Origin: Dolomedes plantarius
Lineage: Eukaryota; Arthropoda; Arachnida; Araneae; Dolomedidae
Assembly: GCA_907164885.2 (NCBI GenBank)
Contig: OU015496.1
Coordinates: forward strand, 107,707,707-107,771,706
DNA: 64,000 nt
Reading direction: 5' to 3'
The position numbers and the translations under genes were made by a program. This document shows, piece by piece, positions 1 through 64,000 of this stretch (position 1 is its first letter; every line of letters starts with the position of its first letter). Under the pieces are notes generated by a model, which was not told the DNA's origin, searched no databases, and was given only the letters and a program-made list of their open reading frames with translations.

Positions 1-1192
1 ATACTGAAAGCATTTACTGTCCCTGCTTAAAGCTCTCACGAATTGCTTCATGAAGCCAAGTTTGATGCGTAAAGGTGGCAACAATATTTTCGAGGGATCA
101 ACCAGTGGAATTGAAACAATGTTTTTTTCGCCAGGTGTGAATATACTTTTGACTGGCCACTGTTGCCGAACCCAATGCTCCGTCCTCGCTCTGGAGTCCC
201 ATTGACACAAAAAGCAAGGAAATTTTGTGTAGCCTCCTTCTTGGCCGTGCAATTTTCCAATAAACTTGAAATCCCCACACAAAGACCATTTATGAAGTTT
301 ATACTGCACACATTCCAGCAGTAATTTAAGGTTCTTGTATGTCTCTTTCAAAATCACAGAATGTGCTACTGGAATGGATGGATGGATGTTAGTATTGTGT
401 AATAAATCACCTTTTAAACTGGATTTGCTGGCATCTATGAACAACCTCCACTCTCCTGAAGTGAAATTGATGTTGAAGTATTTCATGACTGCCGGAATGT
501 CTCGACAATGTACCAAAGCACCTTCGTCAGCAAAAAAACGGAACAATTCTGCTTCTGGGTGTCTGTACAAGGCGAATCTCGTATTAAGCAACAGTAAATT
601 CTTTTCATGAAGTCGTGATCCTAAAAGCTATGCTGAGTCTTTAGGTAACTTCCGATTGCGAACCAAATCATTCAGTTTATGCTGTGTAAATGGCACTGGG
701 GTTTCATCCTCCATGCTGTCCGGTTTGTACATCTCATGTGTAACATCATCTGAATCGGTGTCTGTTGGGGGCTTGATATTGGACGTGGATGGCACAGGGA
801 TGGATTCACTATGGGGCACTGGTTTTATGGCAGATGGGATATTGTGATACACAATGTTATGTTTACTGGTTCTGGTATGGCCCACGATATTCACTGTGCA
901 GAAGTAGCAGTCGTCACTGTGATTTTTTGGCTCACGCCACAACATGGGTACACAGAACGGCATTGATCCCCTTTTTCCACTTTTCCAATTCCGCAACCCC
1001 TCCACACATACACGACGCACTTTGTGAGGAGCCCAAACTTGCCAGTTTAATGCCGAAGTACTGAAAATAAGCATTTTTCACGAAAGGCTCAATTTTTTGC
1101 CTCTGTTTTTTTCCCGTCGTATAATAGACATATATGTAGTAAAAGATGTCTGGATGATTTACAGAACCACGTGAAGCCATTGCACACGCCAC
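1..1192 (-). pseudogene. Broken copy of a multi-copy arthropod gene of unknown function
   Basis: Minus-strand coding similarity starts near 1192 (ASRGSVNHPDIF, then KKQRQKIEPFVKNAYFQYFG) and runs off the left end. Near 1040 the reading frame shifts, between IKL and WAPHKVRRVCVE. It continues through SMPFCVPMLWREPKNHSDD and CYFC to KLNDLVRNRKLPKDSA, where a TAG near 629 interrupts it. Beyond the stop the same frame is open again (LLGSRLHEKNLLL, GEWRLFIDASK, SIPVAHSVILKETYKN, GGYTKFPCFLCQWDSR). I recognise this as a protein family present in many copies in arthropod genomes; its function is not known to me, though the copy number suggests a link with a mobile element. At least one frameshift and one nonsense codon make this copy a pseudogene. 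It lies in the intron 3' of the exon at 1691-1829. Family assignment is from memory of the conserved motifs. Confidence 0.72.
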
Positions 1193-1690
1193 AAAGAAAC
1201 AACTGAACGGGAGCAGTCCCTTCTTTGCACTGACTAGTGTACCACGATCTGTCTCAGATAAAACAATTTTATTTCCATTATCAGCTAGATATTTATATTT
1301 ATCTATTCCTTAAACAATAATTCCGTCCCTCCAGAGAACATTTTCACGCGTTACGAACGTTGCCCTATAACGATGTCATTAAAAATACCGTTTTTTTCAT
1401 TTTCACATCTGCGTCATTTGTGAAAAAACGTGACGTGATACAGAATTTTGAAGGTCATTCTCGGAACCTGCGCAAAAAATCCATTCAGATACACCTATTC
1501 ATTTCAAAACAACAAAACCTTGCATATTAGTAAAATAGATCCCTTTGTCGGTTGGGTTTTTTATCTTTTCAAAGTCCTTATATGCAGTATTTTTTGAGAC
1601 AGAAAACGAAGTATAAGCACGTTTCCAACACTCTAGTTTTCTAAAAAGATATTTCAGTAAATCATAATGACGCAAAGAATATTTTCTTAC
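1..1690 (-). other. Fas1: Partial intron 3' of the 1691-1829 exon of the FAS1 gene
   Basis: The donor GTAAGA at 1690-1685 opens this intron, which leaves the window at position 1. Positions 1-1192 hold the pseudogene described separately. I see nothing recognisable in 1193-1690. No next exon was found; it should begin with one base completing a codon after AA. Confidence 0.7.
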
Positions 1691-1829
1691 TTCAAGTCAG
1701 GATCCGACTGAAGTTTCAGATAGACGGTTTGGTACGGCATCCCCAGGAGTCGGTCTATAACGTGTACCATTCCATCCACGGCGCCTATGTCGGAGTGCAC
1801 GGCAGCCGCTTTGACGCCAACTCCATCGA
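1691..1829 (-). CDS. Fas1: Fasciclin-1-like gene, most 3' exon in the window: end of a FAS1 domain and linker
   Basis: This 139-base exon lies between an acceptor (cttaacag) and a strong donor (gtaaga). It starts with two bases completing a codon and ends with two bases of an open codon. It encodes DGVGVKAAAVHSDIGAVDG then MVHVIDRLLGMPYQTVYL and KLQSDPDL. The G-V-I-H-V-I-D-R type ending (here GMVHVIDRLLG) is the conserved C-terminal H2 segment of FAS1 domains. The following PYQTVYLKLQSDPDL resembles the linker into the next FAS1 domain of fasciclin-1. FAS1 domains mediate homophilic or matrix adhesion at the cell surface. Its first two bases (TC) combine with the single A left by the exon at 7023-7155 to give Ile. 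Downstream exons are outside the window or not recognised. Confidence 0.9.
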
Positions 1830-2164
1830 CTGTTAAGGCTTCGAGAAATTAAAAGATATATTTAAAGGTTATTTTTAATAAATTACCTGTATTGACATTT
1901 CACAATTAATGCAATGGACGAAACCATAGAAAACATCCAGTTTCAGTGATTAACGGGCAAGAGTGTATACGTGATGGAAGAGTTCAATTTTCTTTTGATT
2001 GCTTGGAAAATTTTAGATAAACTTAGAACAAATTTTATTTTTTTTCACATTTTGTAATGATTTTATAACTTCAAATGCATTTAAATATAAAATATCTGTA
2101 GATATAAAAAAAAAATTCGCGAATCATTTGAAAATTAGTTTAAAAAATTTAATGCATGTTTAAT

Positions 2165-2166
<2 letters not shown>

Positions 2167-2224
<58 letters not shown>
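2167..2224. repeat. (TA)n microsatellite
   Basis: A nearly pure alternating TA tract of about 58 bases. Similar tracts occur near 36437-36531, 50452-50530, 55002-55058 and 63113-63183. Confidence 0.95.
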
Positions 2225-2226
<2 letters not shown>

Positions 2227-3622
2227 TGAATCAAATGCTTTATACGCAATTTTTCTCCTTTTGCGAATAGAAATATTTTCTAAATAATTTGTGTCCAGAG
2301 TTTACTAAACGAATTTTTTAATACAAAGAACAAAAAAGTACCGTAATTTTTGCGTTAGAGATTATATTTCAAAAAATGTTTTCAGAATTTTTTCTCTTTA
2401 CAGAAAATTCTGACGACACAGCCAATAGAAAATAGAACAAGGGAAAGCTGAAAATAAAACTCATATGGACCTTGCAAGGAATATCTCTTTTTTAAAAAAG
2501 GCAAATCAATAAAAATTCTATTCCGTGATAAACGGGCTAAAAGTACAGAAAAATGTGCATCAGGTTACACATATACAATACAGCATTAAGGCTGCTCGGT
2601 GGTAGTTATTGTGTTCAGTCAGCGCAGTTTTAACTTATGGAGAACATTTTCCCAATGATTTTCAAATTTGATTTGTTTGCTTGCACTGACATTCGCTCCA
2701 AGAGATGGCACGCCAGGCGCATATCACGTGCCTGTTTTTTTTTTGGTTGATTTTGTTCGGTAAAGTGAGTTGTTGCTAGTGGCTTCGCATTAAATAATCT
2801 TGTTAAATTTGTCTCTTTATGTCAAAGCCTCACTCACAATTACGTTCATCTGCGTCGCAATTAGGATTTATAGATTTAAAAAAAAAAAATTGTACTCCGT
2901 AATAGAGAAAGAATTCTTTTCCTACGCTATCTTATTCATTTTAGAAATTTCGTCCACCAAATGAAATAATTTGACGCCCGGTGACGTAACGATTAAAAGC
3001 TTCAAGCTGCCACACCACGGGTCCAGGCTTTAAGGTATCCGTACACCTTCGGGGGTGATTTTTTGAAATTTTTTGAATTTTGTCTTTTTATCTATTTTTT
3101 ATGATGACATTTAAGTTAAAACTTGAAAAAATATATATAAAATTTAGCTGTTACATTAAAATAATTTTTTTAGGGGGAGAAACTGGAAAAAATTGGTTAA
3201 AATTTGACAATCCGCATTGCATGGTAACTCAAAAACAAACAAATATATTACAATTTTGTAAATTGCAAAATGAAGATAATAACTGTCTGTGGGGAATAGT
3301 CTATTCACAAGATTGAACTATGTATACCTCAAAGTTTATAGCACTTAAAGTACTGATGTTCATAAAAATCACTTAAAATTCATTGTCACTTGCAATTTAT
3401 ACCAATGTAAACAAAAAACTAATCAATCTGCAATCATGAGCATACTCTATTCCCTTTATAAATATATATAGATAAAGTATGCAAAATTTTAAGGCATTTT
3501 AAGCGTAACTTTTTATAATAGGATGAATTGCGTTAAGAGAAACGATGAAAAAATTCATTTTGAGAAAACGCTAAAAATAACTTTATAACACATTTCTTAC
3601 TTTAAAAATAATTATTTTCGTA

Positions 3623-5328
3623 TTAAAATCCACCATATTTATAAACTTCAACCTCTTGGCTTTCTGCAACACTTATTTTTTTTACCTAAGTGCTCTGAAA
3701 ATTTTCCTGCGTCTCTTTGAAGCAGGAACAGAATGACGTATTGAATCATTCTTTCTAACGTTGTCTAAATGGTTATAGGCTTGCAATGTAAAAAATCCTG
3801 GATAACTAATATCCAACTTGTTAAAAACATTCAGACAACCTTTATATCCATCATTAAATTGCAATACTGCATCATACGCACCAAGTTTCATTGTTTTCAA
3901 ACAAACAAATATCTCTTTTGGTAATTGTTGTCATATTATGCCATTCAGGCATTCGTTTGCATTTTGAGTTTTACCGTGGAGACACTTGCTAAAGAGTTCT
4001 CTTGAGCACAAATCTAAGTATACTGGCTTTACAGCATTCAATACCTCTTTTGGTAGACCAGCATACTTATCTTTAACAGATGTTCCGCATGCCAGTGCTC
4101 GCTGAAAGAAGCACCAGCTGTCTTTGCCCAGAGGACACTGCCCATGCATATGTTTTCGTGAACTGGATGCACAGTGGAATAATGCAGCAATAACATTTTG
4201 CTGCATTGCGTTTAGGTTACCAGTATTGTTACGTATAGCAATTCCATAGTAGTTCTGAAGTCTGTCTATAAATGTATCGGTCAGTTTCCCTTTTCCAGAC
4301 AGACCCTTGGTTTTTGATTTTAATTTTCGCAGGCGGGACCCAACACGCTTTTGAATATGGCCTATACATTCAAATTTTGTGACACTGTTTTCACCGTATG
4401 TGTCTTTTACGCTTATGAATCCTTTGGAATCGCCATCACCATAATATTCAGTATACTGAAGCTGGCGTCTGTTTTCAGACCTTGAGAATATACGTGACGC
4501 ACCAACGATTTCCATTTTTGACGCTGAGCCTTGAAAGTTACACTGGCATACATGATCAGCTTTCAATGACTCGTATTCCAGGTTTTTAGCCATCTTTTCT
4601 AGCTTTTTACATGTTGGACAGTATGATGACATGACCTCCAGATCCAATACTTTTCCACTGTCGATGGAAATTGCTGCAACACATCCGTTTAAAGAAGTAT
4701 AGCCTCTCCGCTGCCATGTTCCGTCCACTGAAACTCCACATTTCACAATTTCTTTGCCAAGATTTTCCTGCTTCTTCACTATGTCAGTTGCAGCCTTTTT
4801 CATAGAGTCCTCTGCTACTTCAGAAACAACTTTCAACAGTTTTTGTTCATGAGAAGTATATGCAGTTTTGGTCAATCTAGGTAAATTCAGAGTTGCACAT
4901 AATTTATAAGCAGCTGAAAATCCTTTACCTATTTGGCGCATACCATATACTAGTCTCGTATTTACTTCAGGGAAATTTACATGTTTTTTAGAAGAGGCAA
5001 AACCCTTCTGAAACTCACACCCTTCACAACTCAAAAGGAAATGAGAACATAATCCATATCTAGTTTCTTCTTTAAATACTAGCTTCTCAGAATAGCACAT
5101 TGGGCAGCAGAGTTCAGAAAAAACACTGGAAAGAATATCTAAATCAAAAATTCTATTTCCAGACATCGCTCCATTAGTTTTATCCGAGTCTAAAACAGTA
5201 TCAACTTTAGACTTTATACAACTCGCAGTGCTTTGTACACACTCATCTACGTCATCGTTTTTGACATTTTTTGTAAAACGATTTCCGTAAAACTTGCGTT
5301 TTCGACTTCTTCCAATACTTTTACCCAT
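3623..5328 (-). pseudogene. Mutator-like (PF20700-type) transposase, one nonsense codon and one frameshift
   Basis: The likely start is the Met of MGKSIGRSRKRKFYGNRF at 5328; a Met upstream at 5418 adds only a hydrophobic leader. Visible features are paired cysteines (LCCPMC with FLLSCEGCEF), then the core CGVSVDGTWQRRGYTSLNG, with the D of SVDGTW a candidate catalytic residue, EVMSSYCPTCKKLE, TEYYGDGDSKGF (two more candidate acidic residues), KFECIGHIQKRVGSRLR and LQNYYGIAIR. An in-frame TGA at 3931-3933 replaces what is probably a Trp (NGII stop QQLPKEIF). The frame then reopens to RRKIFRALR at 3685. An A8 run there shifts frame, after which VAESQEVEVYKYGGF matches the usual end of these proteins, stopping at 3623. 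The copy is recently dead: about 560 codons are otherwise intact. It lies antisense to the SINE host and in the same direction as the FAS1 gene. Confidence 0.82.
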
Positions 5329-5589
5329 TTTTACCAGAGAAAAGTAAAAACTAAATAGATTTAAAAACTTTAAAAAGCCAATAAAAACAACGCGGCAAAT
5401 CTGCAGATATGTAAACAATCGCTTTTGAAATATAAGTTTGTTGCCAAGTTTAGGAATACAAGAGTGAAAATTATGTTGCCAGATATGTTTCCAAATATTT
5501 ATAAATCCCTTGATTTTTATTTTTAAGTATTTCCTTTGACGTATAACCCAATTTCAGCGTTAAATCTAAAAAAAGAACGATGTAAACAA

Positions 5590-5650
5590 ACATTTTGGCT
5601 TACTTCCGGTTTGCAGAATGACACTTCCGGTTGTAAAATTCTGCGACATG
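5590..5650 (-). promoter_or_regulatory. Two direct copies of an ETS-like motif upstream of the TTAA-element transposase
   Basis: On the plus strand ACTTCCGGTT occurs twice, at about 5602-5611 and 5622-5631. It contains the ETS-factor core (CCGGAAGT on the other strand), about 275 bases 5' of the transposase start and inside the element. This is plausible as transposon promoter DNA. That is an inference from motif and position only. Confidence 0.3.
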
Positions 5651-7022
5651 TAATATTTAAATTGCTGTAATTCGGCTTCTAATTAAGATAGAAGCATAAT
5701 TCAAACGGAATTTGAAAGATAAAAGATTGGGCTTTAATGTTATTGCAAAAAACAAAAAACGATATTTTGACCGAAAATGCCGTTTTAAAGGTGTACGGGT
5801 ACCTTAACCCTGCGACTGGGCAAGGTCGACTTAGCCTTTCATCCCATGAGTGGGTCGGTAAAATGAGGACTAAGCATGCTTGGGAACTAACTCTAGGGGT
5901 CCTGCGGCAGGCTGACCAACTGCCCGAGACATATGCCGTATGGCACCCAAACCCCACTGTCAAGAAAGTGGAGATGGACACCACAGGCCTTGGTCCACAA
6001 TGGAGTGTTCGCGCCATTGGTTAGTTGAATGAAACAATTTGCACTTTAAAAATCCAGTATACCACATGTTGTTCTCAAATAATTCAAATTTGAATATATT
6101 ACTTGCGTTTCTTTTGAAGAATGAAAATGACATTAGAGTAAAGAATTTTTTTTTCTCTATTATGGAGTATAATTTAAAAAATAAATCTCTGGACAATCAT
6201 TGGAAATATTTTCTCCATAGGTTAGGAGCGAATCCAATATTTCTACTACTTATAAGCCTTAAAGCGATGTATCTGCCAATGCAACTCATCTGAGAAATAT
6301 AATAGATGACTTTCTCTCAAAAGTCGTAAAGTGAGTTTTAAGACAAGGAAAATAACACTTTTTATGAAAAAAATATATAATTTTCGTGCCGCAAAATTTC
6401 CTTCCGGAGGCTTTCCAAAACCTACTCTCTTTTCCCTTGCCTGTTGTTAGATAAAGAGTTATTTTTCTTTTCCTTCTAACTCTACAGATATCGTTCATAA
6501 ACTCTAAAGTTGTCAGTTTACAAACGGAATAGTGTTAATGAAAACTTTTTTAATTAAGAATTTTATTTTAAAAATAGTAGAAGCGTGTTTAAAAGAGCAT
6601 TTTAAAATAAACTCTTATATAAAAACTAATATAAAATACTTGGGATTAAGAATTTTGTGTATGTGTTTCGCATTTCTGTTTGCTATTTCTTGCTGTGTTT
6701 TATTTACGGCCTTCGGCGAGAGACAAAATTCTAATCTGCTTTGTGCTCTTGTAATTATATATACACTTTATCTGATTTTTAAGTAGCTTATATAAATTAT
6801 TTTAACTGAAATTTTACTTCAGATTTAAAATTATTTATTTGGAATTGTTTAAAATAATATAAAATAAAAATAATAAAATTTATTTCCCTAACGATATTGT
6901 TCATTGAAATAAATATATTTTCCATGAAAATTTATCTCCTTACAATCGATATAAACTGTTTCCAATCGCTATTAATTTTACTACGTTATCAATGTGATAG
7001 TATTTCTTATGGAATTACTTAC

Positions 7023-7155
7023 TTTTGTTTCTTTCGTCTCCTAAAATTCGAAAGTAAAGACTATTTCTGTTATCAGCAGAGATGTATTCTTTATGTCGAC
7101 CATACAAAACATCATCCGTGGATATACTTTTAGTCACCAAATGGAGTTTCAGCAA
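7023..7155 (-). CDS. Fas1: Fasciclin-1-like gene, middle of a FAS1 domain
   Basis: This is a 133-base exon with no in-frame Met. The acceptor is ctttaattag and the donor AAAA|GTAAGT is excellent. It reads LLKLHLVTKSISTDDVLYG, then RHKEYISADNRNSLYF and RILGDERNK. The LKLHLV segment matches the conserved L-x-x-H-V strand that follows the H1 motif in FAS1 domains, and STDDV the following S-x-D-L turn. Phase confirms it: the exon starts at a codon boundary, as the preceding exon (11298-11454) ends at one. It leaves a single A that pairs with TC of the exon at 1691-1829 to give Ile. The joined domain has normal FAS1 order and length. Confidence 0.88.
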
Positions 7156-8449
7156 CTAATTAAAGAAACGAAAAATTAGCATTAATGCATTTTCAACAAC
7201 AGATAAAATGGAGCTGCAATTGAAACTTAGTCATATCTTCACAATAACAATTTCTTGTTATTTGGGGAAAATGCAATTGTTTGTTACAACACAGAAGTTG
7301 CGGAGAGAATCGTTTTCATAAAAAAAAATTTCTAAACCCTTTGTAGTCGTTAGAAAACTAGTTAGAGTTATATAGTTACATTGGATTTAAGACTATTCTT
7401 AGTTTACTTGTTCCGTTGAATATATACTTCTTTAAGCACATTAATATTTGATAATATTATACTTCATAAATCTGTGTGTGCTGTGCAAAGGGTGTTAGAT
7501 CCAAAATGGGCTAAAATAAGTTATCAAACCATGCACGTTTGAAAAATCAAGGTCTACTGCATGGTACAGAAAGGTAAGTCCAATTCCACTCCTAAATATT
7601 TTTATTCATCAGGGGAAATTTTAGGGTATGTGAAACAAAACACAAACATGTTTGTGTTAAATAAGTTATGTCCCAATCAAGGACTCAACACTTTTTGCCC
7701 AACAAAAATAAAATTGGAAAAAAAAATAAAAATTAAACTTAAAAAAAAACTGACTTTACAAAAGCCGTTTTTTTTCCCAATCCCTTTTTTCTCAAAACTA
7801 TGATTTTGAACTTGATGCTCTTTACACAGCAAACACAGAAATATAATATAATGAATTGCGTTTGAATATGCAAAAATGTTTCTTATAATATTTAATACGA
7901 GCTTTGGTTTCTGTAGTTTTCAAAGGTTTCATTTCTATAATCTCCTCAGCTGTAATTTACGAGGTATTTTCAGATTTAATCAAAACTGCAAGAGCCAGGT
8001 AATTTTCAAACAGTGAATAATGCAGTAATACATATACTATGAACCGTAACGTTTTTCAGAGCCTCGTGCCGAATCTAAGCTACATTTAAATTAAAAAGAA
8101 AACATTTCGTAAAGAGAGAATGGGTGATGTGCTACTTTCATTTTCTAGGTATATACTAACATTCCTATTCGAAAGTGAATTTTCTCTTTAAATTTTACTT
8201 TAACACCAAATTAACTTCTCTAGGAAAGGCACGATATTTACGTAAATGAGATAGTGTGTAAAATGTTAGCGAAAATGACAATTTAGAGTATGCTTTCTTT
8301 ATTTGTAGCTTTAATATTTTCATTTGCAACATTCTTGCGTTGATAACCGCAACTACTTTTACAAGCTTATAAAAATAATTTGAAGCTTTTTTAATGTATG
8401 ATTACGTTCCTACACAACGGTCCTCCAGAAAGAAAAATTTCAGATGCCA

Positions 8450-8518
8450 AAACCGTTCACAGAATCCCGATTTCATACCTCAGAATCGGGAGGTATGATA
8501 TCGGGATTCTGTGAACGG
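8450..8518. repeat. Nested perfect hairpin inside the long-TIR element
   Basis: ACCGTTCACAGAATCCCGAT is mirrored by its exact reverse complement about 30 bases later. The loop itself contains a shorter inverted repeat (CATACCTC and GAGGTATG). The whole could fold into a single extended cruciform. Confidence 0.8.
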
Positions 8519-8847
8519 TAACAAAGTGGCGTTCACAATTACGGTTATAGGTACAGAAACTCGGAAATTTTTGAACGGCAACGCCCTCTTTTTCCCTTCA
8601 CAAAATGCTCAGCGCATGCGAAAACCCTAACGAGCGTTGGAACGGTAGGTGTATCACAAATAACGGACGCGTTATGCACGCACAAAAATCAGCTCTGCGA
8701 ATGGCCTGTGATGACACCAATGTGGAAAATATGTAATCCAAATAAAAGTTTTCTGTTGTCCGATCAGTGATTGGTGTCTTGCCTCTGTCATATTCTAATT
8801 TCCTTCGTGCGCCCCGATCGTGTATTTGTTGGCCGTCCGCAGAGCTA

Positions 8848-10257
8848 CACTGCTGGCCACCCAAATTGCAACACCAAGAAAGACAACAGATATCACAACA
8901 AAATTTATTTTGTAGATAACATGTTGACCAAGTATCAAATGATTAAATTTATAGACTTCTGTGAAGTGTGGTTCCTGCCAAAATCAGTTGCCAGAGTAGC
9001 CGCCATTGTTGGAGATCACCGCTGCCACACGCCTCGGCATTGATTCAAAGAGACTTTGGATGAGTTCTTGGGGTACAGCAGACCAAGCAGCTTCCACACG
9101 TTGCCAAAGTTGATCTGCTGTGGCAGCTGGGGATGGAATCTGGGTCAATCGTAGAGCAACCGTGGACCACATGTTTTCTATCGGCGAAAGATCCGGAGAG
9201 CGAGGCGGCCAGGGAAGTAATTCAATCTGGCGATTGAAGAAGAACCGTTGGACAATGCGTGCCACGCGTGGTCGCGCATTGTCCTGTTGAAATATGGCTG
9301 TGGGCAAGCCCTGAAGGTAAGGAAAGACAACTGGCTCCAACAGCTCGGAGATGTAGCGCTGGCTGTTTAAAGTACCGGCAATGCGTACTAGAGGTGTGCG
9401 AGAGTGATATCCAATACCTCCCCATACCATAATACCCGGTGCAGGACCAGTGTGGCGGTGCATATCGCAGCTGTTCCGCATTCCCTCTTCACGGTGTCTC
9501 CAGACTCGAATGCGACCATCGTGGTGTTGCAGACAGAAGCGTGACTCTTCAGTAAAGACAATTTCATTCCATTCTGCCGTCCACATCCTTCTGTCATCGC
9601 ACCATTGGCGGCGGAGAAGTCTGTGGTTCTGCGTCAAGGGTAGACAAAGCAATGGACGTCTTGCGGACAGACCACTCTGCTGTAAACGGCGTCGAATGGT
9701 ACGCGCAGACACTGGATGATGCGTTACAGACTGCATGTGCTGTGCTATGGTTCGTGATGTGACTGAGTGATCCGTCACTGCCATGCGCACAATTTGCCTG
9801 TCATCACGTGAAGTGGTGCGCTGAGGTGGATGCGATCGAACACGCCGGTCCGTCGTACCCTCATGCATCCAACGATCACATATCCGCAATTCAGTTGTTT
9901 GGTTTCGTCCAACACGACTACCGATTTCCCTGAAAGATATTCCACAATCTCGGTAGGCCACTATCCTTCCTCTGTCGAAATCGGATACTTAATCAAAAGA
10001 TTATACCTGTTTTCGACGAGGCATAATTGATCGTTTTATTTGAAAAAACCACAAGAAAAACACAATTGCCGAACTTGAAATCGTCGAAATCTCCAAGCCT
10101 TAAATAGCGCTTTGAAGTGGCGCCACATGCGCGCGTGATGTGCGTCTGCGCTGAAATTCTAATCATTTGCATATCTCACCTCCGCTAATGCATGTTGTAA
10201 ATTTCATGTTATTTGCATGTTTCCTTCAGGGTGTTGCATTTACAGTGGCCAGCAGTG
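8848..10257 (-). mobile_element. Tc1-like transposon nested in the long-TIR element
   Basis: The left end CACTGCTGGCCAC and the reverse complement of the right end are terminal inverted repeats of roughly 26 bases, with ATTGCAACACC and ATGCAACACC as the inner parts. Both ends abut TA (8846-8847 and 10258-10259), the Tc1/mariner target duplication. The element is 1410 bp, near the usual size of an autonomous Tc1, and carries one transposase pseudogene. Confidence 0.85.
8984..10024 (-). pseudogene. Tc1-like DD34E transposase, inactivated
   Basis: The family start (ATG at 10024-10022, MPRRKQV) is followed by two in-frame TAA codons, at codons 8 and 12, before FDRGRIVAYRDCGISFREIG. The 325-codon open frame that remains has no ATG at its head. 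Domains in order: paired-type helix-turn-helix (FREIGSRVGRNQTTELRI), second HTH (VSARTIRRRLQQSGL), DDE core. Catalytic positions are FTEESRF (the first Asp is replaced by Glu), FQQDNARPRV (second Asp present) and PDLSPIENMW (final Glu present). The stops and the altered first acidic residue both argue against activity. The rest of the frame is open, so the loss is recent. Confidence 0.87.
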
Positions 10258-11297
10258 TATTTTTTGTGCATGCATAACGAGTGCGAATTTTGAGTCCGAG
10301 TTTCTGTACCTATAACCGTAACCGTTAGCGCCACTTTGTTGCCGTTCACAAAATTCCGAGCTCATACCTCTGAATAACTATATCTCATATCTCATCTCGA
10401 TCGGTTGAACGGGACATCCGCTAGAGGTCCATATATCGGTAAAGTTTTTTTTTTATGACTATCCTGTATATGTACGTATGCATATATATACATATATGTA
10501 TGTCAAAATTTTGACGCATTTTGGTACTTTTCTGTTTAACTGTTTACTGCTTGTCCAAGCGATATAGACTGGGTTTGGCGCGCTGCCAAAATTATAACTC
10601 GCGAGGTACGGACGGACGGTTTTAACGTCTGAAATTTTGCTTTCCGGAGGACCGTTATGGAGGAACGTAATCCTACGTTAAAAAGAAAAAGTATTAAATT
10701 ATTATAGAGCTTAAAAATAAGAAACCAGGTAGAGAAAAAAAATCTGACAAAAAATATATAGATAAAAACTAGAAAATAAATAAATATAATAATTCGACTT
10801 AGTAAAATAATTTGCGTGCGCTATGCAAAGCTCGCATTCAAAATGATTGTCAGGGATATTTTGGAGGCGCGCTGCTTGCTCGATGACGCAACATACATAT
10901 GGAGCACGACAAAGAATTAAATAAAATTGAGTATAAAAACTGAAAATAAATAAAAATATAAGTAAACAAAGTTTCAAAAAATAAATGTTATAGAAATAAA
11001 ATGTGAAATTTGAAATAAAAATGAATAATTTATAAATGAATCAATAAATAAATAAATTAAAAACACAAAACAAAATCATAACTAAATAAAGTAAAAATAT
11101 ATTTATTAAAAGTTATATAAACTTATAATTAAATAAAGTATTGGAATCAGGTAAAAGAATGAATAAATAAAAATTAATAAATATTATATAAAAAGAAATA
11201 GATATCCAGTCAGGCGAAATATAAACTGAAACTTTTGTACCTCTTTTAACAGACAATATATCGCTAATGAACTGAGGAAAGACTGCGAAATTCTTAC

Positions 11298-11454
11298 GTT
11301 TGTTATGGCCGTTATGTTGGTTTTCATCATGGAAACCGCTTCAGGGGGTAGCTGACGAATGGCTTCGTTTGAAGGCGCAAAGAGGGTCTTTTCCTGGGAG
11401 CTTTGTAGTAGCTCTTTGAAGTCCGGAGCGTAATTAACCAATTCCAAAAATTCG
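11298..11454 (-). CDS. Fas1: Fasciclin-1-like gene, start of a FAS1 domain with H1 motif
   Basis: This is a 157-base exon with acceptor tttcacttgcag and donor gtaaga. It encodes EFLELVNYAPDFKELLQSSQ, then EKTLFAPSNEAIRQLPPEAV and SMMKTNITAITN. TLFAPSNEAIRQLP is a textbook FAS1 H1 motif (T-L-F-A-P-T-N-E-A-F). Its first base completes a Ser codon with TC from the exon at 32490-32673, and it ends on a codon boundary. TNIT is a possible N-glycosylation site. In the joined protein this begins the second complete FAS1 domain covered by the window. Confidence 0.93.
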
Positions 11455-11616
11455 CTGCAAGTGAAATCAAATACATCGCGTAAACAGAAATGAAACATCT
11501 TCAAAAAAATATTTATTTATTACAAGCAATGATACTGTTTAAAGGGAGATTAAAATATTATGAGGTGCAGGATTTTCTCTTTGTTGCCTTTGTGATAACG
11601 TGATGAGAATGATACA

Positions 11617-12055
11617 TAATTACAAGATAAAAAGAACTTTTTATATACCATGTTTTTAAATTTTCTGTTCAATCATATAAACTTGACAATTCTATGCATT
11701 AATAAATACTTTTTAAAATTTTTTTTGGTGAATTATCCCATCAACTTGAAAGAAAATGAAGTTTATTGGAAGTTAACTTGCATTTAACTTTTCATTCCCG
11801 TTCCGGTCGATAGATGGCTGCACCAGTCTACGAAACAAAATTAACTGAAAGTAACTGAAAATTAATTTAATTCTGCTTAAAGATGGCTAAAAGTATTAAA
11901 AAATGTATTGTCATCGTGTTCTGAGCTATTCTAAAAGTTTCAAATGTCTAGCTAGTCAGGAAGTTAGTTAAAAATCGATTGGAAGATTTGTACTGGACAA
12001 ACACACACACAAACAAACAAACAAACAAGAAAGCAAGTTAATAAAAACATGGTAA
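11617..12055. repeat. Unclassified 430-bp interspersed repeat, copy 1
   Basis: The repeat starts TAATTACAAGATAAAAAG and ends ATAAAAACATGGTAA. Two more copies in the same orientation lie at 31932-32353 and 54404-54828, with high identity throughout (shared internal GATGGCTGCACC and ATTGTCATCGTGTTCTGAGC). The last part carries a variable (CAAA)n or (CA)n stretch. No terminal inverted repeats, coding sequence or consistent target duplication were found, so the class is unknown. Confidence 0.8.
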
Positions 12056-12399
12056 TAAATATAATGAACTGCGATATTAATTTGCGCAAAAGCTAGTACA
12101 AATTTTATTTTTAGAGACAGATCGGGAGATTAAAATATTAGTTATAAATCATTTTTAAAATATATTTATAGTAAAATAGACTTATTAATAATAAATATTA
12201 ATATTTTTTATTAATTATAAAAAAATTCGTAATTAATAATATAAATATATTAAAAATAATAAAATTGAAGTCCAACTCTAAAGCAGACATAACGCTAGAG
12301 CAAAGAATACACCTGCGTGACATATTACAAACTGGAGTCTCAAATGCTTAGTCAAGTCGGAGACATAAATTCTGAAATATAACATCCTTGCCATATATA

Positions 12400-12963
12400 C
12401 AGGATGTCAGGGCAAAAGGTATCCAAAAGTTATGCCTCATTTTTACGGAACTACCCATTAGAATTAAAAATTTTATTCAAATAGAAAGAACATCTCACCA
12501 AGTTTTAATATCAATCATACAATTCGATCATAGTATCAAAGATTTCGATGTGTGAACCTTTTGTAGCACAACAAACGTCTAAAGGGTAATCCAGATCTCT
12601 CCAAGTGTTTCGTAGCGTATCAGGAGTTATTACACGAATTGCTTTAATAATACGCTTCTTCAACTCATCCACAGTTTCAATTTTTTGCTTATACACAACG
12701 GATTTAGTGAATCCCCAAGCAAAAAAGTCTAATAAGTCCTGATATGCCACGAAACGCTTGGAGAGAACTGGATTACCATTTAGACGTTAGTCGTATTACA
12801 AAAGGTGCACACATCGAAATTTATTATACAATGATCGAAATCTATGATTGATATTAAAACTGGGTGAGATGTTCTTTCTATCTAAATATTTTTTTTAAAA
12901 TTCTAATGGGTAGGTCTGTAAATATAAGTCATAACTTTTGGATCTTTTAGCCCGGACACCCTG
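12400..12963 (-). mobile_element. Deleted IS630/Tc1/mariner element with long TIRs and a transposase tail
   Basis: Terminal inverted repeats of roughly 130 bases (12400-12535 against 12830-12963) begin CAGGATGTCAGGGCAAAAGG and CAGGGTGTCCGGGCTAAAAG. TA flanks both ends. Between them a minus-strand fragment at 12511-12750 reads LLDFFAWGFTKSVVYKQKIE, then TVDELKKRIIKAI and DLDYPLDVCCATKGSHIEIF. This is the C-terminal end of a transposase of the DUF4817/DDE_3 type common in spiders and insects. The rest of the gene is deleted, leaving a 564-bp MITE-like derivative. Confidence 0.75.
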
Positions 12964-13259
12964 TACACTAATCAGAACACATACGCTAGAAGAACATTCA
13001 GTAGAATTGCAAATGTTTCATTCGACCAGACCAGGTATCTTGGGAAAAAAGAAGCTTAAAAATTAAACACAATTCAAGAATCTGAAGCTAGACTGGAGGC
13101 ATGAACGAAAAATTAGTGCAAAAGACTGAAAAAATTGTATAGCTTGTAAAATAGAGCCCTCGATGTGAAGAATAAGTTAGGCATGATGTTTCTACGTCAG
13201 TTACGATAGACTCTGATTACGCAGAAATGACAATAAACAGTAATTTAAACACACTAAGG

Positions 13260-13715
13260 CAGTGGTTCTCTAGGGGCCCAAGGTTGCCTAGTAGTTGCGC
13301 GTTTGCTTTTGGTGCTCAGGATGCTCGGATCGAATCTCGACAAGCGCCGATAAATACCTTCGTGTCTCGGCCGTATATGGGCATGTTAAATCCGTGGACC
13401 GAAAAGTCCTATGAGGTCAGGGGTAGGGAATGGACGATAATGCCAGATGTTGCCCTTGGGGGAGCTCGGTCAAGCCTATATGGATCTGGTCTTGAATACT
13501 TCTGAACAGGGGGCATTAGAACCATCAACATTGGTTCTCAAACTGCTATTGGCTTGAGCCACTTTCAATAGCGATGATTTTTTTTTGACGACCCAATCGT
13601 TTTAATGAGATCATTGTATTACTGTTCTCTTCAGAACAGAAACAGACGTTACATAACTTTTTTTTTTCCCAAACCATCTAAAATCATCACATGACCCACA
13701 ATTAGAGAACTGCTG
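13260..13715. mobile_element. hAT-like MITE interrupted by a SINE
   Basis: The left end CAGTGGTTCTC (13260-13270) resumes as TGGTTCTCAAACTG after the SINE. The right end read in reverse is CAGCAGTTCTCTAATTGTGG. The ends resemble hAT termini but match each other only partly, and the flanking 8-mers are only similar (about CTAAGG and CTGAAGG). Tentative. Confidence 0.4.
13271..13529 (+). repeat. tRNA-derived SINE, family shared with 61101-61430
   Basis: The head has an A-box-like TTGCCTAGTAGTTGCGCG and a B-box-like GGATCGAATCTCG. The body holds GGGCATGTTAAATCCGTGG, CCAGATGTTGCCCTTGGG and CAGGGGGCATTAGA, all recurring in order in the inverted copy at 61101-61430. TGGTTCTC flanks both sides as a possible target duplication. 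Confidence 0.7.
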
Positions 13716-13794
13716 CGCTGAAGGAGTGTTTAAAGGGGTGCAACAGTCTATGTCGCAGACTTTGAATCTCAATGTTAACCGGGTACTCCGTACT

Positions 13795-14430
13795 CCGTAG
13801 CGAAGCACGGGTAATGAATATCCGTGCTTCGCTACGGAATATATACAAATTAAATACAACGGTTAATGTATGCAAATAATTTGTATGTTTAATATCCATA
13901 AAACATACTAATTTGAATTAAATTCTTTAAACACTTCCATCTGAATTAGTCTAGTGGTTAAATTTTATCTTTTACCATATTTTAGTATTTTTTTGTCAAA
14001 TTATTTTGCTGTTATGCACGTGACTCAAAATTAATTTAAAGTATAAAAAAAAGAAAAGAAACCACGTGATCAGCATATAATATATTAAATTCTAAAAATT
14101 AATATTTAAAAATTCCCCCCAAACCAGAAAATGGAGCTAAAGATTCGAAAAATATTTCATTTTAAAGGAATTTTTATGATCTTTCTCGTGATATAAATTT
14201 TATAACCCTCGGATTATTATTTTAAATGCAAACTTTAAAAAATGTTACAAAAACATCTTAAAATTTAATTTTAAAACTTTAAGAAGAATTTTTCAAAAAT
14301 CTTTCTTAGTGCATCCCTACACTATGAGAAGAATCACCATGCAAAATTTCAGCCCTTTGGATCCAGCGGTTTGGTCTTTGAGTTATCAGTCAGTCAGTCA
14401 CAGAACTGTTTTATATATAACATAGATAAT
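13795..14430 (+). repeat. Interspersed repeat with TCAG-rich tail, copy 1
   Basis: The repeat starts with an inverted repeat (CCGTAGCGAAGCACGG mirrored by CCGTGCTTCGCTACGG, 13795-13837), suggesting two heads joined head to head. It runs through CACGTGATCAGCAT and ATGATCTTTCTCGTGATATA to CAGTCAGTCAGTCACAGAAC and GTTTTATATATAACATAG. A second copy in the same orientation is at 20404-21096. The 3' microsatellite tail suggests a retroelement (RTE- or Penelope-like), but no coding sequence is visible. Confidence 0.6.
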
Positions 14431-17400
14431 TTTCATTTAACAGATCCATAAACTATTTTAATTTTGTAGTCACAAATATTAATAATCTAATTACCTGTAC
14501 AAATTTAGAGACAGAAAAAAAACTTCACGCTACTTACTAAAGCACCTAACTCAATATGCGGAAAACAGAATACACACAAAAAAAACACATTATTTAATCT
14601 GTGATTCGAAAAATACTAAACGGAAAATACCTGATAGCTAAACTTTTTGGTTGTATATTAAAGATATTAATTAATGCCTTGTCTTAAGTATTATAAGAAG
14701 GAAAAATACTGACTAACATTACAAAATCAAATAACATTTGGCATGAAACTTAAATTAAGTTTGATTGTATTTGACGTACTAATAGGAACCTCATAGTGTT
14801 AGACTTCCTGTGATTTTTCGAAGAGTGATTTCTATCTGGAAAAGCTTACTATTTTATTATAATTTTTTTTTCCATTTCAATTAAATGGGATTTATAAACG
14901 CCGAGGCAATGTCTTACTCTATTAGGATAAAATAACTTTAACGAAATTATAAAGATTCGGAAAATACATGAAAGTACATTTATTCAGATGAAGTAATAGC
15001 CATAATTCTTAAAAATCAAGTTATCGAAAGTAAAAGCTTTAACGGAGATTAAAAATAAAAGTGTTAAAATAGTATATAAAGACAAATGAGTAATTCTGAG
15101 CCTGAGTGATTTCGAAAAATCCGGAACACATTTCATTAAAATCCCCGGTGACGTACCAATTAATACGTCGTTAAAAGCTATAGAATCCGTTAAATGCAAT
15201 TTCTATTGAAATTCAAAGGAAATGATGTACGCCTGACGAAGCACGCCGAAAATGGCTGGGGTATTTTGACGTTCTTATATTTCAGGAAACACATTTTACG
15301 AACATACTTAAAACCACATTTCCTTTGATTGATAATTTTAAATACATCGAATATGCTTAACATTTTCTCTTTTAATAAATTCTCACAATCGCTGCAATCT
15401 AAAAATAACTTCATCCCTCAGGAGAGGCGTCTACGGCCCGCGAAAAAGTTTCTTTCCATTTCCTTTCTAATGAATGGCAACAGTAACAAATCAAACGCAA
15501 CTTTTCTCTTAATCATGCCCAGAGGCGAACGAATTCAGCAAATCTATTCAAAAAGCGCGGAATTAAATAAAGGTGAAATCTTTCGCGAGTCCGTGCCCAG
15601 TTTGGGGAAAGGCCCTGAAAACTCTATTAAAGAGACATAAAAGGCTGTAAAAGGAAGCAGTAATTGAGTCTATGCTTCTTTAGTTGTGCTAAATGAATTT
15701 TCTCCAGAGCTTCTCCACAAGCCGGAAATGGCTGTTTCATTTACTTAGATCAAAAGCAACGCATTTTAAGTGAATTATATTTTGTAGTTTGCGCATTTCG
15801 TTATCATATTCTGGGCTTTTCATTAAGTGCAGACGAGGAATGCTTCTGGGTGTTGCGGCATTTTGTTATGGTCTGGCAGCAATTTCGAGATCATTTCTAA
15901 TGGTGTTTTACGAAATTTTCACACACATTTTCATTTGTAACGTAGCGACGAAAAGCTGCTAATTGCGTTTACTGGTTGGAAAAGCTATGATTCATTTATT
16001 CTGTTGAACAGTTGTTATTAAGAGCGAACGTGCTTTTGAAATGGATGTTTTAAGTCATTGAAGTCCTTTCTATGTTCCCCCGGAAGTACCTTTCAAAAGC
16101 ATTTTATAGTACAATATAAACGGATTAATTGTAAATGAAATGATATTTATGTTCAGTTATTATATATTCAGTAATCAAAATTTTTAACAGTATAATGTTC
16201 TTAGAATTTGAAAGACTGTATATCCTTTACAAATAAAAAAGGACATCTATCTACAGTGAGAAATGAAAATTAGGAAAAACTTGCTCAAAATTGAGAGTTT
16301 TTGGAAAGGGCTAAATTAAAAAAAAAAAAAAGTACGAAAAATCTTCAAGGACCGAAAACGAAATTACTTCAGAGGACAAAATGGTAATCAGTTGAAAACT
16401 GGTTTCTATATCAAACGATTATGTCATGTGGTCATGGGTATATCAAACAATTTGATGAATGAACTTTGGTGTTTTATTCAAATTTAGGATCTAAACATAC
16501 CAAAAGTTTGACACAGAAATCTAATATTTTACTTTTTGGTTTTAATTGTAGAGAAGAAACGAAAGCAAGGCCAATTTTACGGAAACATTCCACCCTTTAT
16601 TTTAATAACAGAAAAAAAGCCTATATTAAACTCAGCATATAGTAATTCGAACATTTTGCCCTAATTAATTAAAAGTACGAACAAAGCTCAAGCAAGTCTT
16701 TTAAATGGTCTGCAATCGTAACTAAAAGTTTCTTTTTAAGAATCCTGCAACAGAAGTTTAAATTTTAACCTTCTAAGCATTTGACATCGAATTTTTCGCA
16801 ACATAGTTTCAAATTGAAAAACGATTGCGAGAATTTTCGGTGTTCCGAAGTGTCGGTGATGAGCCAATCTTAGTCGGTTTTGAACAACAAGGCAAAGGAT
16901 GGAGTATCGTGGTAACTTGCAGGTTTTTGTTGAAAAATCTTCTACGGACATACTGCGTCTAACCGTTTGATTAACAATTCAGGAATACTCCGTAGCAAAT
17001 GCTTTCCAAGCTAACAGTTCATAAAGAAAAACTACCCTCCGAATCGTTAGAGGGACATGAAAGAATGATACGAACTTTTTGAGGATTATTGAAAGGAAAA
17101 GTTTAAAATAAAAAGAACCTCTATGGACTTTTAGGAGCCTTACAAACTTTTCTTCCTTTCATTAACAATCGAAAGCAGTTCACGATAGCAAGAAAAGGAC
17201 CTCGTGTTTGAGGATTTCGTTTTTAAACGAGGAATTCTCCAGAAAAGTTCAGAATATAAAATTTCTGTGGCTCCTCCGAAAAATACATAAAGATTTGGTG
17301 TTTATTTAAAATTTGAGACAGCGAAATAGATTAAAAAAGGTAAGGTTACAGGTTTGATATTGGAATTGGGAGTTTTGAATGGGCAACTCTCCAGAAAATC

Positions 17401-18499
17401 GATAAATTACTCTAAAATCGTGAAAATAGCTCTATCCTAGAATAAAAGTCTCAGGTATTGTTGTTTTTCAGTAACAGCATATAAGCAGATATTTTCAACA
17501 GTTTTCCTAAAATGTATTTTGATACTTCAGGAGAAATTAGTTGATAATTTTTATCATTACAAAATTGACTCAAAGCTTTATACTGTTGCAAACATGGCAT
17601 CATCATCCAGGGAAAGATCCTTTGGGAAAAACTGATTGATATTCTGATTAATAGATTATTCAGTATGAAATAAATATGTTTAGTTTACGTCAATTAGACA
17701 CTTCTAGCATATAACCTCTTCAAAGACACTGTGCAAATGTATCGTACTGTTTAAAAAGCTGTCAGATTTGTGAAAATTTGAAAAATGTACCTAAAATTCA
17801 ATGCTGTGAAGGAGTTTGTTTAACATTCAAAACAGGGAAAAAGAGTGACCAGTAACATTACATTTGTTATAAAACAGTATATCCGATCTACTAGATTGAA
17901 GCAAATGAAAACAAATGTCCCCAAACACTGGCCTATGGACTGCAAAATTTTAGCTATTTTTAATTATTTTTATTGGATTATTCATCATCACTTTTACAAA
18001 AGATGAATACATTGCAAATTTCATTGCCGTCTTGAGTTTGCTGAAAGAGGAATCCCTCATTTGCGACTTAAATTTTATTCATTGACGAAAACAGCGTTGC
18101 AACGTTAAAGTCCCAAGGGGACTAAGGAAACTCAAGTATTTAGAAAGAGAGCAAACCAACCATTGTTGTCCTTCCCAAATATTCTTTGGACGCAGAGAAG
18201 TGTCTTCTCAACATCGAATGGAATAATTTATTCTGACTATGTGCTCCTAAATTAAATGATGATTGGGCTAAATTACTGAATTTTAAGTCTTTTCAAAATT
18301 TAAACCTGCATTCTGGAGCATTAGAATTTTCAGCTTAAAATTAATTCTTCATAACTTCATTATAGTGGTTAACCAAACGGCTTTGCACGCATCAGTTAAG
18401 CATAAGTGTAATTTGCAATTTATTCATGCATAAATAAAAATATTAGCTAGCTGCATTCGGCCGGGCACGCTCGATGTCTTATGTTTCTGAACATGTAGT

Positions 18500-18590
18500 A
18501 CAGTCGAACCCTGTTATACCGAACTTCAGGGGACCAAAGGTTTTGTTCACTTTATCCGGTGGTTCGCTATATCTGAACCGTTAAGAAATT
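18500..18590 (+). mobile_element. Single pogo/Tigger-like terminal sequence
   Basis: CAGTCGAACCCTGTTATACC followed by GAAC resembles pogo-type termini. No matching right end was found, so this is a solo end or a truncated copy. Confidence 0.35.
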
Positions 18591-18620
18591 AATTCCCGCA
18601 TTCACCAGACATTACCCCCC

Positions 18621-18818
18621 AAAGACTTCAATTTTTGGGGTTATGTAAAAACACAAGCGTATTCCATTCAAGTTCAAAATCTGGACCATTTAAAAGAAAG
18701 GATCACTAGAGCTGTTTCGTCTATTACGTCGGAAGTTCTCTGCTGCGTATGGGAAGAGACTGAATATCGTCTTGACGTCTGCAGGGCAACTAAGGGAGAG
18801 CACATCGAAATCTGCTGA
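18621..18818 (+). pseudogene. C-terminal relic of a DUF4817-type IS630/Tc1/mariner transposase
   Basis: An open plus-strand stretch of 65 codons ends in TGA. It reads KDFNFWGYVKTQAYSIQVQN, then LDHLKERITRAVSSI and YRLDVCRATKGEHIEIC. It resembles the end of the relic at 12511-12750 (DLDYPLDVCCATKGSHIEIF). The catalytic part is missing, and upstream similarity (CCCCCCAAAGAC) is frameshifted. Nearby termini were not identified. Confidence 0.7.
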
Positions 18819-19673
18819 ACAGATAAGAAACTTGGAGATTTACTCTTCAATTTGACGTATACTTCATTTCTCTACAATGCTTCTTTCCAAATTTATAACC
18901 ATTTAAAGACCCCACTATAATTTTCCGAATACACTGTATTTAAATTACTTTTAGCTTATCATTGTTTATTTTTTTTCCTCGTGAATATGCATGTAACTGT
19001 TTTATCTCTTTAGCACTTACTTATAATGAGCATAATATATATTTCTTCTTCCACAGCCCGTCGCACCAGACACTTTATTTAAAACATTTTGAGTCATAGT
19101 TTTCCCATTTCATATTTTTATAGTCTTTTTTTTACGTATATATAAATAATTCAGCTCGAATTACGTTTTTATATCCCCAGTTGTAGAAGTACACTTCACT
19201 TATGTCTGCATATATAATTCATTCTAGTTTTATTCTGTTCGCTGCCATCTGTCGCATTTAATAATCATTCTTCTTCAAGCTTATTTCCTTCTCGAAATAA
19301 ATTTTAATGTTGCATAAACGTTTACTTCATGCTTTTTTCTTAGGTCTCATGTTCTCTTAAGACCTATTTATATTCTTTGTTACTCAGCACAGAGATGGAT
19401 TACAGCCGAGACAGTTATTCTTAAGCTATTCATTAAGTTTTGGTAACAGAAACATCATTTGGCGCATTTCACCTCGCAAAAACGGTGTGCTAAACGGATT
19501 ACTGCAATGTATAGCTGCAACACGAGAAATTACTCGCAATTCCACCAGATCACGCGACCACGGGGATAGATACTGGAGAGTTCAAGGCGATGCTTTGCTG
19601 CATTTGAAATATTCTCGGCAAATTTTTTTAATCTTGCATAACGACAATGATTAGTCTCCAGTCATGCTATAAT

Positions 19674-20164
19674 CCGTAAAATCTCGACTATAATGCGCAC
19701 CCGAGTATAATACGCATCCTTGATTTATCGCGAAACTTTAGGAAAAAATTAAAATTCGAGTATAATACGCACCCGTAACCTTTTAACATTTTATTTAAAA
19801 TTTGCACAAATATGATAATTTTTCTGATGCTGTATAGGACCGTCTTGAAGACGATTTGGGGGAAATAAATAAAATAAAATAATAAATTTTTGCACTTGCA
19901 ACAGCAAGGAGTTATCACTATTTCAAGGGACCTGTTATTAAACGAATTCGTGTGCGATACGAACTGTGAGTTCCGTTTGTTTGAAAGGCGCATCTGCTTA
20001 GTAAACGGGTGGAGGAATCACGGAGTGGAGATGCGCACCTGCTGTACGTTCGTTTATTCAATGTTTAAAACTACTTTTTTTTGTACTCGAGTATAATACG
20101 TACCCTCACTTTTGCGGACAAAAATGTGAAGAAAAGTACCTATTATACTCGAGATTTTACAGTA
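19674..20164. mobile_element. pogo-type MITE
   Basis: The left end CCGTAAAATCTCGACTATAA and the reverse complement of the right end, CTGTAAAATCTCGAGTATAA, are terminal inverted repeats. Inside are repeated GAGTATAATACGCACCC motifs near both ends. No transposase was seen in the 490 bp. The right end abuts TA. Confidence 0.65.
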
Positions 20165-20403
20165 TACGTGTCCTTCAAAATTATTTAAAAATATGTGTTT
20201 GGCAGTAACAGAAGTATACGTAACAGAAGTATTGTTAAAATATAGATACTTATGATTAATATGAAAATTTAAAAATAAATTGAGAAAAAAAAGGAATTTT
20301 AGACGATTTAATTCTTCTAAAACAGTTATGAAATAGGGTGGCCCGGTACACAAAATTCTTAAAGAAGATTTTTACTTACTTGGCTCCATATATACGAACT
20401 AGC

Positions 20404-21096
20404 TGAAAACCCGCGCTTCGCTACGGAGTACATTTAAATTAAATACAACGGTCAACGTATGCAATTTATTCCAAAAAATAAATATATATATTTATAATAA
20501 ATGCGATGATCAATGTATACAATTGATGTAAAATATATATCTATCTATATATATATATATTTATAAAAAAATCGTAAGGGATATGCTTTTTTTTTATAAT
20601 ATCCAATCGTCTGCTGCATTAGAAAGAGAAAAAGATATTTTTTTGTCTATTTAGTTGTTACGCACGTGACGATAAATTTATTGAAAGTACCAGAAAAAGA
20701 AATCACGTGATCAGTATTTAATAAATTAAATTCTAAAAATTAATCTTTAAAAAATCACCAAAAATCAGGAAATAGAGGTAAAAATTCGAAAAAAATTTTA
20801 TTTTGAAGAAATTTTTATGATCTTTCTTGTGATATAAATTTTATAACCCTCAATGTATTATTTTAAATGCAAACGTAAAAAAAGATTAAAAAACAGCTTA
20901 AAAATTTAATTAAAAAAAATCAAAGAAGAATTTTTGAAAAATCTTTCTTAGTGCACCCCTACACTATTAGAAGAATCGCCATGCAAAATTTCAGCCCTTT
21001 AGGTCCAGCGGTTTGGTCTGTGCGTTGTATGTCAGTCAGTCAGTCAGTCAGTGAATGAATGAGTCAGTTACGGAACTGTTTTATATATATAGATGA
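20404..21096 (+). repeat. Interspersed repeat with TCAG-rich tail, copy 2
   Basis: Same family as 13795-14430: head CGCGCTTCGCTACGGAGTAC, shared ATCACGTGATCAG, ATGATCTTTCTTGTGATATA and TTTCAGCCCTTTAGGTCCAG, then a (TCAG)n run and GTTTTATATATATAGATGAG. This copy also has an internal TATC/TA microsatellite expansion near 20538-20560. Confidence 0.65.
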
Positions 21097-22598
21097 GCAT
21101 TTTATAATTATATAAAATAACGCAAGCTGCAAGTTTCTAGGATTATTACATTGCTAGACAACATTTTAGACTTTAAGTACATTTGTACATTAAGCCTATA
21201 TAACTGGGAAGAAGTTTTTGTGATATACCGTCCTTAAAAAAGTACATAAAACGCCCTGCAAGGTATCCTTAAAAAATGTTGTATATCGCTTCTTTGAAAC
21301 ATTTTGCTTGAACTGATTAGAAGATTTCAAAGTTAAGAGTGTCAGTTCTAAAGTATATTTCTCAAAGCAAAAACTGACGGGGGGAAAAAACTATTTCTTG
21401 GTCCTTTAAATAAATTACAAAGTTTGAAGGAAAAATATCTCCAAATCTCGAAGAAAAGTAATTTCGAAACCATTTCAAAGCACAAAGTGAATAAACTATT
21501 CAAATATTGAGACGAGATCAGCAGATACTTCGAAAACTAAACTTGCATTAGATTTTAATTTTTCGAAACTAATTTCAAGTTATTCAAGAATTCCTTATCA
21601 GTGTAATGATCCTTATGTAACGGCAGAATGAAAGAAAAAATATTAAATTTTGTATTTTTCGAACTAATTTAAAATAGTTGTAACAGAAATAGTTGTAAGA
21701 GAAACAAATTATCACAAAAAAAATTGAATATATATGATCAACCGTTCATAAAGTGTACGAGGGAAAAATCACCATCGTATTCACAAATTTTTAAAGAGAA
21801 AACCTAACAGTTAAAAATAAATGTCTCGACTTATAGTAATTTACAATTCAACGATATTTTTATTTTTGCCGTTTAAGTAGCTGCTTAAAAAGATCTTTAG
21901 TTTATAAGATTTAAAAACAATAGTATATTTCGAAAAGTTAATATTGCTTTTATAGGCTTATAGTTTATTTTCTTCCTTTTACCTAAATTTAATAAAATTC
22001 ACTGAAAAAATTCAGCTTAAAAATTTTTCATTAGAATATTTTCATTTAAAAAAAGTGCAAAATTTCAATGGAGAAGTGATATAAAATCAATTGTTTTCAT
22101 CACAAATAAATTGAGGCAGTCTTAAACTCTCCATACGGCGCTTAAATAATTTTTTGTTTCATTAAGGAAAAAAAGGTCTACTTGTTTCATCTTTCCTTTT
22201 AAATTAGGTTTTCAACAGATTTTTTTTCATAAAATAACTTATATTTGATCTCAGTAAATCTATCTTTCAGCGAATTAATTTTTAATTTGTGTTTGCTATT
22301 AAAGTTTATAATGTAAAAGTTTAATATTTTATATTATATGTATAGATTTTGATAATATATTATTTTATAATTTTTTTTTTTGTAAGTTTTTGTTATTTTG
22401 GTATAATATTTAAATGACACAAATGCCTGAAATATTCATATTCCAATTATTTCGGTCATTATATGCAGGACTCGATTTGACGCTGTTCCGATGCGTTCCG
22501 GTACCTCTCTTTCGAAAAAAAAATTAGATTGTTAAAAACCTTTATTTAATCATACAATTGCTGTGTTTTTAGTGATAGCCTGGCCTATTATATATATA

Positions 22599-23807
22599 CA
22601 CTGAAGTGCCACTGAATTAGGGATAGCAAAGCCTATGCAAATTGTGTAGCGCTGTCATGTATGCGCAAGTGAGGGCGCTGTGGTAACTGCATATATAGCG
22701 CGTACTGTGGTTGTTCTGAATTAGTTGTTGTAATTGCCAGTATGGGTAAACTGCTTGATTTAGACGCCTTCGATCGCGGACAAATCGTAGGTGCGTGAAT
22801 CATGGGCCATTCAATTTCCGAAATCGTCAGACAGCTAGGATTTTCAAGGTCGACAGTGTCAAGAGTATACCAAGAATACATGGATGGTGGAAAAAAACTA
22901 GCGATCGGGCAAACTGCAAAGGACAATTAGCCTTGACAGTGCTTGGTGAGAGACGGCTCAGGCGTATTGTACGTAGCCAGCGAAGCCAAACATTAGCTCA
23001 AATTGCCACCCAGTTTAATGACGGTGCCAGTCGTACAGTCAGTAAACGGACTGTGCAACGATCGCTTCACCGTATGGGTTTCGCCGTCGACCTACGAGAG
23101 TACCATTACTCTATACTCGCCATCGGGCTGCACGTCTTGCCTGGGCAAGAGAGCACAGAGACTGGAGTGTAGAGGACTGGAAACGAGTAGCATGGAGTGA
23201 TGAGTCTCGATTCCGACTACTTAACGCCAACGGGAGGCTGAGAATATGGGGTCAGGCTCATGAAGCCATGGATCCTGCATGCCTGGCTGGAACTGTACAA
23301 GGGCATGGTGGCTCAATCATGGTCTGGGGTGTTTTTTCGTGGCACAGTTTGGGATCTTTGGTGAGTGTACCAACCTCCCTCAATGCAATTCGGTACGTAG
23401 AGTTGCTGAGTGATCACCTCCATCCGTTTATGCTGTTCTGTTATCCGCAAGGTAATGGAGTTTTCCAGCAAGACAACTGTACCTCTCAAGTCTCGGTTGG
23501 CTACTGGCTGGTTAGATGAGCATTCCTCTGACTTCTCTGTCATGAATTGGCCACCTAGAAGCCCAGACTTAAATCCTATTGAGCATCTTTGGTATGTTTT
23601 GGAACAAGGCGTGAAAGGCCATCACACAGCACCAAAGAACCTTACTGAATTATGGACAGCTTTAGCCAATATTTTGCAAGCCATTCCCGTGGAACGTTTC
23701 CAGAAAATTTTTGAATCTATGCCTTGTCGTGTGGAAGCCGTTATCAAGGCCAGAGGAGGCCCAACTCGTTACTAGGTAGGTATCCCTAATTCATTGGCAC
23801 TTCAGTG
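22599..23807 (+). mobile_element. Tc1-like transposon 2
   Basis: Terminal inverted repeats CACTGAAGTGCCACTGAATT (left) and CACTGAAGTGCCAATGAATT (right, reversed) are near-identical. TA lies at both borders within short (TA)n tracts. The length is 1209 bp. Confidence 0.85.
22742..23775 (+). pseudogene. Tc1-like transposase, several frameshifts
   Basis: It starts MGKLLDLDAFDRGQIVGA, then a TGA at 22796-22798. It continues with the HTH (SISEIVRQLGFSRSTVSRVY), a frame change near 22900, RLRRIVRSQRSQTLAQIATQ, SKRTVQRSLHRMGFAV, the region of SDESRF (frame broken near 23190-23215), GGSIMVWGVFSW, GVFQQDNCTSQV (catalytic Asp present), another frame change near 23510, WPPRSPDLNPIEHLW (final Glu present) and the end RVEAVIKARGGPTRY. 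At least three frame breaks make it non-functional. Confidence 0.85.
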
Positions 23808-25189
23808 TATATATATATATATATATATAATTTGGATTATCCTGTCCACACACCCCGGAAGTTTACAGTTCCAGCACCTCTATTTCTAGAAATGGAGTAC
23901 TGATTATATGTATAGAGTTTTTATTTACTGCATTGATCAATTTAGGCATATTCTAACTAATTATTTTAAAACTTTCGTCACTTTAAAACTCATATACAGT
24001 TTAAAAATCTTAGGAATCCCGTCATCTGACCCATTTTTTTCCCACGGATTCAAGGAGACGCCACAAGCTCAACTGACAGTTTTTAAAGTTTCACCAGTCC
24101 TGGTCAGGTACCCTCTAATGTTCGTTCACGACATGGGGGCAAGAAGTTCTTTGAAAAGTAACGAAGTCTTTGTTTATGTCAGCAGCGGGTAATGTGATTT
24201 TCATACTGTGTTGAGTTTGTCGACTTGTACTTGAAGTGAGGCTTTTTGTATATCTTTTTCGTTAACATTAACCCGTTTCTTCTGCAAACTTCTAGGTATA
24301 AGTTTTACTGGGCGATGTGAAAGAGTTTGTGACACGGGGAACGGACTCAAGTAAAACAAGTTCAACAACAAGGGGCAACAACAAGTACAACAAGGGGCTA
24401 GGAGGCGGGGGCTGACATAAAAAAAAAGATTAGTGTTGAATCCACAATTTTGGGGGTCGCTGAGATGAATGGTGACACCCTCGATGCCGTTTAACCCTTC
24501 AGCGGGCGTGCCAATTTTTGGAACACCAGAAGACGCGCGAGGCACAAAGTGCAACGTCTCTTTCAACCTTGATTATTCTTTGTGTAATAAACTTTTCTTT
24601 TTCAAATTGAAAATAATAATTCTTCGTTTTATGAAAAGATATTATATGTTTATAATATTGAGATATATTTATAATGAAAGGCGAAAGAGTGCAGATAGAA
24701 TCGCTTTATTTCAAAACTGTCTGGTTTATTGGATCTAAGCACAACTTGCTAATGGATACCTATTATGTCCAAAAACCTAAAAAAACAATGAGATTGTCCA
24801 CTTCGTGATATGTGGTGTACCGTGTAATAGGTGCATATTTGATCGACTACATCAACTCCTGCTTTTGTAATAAGGTAATATAGTATAATCGTTGGTTTAC
24901 CACGGTTAAATCAGGACTGCCAATGAATGGAAAGGAATACAAGGGTCAGGAAATCAGACCTGAATTAGAAAGGGTGTAGCTATAAATAGAATATACATAG
25001 AACATTCAACCCTTGCATATAAAACAAACCATTCAAAATTCCGAAAATGTTGCACTCTGTACACGGGCGCGCCCGGTGAAGGGTTAAAATCAAGTTCAAC
25101 CCCGTCGGAATGGGAGGGAGGGTGAGAAGGGGTGAAAAATAAATGCCCCAAATGGCCGAGATAAACCGAGACAACATTAATAATTAACG

Positions 25190-25230
25190 ATACCCGGGCA
25201 ACGCCCGAGCAAACAGCATCTTTTTATAAA
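25190..25230 (+). repeat. Short GC-rich element head
   Basis: CGATACCCGGGCAACGCCCG resembles the GC-rich heads of retroelement-like repeats such as those at 13795 and 20404, but only a few dozen bases are recognisable. Confidence 0.25.
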
Positions 25231-25547
25231 GTTAAAAAAAAATCTGAACTTTTAAGGTATCCGACTACCTTTAAAACATGAATTTTGTACGGGAAAATTG
25301 AAGTACGGGTTTTTACATATCATTACGCATGCGTCGAAGTTGCAACTTTCTGAAAATACTAGATTTGACATTATTGTAATATCTGGTTAAAATATAAATA
25401 AAGATATTAAAAAAATATAATGAAAAACTATTTTACTGTGAAAAAGATTCTCCGATTCAATTTTTCTTAAATTAACGACGATGAATGAATCACGGTGAAT
25501 GAATGACTCTCTCGTGTTTACATTTTCAAGTTCTGAGTATATAAAAT

Positions 25548-26633
25548 GAATACTTCTTATTAATTTAAATGAAACACTATGATAACTCGAAAGGTGGCGG
25601 AAAAGAGATAATGTTCTAATCAATATAAATATCACATCGAAAATGCGTTACGATGAAAGGATATTTTATGCTGAGAACAGTTTTAAACGGTGGTGAGCTG
25701 TTTTGAAATTGTCATAACCGTTTATTACAACCGTCTAAAAATCGAAATAAAGTTGCTTTGTGTCTATATTACGTTGTTTCTAATAAATTATTTGAGTTTA
25801 GATAGCAAATAGTCTTTTTTAGCTTTACTTTTTACTTGTTAAGCCTAACTCATGAAACAAAATGTATGCCATAGCCTGATATTGTCACGTGAAAACTGAC
25901 AAGACGGTTAAATACAACAGACGTGGAGTATAGAAATTTTATTGGAAGTAATGAAGAGCAGCAACTTATATAACCTAACAGAACAATCAAATTAATTCAA
26001 TTTACATATACTGGAATATTCTGGAAATTTCTAGAAAGGAGATTTAAATTAAATAAATAAAACACAGCCCGCGACCGGCGGGATTCGAACTAAGAACCGA
26101 GCGCTTCGAAAGCAACATCGCTACCCCATAGCCACCGGTTCACTCTCAAGAAATGGAAAATACGGTAATATATTTATGAAGCGGTCACTCCGGAAGCGTT
26201 CCAGATTGATAGGTCTGTGCTATTATTAGGATAGATACTTCTTATTAATTTAAATAAAACACTATGATAACTCGAAAGGTGGCGGAAAAGAGATAATTTT
26301 CTAATGAATATACATATCACATCGAAAATGCGTTACAATGAAAGGATATTTTATGCTGAGAACACTTTAAAACATTGGCGAGCTGTTTTGAAATTGTCAT
26401 AACCGTATATTACAGCCGTCTAAAAATCGAAATAAAGTTGCTTTTGTGTCTATATTACGTTGTTTATAATAAATTATTTGGGTTTAGATAGCAAATAATC
26501 TTTTTTAACTTTACTTTTAACTTGTTAAGCCTAACTCATAAAACAAAATGGATGCCATAGGCTGATAAATTTATGAAGCGGACGCTCCGAAAGCGTTCCA
26601 GAGGTACACAACTGGGCTATTATTAGGATAGAT
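25548..26633. repeat. Tandem duplication (unit about 390 bp), one copy carrying a SINE
   Basis: Unit 1 (25548 to about 26233) and unit 2 (26235 to about 26633) share GATAACTCGAAAGGTGGCGG, AATGCGTTACGATGAAAGGA, TTGTCATAACCG, TTGTTAAGCCTAACTCAT and CTATTATTAGGATAGATAC in the same order. Unit 1 is longer by the insertion at about 25885-26168. Confidence 0.85.
25885..26168 (-). repeat. tRNA-derived SINE inserted in one tandem unit
   Basis: On the minus strand the head reads ACCGGTGGCTATGGGGTAGC, then GTTCTTAGTTCGAATCCCGC. This gives an A-box-like GTGGCTATGGGGTAG and a perfect B-box core GTTCGAATCCC. ACCGGTG and CGCCGGT can still pair as a 7-bp acceptor stem with one wobble, and TTTCGAA is a plausible anticodon loop (TCG). 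The anticodon stem is poor, so this is a SINE head rather than a working tRNA. The paralogous unit at about 26565 supplies the empty site. Confidence 0.7.
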
Positions 26634-27531
26634 ACCTTTCTTAAAAAACATTGGAATTTTGCGTTTCTAAATTTGCTTTTGTTTTTTCGGTACGATAATT
26701 AGAAATGAAATGAGAGCGATTTGAAGATCAGCAGCACAGCTATGAATTTCAATAAAAGTTGAAAACTTTAATCGTGTTTTCTGAAGAACTTATTTTTCAT
26801 CAAAAATGTAAACGACTCTTGTGATAACTCAAAATCTAACCATGATAAGTCTAAGAAATTTTTCACGTATATCTTTCATAGTACCAAGAATGGAATGGAC
26901 TACAGATTTGGTTCCAGGCGTAATATTTGTTGGTTTATAGTTCCCTTTATAGAAAAATCCCAGGAAAAGTTACTAAAATTTTACATTTAATTGCATATAA
27001 TGACCTGTTTTAAAAATAAAAAAAAAGATTTCAAGATATCGATTAGCTCTTGGGTCATTTCACGCAGGAGGTACTTACGTACATATGACAAACAGAAATT
27101 AATGTTATATGGATAATTTTCTTTTTTAGAGCTAGAGCCGTTTTTGTAAAAAAATTGCCTAATTTCGACCCCAAATAATCAATTTTGTAAAACGTTGTAA
27201 CGGAACTAAACATAAATAAATAAGCAATATATTGTATAGACCGCAAGAGAGCGTTCCTAGCAGTTCGTAACCCCAGTAATAAAAGTGTTTTTGAAAAACA
27301 GCAGAACCACTGATGACTGTCTAGCTGGAATGCGTGTGAAAAGGGAATACGTCCCCATGCTTTTCATGCCTAATCACTGCAATCGTGGACTGTACTCAGT
27401 TCCAGAAGCATGGGTAAGATATACTAAATTTGTATTAGTCATAAGTCAGCATAAAGCTGCATATGCTGACTAAAGACTAATATAAATTATGCTGATTAAT
27501 GCTGAATAATGACTAATATAAATTAATGACT

Positions 27532-27559
27532 TTATGCTGACATTAGTCAGCATAAAGTA
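27532..27559. repeat. Short near-perfect palindrome
   Basis: CTTTATGCTGAC is mirrored by GTCAGCATAAAG across a 4-base centre. Related GTCAGCATAAAG and ATGCTGACT motifs recur from 27441 to 27560. Confidence 0.6.
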
Positions 27560-28392
27560 TTTGGTTTCTAGTTTTTTATCGGTAACACCATGGGGATCAT
27601 GAATGCTGATTTTAGCGTTAAAAGTTGTATAGTTATGGCTTATTTTTTCACTATTTTCCGTATTTTTGTGTTCTATCCCTTCGAAACATAACAGAAATTT
27701 ACACAAGTACAGTTTTTGAAAAAAAAGTGCTCCGCAGGTAGTCAGATACTTAAAAAAGAAGACAACGGGTCCTATTCACGGGACTAGGTGAATAGAAAAT
27801 AAAAATTGCTTTATGAACTTATGGTAAGGTTTCCATAAATAAACCCCTCCAGGCGCTCGTTTAACGAACAATTTTGCACCTACAGCCTTTGCTACCAATT
27901 GCTATTTTTACCTAAAAATGTAACCACCATAAATTTTAATGGAACGACGAAGTGTATCACAGGTACACTATGTTTCCTTTTTGAATAATTCTGCGTCCGT
28001 ACTTATCTTTACGTCTTCGAGCGCAAAGACCTGCTTAAAAGAGCGGCGCTCGTAAAGCGAGTTTCTGTTACAACTTCGACCGACTAATTCCACTTTATGC
28101 CCCACTTCGCGATGTTTTATGACTCCCAGCCCAGGGTCTCCGAAAAGTACTGACAATAGAGGAAAAGAAAGGAAAAAAAAACTACGCGTTTTTGAAATCA
28201 GTTGTACTCGAGTTTCGCTGATAAGGGGGAAACAAGTTCAGTCCTAATGTTTCCAAATGTGTCCCCAGCGTTAAAATAAAATATTAGGATATTTTTAGAG
28301 GCCCTGGCGCTGTGGGGAAAATTCATTACACAAATTGAAGATAGATGAGTTGGGAAGTCACATTTGCACATTCATGGTAATATTTTAGGAAA

Positions 28393-29005
28393 ATAAGTTT
28401 TCTTTTTTTGAGAAAGGAAGACGTAGGGCTCATTTTTTTGTCCTAAATTGTTTTAAAATTATTTCATTATTCTGAGGAAAAGTGACGTATTAAGGCTTTA
28501 AATGAGTAGGAAAATGTTAAGGGTTCCTTAGGAATCAGACCTCACAATTTACCGCCTTAATTATAAAATGAAGTTAGTTGCATATTAAATTATACACATA
28601 ATTTAATCACAAGAAAACAGCATTCAAATCTTATACATCTAGGCTATAATTTACACACAACATTTATATTAAATTTGCTAGAGTATTTTCTCGCAACATA
28701 AAAATAAGTTTTCTTTTTCGAGAAAGGAAAACGGAGAGGTCATTTTTTTGGTCCTAAATTGTTTTAAAATTATTTCATTATTCTGAGGAAAAGTGACGTA
28801 TTAAGGCCTTAATTATTAGCTAAATTTAAAGGGTTCCTTCAGAATCCCACTTCACAATTTACCGCCTTAATTTTAAAAATTAAATTAGTTACATATTAAA
28901 TTATACACATAATTTAATCACAAGAAAATAGCATTCAAATCTTATACAGGTAAACTATAATTTATGCACAACATTTCATTGCTAGAGTTTTTTTTTTCGC
29001 AACAG
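28393..29005. repeat. Tandem duplication of about 305 bp
   Basis: The second unit (from about 28699) repeats AATAAGTTTTCTTTTT, GTCCTAAATTGTTTTAAAAT, CTGAGGAAAAGTGACGTATT, CAATTTACCGCCTTAATT and ATTTAATCACAAGAAAA of the first in order. The two differ by scattered substitutions. Nothing coding is seen. Confidence 0.85.
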
Positions 29006-30088
29006 TTTCTGAGCATTTTTCAAAATTGGTAACCATGGTCAAGCTGTATTTACTAACTAAAATTATAAAACAATGATGTGACATTTGATAAAATCCCATC
29101 TCTAATATTTTGTAATATTTCGCTAGTAAGTAAACACACAAAAATATGCTCTCTTTGTTCGATTGTAAAATTTAAAACAAATTCATAAATACAAATTAAA
29201 AATACAATCATAAGTAAATTTTTTTCAAATGCTTTTTACCTTGAAAATTGAGGTTTCAAAATTAGACTTTTAAGGGGTAATGAAAAATTGTTCTTTCATG
29301 CTATTGAGAAATAAATTACTCTCATCCGCAAAAGTTACAGTTAACACATATACACACATATATATCAAAAGCTATCGTGATACTTTCCTTGCTTTAAGTT
29401 GGGAGTATTATTAATAATTTTTTGATACTCGATTGTTTGTACAGCAACTTTTATATATACATCAGAGGAAAATTGTTTATAAGCGTCTTAATTAAGAAAC
29501 AGTATATATAACTCTTGAACCTACCCAAATGGTGAGAAACAATGCTCGTACGAACTCTACTGATTACTTAAAAATCCTTTAGAACAGTCGATTACAATTT
29601 ATGATGTAGAATTTATCAATTGGTTTCAACAGCTCCAGTTAAGACAGGAGAACACAGTATTTCTTATACAGGTAGTACCTAATTTCGTAATACATATTAT
29701 ACTTTTTGAGGCGTTATTCCTTTCCCCTATATGGTAATTTGATTCTTCTGAGTAAAAAGATAATATTTGATAAATGCACTGTAGTGCATAATGGAGCTAT
29801 TCAGTTTCAGTTACTTTAATAGGATGCCAAAAAATGGTTGTTTATATTCGTTCCTTTCATGATAATATGAAAAGTTGCATTAAACAATTCATATCCACTC
29901 TTGTAAGTGTATTTGTGGCACAATTTTCATCATGACCGAGAAATTTTGCACTGTGCCGTATCATTCGTTTTGATTTTGACGTTGGATAAGAGGGCATCAT
30001 AATCCTTTCGAAGTAGGTCTTGCACGTTTCCCCTTACGGATATCACTCAAAAGGAAGAACCTATCGATACAGATGTACCACGACGGCA

Positions 30089-30345
30089 ACAAAATGATCC
30101 GGAGAAAGATACGCAGACGACAGTTTGAAAACAATGCAACTATCCCACTTCTAATTCCTAACCCGGTACAAATCTCATTCGCAACATGAATTATAAAATT
30201 GCGGTCGGGCTGATACGAAATGATCCGGTGTAAGATACGGACGTAACTGGTTTAAAAACAAGTCCTCTACCATCATTTTTAAGCTCTTGTAACTAATGAA
30301 AGAAATACGGCATGGGGGACACAAAATAATCCGTGTAAAAGATGC
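30089..30345 (+). repeat. Degenerate tandem repeat, three units of about 106-126 bp
   Basis: The core AAAATGATCCGGAGAAAGAT recurs as CGAAATGATCCGGTGTAAGA and AAAATAATCCGTGTAAAAGA, each followed by ACG or GCGGAC and then GTTTNAA. The cores start near 30091, 30217 and 30323. Divergence is high, so the array is old. Confidence 0.55.
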
Positions 30346-30608
30346 GGACATGGCAGGTTTCAATAAAATGTTGTTGTCATCGCTCCGTATCATGATTGGA
30401 TAAATACATGAAGGCCTTATTTCAATAGTGGGCCAACTCCACTTTAAAAAAAGTGGAGTTAACCTCACTTTCATGTTCATACAAGTCATTTCTATCTCAT
30501 TTTAAAACTGGTACATCCCCAGCTTATTTCTGCTCCCAATTGAGGGCACCACAGATTTGACTTCAGCACTGATTAGACTTCAAGTTTCTGTATCTCAAAA
30601 TTAACATA

Positions 30609-31931
30609 CGAGGGTTATTCGGAAACTAAGGTCCGTTTACTTGTAAAACAGAAAACATTACAAATTTTTTCAAAAAACTTTATTTTTTAAATTCCTTACA
30701 TCTGTCTCTATTTTTCTACATAGTTTCCATATTTGTTTAAACATTTGTCATAACGTTCTACAAGCTTCTGTATGCCTAAGTCGTACACGTCTGCCGCATG
30801 TGAGGATAATCAGTCTTGAACTGCTTCATTCACCTCGTCATCTGTGGCGAATCTCTTGCCGCCGAGAAACTCTTTTAGGTAGCGGAATAAGTGAAAATCA
30901 CTCGGCGCCAAGTCTGGACTGTACGGTGGGTGGTCAATATGTTCCCATCCTAAAGATCTGATCAGATTTTGGGTGTGAATGGCAGAATGGGGTCTGGCAT
31001 TGTCATGCAGCAACAAAACTCCAGGCGTCAGAAGACCACGTCGCTTATTCTGTATTGCACGTTTAAGTTAAGTTAGGGTACCGCAGTAAGCGGCTGCATT
31101 TATTGTTGTCCCTTGCTGCATAAACTCGACTAATAAGACCGCATGGCTATCCCAAAACACGGTTGCCATGACCTTGCGTGTTGAGATTGTCTGCTTGGCC
31201 ATGACTCTGACTGGTGATGTTGTGTGACGCCATTCCATTGAGTGACGTTTAGACTCTGGGGTTCTGTGAGAAACCCACGTCTCGTACCCTGTGACAATCT
31301 TCTCTAAAAATTGATCACCTTCTTTATGATATCGGTCCAAAAAATCAAGAGCACTTTTCAGTTTGTGTTCCTCAGTAAGCAGCCTGGGAACCCAACGTGC
31401 GCACAATTTGCGAAATTTCAACTTTTCGGAAACGATTTTGTGCAAAGTTGTTCTACCCACATTCGGAAATTCCAATGCTAAAGTTGAAATCGTGAATCGC
31501 CGGTCTTCACGAATCTTTTCTTCCACGGCATTGACCAAATCATCTGTGATCACTGATGGTCGACCTGAACGCGGTTCATCATGAACATTTTCCCGTCCGT
31601 CCTTGAAAGCTCTCACCCACTTACGCACTTTGCTGCTACTCATCGCATTTGGGCCATACACGTCGCTTATCTGTCTATGAATTTCCGCTGCTGAAACGTT
31701 GTTTGCTGTCAAAAACCGAATCACTGACCGTATTTCACAGTCGGCGGGCTGATCCACTGTTTTAAACATTTTGAAGTAGCACTGTACTTAGCACACTGCA
31801 ACAATACCAATGCAAATGGCGTCGTTTGACGAGCAAGGCATGCCGGGAGTTGGTACGCATGCGCGTTTCAATGTTTGCGCAACATTCGATTAGCTACGAC
31901 GTTTCGGACCTTAGTTTCCGAATAACCCTCG
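30609..31931 (-). mobile_element. mariner transposon
   Basis: Terminal inverted repeats CGAGGGTTATTCGGAAACTA followed by AGGTCCG are exact on both ends, and TA flanks both (30607-30608, 31932-31933). At 1323 bp it is full length for mariner. The intact TIRs point to a fairly recent insertion. Confidence 0.92.
30708..31769 (-). pseudogene. mariner DD34D transposase, two stops and a lost catalytic Asp
   Basis: The frame of 353 codons is uninterrupted except for a TAA at 31068-31070 (CGTLT stop LKRAIQNK) and a TGA at 30810-30812 (EAVQD stop LSSHA, normally Trp). The N-terminal HTH pair is present (FLTANNVSAAEIHRQISDVY; STLALEFPNVGRTTLHKIV), as are the WVPRLLT linker and the DD34D core. The first catalytic residue is lost: VTGYETW instead of TGDETW. 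The second Asp (LLHDNARPH) and third Asp (YSPDLAPSDFHLF) remain. The protein ends KYGNYVEK, as in full-length mariners. No indels were seen. Confidence 0.92.
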
Positions 31932-32353
31932 TAATTACAAGATAAAAAGAAATTTTTATATACCATGTTTTTAAATTATCTGTTGAATCATATAAACTTG
32001 ACAATTCTATGCATTAATAAATACTTTTTAAAATTTTTTTTCATGAATTATCCCATCAACTTGAAAGAAAATGAAGTTAATTGAAAGTTAACTTGCATAT
32101 TTTCATTCCCGTTCCGGCCAATAGATGGCTGCACCAGTCTACAAAACATAATTAACTGAAAATAGCTGAAAATTAATTTAATTCTGCTTAAAGAATGCAT
32201 TGTCATTAAAAAATGCATTGTCATTGTGTTCTGAGCTATTCTAAAAGTTTCTAATGTCTATCTAGTCGGGAAATTAGTTAAAAATCGATTGCAAGATTTG
32301 TACTTGACAAACCCACACACAAACAAGAAAGCGAGTTAATAAAAACATGGTAA
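31932..32353. repeat. Unclassified 430-bp interspersed repeat, copy 2
   Basis: Same family as 11617-12055. It starts exactly at the TA that the mariner used as its target (TAATTACAAG) and ends ACATGGTAA before the MITE resumes. Confidence 0.8.
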
Positions 32354-32489
32354 AAAAATGGAGTTGGCCCAAAATTCAAATAAGGCCTTCATATGACACA
32401 GGGAGAAATTAGAAGTCTGAAAACAACTAAGATGATAAAAAATCAAACGCAGTAATGAGAAGCAACCAATAAAGATTGAATGGACTTAC

Positions 32490-32673
32490 GACAATCTTCC
32501 ATCTTTTTCATTCTGAAGAAACTTCCACACAGTTATATCGACGATCATCAGCGGGCTCTCTATAAGATGCACAACACCATTCTTCACGGGTATGTTTGGT
32601 CGTAGTATCTTTGCTAGGACAACACCCCTTTTGTGCCTGTAATCACTGTGAATTGTTTGGCTTTGTGCGTACA
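32490..32673 (-). CDS. Fas1: Fasciclin-1-like gene, end of one FAS1 domain and start of the next
   Basis: This is a 184-base exon with acceptor tttcttttcag and donor gtaagt. It reads YAQSQTIHSDYRHKRGVVLA, then KILRPNIPVKNGVVHLIESP and LMIVDITVWKFLQNEKDGRL. NGVVHLIESPLMIVDITV is the H2 segment that closes a FAS1 domain, followed by the first helix of the next. Two leading bases (TG) complete Leu with the C left by the exon at 40246-40393. Two trailing bases (TC) complete Ser with the first base of 11298-11454. The phase agreement on both sides supports the borders. Confidence 0.94.
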
Positions 32674-32980
32674 CTGAAAAGAAAAAAAAGTTCATTTTCG
32701 ATGGTATCTTGTATCTTTTTATTTTTTTTTGCTCCAGTTATAAATCACATAGAATTCTAAAAAAAGTAATGTAAATGAAAGGTCATTCCGTTAATAATTA
32801 CGACGGAAGAACATGTGACGGTTTCAACAGTGCACAGATATTCACCTCTGGATATCTGTTGGTGCGAATTTGACCGGGCACTTTGCTAATCATCAAGTGT
32901 TTCAAAGAACTTCCGACGAATTTGCAATCTGTTCTCTACAAACACTTCATCGAACGCTCTCTTGCCCGACGAAGGTCAAG

Positions 32981-33156
32981 AGCGCCCTTTACACTTACGC
33001 TCTTTCCCGCATAAAACTACGATCCCGCGCGATTGATTGCACGTATGAAGGTGTCCGAGAGGAAGGGAAAGCAGCTTTTGAGCGTACTGAAATACTTTCC
33101 CCTGCGCAATACCGTACACTCCAAGCACTCCAAGAGTGTACGTGTAAAGAGGGCTA
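32981..33156. mobile_element. MITE, GCGCCCTTTACAC family, unit 1
   Basis: The left end AGCGCCCTTTACACTTACGC and the reverse complement of the right end, AGCCCTCTTTACACGTACAC, are inverted repeats. A second member follows immediately at 33157-33260. A solo end, AGCGCTCTTTACACGTACG, is at 41755. Confidence 0.65.
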
Positions 33157-33260
33157 TTAGCGCCCTTTACACGTACGCTCTTATGCGAGTGCTTGGAGCG
33201 CGCACGCAATCCCGTACGCTCCACGCACTCGCGAAAGAACGTACGTGTAAAGGGCGCTAA
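33157..33260. mobile_element. MITE, GCGCCCTTTACAC family, unit 2
   Basis: A nearly palindromic 104-bp element: TTAGCGCCCTTTACACGTAC at the left and its inverse, GTACGTGTAAAGGGCGCTAA, at the right. GAGTGCTTGGAGCG and GCTCCACGCACTC extend the match inward. Confidence 0.75.
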
Positions 33261-33999
33261 TGATGTCAGTAGTTGTTTGCGAAATTTTAATTTTTAACTA
33301 AAAGTGGAGAAACAGCAGATAGATAATTATTCTTTGCAAATTCTTACATTTTATTTTTGTTACCGTAAGTCGTTCGTTTAGTCCACGTCCGTGCTAATTC
33401 CAAAGCCAAATCGCTTAAGTCTACACTTTGAAATTTTAGTGCCGAAGCACCTGATTGACGCCTAACTTTTTTTCATTCAAAATAAATTTCCAAAATAATA
33501 AAGATTAACACCAGTCAATGAAAAACTTTTTTTGGGGTCATCGAATAATAACTTTTTTTTCAGACGCCAATCAAGTTAAGTCCATAACTCTAATATATAT
33601 CGTTGCAATAATGCAGTTCAAACGCAGGAGCAAGTACTTAATGATAATGGTAATTCGTCTAGTATTGTTTCATCAAAAAAGTAAAATAAATCAGTCAGTT
33701 ACAGTCTAACTGCTGCAGAAATAAGTACTTGTTTATAATTAAACTATTATTTCAATTTTTTTGTTGTAAAATAATAACTTAAAGACTGCATTGGATGTTA
33801 TTACTTTTCCTCACTTGCCAAATCGGTTTAGTCCCTTATTCACGCAAAAATCTATATATTTAAGTTGCTAAGCCGTCATTTTGGGCAGGCCGTGAGAGAA
33901 AACTACTGCATCAATTTACTTCATTTTGGTTTTACACGAAAGATTGTAATCTGTAGATATGTCATATTTGGTTTTTGTAACCGCAATTTCTATTAATTA

Positions 34000-34733
34000 G
34001 CGATAATTTACAATTAAAAAAATTATTTCTGTACATGCTCAGTGGCATGTTTAAATCTGGCTTTAGAAACTCACTGTTTCTGCGTATGCTCAGTGACATG
34101 TTTTAATGATAAACACGTTTATTCCGAGGAGTCTCTCTCTCTGCCATTTTTATTTTTACGATAATTATGTTTGTGAAATATAAGATTAAACCTAATAGAA
34201 ACTACTTATTTCGCGCTGTTTAATTAGCGATAATTTACAATTAAAAAATTGCTTTCTGCGCATACTCAGTGACATTTTTAAATCTGGCTTTATATACTCA
34301 CGAAGCACGATTTCAAACACATTAATTTGTTTCTGCGCATTACTATGATTCTCAACATTTGGCAATGATGTGTTGAGTATAATTTGTGTAATAGTGCATT
34401 TATTTACTAATTAGCCGTTATGTTTTGAGGTATTAACTAGTTATTATACTGACGACGATTACTCATTACTTAGATTTTATATGAAGGCCTTGTTTAAATA
34501 GTGGTCTAACTACACTTTAAAAAAAAATGGAATTTGCCTCACTTTCATATTTATACAAGTCATTTCCATCGTATTTTGAAACTGGTACGCCTCCAGCTTA
34601 TTTCTGCTGCCAACAGAGGGCATTACAAATCAGACTCCAGCAGCCATTTCTAAGCACTCATTAGACTTTAAGGCTCTGTACCTCAAAATGAACAAGAATG
34701 GAGCTGGACAGTTATTCAAATAAGATCTTCATG
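34000..34733. repeat. Interspersed repeat containing a MITE (34479-34733), inverted relative to 57585-58560
   Basis: ATTAGCGATAATTTACAATT occurs twice (about 34000 and 34205). Segments such as CACATTAATTTGTTTCTGCG and TGATGTGTTGAGTATAATTT reappear inverted around 58395-58470. The GAAGGCCTT MITE at 34479-34733 lies at the same relative place as its relative at 57585-57840, next to TAGATTTTAT, so the MITE was probably already part of the repeat when it spread. Confidence 0.6.
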
Positions 34734-35536
34734 TGTCGTGAGATAAAAGCTACATCTGCACTAATACATTCTACAAAGTGTATTTTAATTTAAATTTCCA
34801 GAGGAATTTTTAAAAAAACGATGTATATGATTTTATCACTTTTCTCCACTATTAGTTTTATTCACTTAACCGATTTGACAAGTGAGTGGATTAATTATCA
34901 CTTAGACATCTCCATTAAAACCTAAGTTCTCCACCTAAAAAAATTATTCTTTTAAAAAGCAAAACTATTATTCCTAATAGAGAACAAATAGTTACCTTTA
35001 TGAACACTTTTTACCATAAAATCAGGAAGCTAAGACAAAGAAAGATGTGAAAAACCAAAGCGGGTGAAGTAATGTTTGCTTTCGCTAAGTAAGTATCCTT
35101 TTTTATTAGGATTCTCCTGATCATAAGACTCTGATTACTTTTTATCAAGTAAAGTTTCTATAATAGTTTTCACTTATGAAATATTTTTTATGCTATTCAA
35201 ATTTCAATGAATAGAGAATCAATCCCAAAGAATTTATATTCTTAACATATTAAACATGACTGAAATAAACTGTAAAAGATGGTTCTAAAAAACTGAGACA
35301 GAGGAAATAAAATTTTACTATTTATTAGTAAATTGATCAGTATTCTTATTTCTGCTAATTGGTATGACGATATGATACGACAAAGTGTGAAGGTATAAGA
35401 TTACCCCCTGGACTGAGATTTTTTTTCGGGGGTGGGTGGGTGGGGGGAAGAGGTGTCTAGTGCAAAGTCTGGTAGCCTGATACGACTATACTCTCGAGCA
35501 ACGTCAACTTTCGATAACCCTATTTTATTAATAATA

Positions 35537-35692
35537 CAGTGGAACCTTGGTGCATAAGTTTTTAAAGGACAATTTGGCACTGAACGATACCTGCGGGAAC
35601 ATAACAAAGAAAATTATCGTCGGGACTGGATGAAATAAACTGCATATACTGGAAAACTATCATTCAGGTAACAATCGATCGAAATTCCACTG
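35537..35692. mobile_element. pogo-like MITE, 156 bp
   Basis: The left end CAGTGGAACCT and the reverse complement of the right end, CAGTGGAATTTCG, lie between TA dinucleotides (35535-35536, 35693-35694). No coding sequence is seen. Confidence 0.6.
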
Positions 35693-36436
35693 TATTGAAT
35701 ATTGATTATAATATACATTTAGTTCGTGGGTTTAATATGTATTTAAAAAGAAGGTAGTTTATCAACTTTTTCTCAAGACAAATTCTGCAGAAGAGGATTA
35801 AAATACATTAAGATAGATAAAAACAATTTGCTTATAAATAACTCTTTTAACACAAATCTTGCAAGAAAAGCACAAATCTGTTGATAAAAAGGGGTAAACA
35901 TCTCGTTCTTCGGTTGTTTCCACGTCACTGGTGGTATCTCTGTGAATGAGTTGGTTGATGGCTTGTCAAAAGAGGGAGCAAAATTTCCCCAACCTAATAT
36001 TTCTTTTGATTCACAAAACCAAGCGATTGATTTATTATGCAATTAAAAAAGATGATAGATTAAATATAGGATTAAGGCTTTAGAGTGACCTTACAACTAT
36101 TTATTAAATTCAAAGACATGGAGTCCCAGTGATTAACATCGAGCCCTTGGTGTGTCCTGCGTCCGTTTGGCCATAGGGCATAATTATGTACAGAGACACC
36201 AACAAAAAATTGCGTGATAGAAACCATTTCTCTTTTTTGTAATCTTATAGACATAACTAGAATACATCATAGATTCTGTCAGTTTTTATTGAATGAAGTA
36301 ATCATCCTTCCTACGGATTATCATCTTTATCAACACTTTTTAAGACGCGACTTGATATTGGGTTGCCCGTCACCATACGGTCGAAATACTTGGGACGGGC
36401 GTATAATTAAAAAAATATATTTTTATCAAATTACGT

Positions 36437-36437
36437 G

Positions 36438-36533
<96 letters not shown>
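36437..36533. repeat. (TA)n microsatellite
   Basis: An alternating TA tract broken by one ACACAT. It abuts the left terminus of the element at 36534, consistent with insertion into a TA target. Confidence 0.95.
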
Positions 36534-36536
<3 letters not shown>

Positions 36537-37979
36537 CGGGTGGCCATAATTAAACTGACAGTGCTCACAGTGTTCTGTAGCGCGATCTATTTGCGAGAAT
36601 GACGCCACATTTTGTAGGAAGATTAAACAAGACAGGGGACGAAGGATTCCGCGAAAAAATAAATTAGTTCCAAAAGTCACCGCTAGGGGAATATTTGGCG
36701 CTGTGTTATAAAAAATAGAGTGTTAACAAATGCAAATTAATTAAAATGATTTCCCCCAGGCATTGTCTTTGCTGAAGTGCCAGAAGGACAAAGCTGTTCA
36801 ACATGTGGCGATATTTCTCTCCGGTAACAGAACAGGTTTCCGGTCCTGTCGGGGTAATGTTCTCATAGAAGAATGGACCTACGATAAATTCCGCTGTGAA
36901 CCCACACCAAACAGTTACCTTTGGTGAATGTAAGGGAATTTCTGTGACTGCATGTGGTGATTTGTCATCCCAAATTCGGCAGTTCTGGGTATTCACAGTT
37001 CCATGCATGTAAAAGTGGGCCTCGTCTCCCCATAAGATTTTCCACGGCCAAGCATCATCCACCTCCATTCTGGCAAGAAAGGTGAGAGCAAAAGTCAATC
37101 GCTTATCATGGTCGGGGTACATTAACTCCTGTACACGGCTGATCTTGTACGGATAGAAGTTGATAATCTTTCGTAAGATTTTCCATACCGTACTGTAAGG
37201 CATATCCATATTCCGAGCTAATCCACGAGCGCTAGAGGTGGCAGCAATATTGTTTGGTCCTCTGTCGACAATCGCTGTGGCAACTGCTTAGATTGTATCC
37301 TGTGGTACAATTTTTCGTCCTCTGCCTGACTGAACCTTCAGAGAACCTGTTTTCTCAAACGTCGCAACCATTGCTTTTAGCCCATTAACTGACACAGGAC
37401 CGTTACCTTTACGCATTTTTTTGTGCGTTCTAAAAGCACGAAGAGCGGCTGACGCGTTGCACTGGTTGAGGTAAAAGAATTTGACCAGTAACGCACGCTC
37501 GACTAAAGAAGGAGACATTGCACATAAACTTTCAATCCGATTGATTCGAAACGTAACACATTGCCTTTTAAAACCCAAGCAGCTGGCACTGTGCCGATGG
37601 ATGTAACGTGAAATTTGAATAAAGAACTTCTTCTTCTGCTCAGCGTACGTGATATTGCAGATCACGAGACTTTATCGGTGTTTATGTAGATTTTACGCTT
37701 TTTTAAAAGTGTTGCCATATTGCACTTGAACTAAATAAGAAAATGTGCATAATAAAAGGTAATTTTATTTCGTATTAATTTGCGTTTGTTATCACTCTAT
37801 TTTCTATTACACAGCGCCAAATATTCCCCTAGCGGTGACTTTTGGAACTAATTTATTTTTTCGCGGAATCCTTCGTCCCCCGTCTTGTTTAATCTTCCTA
37901 CAAAATGTGGCGTCATTCTCGCAAATAGATCGCGCTACAGAACACTGAGCACTGTCAGTTTAATTATGGCCACCCGGTA
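36534..37979 (-). mobile_element. IS630/Tc1/mariner-type transposon with 207-bp TIRs
   Basis: The first approximately 207 bases (36534-36742) and last approximately 207 bases (37773-37979) are inverted repeats with few differences, starting CACCGGGTGGCCATAATTAA and TACCGGGTGGCCATAATTAA. TA borders both ends. At 1446 bp it holds a 3'-deleted transposase. Confidence 0.85.
36706..37518 (-). pseudogene. DUF4817-type transposase, one stop and C-terminal deletion
   Basis: It starts at ATG 37518 (MSPSLVERALLVKFFYLNQ), the DUF4817 helical domain: NASAALRAFRTHKKMRKG and SVNGLKAMVATFEKTGSLKV. A TAA at 37288-37290 (PQDTI stop AVATAI) interrupts it, and the same frame then continues through YSTVWKILRKIINFYPYKIS, the first catalytic Asp in ILWGDEAHFYMHG, VNTQNCRIWDDKSPHAV and SPKVTVWCGFTAEFIVGPFF to LLALQQRQCLGEI. 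The second catalytic Asp (usually QDGAPPH) and the final acidic residue are absent: the sequence runs directly into the inner edge of the left TIR. So the deletion removed roughly the last third of the gene. Confidence 0.85.
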
Positions 37980-37983
37980 TATA

Positions 37984-38262
37984 CGTAAAGAAACAGTAGG
38001 AAATAAACATCAGTGATTGTGTGAGTTATTCAACTCTGGGGTTTGAAGATAACATAATAAAAAAATGCATATAAGGTTAATCAAAGAAACTAATTTACTT
38101 TTATAACAATGATTAAGTTGTATAAGTTTATAGAAACAATTTACCAGAATAACTTATTTCTATGATACGACACTTATGACTTTTGTTAAAAGCTGTTTTA
38201 GACTCACGAGTCAGTTATATTCAAATGTTCTAATTTTAATTTCATTTGTCTTAGATTTTAAT
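37984..38262. repeat. Arm 1 of a long inverted repeat
   Basis: GGAAATAAACATCAGTGATT and, further in, TAAAAGCTGTTTTAG, ACTCACGAGTCAGTTATATT and CAAATGTTCTAATT recur inverted at 39487-39757. The arms are about 275 bp, separated by 1.2 kb, with substitutions and short indels. I see no coding sequence in the spacer. Confidence 0.85.
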
Positions 38263-39219
38263 TTCTCGAGTATATTCATTTTGCCGTATAGTTTTTCGCT
38301 ATTCTTTCCATATTCTTTAACGTTAGTTCCATATTTTTATATTGTTTTGAACTTCCTATAATGTCTTTCTCAACCAACACACACACACACACATATCATG
38401 AAAAAATAAGTAATCATAAATTACATTTATGAATTTTAGTTTGTATTTAATTTTAATGATAAGTATCATAAACAATAGTTGTTAAACTACAAAGTTATGA
38501 TTGGTAACAGAAGTGTGCTAATCCTTCTTTGGGGGCCTTAAACAAATATTTTAAGTTTCTCTAGACTCAGCACACGTATTGTTACAATTATCTGTTGCGA
38601 TTGTAATTCGTGCAGGCATTTCTAGTTTTCCCAATAAAAGTTTTAGCATCTCCTTTGTTTTGTCATTACTATAACGTTAGTACTAAAGCATAAGTGTTGC
38701 TTTCCACGCTCCACGTTTCATCGAACTCCCAAAATCTTTTGATATTTTATTGTTCGAAATCGACGAGTTGAAGATCTCATTGTTAAGTTAAGAGTGCCGT
38801 AACGAAAGTATTTGACGAAGGCACATTTCTCAAGTAAGCACCAAAATGCCTCTATTGATTTCCTTCTGTTGCCATTTATATGCCTCTAAAGTAGACAAAG
38901 GAAAGAGAGACACGAAACGCGCACTTCAAACGGTTACTTTCCTCGAGGGGAACACAATAATGAGCATTTCATAACATTGCTTAGCTTATGACACTTTGGA
39001 TTCCAAGTTGTCCGAGGTAATTAATGCTCGGGAAAGCTGAAAATTCCAAAAGCGCCTTTGTATAATGCAGAACGTGAAGTATCCAAATGTGTTATTGCTC
39101 TGCATTTAATTTTTTGAAACAGGGTTTAATTTTTATATCAAACTTGTCATTTTTTCTTAAATATTCTTATAGTTTTTCTCAAATGCAAAAGTCTGCTTTA
39201 TTTATCGATTCATGAGATA

Positions 39220-39489
39220 CAGGGTGCGGCAGAAAGAACGTTCCGATTTGGAACGTCAATAACAAAACTGCAAAGCAAGATAGACAGAGTCATCTTTTAA
39301 ACATGAGAAGTACACAAAATGCCATTGTCATCCATTAAGTTTTAAAGATTACATCAGTTAAATGACAACCGTTATTTTTGATGCAGTTTTGAAGTCTCTT
39401 TCGGAAATTTTGCATGGATCTACGGATCATGTCCCGCGGAATCACCGTGATTTCTTGAGTAATTGCTGCCTTGAGTGCTATTAAAATCT
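39220..39489 (-). mobile_element. Fragment of a DUF4817-type element: one terminus and transposase tail
   Basis: CAGGGTGCGGCAGAAAGAAC after TA (39218-39219) resembles a terminus of this element class. About 130 bases further, the minus strand reads IALKAAITQEITVIPRDMIR then RSMQNFRKRLQNCIKNNG and CHLTDVI, a typical C-terminal end of these transposases. The fragment stops where inverted-repeat arm 2 begins, so one end is missing. Confidence 0.6.
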
Positions 39490-39757
39490 AAGACAAAAGG
39501 AATTAGAACATTTGAATATAACTGACTCGTGGGACTAAAACAGCTTTTAACAAAAACCATACCTGTCATATCATAGAAACAATAAGCTATTCTGGTAAAT
39601 TCTTTCGATAAACTTATACAACTGAATCATTATTATCAAAGTAAATTAGTTTATTTGATTCACCATATATTAAAGTTTTTATCATGTTATCTTCAAACAC
39701 CAGAGGTGAATAATTCACACAATCACTGATGTTTATTTTCTGCTGTTTTTTTTTAAT
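39487..39757. repeat. Arm 2 of the long inverted repeat
   Basis: The reverse complement of 37984-38262, with about ten percent visible differences. See arm 1. Confidence 0.85.
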
Positions 39758-40245
39758 CAAACGAAACCAATTGTTATTTACTCTAGGAATTTCTGTATAA
39801 TCTTTTACTGTTATTCCTATAATTTACCTGAGTTATGTTTCCCTGAGTATCACACATTTATACAGGTATACATTAGTTTTGTTTCATTGTAAGTTATTGC
39901 TTACAACAATGATATTATCTTTAGTTAATACTGGCAAACGAAAACAACATTTCTATAAAAACATACGAGTTATTCCTTATCAGAACCTCAAACAAAGTAA
40001 AAATTATTTTGAAACAAACTTGGAAACCAAAATTGCAGCTGAAATATACTTGTGTGGTTGGCAATTAATTTGTGTACCTTGTACACGATGCCTGTTGAGG
40101 CAAAGTTACTTCCAAAAAACCATCAAGTTTCTAGATTTCCCATATGAAACACCTATTCTGAGATTCAATACCAACAAAAATGAAATCAGTGAGAAATACA
40201 GGGTTTAAAAAGGAAATGCTTAAATGTAAAAGAATGCTAACTTAC

Positions 40246-40393
40246 GTGTATATGAATCGCCAATCGCATTGGATTCGTTAACTATAGACAACTCCACTTT
40301 AATGTCGTCGCCGTAAGCATCACTAGGGTAGCTATTGAAGCTCGCTAGACGGGTGAAGAGGACATTTCTAGGTATAATGTGACCTCGGATGAC
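40246..40393 (-). CDS. Fas1: Fasciclin-1-like gene, middle of a FAS1 domain
   Basis: This is a 148-base exon. The acceptor is weak (ccttttTAAAG) and the donor good (gtaagt). It encodes VIRGHIIPRNVLFTRLASFN, then SYPSDAYGDDIKVELS and IVNESNAIGDSYT. VIRGHIIPRNVLFT matches the conserved strand after H1 in the fasciclin-1 type of FAS1 domain. It starts on a codon boundary after DKW of the previous exon and leaves one C for the next. NESN is a possible N-glycosylation site. Six diverging tandem copies of its first bases and acceptor lie directly 5' (see the array at 40370-41260). Confidence 0.93.
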
Positions 40394-41260
40394 CTTTAAA
40401 AAGGAAAAACGTCACAGAAAATTCAGTTTCCAATCGAATATGACCACTAAAAAAATGTTAGTGAATGACAATTTAGCGTTTAACATATTTTTTAATACAC
40501 ATTTAATAAGGTATTTATATGATATTAGAAAAGAGATCATTACCAGGTATAATATGACCTCAGATGACCTTTAAAAGAATAATGAAACAGGAAAGCTGAG
40601 TTTTTAATACAATAAGACTAATAAAAAGCGTTAGTGAATTACAATTTAACATTTAACATATATTTCAATACGCATTTAGTAAGATTTTTATATGATACTA
40701 GAAAAGTGGTCATTACCATGTATAATATGACCTCAGATGACCTTTAAAAGAATAACTTAACAGGAAAACAGAGTTTTTAATAGAATAAGACTAATAAAAA
40801 ACATTAGTTATGGAAAATTTAATATATATCCTGTATTTCAATACACGTTTAGTAAGGTTTTTATATGATATTAGAAAAGAGTTCATTACCAGGTATAATA
40901 TGACCTCAGATGACCTTTAAAAGGAATAACGTAACAGAAAATTCTGTTTCAAACCGAATAAGGCTAGTGAAAATGTTAGTGAATGATAATTTAATGCCTA
41001 ACATGCATTTTAATATACATTTGGTGAGGTGTTCCTGTTAAATTTGAAAAGAGGTCATTTCCACGTATATGTGATCGCGGAAGGCTTTTCAAAGGAATAA
41101 TGTAATAGGGAAATTCAATTTTCCAAGCGAAAAATGTTAGTCAAATATAATTTGAAAGTCATCTTACATTTTCATATACATTTAGTAAAGTTTTCAGATG
41201 ATTACGAGTAAAACTCGCATTTCTAGATATCTCCGATGACCTTTGAAAAGAAAATGTATC
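40370..41260 (-). repeat. Tandem array of exon-start plus acceptor, six units of about 173 bp
   Basis: The sequence at the exon start (plus strand GGTATAATGTGACCTCGGAT then GACCTTTAAA) recurs at about 40560, 40733, 40906, 41073 and 41230 as GGTATAATATGACCTCAGAT and more diverged forms. Spacings are 175, 173, 173, about 171 and about 157. Between units, TTAGTGAATGACAATTT and TTTATATGATATTAGAAAAG also repeat. Each unit carries the equivalent of the first roughly 25 exon bases and the AAAG acceptor. In units 2-4 the third codon, CGA in the true exon, reads TGA. Confidence 0.93.
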
Positions 41261-42995
41261 TCTGAGATTAGGTCGAAAAAGGTCGATTTTAATTGGACTA
41301 ATTAAAGGCTAATCGTTACTCAATTTAAGCTTTAATGTTCTATTAATAATGTTTTCAGGTGATGCATATAACAATAATATAGATGATCTACAAAAGGTTT
41401 ATGCGGAAGGATATTTTCAATAAAGAAATGTTTAACATTCTCTCCGGTTTTATACTAAGTAACACTGTTTTCTCAATTTGCACTCCTTTAGATAATTTTA
41501 AAAATTCAAAATGATCTAATAAGTATTTTAATTTTTTCAACATGCCAAACATTTCAAGCGAATTTTGCAACAATAGTCGCTTGTATAAATACATATGCCT
41601 TTATGAGCACTTTAAACTACACGATTCAAAAGATTTTTTTTAACAGGCAGATAAAATATCAACCAGTTTTAAAATATTACCCATTAACCGCTTAATGCAC
41701 AGTTCCGGGTCTGCACGGGCGACGTTTGTTTCCAGAATTGTGAAACTCCGTGAATAGCGCTCTTTACACGTACGTTCTTTCCCGCGTGAAATGGAAACGA
41801 TTATGGAAACTTTATGGAAACGATTTTGATAATTACGTTTTATGTATAAATGCCATATTTTTTGCGGCGATTTGCTTCTATCTGATAGCCATGGTTCTTG
41901 GCAAGAGCTCTACCTCGAATTTTCCAATGAAATTAAAATTTTTCTTAGCACTGTCATGTCAATTTTACACCACTCCTCTTGAACAGTTTTCCAAACTCCG
42001 TTCAGTGTTCTTGGATGCCGTTTTCGTAAGGGTCACTTTAATAAACTGAAAGCACAAAAGTCCCTTGGAGAAGGTACCTTTGTGATTTTACAGGTATTTC
42101 AGCAATATGATTTAGCAAAAAAGCAGATGAACTTTATATTTAAACATCTTTTTTAACTTCAAACCTTTATGAATGATTTTACTCACAGTGCCGGAAGACA
42201 TTCCTAGTTTCGATGCAACTGATCCTTGAGTCGACGGATTTTCTTTTAGGATCAGAGACACTACTTTCTTGATATTTACCTGCGTTCGAACAATCTTAGG
42301 ATGAGGTTTCGCTGTCACGTTTTCAATTTTACTTTCAGTTAGACTTTTTTTCCATTCAAATTAAATATATTATCTATACCTTTCTTTTAAAATGCCATAA
42401 CCGTGATTTTTACACCGCTTCATAATTTGTTGAGACGAATCTTTTTCCTCGGAAAGACCAGTTACGTAACCTTCGAGCTATCTGTCAATTTTAGGAACAA
42501 TTTTCTAAATCAATCTTTTATTTTGCATTTCAATCAAAACAAAACAATACCATACAATTATTCTGAACTTGCCAAATGTTTATCTTAAAATGCAATCGAC
42601 AAAAATAAATTACAAAATCGTTTCCATAAAGTGAGAGCGACCTTCTGGAAAACCGCTTTGTACACACTATTTGACCGTGCCGTGTCGACGCATGCAGGGA
42701 AAGAACTCTAGGGCCAAAAGTCGACTTCGATTTTTAAACAAAGAGTACAATGTGTAATTCTTAATAACAATTTGTAAGAAGCGGAGAACATGATCTTCAA
42801 AATTTTACCTCCTTTATTGAAATTTGGTTAAGAGTATGAAGGGGGGAAATATGATTGCCAGAAAAAAAAAATCATCCTCTAGAAATAACATACTTATATG
42901 ACTGGACGATAGGAAACATTTTGCTATATACTCTTTATTTGCGTCTGCTGAATGAAGAAATAAATATCACTTATAATAAATAGCATATGTCTTAC
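40394..42995 (-). other. Fas1: Intron between FAS1 exons 42996-43128 and 40246-40393
   Basis: This intron is 2.6 kb. Up to about 41260 it is the decoy-acceptor array. It also holds a solo MITE end at 41755-41786 and a transposase HTH relic at 42112-42360. I see nothing recognisable in 41261-41754, 41787-42111 or 42361-42995. Confidence 0.85.
42112..42360 (-). pseudogene. Helix-turn-helix fragment of an IS630/Tc1/mariner transposase
   Basis: VTAKPHPKIVRTQVNIKKVV then SLILKENPSTQGSVASKLG and MSSGTVSKIIHKGLKLKKMF resembles the DNA-binding N-terminus of IS630-type transposases (R-T-x-x-N-I-K-K-V, then a helix-turn-helix, then L-K-L-K). The catalytic domain is missing: the frame meets a stop after HLLFC. 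No termini were identified. Confidence 0.55.
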
Positions 42996-43128
42996 CCATT
43001 TATCTACTTCTTGCTGCCTATTGAGACTATGTCCTACGCCAGCTCCTACTGGAAGGAAGAATGTGTGGTTTCCTTCGCGAAGGAAAAGCTCCTCCAACCC
43101 TTCGTGCTTCACGCGCGAGTTGAAAGCG
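42996..43128 (-). CDS. Fas1: Fasciclin-1-like gene, H1 region of a FAS1 domain
   Basis: This is a 133-base exon with acceptor gttctcttccag and donor gtaaga. It reads AFNSRVKHEGLEELFLREGN then HTFFLPVGAGVGHSLNRQQE and VDKW. HTFFLPVGAGV is the H1 motif in the form used by fasciclin-1-type domains. Its first base completes Ser with AG from 46130-46314, and it ends on a codon boundary, which the exon at 40246-40393 continues as VIRGHIIP. Its first 44 bases and acceptor are repeated three more times upstream (43085-44390). Confidence 0.92.
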
Positions 43129-43178
43129 CTGGAAGAGAACACAAAAAGCTCAGTGTCAAAATGCATGCCAAACAGTAA

Positions 43179-43368
43179 GGGCCTGTTCACATAGGAGTCC
43201 GTTGCGTAAGGAAAACATGACGTTGAGACGAAAATAAACCAATCATATGCCTCTAAACGATTAGCAATGAAATTTTTAACGCCTATGATTGGTTTATTTT
43301 CGTCTCAACGTCATCTTTTCCTTAACGCAACGCAACGCAACGCAACGGACTCCTATGTGAACAGGCCC
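43179..43368. mobile_element. PIF/Harbinger-type MITE, 190 bp
   Basis: Terminal inverted repeats of about 70 bp begin GGGCCTGTTCACATAGGAGT on both ends, with ACGTTGAGACGAAAATAAAC deeper in. A TAA duplication is at 43176-43178 and 43369-43371. A (GCAAC)n stretch lengthens the right arm. It is absent from the other three units of the array. Confidence 0.88.
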
Positions 43369-43731
43369 TAACGGTATTACAAAAAACGCGTTATCACCAG
43401 GTGTGTGTTTAGAAACTTAGAAAATCGGAAATCAGATTAAAGAGAATACATCGCTTTCTGATCACAACTTTTGCGGGGAAGAAATTTTTTTTTCAAACAT
43501 TGTGCGATTTCTTAATTAAATTAAATGTGTCTTTATATAAATAGCATTAAGCATGTAAAGCTCTTACAATCCTTTGTATTTCACGTTCGAGCTGAAAGCG
43601 CAGGAAGAGAACACAAAAATCTTAGAGTGTCAAATTACATGTCAAACAGTAACGACATTAGAAGAAACGCATCATCACCGGGTGTATGGTAAGTGCCATA
43701 GATACTGAAAACTTGGAAAATCGGAATTTAA

Positions 43732-43905
43732 GGCTCGGTGCACACTAGCGATCCGGTGTCGTTTCGGCACCGCACTTGCGATCAAGAGTACAATAGCGTT
43801 GAACTAACCGACGACGTCTGTGTGAGTCGGTTAGTTCAACTCTATGTACTTCTGATCGCAACTGCGGTGCCGTAACAACACCGGATAGCTCGTGTGCACC
43901 GAGCC
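43732..43905. mobile_element. Second PIF/Harbinger-like MITE, 174 bp
   Basis: The left end GGCTCGGTGCACACTAGC and the reverse complement of the right end, GGCTCGGTGCACACGAGC, pair, and the arms extend to GTTGAACTAACCGAC and its inverse at the centre. A TAA duplication is at 43729-43731 and 43906-43908. It differs in sequence from the MITE at 43179 and occupies a different position in the next array unit. Confidence 0.85.
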
Positions 43906-44905
43906 TAAGATTAAAGAGCATACATCGCTGTGTGATCATAATTTTTGCGGGGAAGAATTTTTTCAAATATTTTGTAATATCATTTTCGTCAAATGTGTCT
44001 TTATACAATTATCCTTATGCCTATAAAGTTCTTCTTACCCTTTGTGCTTCACTCGTGACTTGAAAGCGCTTGAAAAGAACACAAAAATCTCACGTGTCAA
44101 AATACATGTCAAACAATAACGATATTACAAGAGACGCTTTATCATCAGGAGTATGGTAAGTGTCATAGATACTGAAACTGAGAGAAACGGAAATTCGCTA
44201 AGCAGCATCCATCGCTTTCCGTTGATAATTTTTGCAGGGAAGTTTTTTCTTAAATATTTTGCAATTTTTTTGTGCGCCTTTAGATAAATATCATTATACC
44301 TTTAAAGCTCTTCCAACCCTTCGTGTTTCAAGCGCGAGTTTGAAGCAACTGGAAAAGACAACAAAATGCTCGTAGTGTCAAAAAGCATATACAATATATT
44401 TAAATAGAGGAACATGTAAACATATGACGGATTAAGCTGAAAAAAAACTTGTTATAGTTAACTAACAATTGGAATGGTTTCAAATATTTTGCCTGATTCA
44501 TCGTACTTTTTAATCCAGGGGAGTCCAAGCGAGACACGTGTTATTCCAAATAGCCGTCTATGCTTTAAAAAATACCGTAAAACTCTTCAAACGTTTTAAA
44601 AATTATTACATGTAAATATAAAATATCGTTCATTCAAATAAGTATACATCTTACATAGATTTTAAGTTTTACACCTGGAAAAAAGTCGTAAAATCTTTTT
44701 GAGGACCATGTTGATAGTGCTGATTTCAATGCTGATTTGAATTTCATACAGAGCTTTTGTCATCTACGGATAATCAGCAAACTAGGAAATACACCCCATG
44801 TTTTGATTGTATTATTCACTTAGCTCCAACTAAATGCAACGTTGTTGTGATTTTAAGCAGTTTGGATTTTAAACAGTTGCGAGTTGTTACAACCTTAATT
44901 TAAAA

Positions 44906-45618
44906 CAGAATTCTTAACCTTTTTAATAGTCAACAACCCCTTGAATCTGAAAATAAGCCCTCGCACCCCTTGAAAAATGTGTTTCTATTTTTTATTTAGG
45001 AAAAGGCATTTATTGTGAGATAATTTATTTTCTGCATAAAAAAATTAATACATTTACAATGCATACTATATTATTACATATGAAACAATATCTACATTTT
45101 TAATGGATACGTGATACGTTGTTGTAGTTTGTTCATAATTATCCATTTAAAACGAGGCTCTGTGTTTGAAAGGGCCACTCGTAAGTCATCAGATGCATTT
45201 AAGCGATTTCTGGCCTTGATGTACAAAAGTGGTGAAAAATTCATTTTATAAAGGTAAGTGGTGGCAAATGGTAAATAAGTCTCTAATGCTGCTTTTACCA
45301 ATTCTGGATAAAGTTTTAACTGCGTACACCAGAACTGTTCTAAGTTTAGTTTTTCAAATTCCCTTTCAATACGTGCATTAGATCGTATTGTGATAAGATC
45401 GTCTTTTAATAAAACATTGTCGTCCATTGAATTTAGGTCAAACAAAAATGGATTGAATATCTATCTATTAATTTTGTCTATATTTCCTGTAGAAAAGTAT
45501 CCATCAAATGATTCATTCAATTAGTGATTTTTATTAAAAATTTAGAACCTTCTCTCGCACCCCTAGAAATGCTCTCTCGCCCTCCAGGGGTGCTTGCAAC
45601 CCCGGTTAAGAACCCCTG
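44906..45618 (-). mobile_element. hAT element relic, 713 bp
   Basis: The ends CAGAATTCTTAACC and (reversed) CAGGGGTTCTTAACC, with an 8-bp duplication ATTTAAAA at 44898-44905 and 45619-45626. The empty site with one ATTTAAAA survives in the next tandem unit near 45890. It carries only the C-terminal transposase fragment. Confidence 0.88.
45092..45445 (-). pseudogene. C-terminal fragment of a hAT (ZBED/SCAND3-like) transposase
   Basis: It reads REFEKLNLEQFWCTQLKLYP, then YLPFATTYLYKMNFSPLLYI and KARNRLNASDDLRVALSNTE followed by PRFKWIIMNKLQQR. This is the hAT dimerisation region as found in ZBED5/SCAND3-like transposases (L-P-F-x-T-T-Y-L-C-E-x-x-F-S). All upstream parts (zinc finger, catalytic core) are missing. 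The Cys-Glu of the usual motif is replaced by Tyr-Lys. Confidence 0.8.
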
Positions 45619-46129
45619 ATTTAAAAGAACAGAATTGTAAGAATTTCTAAGTCACTCTATTTCGTTTACCCATTCCGAGATACGTACCAATTTGACGCCA
45701 CTTTTGGAAATATTTAGACGAAATCGATAGTCTTACAGCTGATTTGAATTTTACATGGAGCTTTAATTTGTGATCCACGGATGACAGCAAAATGAATAAT
45801 ACACCCCGGGTTTTCATAGTATTATTCACTTAGCTCCAACTAAATGCAATTTCGTTGTGATATTAAGCAATAGTGATTTGTCACAACCTTTATTTAAAAG
45901 AACGGCATTGTCAGAATTTCTAACTCACTATATTTCGTCTCCCCTTCCCGATACGTACCGATTTGACGCCACTTTTGAAAACATTTAGACGGAATCGAAC
46001 AGCGAAATTATGAAACTTTTGTTATGGCCAGCGGCAATGTCCTTCAATCTCACCTCGATCGATCCGCAGAAGACGTAGGTGCAGGGGGCGTTAATATACG
46101 ACAGACAGAAAAGCAATCCCCTAACTCAC

Positions 46130-46314
46130 CTAAGGGGTTCCCGGATGTCATACAACTCTGGCTGATCTAGAAGTTGGAACGCCGTTGGCGGGAGGGAAGT
46201 GCTGGAAACATATGGCACCAGTATTTCGTCGATGACGTAAAGTATCTGTTTCGAGTGGTCTTGTGACAATAACTCCTCTGAGCGAGTTATCTTCGCATTG
46301 TTCACGAAGTATTC
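46130..46314 (-). CDS. Fas1: Fasciclin-1-like gene, end of a FAS1 domain and start of the next
   Basis: This is a 185-base exon with acceptor ttttctttgcag and donor gtgagt. It encodes EYFVNNAKITRSEELLSQDH, then SKQILYVIDEILVPYVSSTS and LPPTAFQLLDQPELYDIREP followed by L plus two bases. ILYVIDEILVPY is the H2 end of a FAS1 domain, and PTAFQLLDQPELYDI the start of the following one. It starts on a codon boundary after GGRV of 60624-60730, and the AG it leaves is completed to Ser by the exon at 42996-43128. Confidence 0.93.
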
Positions 46315-46496
46315 CTGCAAAGAAAATAATTCTATCACTTTTAGTTTTTACGTTTGTCACAGACAGAGCTAAAATAGAAAACACTTGAAGAAATGTCATC
46401 TATGAGTCATTCGAATTTTATGAACAAAATAAATGACTTACGTATGTCAAAATTCTTATATTACCTTATACGCTGGAGGCTCAAATCTTGAAAAAT

Positions 46497-46650
46497 AACT
46501 ATATACACCATATAAAAATAATTATACATACTATATAAAAATAATTATACATACTATATAAAAATAACTATAGATACTATATAAAAATAACTATACATAC
46601 CATATAAAAATAACTATACATACCATATAAAAATAACTATATATACTTGA
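46497..46650. repeat. Minisatellite, about 23-bp unit, roughly seven copies
   Basis: The unit AACTATACATACCATATAAA plus AAT is repeated with few changes, about 180 bases 5' of the exon at 46130-46314. Confidence 0.9.
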
Positions 46651-46922
46651 GAAATAACTATAGCTATAGCATATTTTAAAAGAAGCAATTTAAAATTTTA
46701 CAAACAAGAGAAACAAACTATACTTTAAATACTATAGTTTTGAATTTTACAACAGGGTACTCTGATCAAATTCCCTCCTAGAGCAAAAACTAAATTTGCG
46801 CTGAAACATTCATACTAAAGAACGATTAAACTTGCAAATAAGACACCAAGAAAGAAGAAATAAGGTTATTTCAAGGTATTTTTCTGAAAGCCCGAAATTA
46901 AGAAGCTATTGTTTCTGAACAT

Positions 46923-48021
46923 TAGGGGTACGTAAATTTCGCATAAAAAATATCGAGATTTCATGAAAAAATGCATACAGTATATAAAATTTCGTATTTA
47001 TTTGCAAAAAAATATATAAAAATTCAAAAATTACGCATTTATTCGTAAAAAATTATATAATTTCAAAAATTTCGCATTTATTTAAAAAAATTACAATTTT
47101 ACTTATTTGGATAGGTAAGTATCAAAATTCTTCGTTAAAAGCTAACATTGCAATAGTCTCCGCATTCTTTCCTTAAGTCTTTGCCTTCTGTCATTAATTT
47201 CTATGTTATACATACTAAAACATCTCTCAGCATCTACGCTGTTAACGGGACTATAGATGCTTTGTATAGCTGCCTTTGCAAAATTAAGATGAAGCATTTC
47301 TTCGCAATTAAAATCTGTGTAACATCAACAGGAGTCTGTTGGTTGACTATGTAAGTAGTTGTCTGTGAAAATGGTTGTATTCGTAGATGAGCTCATCCCG
47401 TGGTATTTATTTAAAAAATGGTAGTTTAGAGACGCTTCCCAATAACAAATTTGTGTTCAAAGATGATGTGGCTGTGATCGCAGCTGCAAATGGACAAAAC
47501 AATCTGCCAATGTGCTGGTAGACTTCGTTTGTTGCTTTGGATGTCGTCATGTGTAGACCATTTGCTTTAAACTGTACTCTGCTGCTCTCTTCAGCATAAT
47601 ATTGATCTCCTGCTCGCTTTCACCATTCTGATTAGTCAAAATGCTTTTTTTTAAATTAAAAAAATTTTTTTTGTAACCAAATACCCCTGACTTTCGCACT
47701 CGAGACGTTCTTAAATCTACTAAATTATGCCACAAAACTTGATGGTAGATTTTTACAGTTAGATTTTTAGGTTCGACTCCGGTCCGGGTGAAATTCGGAT
47801 CAAATCCGAAGGAGAGTGAAATTTCTCGATTAAAGACAGTGGATGGTCTTAGTTAAGCAATTATGCTAATAAATTATTACTAATATTACCTAATTTCGAT
47901 TAAAAAGCCGTTTATCACCGAGTTTTTGCCGAAAAGAAGTAAAGAAAGAATTTTCGCATATATTCGCTCGTATCGGCAAATTTCGCATATATTTCGTAAA
48001 TACGAAAATTACGTATCCCTA
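46923..48021 (-). mobile_element. hAT element relic, 1.1 kb
   Basis: The ends TAGGGGTACGTAAATTTCG and (reversed) TAGGGATACGTAATTTTCG, with an exact 8-bp duplication CTGAACAT at 46915-46922 and 48022-48029. Inside, at about 47155-47265 minus, SIYSPVNSVDAERCFSMYNI then EINDRRQRLKERM is the hAT C-terminal dimerisation signature. The rest of the transposase is degraded or deleted. Confidence 0.87.
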
Positions 48022-50448
48022 CTGAACATGCAAGTAGGGTATAAGAATTACAGGCATATGTCACATGAAGATACTGAAAACTCGATTTTAAAGATGGGTA
48101 CAGAGCAAAAGGAAAATAGTATTATTTTTTTTTCCAGGCAAGGCATGATTTTTGTCTTGTGGAAATTGGCCTTTCATACCGTGAATTCATCGACTAGTTT
48201 ATTTTGGGAGCATTATATAACCGATTATTCTTATGAGAATCAGTACTCCTTATAAGGAAAGTCAATGCGACGGCATAAAACTAGAGGGGAGTGCAAGCCC
48301 AGCATAGGGTTCACCCTCTATATTTTAAAATATGTCTGGACCACCCTCACAGTAAGATTCAGAAAATCGAATCGATTTTACAGTTCGAAATGTATTCATA
48401 AATGTTGCTTATTGAAATGACAAGATCAGAATTTTTAAGACTTGATTTAAAATTGACCTGAAAATACCTCTTTATTTTTTTTATAATGATTTGCAAACGT
48501 AATGCTTTACTCAATTTTTAATCAAATTTCAAGACAATAAGCTTCGGATAATGTGTTGATAGAGCTCACTGAGATTTATAAAAGTTTTTTTACCTTAAAA
48601 ACCGAGTCCTAATCCATCGTTTATATGTATATCGTCGCATCGACTCTTCCGAAATCTCTGGAGACGAAATGCGCATAATCTGAACTTCACTTTGAAGTTG
48701 CGATATCGCTCGAAACATTAACAAACATTTGCGAGGCATTAACATTGTTTATCGAGGCATGCGATCTCGTCTTAAATGAATGCTCATCCATGGTTTTCAA
48801 ACAGCTTTCCTCTTGCATTTGTTGTTGAGCACGTTAAAACGAACATTGATGTATCGAGGAATAAAAAATACTATGGTTTATATAACATTAAACGAACGAA
48901 ACTGTACTTAAGTAAAGCAATATTTCTCATTTTTTTACATGCGACTGACAACTGATCATTTTTCTTAAATACACAAATCTGATCCTTAAAAAAACCGCAC
49001 GTCCTGCCATTATATCTCAATACTCTTAAATCATATAATCAGGTATTGACAATTCCTTGTGTAATGCCAATACAACCATCAAAAATCTCGAATTTTGAAT
49101 CATTTTGCAATTCCTAACAATATTCAGTCGGTGTACTTGTCTTTAAACTGGCTTTAAGAGTGTTTAAAAATACATTATAAAGTACATTATTATGAACTAC
49201 AGTATTATGAAGTACAGTAAAGTGCAGATTTGTTATCTTCTCGGAACAACACTTAGACCGCGGTTCTCCATAAAGCAATTTTTTTTCCGAAAATGAGATT
49301 GTATTGTTACTGTGATATAAAACATTGCGTTCGTTCACGAGCGGCACATTCATCTCTACGGCATTAATTTATGACGCACATTTACTCGAAAATAATTTTC
49401 AAGTCTTGTAAATTCGGGCTTAGTCATGACTTTGTGTAAGTACTTTTGACACACTTTTGGCACAAAGAAAGGTCTTAGACAGAAAATCTTCTGCGAAACA
49501 CGTGTTTTGTAATACTTATGCTACACCATTCTCTTTCCCCGTAAATGATGTTAATCCCTAGTTTATTACAACCATGCAGAATTTATGCAAATACTTATAA
49601 CGCATCTGTAAGCATCTAGAAAATTTTTCCATAAGAATATCTCATTGTTCGGTACTGAATAATGAAAACATTGAACAGGATTTACTCAATGAAACTGAAA
49701 GGAGTCTTTTAACCTCCATATTCTAGGAATTTTGCATCGTGTGTTATTAGAGTGGGGAAAATTAATAGGAAAAAATCTTGTTAAAAAGAAAACAGGGAGA
49801 CACGGATGAAGTGTAAAATAAAAACCAAGATGTTTTCCAAATTATGCTTTGAATTAGATGACGGGGAATGAACACTAGAGTAATTAGCTAAAATCAATTG
49901 CAAAGTATATTACGGGAAATTAGAAAGTTATTTCGAATGCTGGTAATCCAAAGCATATGAACAATGTTTTCAAAATTGACCGATTTACACCTGTAATATT
50001 TTGTGCATTTTTTAATTATCGATTTCCCATGAAATCTATCCTTCATTACATGTTGTTTATTGACCGGATTCACTCCAGATTCAAGTGTTAAAACTACCCT
50101 CAAGATCAAACTAAACAAGCAAAGTTTTAAAATAAACATTAATCTAAACAAGACACAAAAAAGTTAAACCAAACAAACTTTATTAAATGAATTGAGAAAA
50201 CAGTTTTCATTCAAAACAGAAAAAGGGTAATTCAATGTCGTTAATATAAGATTAAGGATAGAACTAAAGTTTTTTTCAAAGAAATATGCATTTTTCGTTA
50301 AAGCATATTCAACTTTGGTATTTAAGATGTTCTTTTCTACTATATGAAAATAAATTAAAACACGCGAAGTTCAAGATTTTATTTTCCCTAGTTTTAAAAA
50401 ACGATTTCTTTAATTAAGAAGCGTCGCGTTAAATTAGTAAAAAAAAAG

Positions 50449-50451
<3 letters not shown>

Positions 50452-50530
<79 letters not shown>
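50452..50530. repeat. (TA)n microsatellite
   Basis: About 79 bases of alternating TA. Confidence 0.95.
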
Positions 50531-50534
<4 letters not shown>

Positions 50535-52355
50535 CGACAAATCTGTTATTCTTAAGAGACCCGATTTCTATTTTGCCTTCCAGTAAACCAGACTTTGCAA
50601 AAAAAAAAAAGAAGTTTACACCACCAAATTTACTTATCAATCTCTGACACACATTTACACAGACACATAATGTATGCACGAAAGCAACGGTTTGGACTGC
50701 AGATGCATTATATGCCTCATTTCCTCTAAAGATCTTGGTTTCTGAAATCCTTTAAAATAACAAAATTATGGACCACAGATTTTCAAAGTAAACAAACACT
50801 ACTGGAAATAAACATTTGTGATAGTTCATTTCGATACATACCAGAGCCTAGGATTGCAGTTGTTGTTAATCAGGTACGCACGCTGTCAAAATAATTGTAG
50901 GGAGCTTTATTAATCCAACAGCAGGAGGTATTCCGTGTTCAAACGAATAAACACACTTCATTTCGAAATTAACAAAACAAGACATATTATTAGGCAAAGA
51001 TCGTAAATATTCATTCGCATGTAGCTTCTGCTTGTATCGTCTGTTAAATGTTAATTAACAGAATTCTGTGCGATTAACATGTTCTGGGCGAGATGTGTTT
51101 TGCGATTTCAATTTGCAATAAATGATTAGTTAATTGGGGTTCTGTTATAAATATATTTATTGCTATCTAATACGTTCAGAAGAGCGAAAAAACCTCTTAA
51201 ACATCGGGTAAACAGTTGTGTTTGGTTTACGTTTTCAGTACGCCATCTCCTAAGTATGGTCGAAACGACACGAAATAATGAATGTTTCATATATCGTTAA
51301 GTGTGTTGTCGTTATGATATTGTCATTGAATTAAATTAAATCATATCACCTGGATCTGAGAATGATGAGATTAATATCTTGGAGTTTCAAATTTCATTCA
51401 AACGCCCGTTTACACCTGTTTACATGGCTCGAATTTAGTAAAATGTCCTGATCGTAATCGAATCAAGAACATTTTTAATTTGTATAGGACGCTCCAGTTA
51501 AGTAGACAGTTGCAAACAGCACAAACATACAAATATGTTTGTCAATGAAACATGTAAACTTGAAAATAAATAAGCTATTAATGAATAAAACTGTTCAGAT
51601 ATAACTCTTATGCCAGCATATTATTTGATGGATTTGTGTGGATATGTTTACCTTGCTTTATGTGATCTGTTTGGCCACTTTATTGAAAAGATGACCGTAA
51701 CATTTCAAAAACCTGCTAATTAAAGTAGTAATGAGATTCTGTCTGGTCGGATCATTTTGATAGTTTGGTTAGTTGATTGTTATTAATGGTTAGAAGAGTC
51801 TATTATTGGAGATAATTAATTTGGATATTACGTTTTAAATTATGTTTATTTAGTATGGACAAATTAATGAGCTAATTTTCGATAAACTCATATAGATTCT
51901 ATGTATAAACTGATTTCAACCTCCAATGTCTACCCGTTTCATTGTTCAGATCGGTTTCAGGTGTTATGCTGTACAGAAGAAGTTTTCTAAAGACGCTGAG
52001 AGGTGTTTTGTGTTATATTTATTATTTTATAACGAGGTGTTAAATTATTCTTGTTTATGTTTTGTTATGATGTTGTTTGGATGATAACTCCTTTATGTGG
52101 TTTCCTTTTTGCATGGTTGTGCTGGCCAGATCCTTACTATTGTTCAACTAGGAAGTCCAAACGACCCTGTTGCTTCAGAAGAAGAAAACCTGCCTCTTAC
52201 TGACCTAATACATTCTTTATCCAAGTTGTATCAAGGCAGTCTAGTGTATCAGAAGATGAGTAACAGAAGCAAAAGCAAACTCTTTAATTGGCTTCAGATT
52301 TCATAATTCATATAGTCCCAATCCAAAACGTCGCCAAAGCGGCGTGTAAGCCTTA

Positions 52356-52509
52356 GGCTGCTATGTACTAAATCCATTGGATTCCCTCACCTCAAAGTTA
52401 AACTATGGAGAAAATCTGTCCACGGATTGCCGATTTGGATTCAAAGATTTTTTTTTTAATTGTACTCCGTAAAAGGAGATACTATTTTTTTTCTTAGTTC
52501 ATAGCAGCC
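52356..52509. mobile_element. PIF/Harbinger-like MITE, 154 bp
   Basis: GGCTGCTATGTACTAA at the left and GGCTGCTATGAACTAA (reversed) at the right match at 15 of 16 bases. TTA flanks both (52353-52355 and 52510-52512). A related TTAAGGCTGCTC occurs alone near 2587. Confidence 0.7.
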
Positions 52510-53124
52510 TTAAACAGGAATGTCACACCAGAACATTTAGCTTGATGCCAGTGATAAATGAACAGGGGAAGTTGGCAATTTTTGATTTATACATGGTTTA
52601 AATATCGGGAATATTTTCCTTAATAACTGCAGAAGTATTCCTCATACACCGGTAACAAACTCAGATCTTATTTTTCACCCATGTCAACGTGTGAAGATAT
52701 CAATGAAAAATTTACTGAATAAGATGTCACCATTAGGGATAGACATATGGTGATATATCGGTTAGTTTTATCTTCAGAATGTGGCCATCAATTTTGATCT
52801 TTTTCTGTTTGTCAAAACACAAAAAAAAATCATTAATTGGGAAATCGGAATATTTCAGTGCTTCTGTAATAGCCTGCAGTTAGGTACAAAATACTGTACG
52901 GTGAACTGGGTTTCTAATTTTAAATTTGGTGCAGTCATAGTGCATGCCGATTGAAAAAGAGTTGAAGCTCCAATTGAGTTAAACACACAAAAAAGACTGA
53001 ATTCTCGCTTATCTCTTAGAGATGCCTGTTGGTATTTTGATAGGAGAAAAGTTCAAGGACCTTCATGCTTTGGATGACTTGTCAAGAAAAAAAAAATTCA
53101 ATATTGTATTTACTCTCAGAGGTA

Positions 53125-53290
53125 CGGCTGGCATTCGTTCCAGAACCTGTGGGTTTGAGTCCCACTTTTGGCATGGATATTTGTACCCGCTCAGACTCGG
53201 CTTAAAACTGCAGGTTCAGGAGCCTATGTATAATAAAAGTCCACCGACAAAAATCCAACTAACAACCATTACCAGAGGCACACAACGTTA
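53125..53290 (+). repeat. tRNA-SINE-like fragment
   Basis: GTACGGCTGGCATTCGTTCC followed by GGGTTTGAGTCCCAC gives A-box- and B-box-like motifs with about the right spacing. No duplication or relative was found in the window. Confidence 0.4.
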
Positions 53291-54403
53291 AAACTGTTGT
53301 AATATGAAAATAAATCTATGCCATCAGTGTCTAAACTTATCTGGCATGGATTTCGGGTTAACCCAGAAAATGTTTGCACCCTTTTTTGAGCTTATTATTT
53401 TGTTACAAAATGTGTTGTTTGATTTTTGGATGTTTTAATATTATAAGTACTTGTGATGTATGAAATAAAATTTCATAATAGAAAAACATTATTTGAAACG
53501 CTTACAGGGACGGTGTAGGTATTATGTTAATAAGGCTGAACTTTATATAAAACAAATATGAGATTCAAAACGTCTGGAATCATTAATATGATTTTTAAAT
53601 AAAATTAGAGGCTTGTCTTTCGGATAGACTCCATAGCTAGGTACAATGCTTTTGGTCATGGATGTCAACACATACTGTAACTATATCCCTTGTAAGACTA
53701 TGGCACTCAATACTTTTTTAAAGGCACTGTGATGGTGTTACTCTATCGATTTGATTCTTTGATCCCTATGCCTTATAAAGCAGCGGGGAATTTGATGTCA
53801 TATAAAAGACTACAGTACTCGTCCACACAAAACGGCTGTTATACCAGTTTTCACGTTGTAGTACACTAAAAGGCTAGAGTGTAACATCTTTCCAACGAGT
53901 AGCGTGGGAGTGTCTCTTGCATTCACAGCATGTAAAGTTATTGGAACATAAAAAGTTTACATATATAAAATCTTCAGATTTACAAATTTAGAAATAATCC
54001 GAACGTGATTTTTACATTTTTTACTTTCACTGTGGAATCATCAAATGCATATAAATTCTAAATATGGGTAATATTTTTAAAAAAGAAAAATGAATTTTTT
54101 TCTTGATTTAACGAACACTTCGTATAAAAAATGCAAGCTTTAGGAATTATATGCTGTTTAACACAACAAAGCATTATTTCTCGTAGAAAATATTGTAGCA
54201 ATGAAATTATCTTATACATATTCTGAAATAACTTCTAAAAAATCATTAAGATTGGGATATTTCTGACAATATCCATACCTGACATAAAACATATCTTCAA
54301 GAATAAGTCTCCAGCCAATGGCAGAAAAACACAGGCGCAAAAAGCACGTGATTGGGACCACCAATTGTCAGAGGGTTCCGAAAGTTAGCAGCTTCGAAAA
54401 TAA

Positions 54404-54828
54404 TAATTACAAGATAAAAAGAACTTTTTATATACCATGTTTTTAAATTTTCTGTTGAATCATATAAACTTGACAATTCTATGTATTAATAAATACTTTT
54501 TAAAAATTTTTTTTGATGAATTATCCCATCAACTTGAAAGAAAATGAAGTTAATTGGAAGTTAACTTGCATTTAACTTTTCGTTTCCGTCCCGGCCGACA
54601 GATGGCTGCACCTGTCTACAAAACAAAATTAACTGAAAATAACAAAAACATGGTAAACATCTGCTTAAAGATGGCTAAAAGTATCAAAAGAATGCATTGT
54701 CGTCGTGTTCTGAGCTATTCTAAAAGTTTCAAATGTCTAGCTAGTGGGGAAATTAGTTAAAAACTGAATGCCAGATTTGTACTGGACAAACACACAAACA
54801 AGAAAGCAAGTTAATAAAAACATGGTAA
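54404..54828. repeat. Unclassified 430-bp interspersed repeat, copy 3
   Basis: Same family and orientation as 11617-12055 and 31932-32353. This copy carries a short rearrangement around AACAAAAACATGGTAAACAT near 54640. Confidence 0.8.
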
Positions 54829-55000
54829 AAATAAAAAGCATTATTGGGGGCCTCAATACTGCGTTGCACTTGGGCCCCGCCAAGATCTTGATACGCTGCT
54901 GTTTCCAGCGTAATATGAGCTAAAGGTTTGACTGTCCTTTCGCATGATACCGCAATAGTCAATGGTATGGCTCATTCAATGTACGAATCCTAAGATTTAG

Positions 55001-55001
<1 letters not shown>

Positions 55002-55058
<57 letters not shown>
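55002..55058. repeat. (TA)n microsatellite
   Basis: About 57 bases of alternating TA. Confidence 0.95.
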
Positions 55059-55059
<1 letters not shown>

Positions 55060-55237
55060 GGTATTGGTGTTTTAGGTGTTTCGAAGTTGCTCTTCATTTT
55101 CTACCTTAACATTAGGTAAGAATGACTAGCTACATGCTCTTATAAGATTCATCATCTCCCGACGTACTAACGTGGGCTTTTCGTCTTGTAAACTTCGGGC
55201 TTCGGTACCAATAACTTCTTACACACTCAAAATAGAC

Positions 55238-55276
<39 letters not shown>
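55238..55276. repeat. (TTG)n microsatellite
   Basis: About 13 TTG units, possibly the tail of a retroelement read on the minus strand (GATCAGGAGGGATTAGTAAC precedes the AAC run). Confidence 0.9.
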
Positions 55277-55277
<1 letters not shown>

Positions 55278-57584
55278 ACTAATCCCTCCTGATCTAGCGG
55301 CGCTAGACCAGGTCCATGAGTCCATATATATTCAGTAGGTCCATCAAATGGCGAGGATCGGTAATAAAAAGTCCGTCTTAGATCAATTTCTGTAAGTTTG
55401 TATGTGACCAGGAGAGGCCTGATCATTATTACACTTTTTTACAAGTGGGAAAGTTTTTTTGTTTTGGTGATCAAAATTTAGGCACCCCAAGTGGCCACTT
55501 GCAAACCTGGAGACAATAAACAACACTCAAACTAGACTGATTAAAACTCATCATCATTCAACATTATAAAGTGGACAGCTCATTAATGTAAAGTTTGCCA
55601 TTAGATAATAATAACTAACTAGTCATCATTCGACCCTCCAACTTCCTAAAAAAATAAAAACTACTTGCGTGTAGTGAATTAACGAGTTATGAAAAATATA
55701 TATTGCAGAATAATTAAACGTTTGTAGTGATACCGTAACATCTGCGGCATGTAAGTTTCTTTTTTGTTTTTGTTCTGTATCTAATAATTAGTTTGTATGC
55801 ATTAATAATAGTTAGGTAATAGGAAAAAAAGCTCGAAATAAAGGGGAATAAACATAAAATATGATGCTTTGTTTTATCCAAAGTTTTCATCATCAATATG
55901 TGGTATGAGATTAAATATGAGTAAATTCTCTGATAGTTCTTCCTTATAAATATTTATTAAAACAATACTAAATTATTTATAATAAATGTAAAAGAGTTCA
56001 GGGGATGTTTTAGCTCAAACCTACAGATTAATGAGAATTTAAAAAAAAGTAAAATTAACATATAAGGGAAAAATCATGTTGAAATGGGAACTTTGAAGAG
56101 AAATGATCAAATCTTAGAATACTGCGGTCGGGCGAATTTCAAAGGCAAGTGCGGTGCGTGAAATGCAGCGACACTTACACTTTTGCATTCGGGTATTACA
56201 GCACTCTCAGTCCACGTTACATGCAGCATTAATTATACATATGCGATAAGAGTAAAATATGTTTCTCTGTCGAAAACCCATCTCTTCCCCAGAAGTGCGA
56301 AAACAAGAGAGGCATCTATCTCTTATGAGAGAGATTTGAAATGCATAAGGGGACTTGAGGAACACAGAGCCAGTAATGGACCTGAAAATGGGTTTCCTCG
56401 GAAGATGGAAACCTGAGAGTGAGTTCTGATTTCGTTCTCAGTGAGTGAAAATGTACCTCTTTACAATTCAGTACCAGTATCTTCTAAAGTAAGATATTTA
56501 TCAATTTAAGGTTATACGGAACACAAAATACTGAAATAAAAGCACATTTTAATTTCCCTGGCTTCAAACAATTAACCAAGCTGTTAGAATTAAAAAAACC
56601 GCCTGATTCCACGCAGATTACATTTCCATAAAACAGCTTTATTTTGCTGTACTTTTTTTTATATATGTGTTCCGCTGTACATCTGCGCTTTAAGCCTACT
56701 ATTGCTTCTAGAATGAAATTCTTTACGACAGGCTATCTTTAAAAGGATATGCATAAAATTCCCTGTGAGATATCTTGATAAGGTTTCGTACAGCTTTCCT
56801 TTGTTCTATATGTGCTAAAATAACATAAGGATATCTGACTCAGAGTAAAAATTCTGAAAGCATATTCCCTAAAGCAGAAATTGCAAAAAAAGTTATACTT
56901 TGCTCTTCAAAGAGATAAGACTTTTAAATAAACTTTTTTTTATATAAATAGTGAATATAAATTATTTTGTTAGTAGGCATAAATAAGAAAACAATATACT
57001 TATAAATTGTAATAAGATCATTTGGTTCAAGAAATATATTAAATCCTGTATTAAAAAAAGTATAAAAATTATAAAGTAAAAGTAAATAAAATTAAACCTT
57101 AGCAAAAGTAAAAAAAATGTAATAAGATCATTTGGTTCCACAGAGGTATTAAGAATTAAAGATACTGTAAATTTATAATACTAATTTTTTTTTATTTATG
57201 CGTAGAAGACGAAATATTCCATATTTACTTCTAAAGTGCTTATATACAGGTAACAAAATTTTTCGCTTTTAATTTTGTATGTGTGTTTACTTAGGACAAT
57301 TTTATGTGCTTAAAACTTGCTAATAAAAAATTATTAATATTAATTATTTATTTTTTTATGTTGAAGTAAATCTATATTTTATGTGATGATGCTGTGAAAT
57401 AGAAAATGCCGATGATGGTGAGTATTGATAAAAATACACTATTAAATTACGAAAACTTCAACTATTAAGTGACTTTTAGTGACATGTAAGTGTACTTCAC
57501 GAAATCGCTCCATAGTAAACGACAGTAAAGTCACGAAATCGAAAAATCGGCACGTATGTTAATATGTGTAAAATATACACCGTT

Positions 57585-58560
57585 TATATGAAGGCCTTAT
57601 TTGAATAGTGGTCCAACTCGATTCTTGTTATTTTGAGGTACAGAGCCTTAAAGTCTAATGAGAGCTTAGAAATGACTGTTGGAGTCTGATTTGTAATGGC
57701 CTATGTTGGCAGCAGAAATAAGCTGAAGGCGTACCAGTTTAAAAATAAGATAGAAATGACTTGTATGAACATGAAAGTGAGGCTAACTCCATTTTTTTTA
57801 AAATGGAGTTGAACCACTATTCAAATAAGGCCTTCATATAAAATCTAAGCAAGGAGAAATCGTTATTATTATAATAACTAGTTGGTACCCGTCAATACAT
57901 GACGGCTAGATAGTGTTACGAATTTTACGAGTCTATGGTAAACTCGCCAAATATGAGAGTTATAGCCAAATTGGCGATGGATTTGGTGACTTATTTTGAT
58001 CGCCAAATTTGGCGATATATCGCCAAATGGTCGCCAGCCTTCTAGACCTTTCTGGAATTTTCTAGTGATATCCAGATGGTTGACCGATAGAGGATGTTTT
58101 GGACGTCTATGAATATACCTGACATCGGCATTATAACTCAGTGTTCTTTTCTGCTGAGAATTGAATGTATTGAAAGTTCGTCAGGCGTGTATTGCATTGA
58201 AGTCTCTGTTATCCTGACTTGCATGTTTAGAGTTTTCTATTGTATGAAAGACAGTTGTTACGTGTTTTCTGTTTGAATTTGCGTATGCGCCCAAAGAATT
58301 TACAGAATAATTAATTTTATTTTGTGTGCACTTTCTGAAGAGATTTTATTCAATCCTATCGAACCAAGGGAAACGGAACAATAGTAAATAAATGCACTAA
58401 TACACAAATTATTCTCAACACATCATTTCCAAATGTTGAAAATCATAGTAATGCGCAGAAACAAATTAATATGTTTAAACGAAATTGGGCTTAGAGAGTA
58501 TCTAAAGCCAGATTTAAAAATGTCACTGAACATGCAGATAAAACCAAAATCGAAATTATT
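57585..58560. repeat. Interspersed repeat with an intact GAAGGCCTT MITE (57585-57840)
   Basis: The MITE is bounded by TATATGAAGGCCTTATTTGA and TCAAATAAGGCCTTCATATA. It has internal hairpin arms (AAATGGAGTT) and no coding sequence. The surrounding 57841-58560 shares blocks inverted with 34000-34480 (for example CTCAACACATCA and GCGCAGAAACAAATTAATAT). The stretch at 57950-58060 adds GCCAAATTTGGCGATATATC-type palindromes. Confidence 0.65.
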
Positions 58561-58589
58561 TTAGTATTTATCAGAGAAGTGATTTTTAA

Positions 58590-60322
58590 CCTTCCTACCC
58601 TGTTGAAAAAAGTTACGTTTTGCCTGTATGGGTCTATTCAACCCAGTTTGGTTTATATTTATTCTAGGTCATAACAAATATTTTTATATAGCTTTATTTT
58701 ATATATTTTGTGTTTATTAATAGAAACAACAAATTTTATATCTTTTATAAACCCCCCTTCATTTTTGCCCCCCCCCTCCCCCCCGTCCGTTTCAACCTCT
58801 TGTTTGTATGTGCGTTGTCACGGGTTTAAAAACTTGGGAAGTAATAGAAATTTTACAAATATATTATGTTTCACTTGCATTTTTCTTGATACATTTTTGT
58901 TAGACAAACAAGATTTACAGTACACATTTATATGCTCTTTGCAAATAAAACTTAAGCATGAAGCACACCTCGTTTGCGTTTTTCGATCTCTCTTTGGATC
59001 GCATTCTTTGCAACTTCCTCGTTTCAGTGTACTGCTATTTTTCTGGTTTTTCACCTTCTGCAATTGCCAATTTCTTCTTTATTGTAACTGGAACATTTTC
59101 CTAACATTTCTGTTATCCTAACATAACAGTTCTATTATCCTAACATTTCTGTAAGGTTCGATCAGCTGATTACCAAGTTCCTTAAGAAAAAGGCGCCTTT
59201 TATGTATAACTTGTTTTGATTTTATGAAGTATTTACATGCATAAAAACAACAAATGCATTTATTGCAGCAAGGTCAATTATATTGTAGAATAAACACACA
59301 GGCCATCTCCTAGTTTCCCTTTTGCATGTATACGTGGCAGCTAATTTATCAGTAGTATCTACTCCACCTTGAGTTTCATTATAACAAAATTATTTCTGGT
59401 TTCTTTTCTTTCTCATGTAAAACTTTGACCTCATGGTACATAGTTGAAAGGAGGATTACCGATTTATTTCTTTTCGGCACATATGAAACAAGAGTCATAT
59501 CCGGTTGAAAACCAAGTAATGAGGAAAATGTTTCTCTATCAAGTGATGATTGAAATTCAGACGGAATAAATGGCTTGTTTTATTTGAGGGTTCCAACGAT
59601 AGTTCAGAACAGAAGTCAGAAATTTTCAAATATAGTAAAATAATTACGAATAAATAAAATAAAATAAATATCAAAGAATAATAAATTGGAATTAAGTGCT
59701 AGTATATACCGTTTTTTTATGTAGATGGAGGGAATTTACACCATTCGGTTTTGTCACGGATAACGAAGGAAGATGGTGACCGCACAGTTTCTTCTTCTGT
59801 ATCGGAAATATCCTTTTTCTTATTATCCTCTTCGATGGATAAGTCATCAGATTCATCAGTTTCGTTCAAATAATTATCACTTCCTTCATCAGATTGATCG
59901 CTGAGCTCTTGCAAAAGCTTTCTGATCTCTTCTTCAGTAAGACCACGCTTATTAGGCGCCATATTGTAAAATAAAATGGCAAAACACGTCAAACAAGTAG
60001 AACGTTATATGTGTATATCAGTATCGTAGCGCCAACTATTAATGATTATTTGAAATACAGACCATCCAAAAATAATAAATTTATTTTTATGCATTTCTGT
60101 GAATATTACTGAAATGGGTCGATTAGACCCATTCAGGTAAAATGTCACCTTTTTTTGTTTGTTAAAAAAAACAATTCGCCAAATCTGAAAAAGCTATAAA
60201 CTAAACTAATTTATCTATTTGAGGAATATTGAAAAAATAAGCTGTCAAAATTAAAATCCATGGGAGCTATCATGAATTAAATTTTGAAAATGGGTCGATT
60301 CGACCCATTCAGGGTAGGAAGG
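58590..60322 (-). mobile_element. piggyBac element relic
   Basis: The ends CCTTCCTACCCTG are identical inverted repeats, each next to TTAA (58586-58589 and 60323-60326), the piggyBac target duplication. Inner motifs AATGGGTCGATTAGACCCAT and GGGTCTATTCAACCCA recur near both ends. The length of 1733 bp is shorter than an autonomous element. Confidence 0.9.
58818..59992 (-). pseudogene. piggyBac transposase, internally deleted and decayed
   Basis: The N-terminus is at 59992-59717: MAPNKRGLTEEEIRKLLQEL, an acidic tract (SDQSDEGSDNYLNETDESDD), then RDKTEWCKFPPST. A large part containing the first catalytic Asps is then missing. Downstream pieces read SYVPKRNKSVILLSTMYHEV, GGVDTTDKLAATYTCKRETR then RWPVCLFYNIIDLAAINAF, followed after a break by the Cys-rich C-terminal domain at 59063-58818 (RGSCKECDPKRDRKTQTRCA then SCLSFICKEHINVYCKSCL), typical of piggyBac. 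The third Asp (GGVDTTD) is kept. Stops and frame changes separate the pieces. Confidence 0.88.
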
Positions 60323-60623
60323 TTAAATTAATATGCATTGAAGAAAAAATCTTTCCAAAATATTTGTTAATTAAAAAGAAAGTTAAATTTTGCCGTCGAT
60401 CCATTCTTTAATGTTAGAAACAAATAACATCTTCCGCGTAGGTCATAGAATAAGAAAGAAGTTTTCTTTGTTTTCTTGAATGGAAGGTAACAGAAAAAAG
60501 ATCTAGGATATTTAATTCAAAGTTTAGTTTTTATGTTACTGAAATTTCACTGTTAATAGAAAATAGTGACGAGGCTGAAAGAAGTAAGATGATTAACTAA
60601 GGAAAACAAAGTATTCCACTTAC

Positions 60624-60730
60624 GACTCTGCCTCCAGGTCCTTCTTTTAATCCCATATATAACGGAGGGGATCCAGATAAAGACGTAACAGACGTGAAAG
60701 GAAAAGAAGACTTCTCTGCTACAAGATTTA
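60624..60730 (-). CDS. Fas1: Fasciclin-1-like gene, most 5' recognised exon: second half of a FAS1 domain
   Basis: This is a 107-base exon with acceptor ttccccatag and donor gtaagt. After two bases (TA) it reads NLVAEKSSFPFTSVTSLSGS then PPLYMGLKEGPGGRV and ends on a codon boundary. FTSVTSLSGSPPLYM fits the L-x-T-x-x-G-x-x-L-x-V strand pair in the middle of a FAS1 domain, and GGRV followed by EYFVNNAKI of 46130-46314 is the next strand (typically G-x-V-x-V-N-x-A-x-I). Its upstream partner must end with one base of a codon and carry the H1 motif. It is beyond 64000 or not recognised, apart from a weak candidate at 63927-63952. Confidence 0.88.
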
Positions 60731-61100
60731 CTATGGGGAAAAAGAAGAGAATTAGATCAAATTACTTCCAAGTAATTACGCGAAAAATAAGTCAGCATTT
60801 ACACATGACAAAACTGACTACAGCAAAATAAATGTAATTCATCAAAATATCACGATTTTTGCAACATGTTAATCCGAACAGTATTTTGATTTTAATATAA
60901 CAATTGGATGCATGGGTAAACTCCAAATAATCGACGAATACAACATGTATGAAACTTTGTGGAAATATACTATAACAGGAACATAAAACTTCTCGAAAGA
61001 CAAAGCCAGAATAAAAAATGAAAGGGTGGCAAGTAGTTAATAGTTTCACTGAACATATAATTATAATTTGTTGAATATCATTGTTATTTTGTTGTTTTTT

Positions 61101-61430
61101 CTAATGCCCCCTGGCAGGAAATTCAAGAACAGGTCCCTATAGGCTTCGGGCTGAAGTGTGCGGCACAGGTTTATATAGCACTAAAAGTGTCGGAGTCGGT
61201 CTTAGCTAGTTGCCAGCTCAATTTTGATCGAACACACCCAGGGGCAACATCTGGGGGATCGTACCGTCTCCCACCCTCTCTGACGTCATAGAGAGACTTT
61301 CCGGTTCACGGATTTAACGTGCCCATATCCAGCTTAGAGACGTAGGTCTGCTGAATGGCGCGCGTCAGGATTATATACGAGCACCCTCATCACCGAAACA
61401 CAGCGTGCAACCGCAAGGCTACCTCGAGCC
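61101..61430 (-). repeat. tRNA-derived SINE, inverted relative of 13271-13529
   Basis: On the minus strand it starts GGGCTCGAGGTAGCCTTGCG (A-box-like), continues GGGCACGTTAAATCCGTG and CCAGATGTTGCCCCTGGG, and ends CAGGGGGCATTAG: the same landmarks in the same order as at 13271-13529. Blocks of about 20-30 bases are near identical and the rest is diverged. Confidence 0.72.
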
Positions 61431-63111
61431 CATCAATTTTATGTGTGACTATTAATCTGTTACATAATATTTCATATCCATAATGAAAGGAGGGTAACTA
61501 GTTTCGAACACATTAATAGTTCTAAAGAACTTTTAACTTAAATTATTTACATATAATTGATAAATATAACAATTAATTAGTTCTATAATGTTTAACCCCT
61601 TCCTTCTCGCTTCCGTCAAAACTACGGGGAGCGGTTTCGCCTTCTATTTGTCGTGCTCGTGATATTTCCGGACTGGAGTGTTTAAAAGTAACACACCAAA
61701 AAGATCAAAACAATCCATTTCATTTACCCTGGAAAATTGTTATTTCTTATTTTACATACCAGATGGCAGCACCAGACTATTTATAATGTAATTGAGGATG
61801 GTTTTTTTTAAAAACTAGATGTGGCATATCAAGAAATAAATGGAACCCTCCAGAAAAAATAGGCACTTTTATTACCGTTTTCTTGAATGCAATCGTTAAG
61901 GGGTTAAAATCCAGCATGAATGAATAAAAACTAGTTTTGAAATAATAAATAGCGCTAAAGAACTACTGATAGGAAAAAGTAATACATAACAGTTCTATTG
62001 CGATATCAATTACTTCTAAACTAGTTGCGAACTATTTATTGTTTACTATAAATTTCAAGAAATTGTGGGTTCCAATTAATAGATAAATACATTTATATAC
62101 ACTTTAAGCAAATGAACAAGATTTTGAATCTATTCAAACAGTTACCTATATGGGCAAACTACAAATTATCATTGAATGTATGTATGTACTCGAAATTTAC
62201 CCTACAGATGTAAAAAAAAAATTTAAAAAAATATAAAAAAATTATTACATCAATTTTTATATTTCAGTTAAACATATAACTGTAAGATGCAAGTCAAATA
62301 ATCTATTATCATATTTAAAATACACCCATTGTGATAAATTTTAAGATGGAGAACTACTTTTACTTCAAACCCCTAAACAGTAATATCCAAGTCAAAATAA
62401 TTACAACTTCCACTCTCCTACACAATGCTATCAACAAACACACTGTATCACCAACAAACTGTATCACATCAAACTGTATCAAACTGTACCACACTGTATC
62501 GACAAATTACAAATTATCATTGAAGGTATGTATGTACTCGAAAGTTTACAGATGTCAAAAAAATTTTAATTACAATTTTTACATTTCCAGTTATACATAT
62601 AGCTGTACGATACAAATCAAATAATTGATTACCATGTTTAAAATACACCCATTGCGATAAATTTTAAGATGGAGCACTACTTTAACTTCAAACCCCTAAA
62701 ACAGGTCAAAATAATTACAACTTCCATTCTGATACACAATGCCATCAACACATCTTTCGTTGAGAAAATCTCAAAGGAACTCCCTGGGGAAAGGAAACAT
62801 ATTCTGTCTAGCAATCTTGGGGATTCAGATACATTTTCTTTCGCAGAAAAATAGTTCAAAAGAAACCATCTTTAAAATGTCTTTAGATTTCTAGCGCTCT
62901 CCGAAATTTTATTCACAACTGCAGTCCCTGAAGCCAGTTAGACGTAAAAATCAAACCCCTCAAGAAGAGACTTGCTAAATCTCAAATTTGAACCCACTTC
63001 GATATCCAGAGAACCTAAAGAATAGAAAGTATGACTGCGTTTGGAAAACAAATCAGAAAAGATAAGTACACATGATGCCAAATGAATAAAATAGAGTTTT
63101 GATTTAAAATA

Positions 63112-63112
<1 letters not shown>

Positions 63113-63183
<71 letters not shown>
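63113..63183. repeat. (TA)n microsatellite followed by (TG)n
   Basis: About 70 bases of alternating TA, then AATAAGCG and about eight TG units to 63206. Confidence 0.95.
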
Positions 63184-63189
<6 letters not shown>

Positions 63190-64000
63190 GCGTGTGTGTG
63201 TGTGTGTATAGCATAGCAGATGTTGATATGTCATATTTTCATATTTTCGCCAAATTAAAAAAGTAACTTTTACTGTGAAATAAGTAACTTTTACTGTGAA
63301 AGTTTTTCAATCCAAATATTCTTTAGTTAATACTCATATTCAACCTCAAGCATGAATTTTCATTCAATGACAATTTTCAATTAGGGACTAAAATATTCAA
63401 TTAGGGACCAAGTGTTACCTCTTTTATAATGTAAAAGCATTTGCCAATATGCGAATAACTTAGTATCATACCATAATTCAACAATCAGCTTATGCCACAT
63501 TAAAGAACCAACATCTGCCACTTTACCCCAATCAAAATAGACCTGATTTTGACGAATGGCTAAAAAAAATATGAAAGTTTTGAAAATTGGTGGAGATGTT
63601 TGTTTAGACATGCTAATGAACATACTAAAAGACCCCACCGATCAGACTTGAGCTTTCGCCGCCATCTTGGAAAATGTGTACACTTTTGTTTTTTGCAAGT
63701 AACTTGAGAAATATTGATTTTATGTAAAAAAATTGAGTTTAAAAATTAAAGAGAACTAAACTGCGAACAAAAACGTCATTTACATTTTTTTATAAATCGA
63801 ACACGAACAAAGATAATTGACTTTGAAAGGAGCGAACCATGACGCCTGGGACGCGGATGCGCGAGTCCTCCCCGTCGCGATGGGAGGATGATCCGCGCAT
63901 GTGTGCCAAAAGTCTTGTATACTCACGTTTGTCAAATCTCTGCATATCAAAGCTCAAGAGAAAGTTGTAACAATGCCCAATCCATTGTTATCAGGTTGTA

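Follow-up and report, generated by a model that had tools for sequence, protein, structure and literature searches.

Decaying tandem copies of the 3' splice site precede two consecutive exons of a spider fasciclin-1 gene

Two consecutive exons of a fasciclin-1 cell-adhesion gene in the spider Dolomedes plantarius are each preceded, inside the adjoining intron, by tandem copies of their own 3' splice site and exon start. The array at exon 3 holds four copies and the array at exon 4 holds six, and the first of these was amplified before two different miniature transposable elements (MITEs) inserted into it. Both arrays are probably passive, decaying local tandem duplications that would have arisen independently at exons 3 and 4, and whose acceptor-like sites would rarely be used. 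Judged by the tests applied, their presence lies within what this array-rich genome yields by chance.

The window, by which we mean the whole stretch of 64,000 nucleotides of contig OU015496.1 that was analyzed, comes from a genome assembly of 2.78 Gb. The gene lies on the minus strand and was identified as fasciclin-1 because the translations of its exons match spider fasciclin-1 proteins best: the exon 2-3 stretch shows a 79% match to the protein of Trichonephila clavipes, and the fasciclin-1 proteins of Uloborus, Oedothorax, Nephila, and Argiope match the exon translations at 76-81%. Searches by tblastn with full-length relatives placed 8 exons in the window and 5 in its flanks, giving 13, a count that includes the 5 flanking exons with unrefined borders. 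Exon 3 reads SAFNSRVKHEGLEELFLREGNHTFFLPVGAGVGHSLNRQQEVDKW, its split first codon included, and starts after its acceptor in phase 2, so that the joined reading is REPL-S-AFNSRV; the junction PLS/AF is the same in relatives. The translation of exon 4 starts with VIRGHIIPRN. None of the 17 aligned relatives' proteins carries an insertion where exon 2 joins exon 3 or exon 3 joins exon 4; only proteins covering the junction were counted, and the protein of D. plantarius itself was absent from the database matches. Among solved structures, the exon 2-3 peptide found no match, while exon 6 matched TGFBI and periostin. A search of the whole window against Rfam gave no match at gathering thresholds.

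Table 1. Features of the fasciclin-1 region, in positions of the window; acceptors are given by their last intron base on the minus strand
Feature	Position	Strand	Remarks
Exon 2, upstream exon	46130-46314	-	tblastn; donor GTGAGT, first intron base 46129
Exon 3, intact	42996-43128	-	tblastn with spider relatives; donor first base 42995
Exon 4, VIRGHIIPRNVLFTRL...	40246-40393	-	tblastn; donor first base 40245
Exon-3 array, copy 1 block	43085-43175	-	true acceptor 43129 (AG 43129-43130); first ~45 nt of exon 3; intron part ~46 nt
MITE 1	43179-43368		190 bp; terminal inverted repeats; TAA on both sides; in the spacer between copies 2 and 1
Exon-3 array, copy 2 unit	43385-43663	-	279 bp; TG at original acceptor 43601; in-frame stretch 43568-43591; GTAAGA at 43567
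Exon-3 array, copy 3 unit	43664-44131	-	291 bp without MITE 2; AAG acceptor 44069; in-frame stretch 44039-44068; AGG/GTAAGA at 44038
MITE 2	43732-43905		174 bp; TAA on both sides; in the spacer between copies 3 and 2
Exon-3 array, copy 4 unit	44132-44411	-	280 bp; outermost; CAG acceptor 44349; homology fades at 44388-44405
Exon-4 array	40356-41300	-	acceptor G at 40394 (true), 40569, 40742, 40915, 41085, 41241; units of 156-175 bp
Two-unit tandem duplication, exon 2-3 intron	44731-45998		offsets 1007 and 273 bp; interrupted by hAT-like insertion

In the exon-3 array, the end of the intron, the acceptor, and the first ~45 nt of the exon are present four times, head-to-tail (Table 1). Once both MITEs are removed together with one TAA apiece, the acceptors are spaced by 279, 291, and 280 bp, and a self-comparison of the remaining 1,330 bp gave a largest off-diagonal match of E = 1.6e-123. 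A 120-nt probe placed at the exon-3 start found three further copies in the window (E = 8e-15, 3e-14, and 1e-11). The original prediction of four copies of the exon start and its acceptor, with homology reaching 44 nt into the exon, is thus borne out by both searches. Minor corrections concern the last acceptor, which is present but lies at 44349 rather than 44348, and the spacing, of which the first two values stood while the third is 280 and not 279 bp. Tandem Repeats Finder, a tool of the kind proposed with that prediction, was run as well, and the exon-3 array is absent from its output.

Just ~45 of the 133 nt of exon 3 are duplicated, and since only exon starts were copied at both exons, duplicated whole exons of the mutually exclusive type were ruled out. 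Pairwise identity between the copies is 66-87% before the acceptor and 70-86% after it, within the exon part; the spacers common to copies 2-4 are 74-81% identical. The intron part had likewise been described as repeated, which holds for three spacers but not for copy 4, where no upstream spacer is detectable; the array therefore has four acceptor blocks but three spacers. Copy 4, the outermost, is also the most diverged, with K2P distances of 0.31-0.35 vs 0.23 between copies 2 and 3. Because the copies are only 66-87% identical, the exon-3 array is real and old. An assembly artefact, which had been named as the case that could overturn the prediction, is extremely unlikely in the face of this divergence and of the MITEs private to single units.

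Both MITEs, which we take to be of the TAA-target, PIF/Harbinger or Tourist type, share with such elements their short size (190 and 174 bp), inverted ends, TAA duplication, and many copies. A first look at the genome returned 1323 candidate relatives of MITE 1 and 1114 of MITE 2; among the 40 scored for each, the best relatives of MITE 1 were 90-94% identical, and those of MITE 2 up to 91-93% over positions 1-174, matching exactly the 174 bp that had been taken out. Elsewhere in the genome, MITE 1 is flanked by TAA/TAA in 6 of the 7 copies examined and by TAA/TTA in the seventh, and the one further copy of MITE 2 that was examined carries TAA on both sides. As each MITE occurs in one unit only and the paralogous sites are empty in the other units, amplification of the array preceded both insertions, in agreement with the order of events originally proposed. 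The nearest scored relatives of the MITEs, at 90-94% identity, are also closer to them than array units 2-4 are to one another (K2P 0.23-0.35).

The start of exon 4 is repeated in the same way, an array that the original prediction had missed. It consists of six copies of acceptor and exon start, the innermost being exon 4 itself, and each copy holds ~40 nt of an exon of 148 nt. The five upstream copies, here called decoys d2 to d6, all retain the AG, and in each an in-frame stop would follow within 10 codons on read-through. Identity falls outward, from 88% between d2 and d3 to 76-77% for d4, 69-71% for d5, and 58-60% for d6 against other decoys. The outermost copy is again the most diverged (K2P 0.58-0.62 for d6 vs 0.13 between d2 and d3). 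Of the outermost spacer only a weak in-register remnant is seen, at 41365-41329, where a seventh unit would be expected (E = 0.039 when 411 bp were searched, but 6.6 for the whole window). Separately, the exon-4 start (40356-40400) contains the layout AGGTCA-4 nt-AGGTCA across the acceptor, which is kept in d2-d4. This is the layout of a nuclear-receptor DR4 site, and here it is probably a coincidence of the code for VIRGH.

How far such arrays exceed the background was assessed by counting diverged local arrays with offsets of 100-1100 bp, of which 12 random 10-kb segments of the genome held 16, the 8 flanking segments 8, and the 6 segments of the window 7. Arrays cover 11% of the random segments, from which 1.4 of 13 exon starts would be expected to be affected; 2 were seen (P(>=2) = 0.43). 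When the 7 arrays of the window were shuffled, at least 2 of its 8 exon starts were overlapped in 15% of placements. With 120-nt probes, decoys were found at 2 of the 13 exon starts, those of exons 3 and 4 only, and at none of the 13 exon ends. Enrichment of arrays at exon starts is therefore unsupported: exon borders are reached about as often as chance predicts, and array density, the number of exon starts affected, and the micro-exon simulation described below are all near chance expectation.

The splice signals of the copies were scored with matrices of consensus values that are untrained on spiders, and all scores are relative to these. In copy 2, said at the outset to have a broken acceptor, the original AG is indeed TG, but an in-frame CAG 9 nt further inside, created by a CAA to CAG change, had been overlooked. 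This acceptor-like CAG scores 6.2; among the strand's 3,229 AGs it ranks in the top 0.34%, and 7 of the gene's 8 true acceptors in the window score lower. The donor-like GTAAGA that follows 24 nt later scores -0.2, less than any of the 7 true donors. In copy 3 the acceptor is kept as AAG (score 0.7), a form that exons 4 and 8 use too, and 30 nt after it stands AGG/GTAAGA with a score of 5.0, which ranks among the top 0.29% of the 3,398 GTs and exceeds 6 of the 7 true donors. Exons 3 and 6 of the same gene have GTAAGA as their donor. Copy 4 ends its intron part in CAG (score 3.7) but is out of the fasciclin frame through one extra base at its start. The AG thus persists in copies 3 and 4, as had been noted, whereas the reading of copy 3 as open for about 13 codons was too long: it runs for 11 codons in the exon frame and then meets TAA. 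Read through, copy 2 reaches a stop after 9 codons (from the CAG) and copy 4 after 18. All 8 decoys (3 at exon 3, 5 at exon 4) reach a stop when read from the acceptor in the gene's phase, and those with AG at the original place have mostly ordinary acceptor scores, in the top 3-28% of AGs.

Copies 2 and 3 would contain no premature stop if their inner donor-like sites served, as the stretches of 24 and 30 nt that these delimit are divisible by three, in the gene's phase, and stop-free, with the predicted peptides SNVKYKGF in context (24 nt, copy 2) and AFKSRVKHKG (30 nt, copy 3). The two copies may accordingly be read as alternative in-frame micro-exons, included singly or together, and their inclusion would place an insertion at the start of the second fasciclin domain in which the first helix is repeated and lysine-shifted. 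Insect fasciclin I has alternatively spliced micro-exons (PMC8042270, PMC7392893), and the strong copy 3 donor-like site and copy 2 CAG, the GTAAGA shared with exons 3 and 6, and the combination of acceptor-like site, GTAAGA, frame, and open reading in both copies all point in this direction. However, neutral decay also produces such stretches. When the unit consensus was mutated by 10-25% and sites at least as strong as the weaker values seen were accepted, an in-frame micro-exon arose in 18-23% of copies, and at least two of three copies had one with a probability of 0.09-0.13. A donor matching the one in copy 3 in strength appeared in just 0.4-0.8% of copies, a comparison chosen post hoc. 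The donor of copy 2 and the AAG of copy 3 are weak, and no relative covering the exon 2/3 junction has an insertion there. Nor is there excess conservation in the exon part of copies 2 and 3, because this is identical at 31 of 44 positions compared with 187 of 228 in the flanks (P = 0.10), the exon part being, if anything, the less alike. Use of copies 2 and 3 as micro-exons, and with it the lengthened domain start, is therefore unlikely.

Alternatively, the copies could act as poison or decoy exons, whose premature stops or slowing of intron removal would tune the level of fasciclin-1. The AG retained in 5 of 5 exon-4 and 2 of 3 exon-3 decoys, the third having a CAG 9 nt away, and the stop on read-through in all 8 would fit this. 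In addition, GGTAATG follows the acceptor by 25 nt in both d2 and d4, and the exon-derived parts of these two decoys are identical at 41 of 42 positions, compared with 90 of 131 in the flanks; for d3 and d4 the values are 39 of 42 and 94 of 131 (P = 0.005). This excess, seen in 2 of the 6 exon-4 decoy pairs tested, is the result most against a neutral reading and raised the possibility of selection on the exon-4 decoys. The similar block is not confined to the exon part, however, but extends to +85 (33 of 38 and 34 of 38), and in its intron part d4 resembles the true copy (34 of 50) more than it does d2 and d3 (28 of 51 and 29 of 51), which suggests that exchange between units, to which tandem arrays are subject, accounts for the excess and weakens the case for selection. 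Retention of the AG is, moreover, expected for copies so young or so T-rich, acceptor scores are mostly ordinary, and decaying sequence yields stops anyway, so that a regulatory role of this kind is rather unlikely. It is decidedly unlikely that iterated duplication of 3' splice sites has produced candidate families of both kinds at two consecutive exons of this neural adhesion gene, with copies 2 and 3 lengthening the second fasciclin domain at its start and the stop-bearing exon-4 copies acting as a brake. As for the origin of the units, the outermost exon-3 copy lacks an upstream spacer, unlike in a plain tandem duplication, as if the spacer were a dispersed or satellite repeat that carried the exon starts along. 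Neither unit found a match in 225,571 bases of other loci, mostly random or flanking, or elsewhere in the window, and such an origin is highly unlikely.

We infer instead that passive local duplication, followed by decay and exchange, gave rise to both arrays, and that the copies lack use in RNA. A local tandem duplication that began in the upstream intron and broke off ~40-45 nt into the exon would have copied the 3' splice site and the exon start, once at first, and unequal exchange or slippage would then have produced further copies. The innermost copy stays attached to the rest of the exon, so that its coding sequence would be held by selection. The upstream copies would be passengers that decay, occasionally exchange sequence among themselves, and gain MITEs. 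Through them the intron would gain acceptor-like sites whose use is probably rare or absent. Exons 3 and 4 of one gene would each have undergone this process independently, in a host genome in which diverged local arrays make up about a tenth of random sequence. The missing outermost spacer of copy 4 was probably lost or has diverged, and a later insertion in that part of the intron is conceivable, given the hAT-like element in the vicinity, which is flanked by an 8-bp target duplication. Against passive duplication speak the involvement of two consecutive exons and the strong donor-like site of copy 3 and CAG of copy 2.

Several other features of the window were recorded. The two-unit duplication in the exon 2-3 intron (Table 1) was considered as kin of the exon-3 array for its similar period, yet no match was found between them. 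The insertion at 44898-45626 that interrupts it, which presumably belongs to the hAT-like class, spans ~44906-45618 between two copies of ATTTAAAA, as judged by eye, and contains a transposase-like open stretch at 45095-45460 on the minus strand. Further transposase-like open stretches on this strand lie at 3934-5553 (540 residues), 8987-9988 (334), and 36709-37671 (193+127). Other diverged tandem duplications were seen at 25550-26643 (offset 685 bp), 28390-29004 (311 bp), 33993-34301 (227 bp), and 62146-62750 (348 bp), and none of these 4 lies at an exon border of the fasciclin-1 gene. Precisely where exons 7 and 8 join, the fasciclin-1 of Nephila pilipes is longer by four residues (SNNIA for T), which is what a 12-nt micro-exon would give; among the 15 AG-12 nt-GT candidates in intron 7 of the present gene (1838-7022), none reads SNNIA.

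The two arrays provide a clean and datable case of introns that received copies of their own 3' splice site, with four and six copies whose signals have decayed to various degrees, both in one transcript, and with a date relative to two transposon insertions. If any copy were used, it would represent a micro-exon or poison exon born from the exon that it precedes; were the two readings to hold together, such duplication would offer fasciclin micro-exons a way to arise. If none is used, the gene offers a natural test of how well sequences that nearly match a true acceptor are passed over by the spliceosome. A surface-level literature search found no earlier description of such an array.

Poison exons, and decoy exons that promote intron retention, are conserved and have been shown to be used. 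The spider copies resemble them in having intronic acceptor-like sites with early stops after them, and differ in being decaying tandem copies known from sequence alone. Tandem duplication across a splice site is well established as giving rise to new introns and exons (PMC2891723). As in the partial duplications across an exon border described there, a splice site and part of an exon were copied here while one exon stayed intact; in contrast to intron gain by tandem duplication, no new intron was formed, and the copies number four and six, inside an existing intron, rather than two. The first gene in which alternative splicing of a micro-exon was reported is insect fasciclin I (McAllister et al. 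1992, as cited in PMC8042270), and that of Drosophila has two 9-nt micro-exons (PMC7392893). Since such micro-exons are known in insects and no relative covering the junction carries an insertion there, the micro-exon reading is worth testing and no more. The likeness lies in the gene family and in very short in-frame exons between constitutive ones; the insect micro-exons are 9 nt long and come from cDNA, whereas the spider candidates measure 24 and 30 nt, are read from genomic sequence only, and would derive from the exon that follows them.
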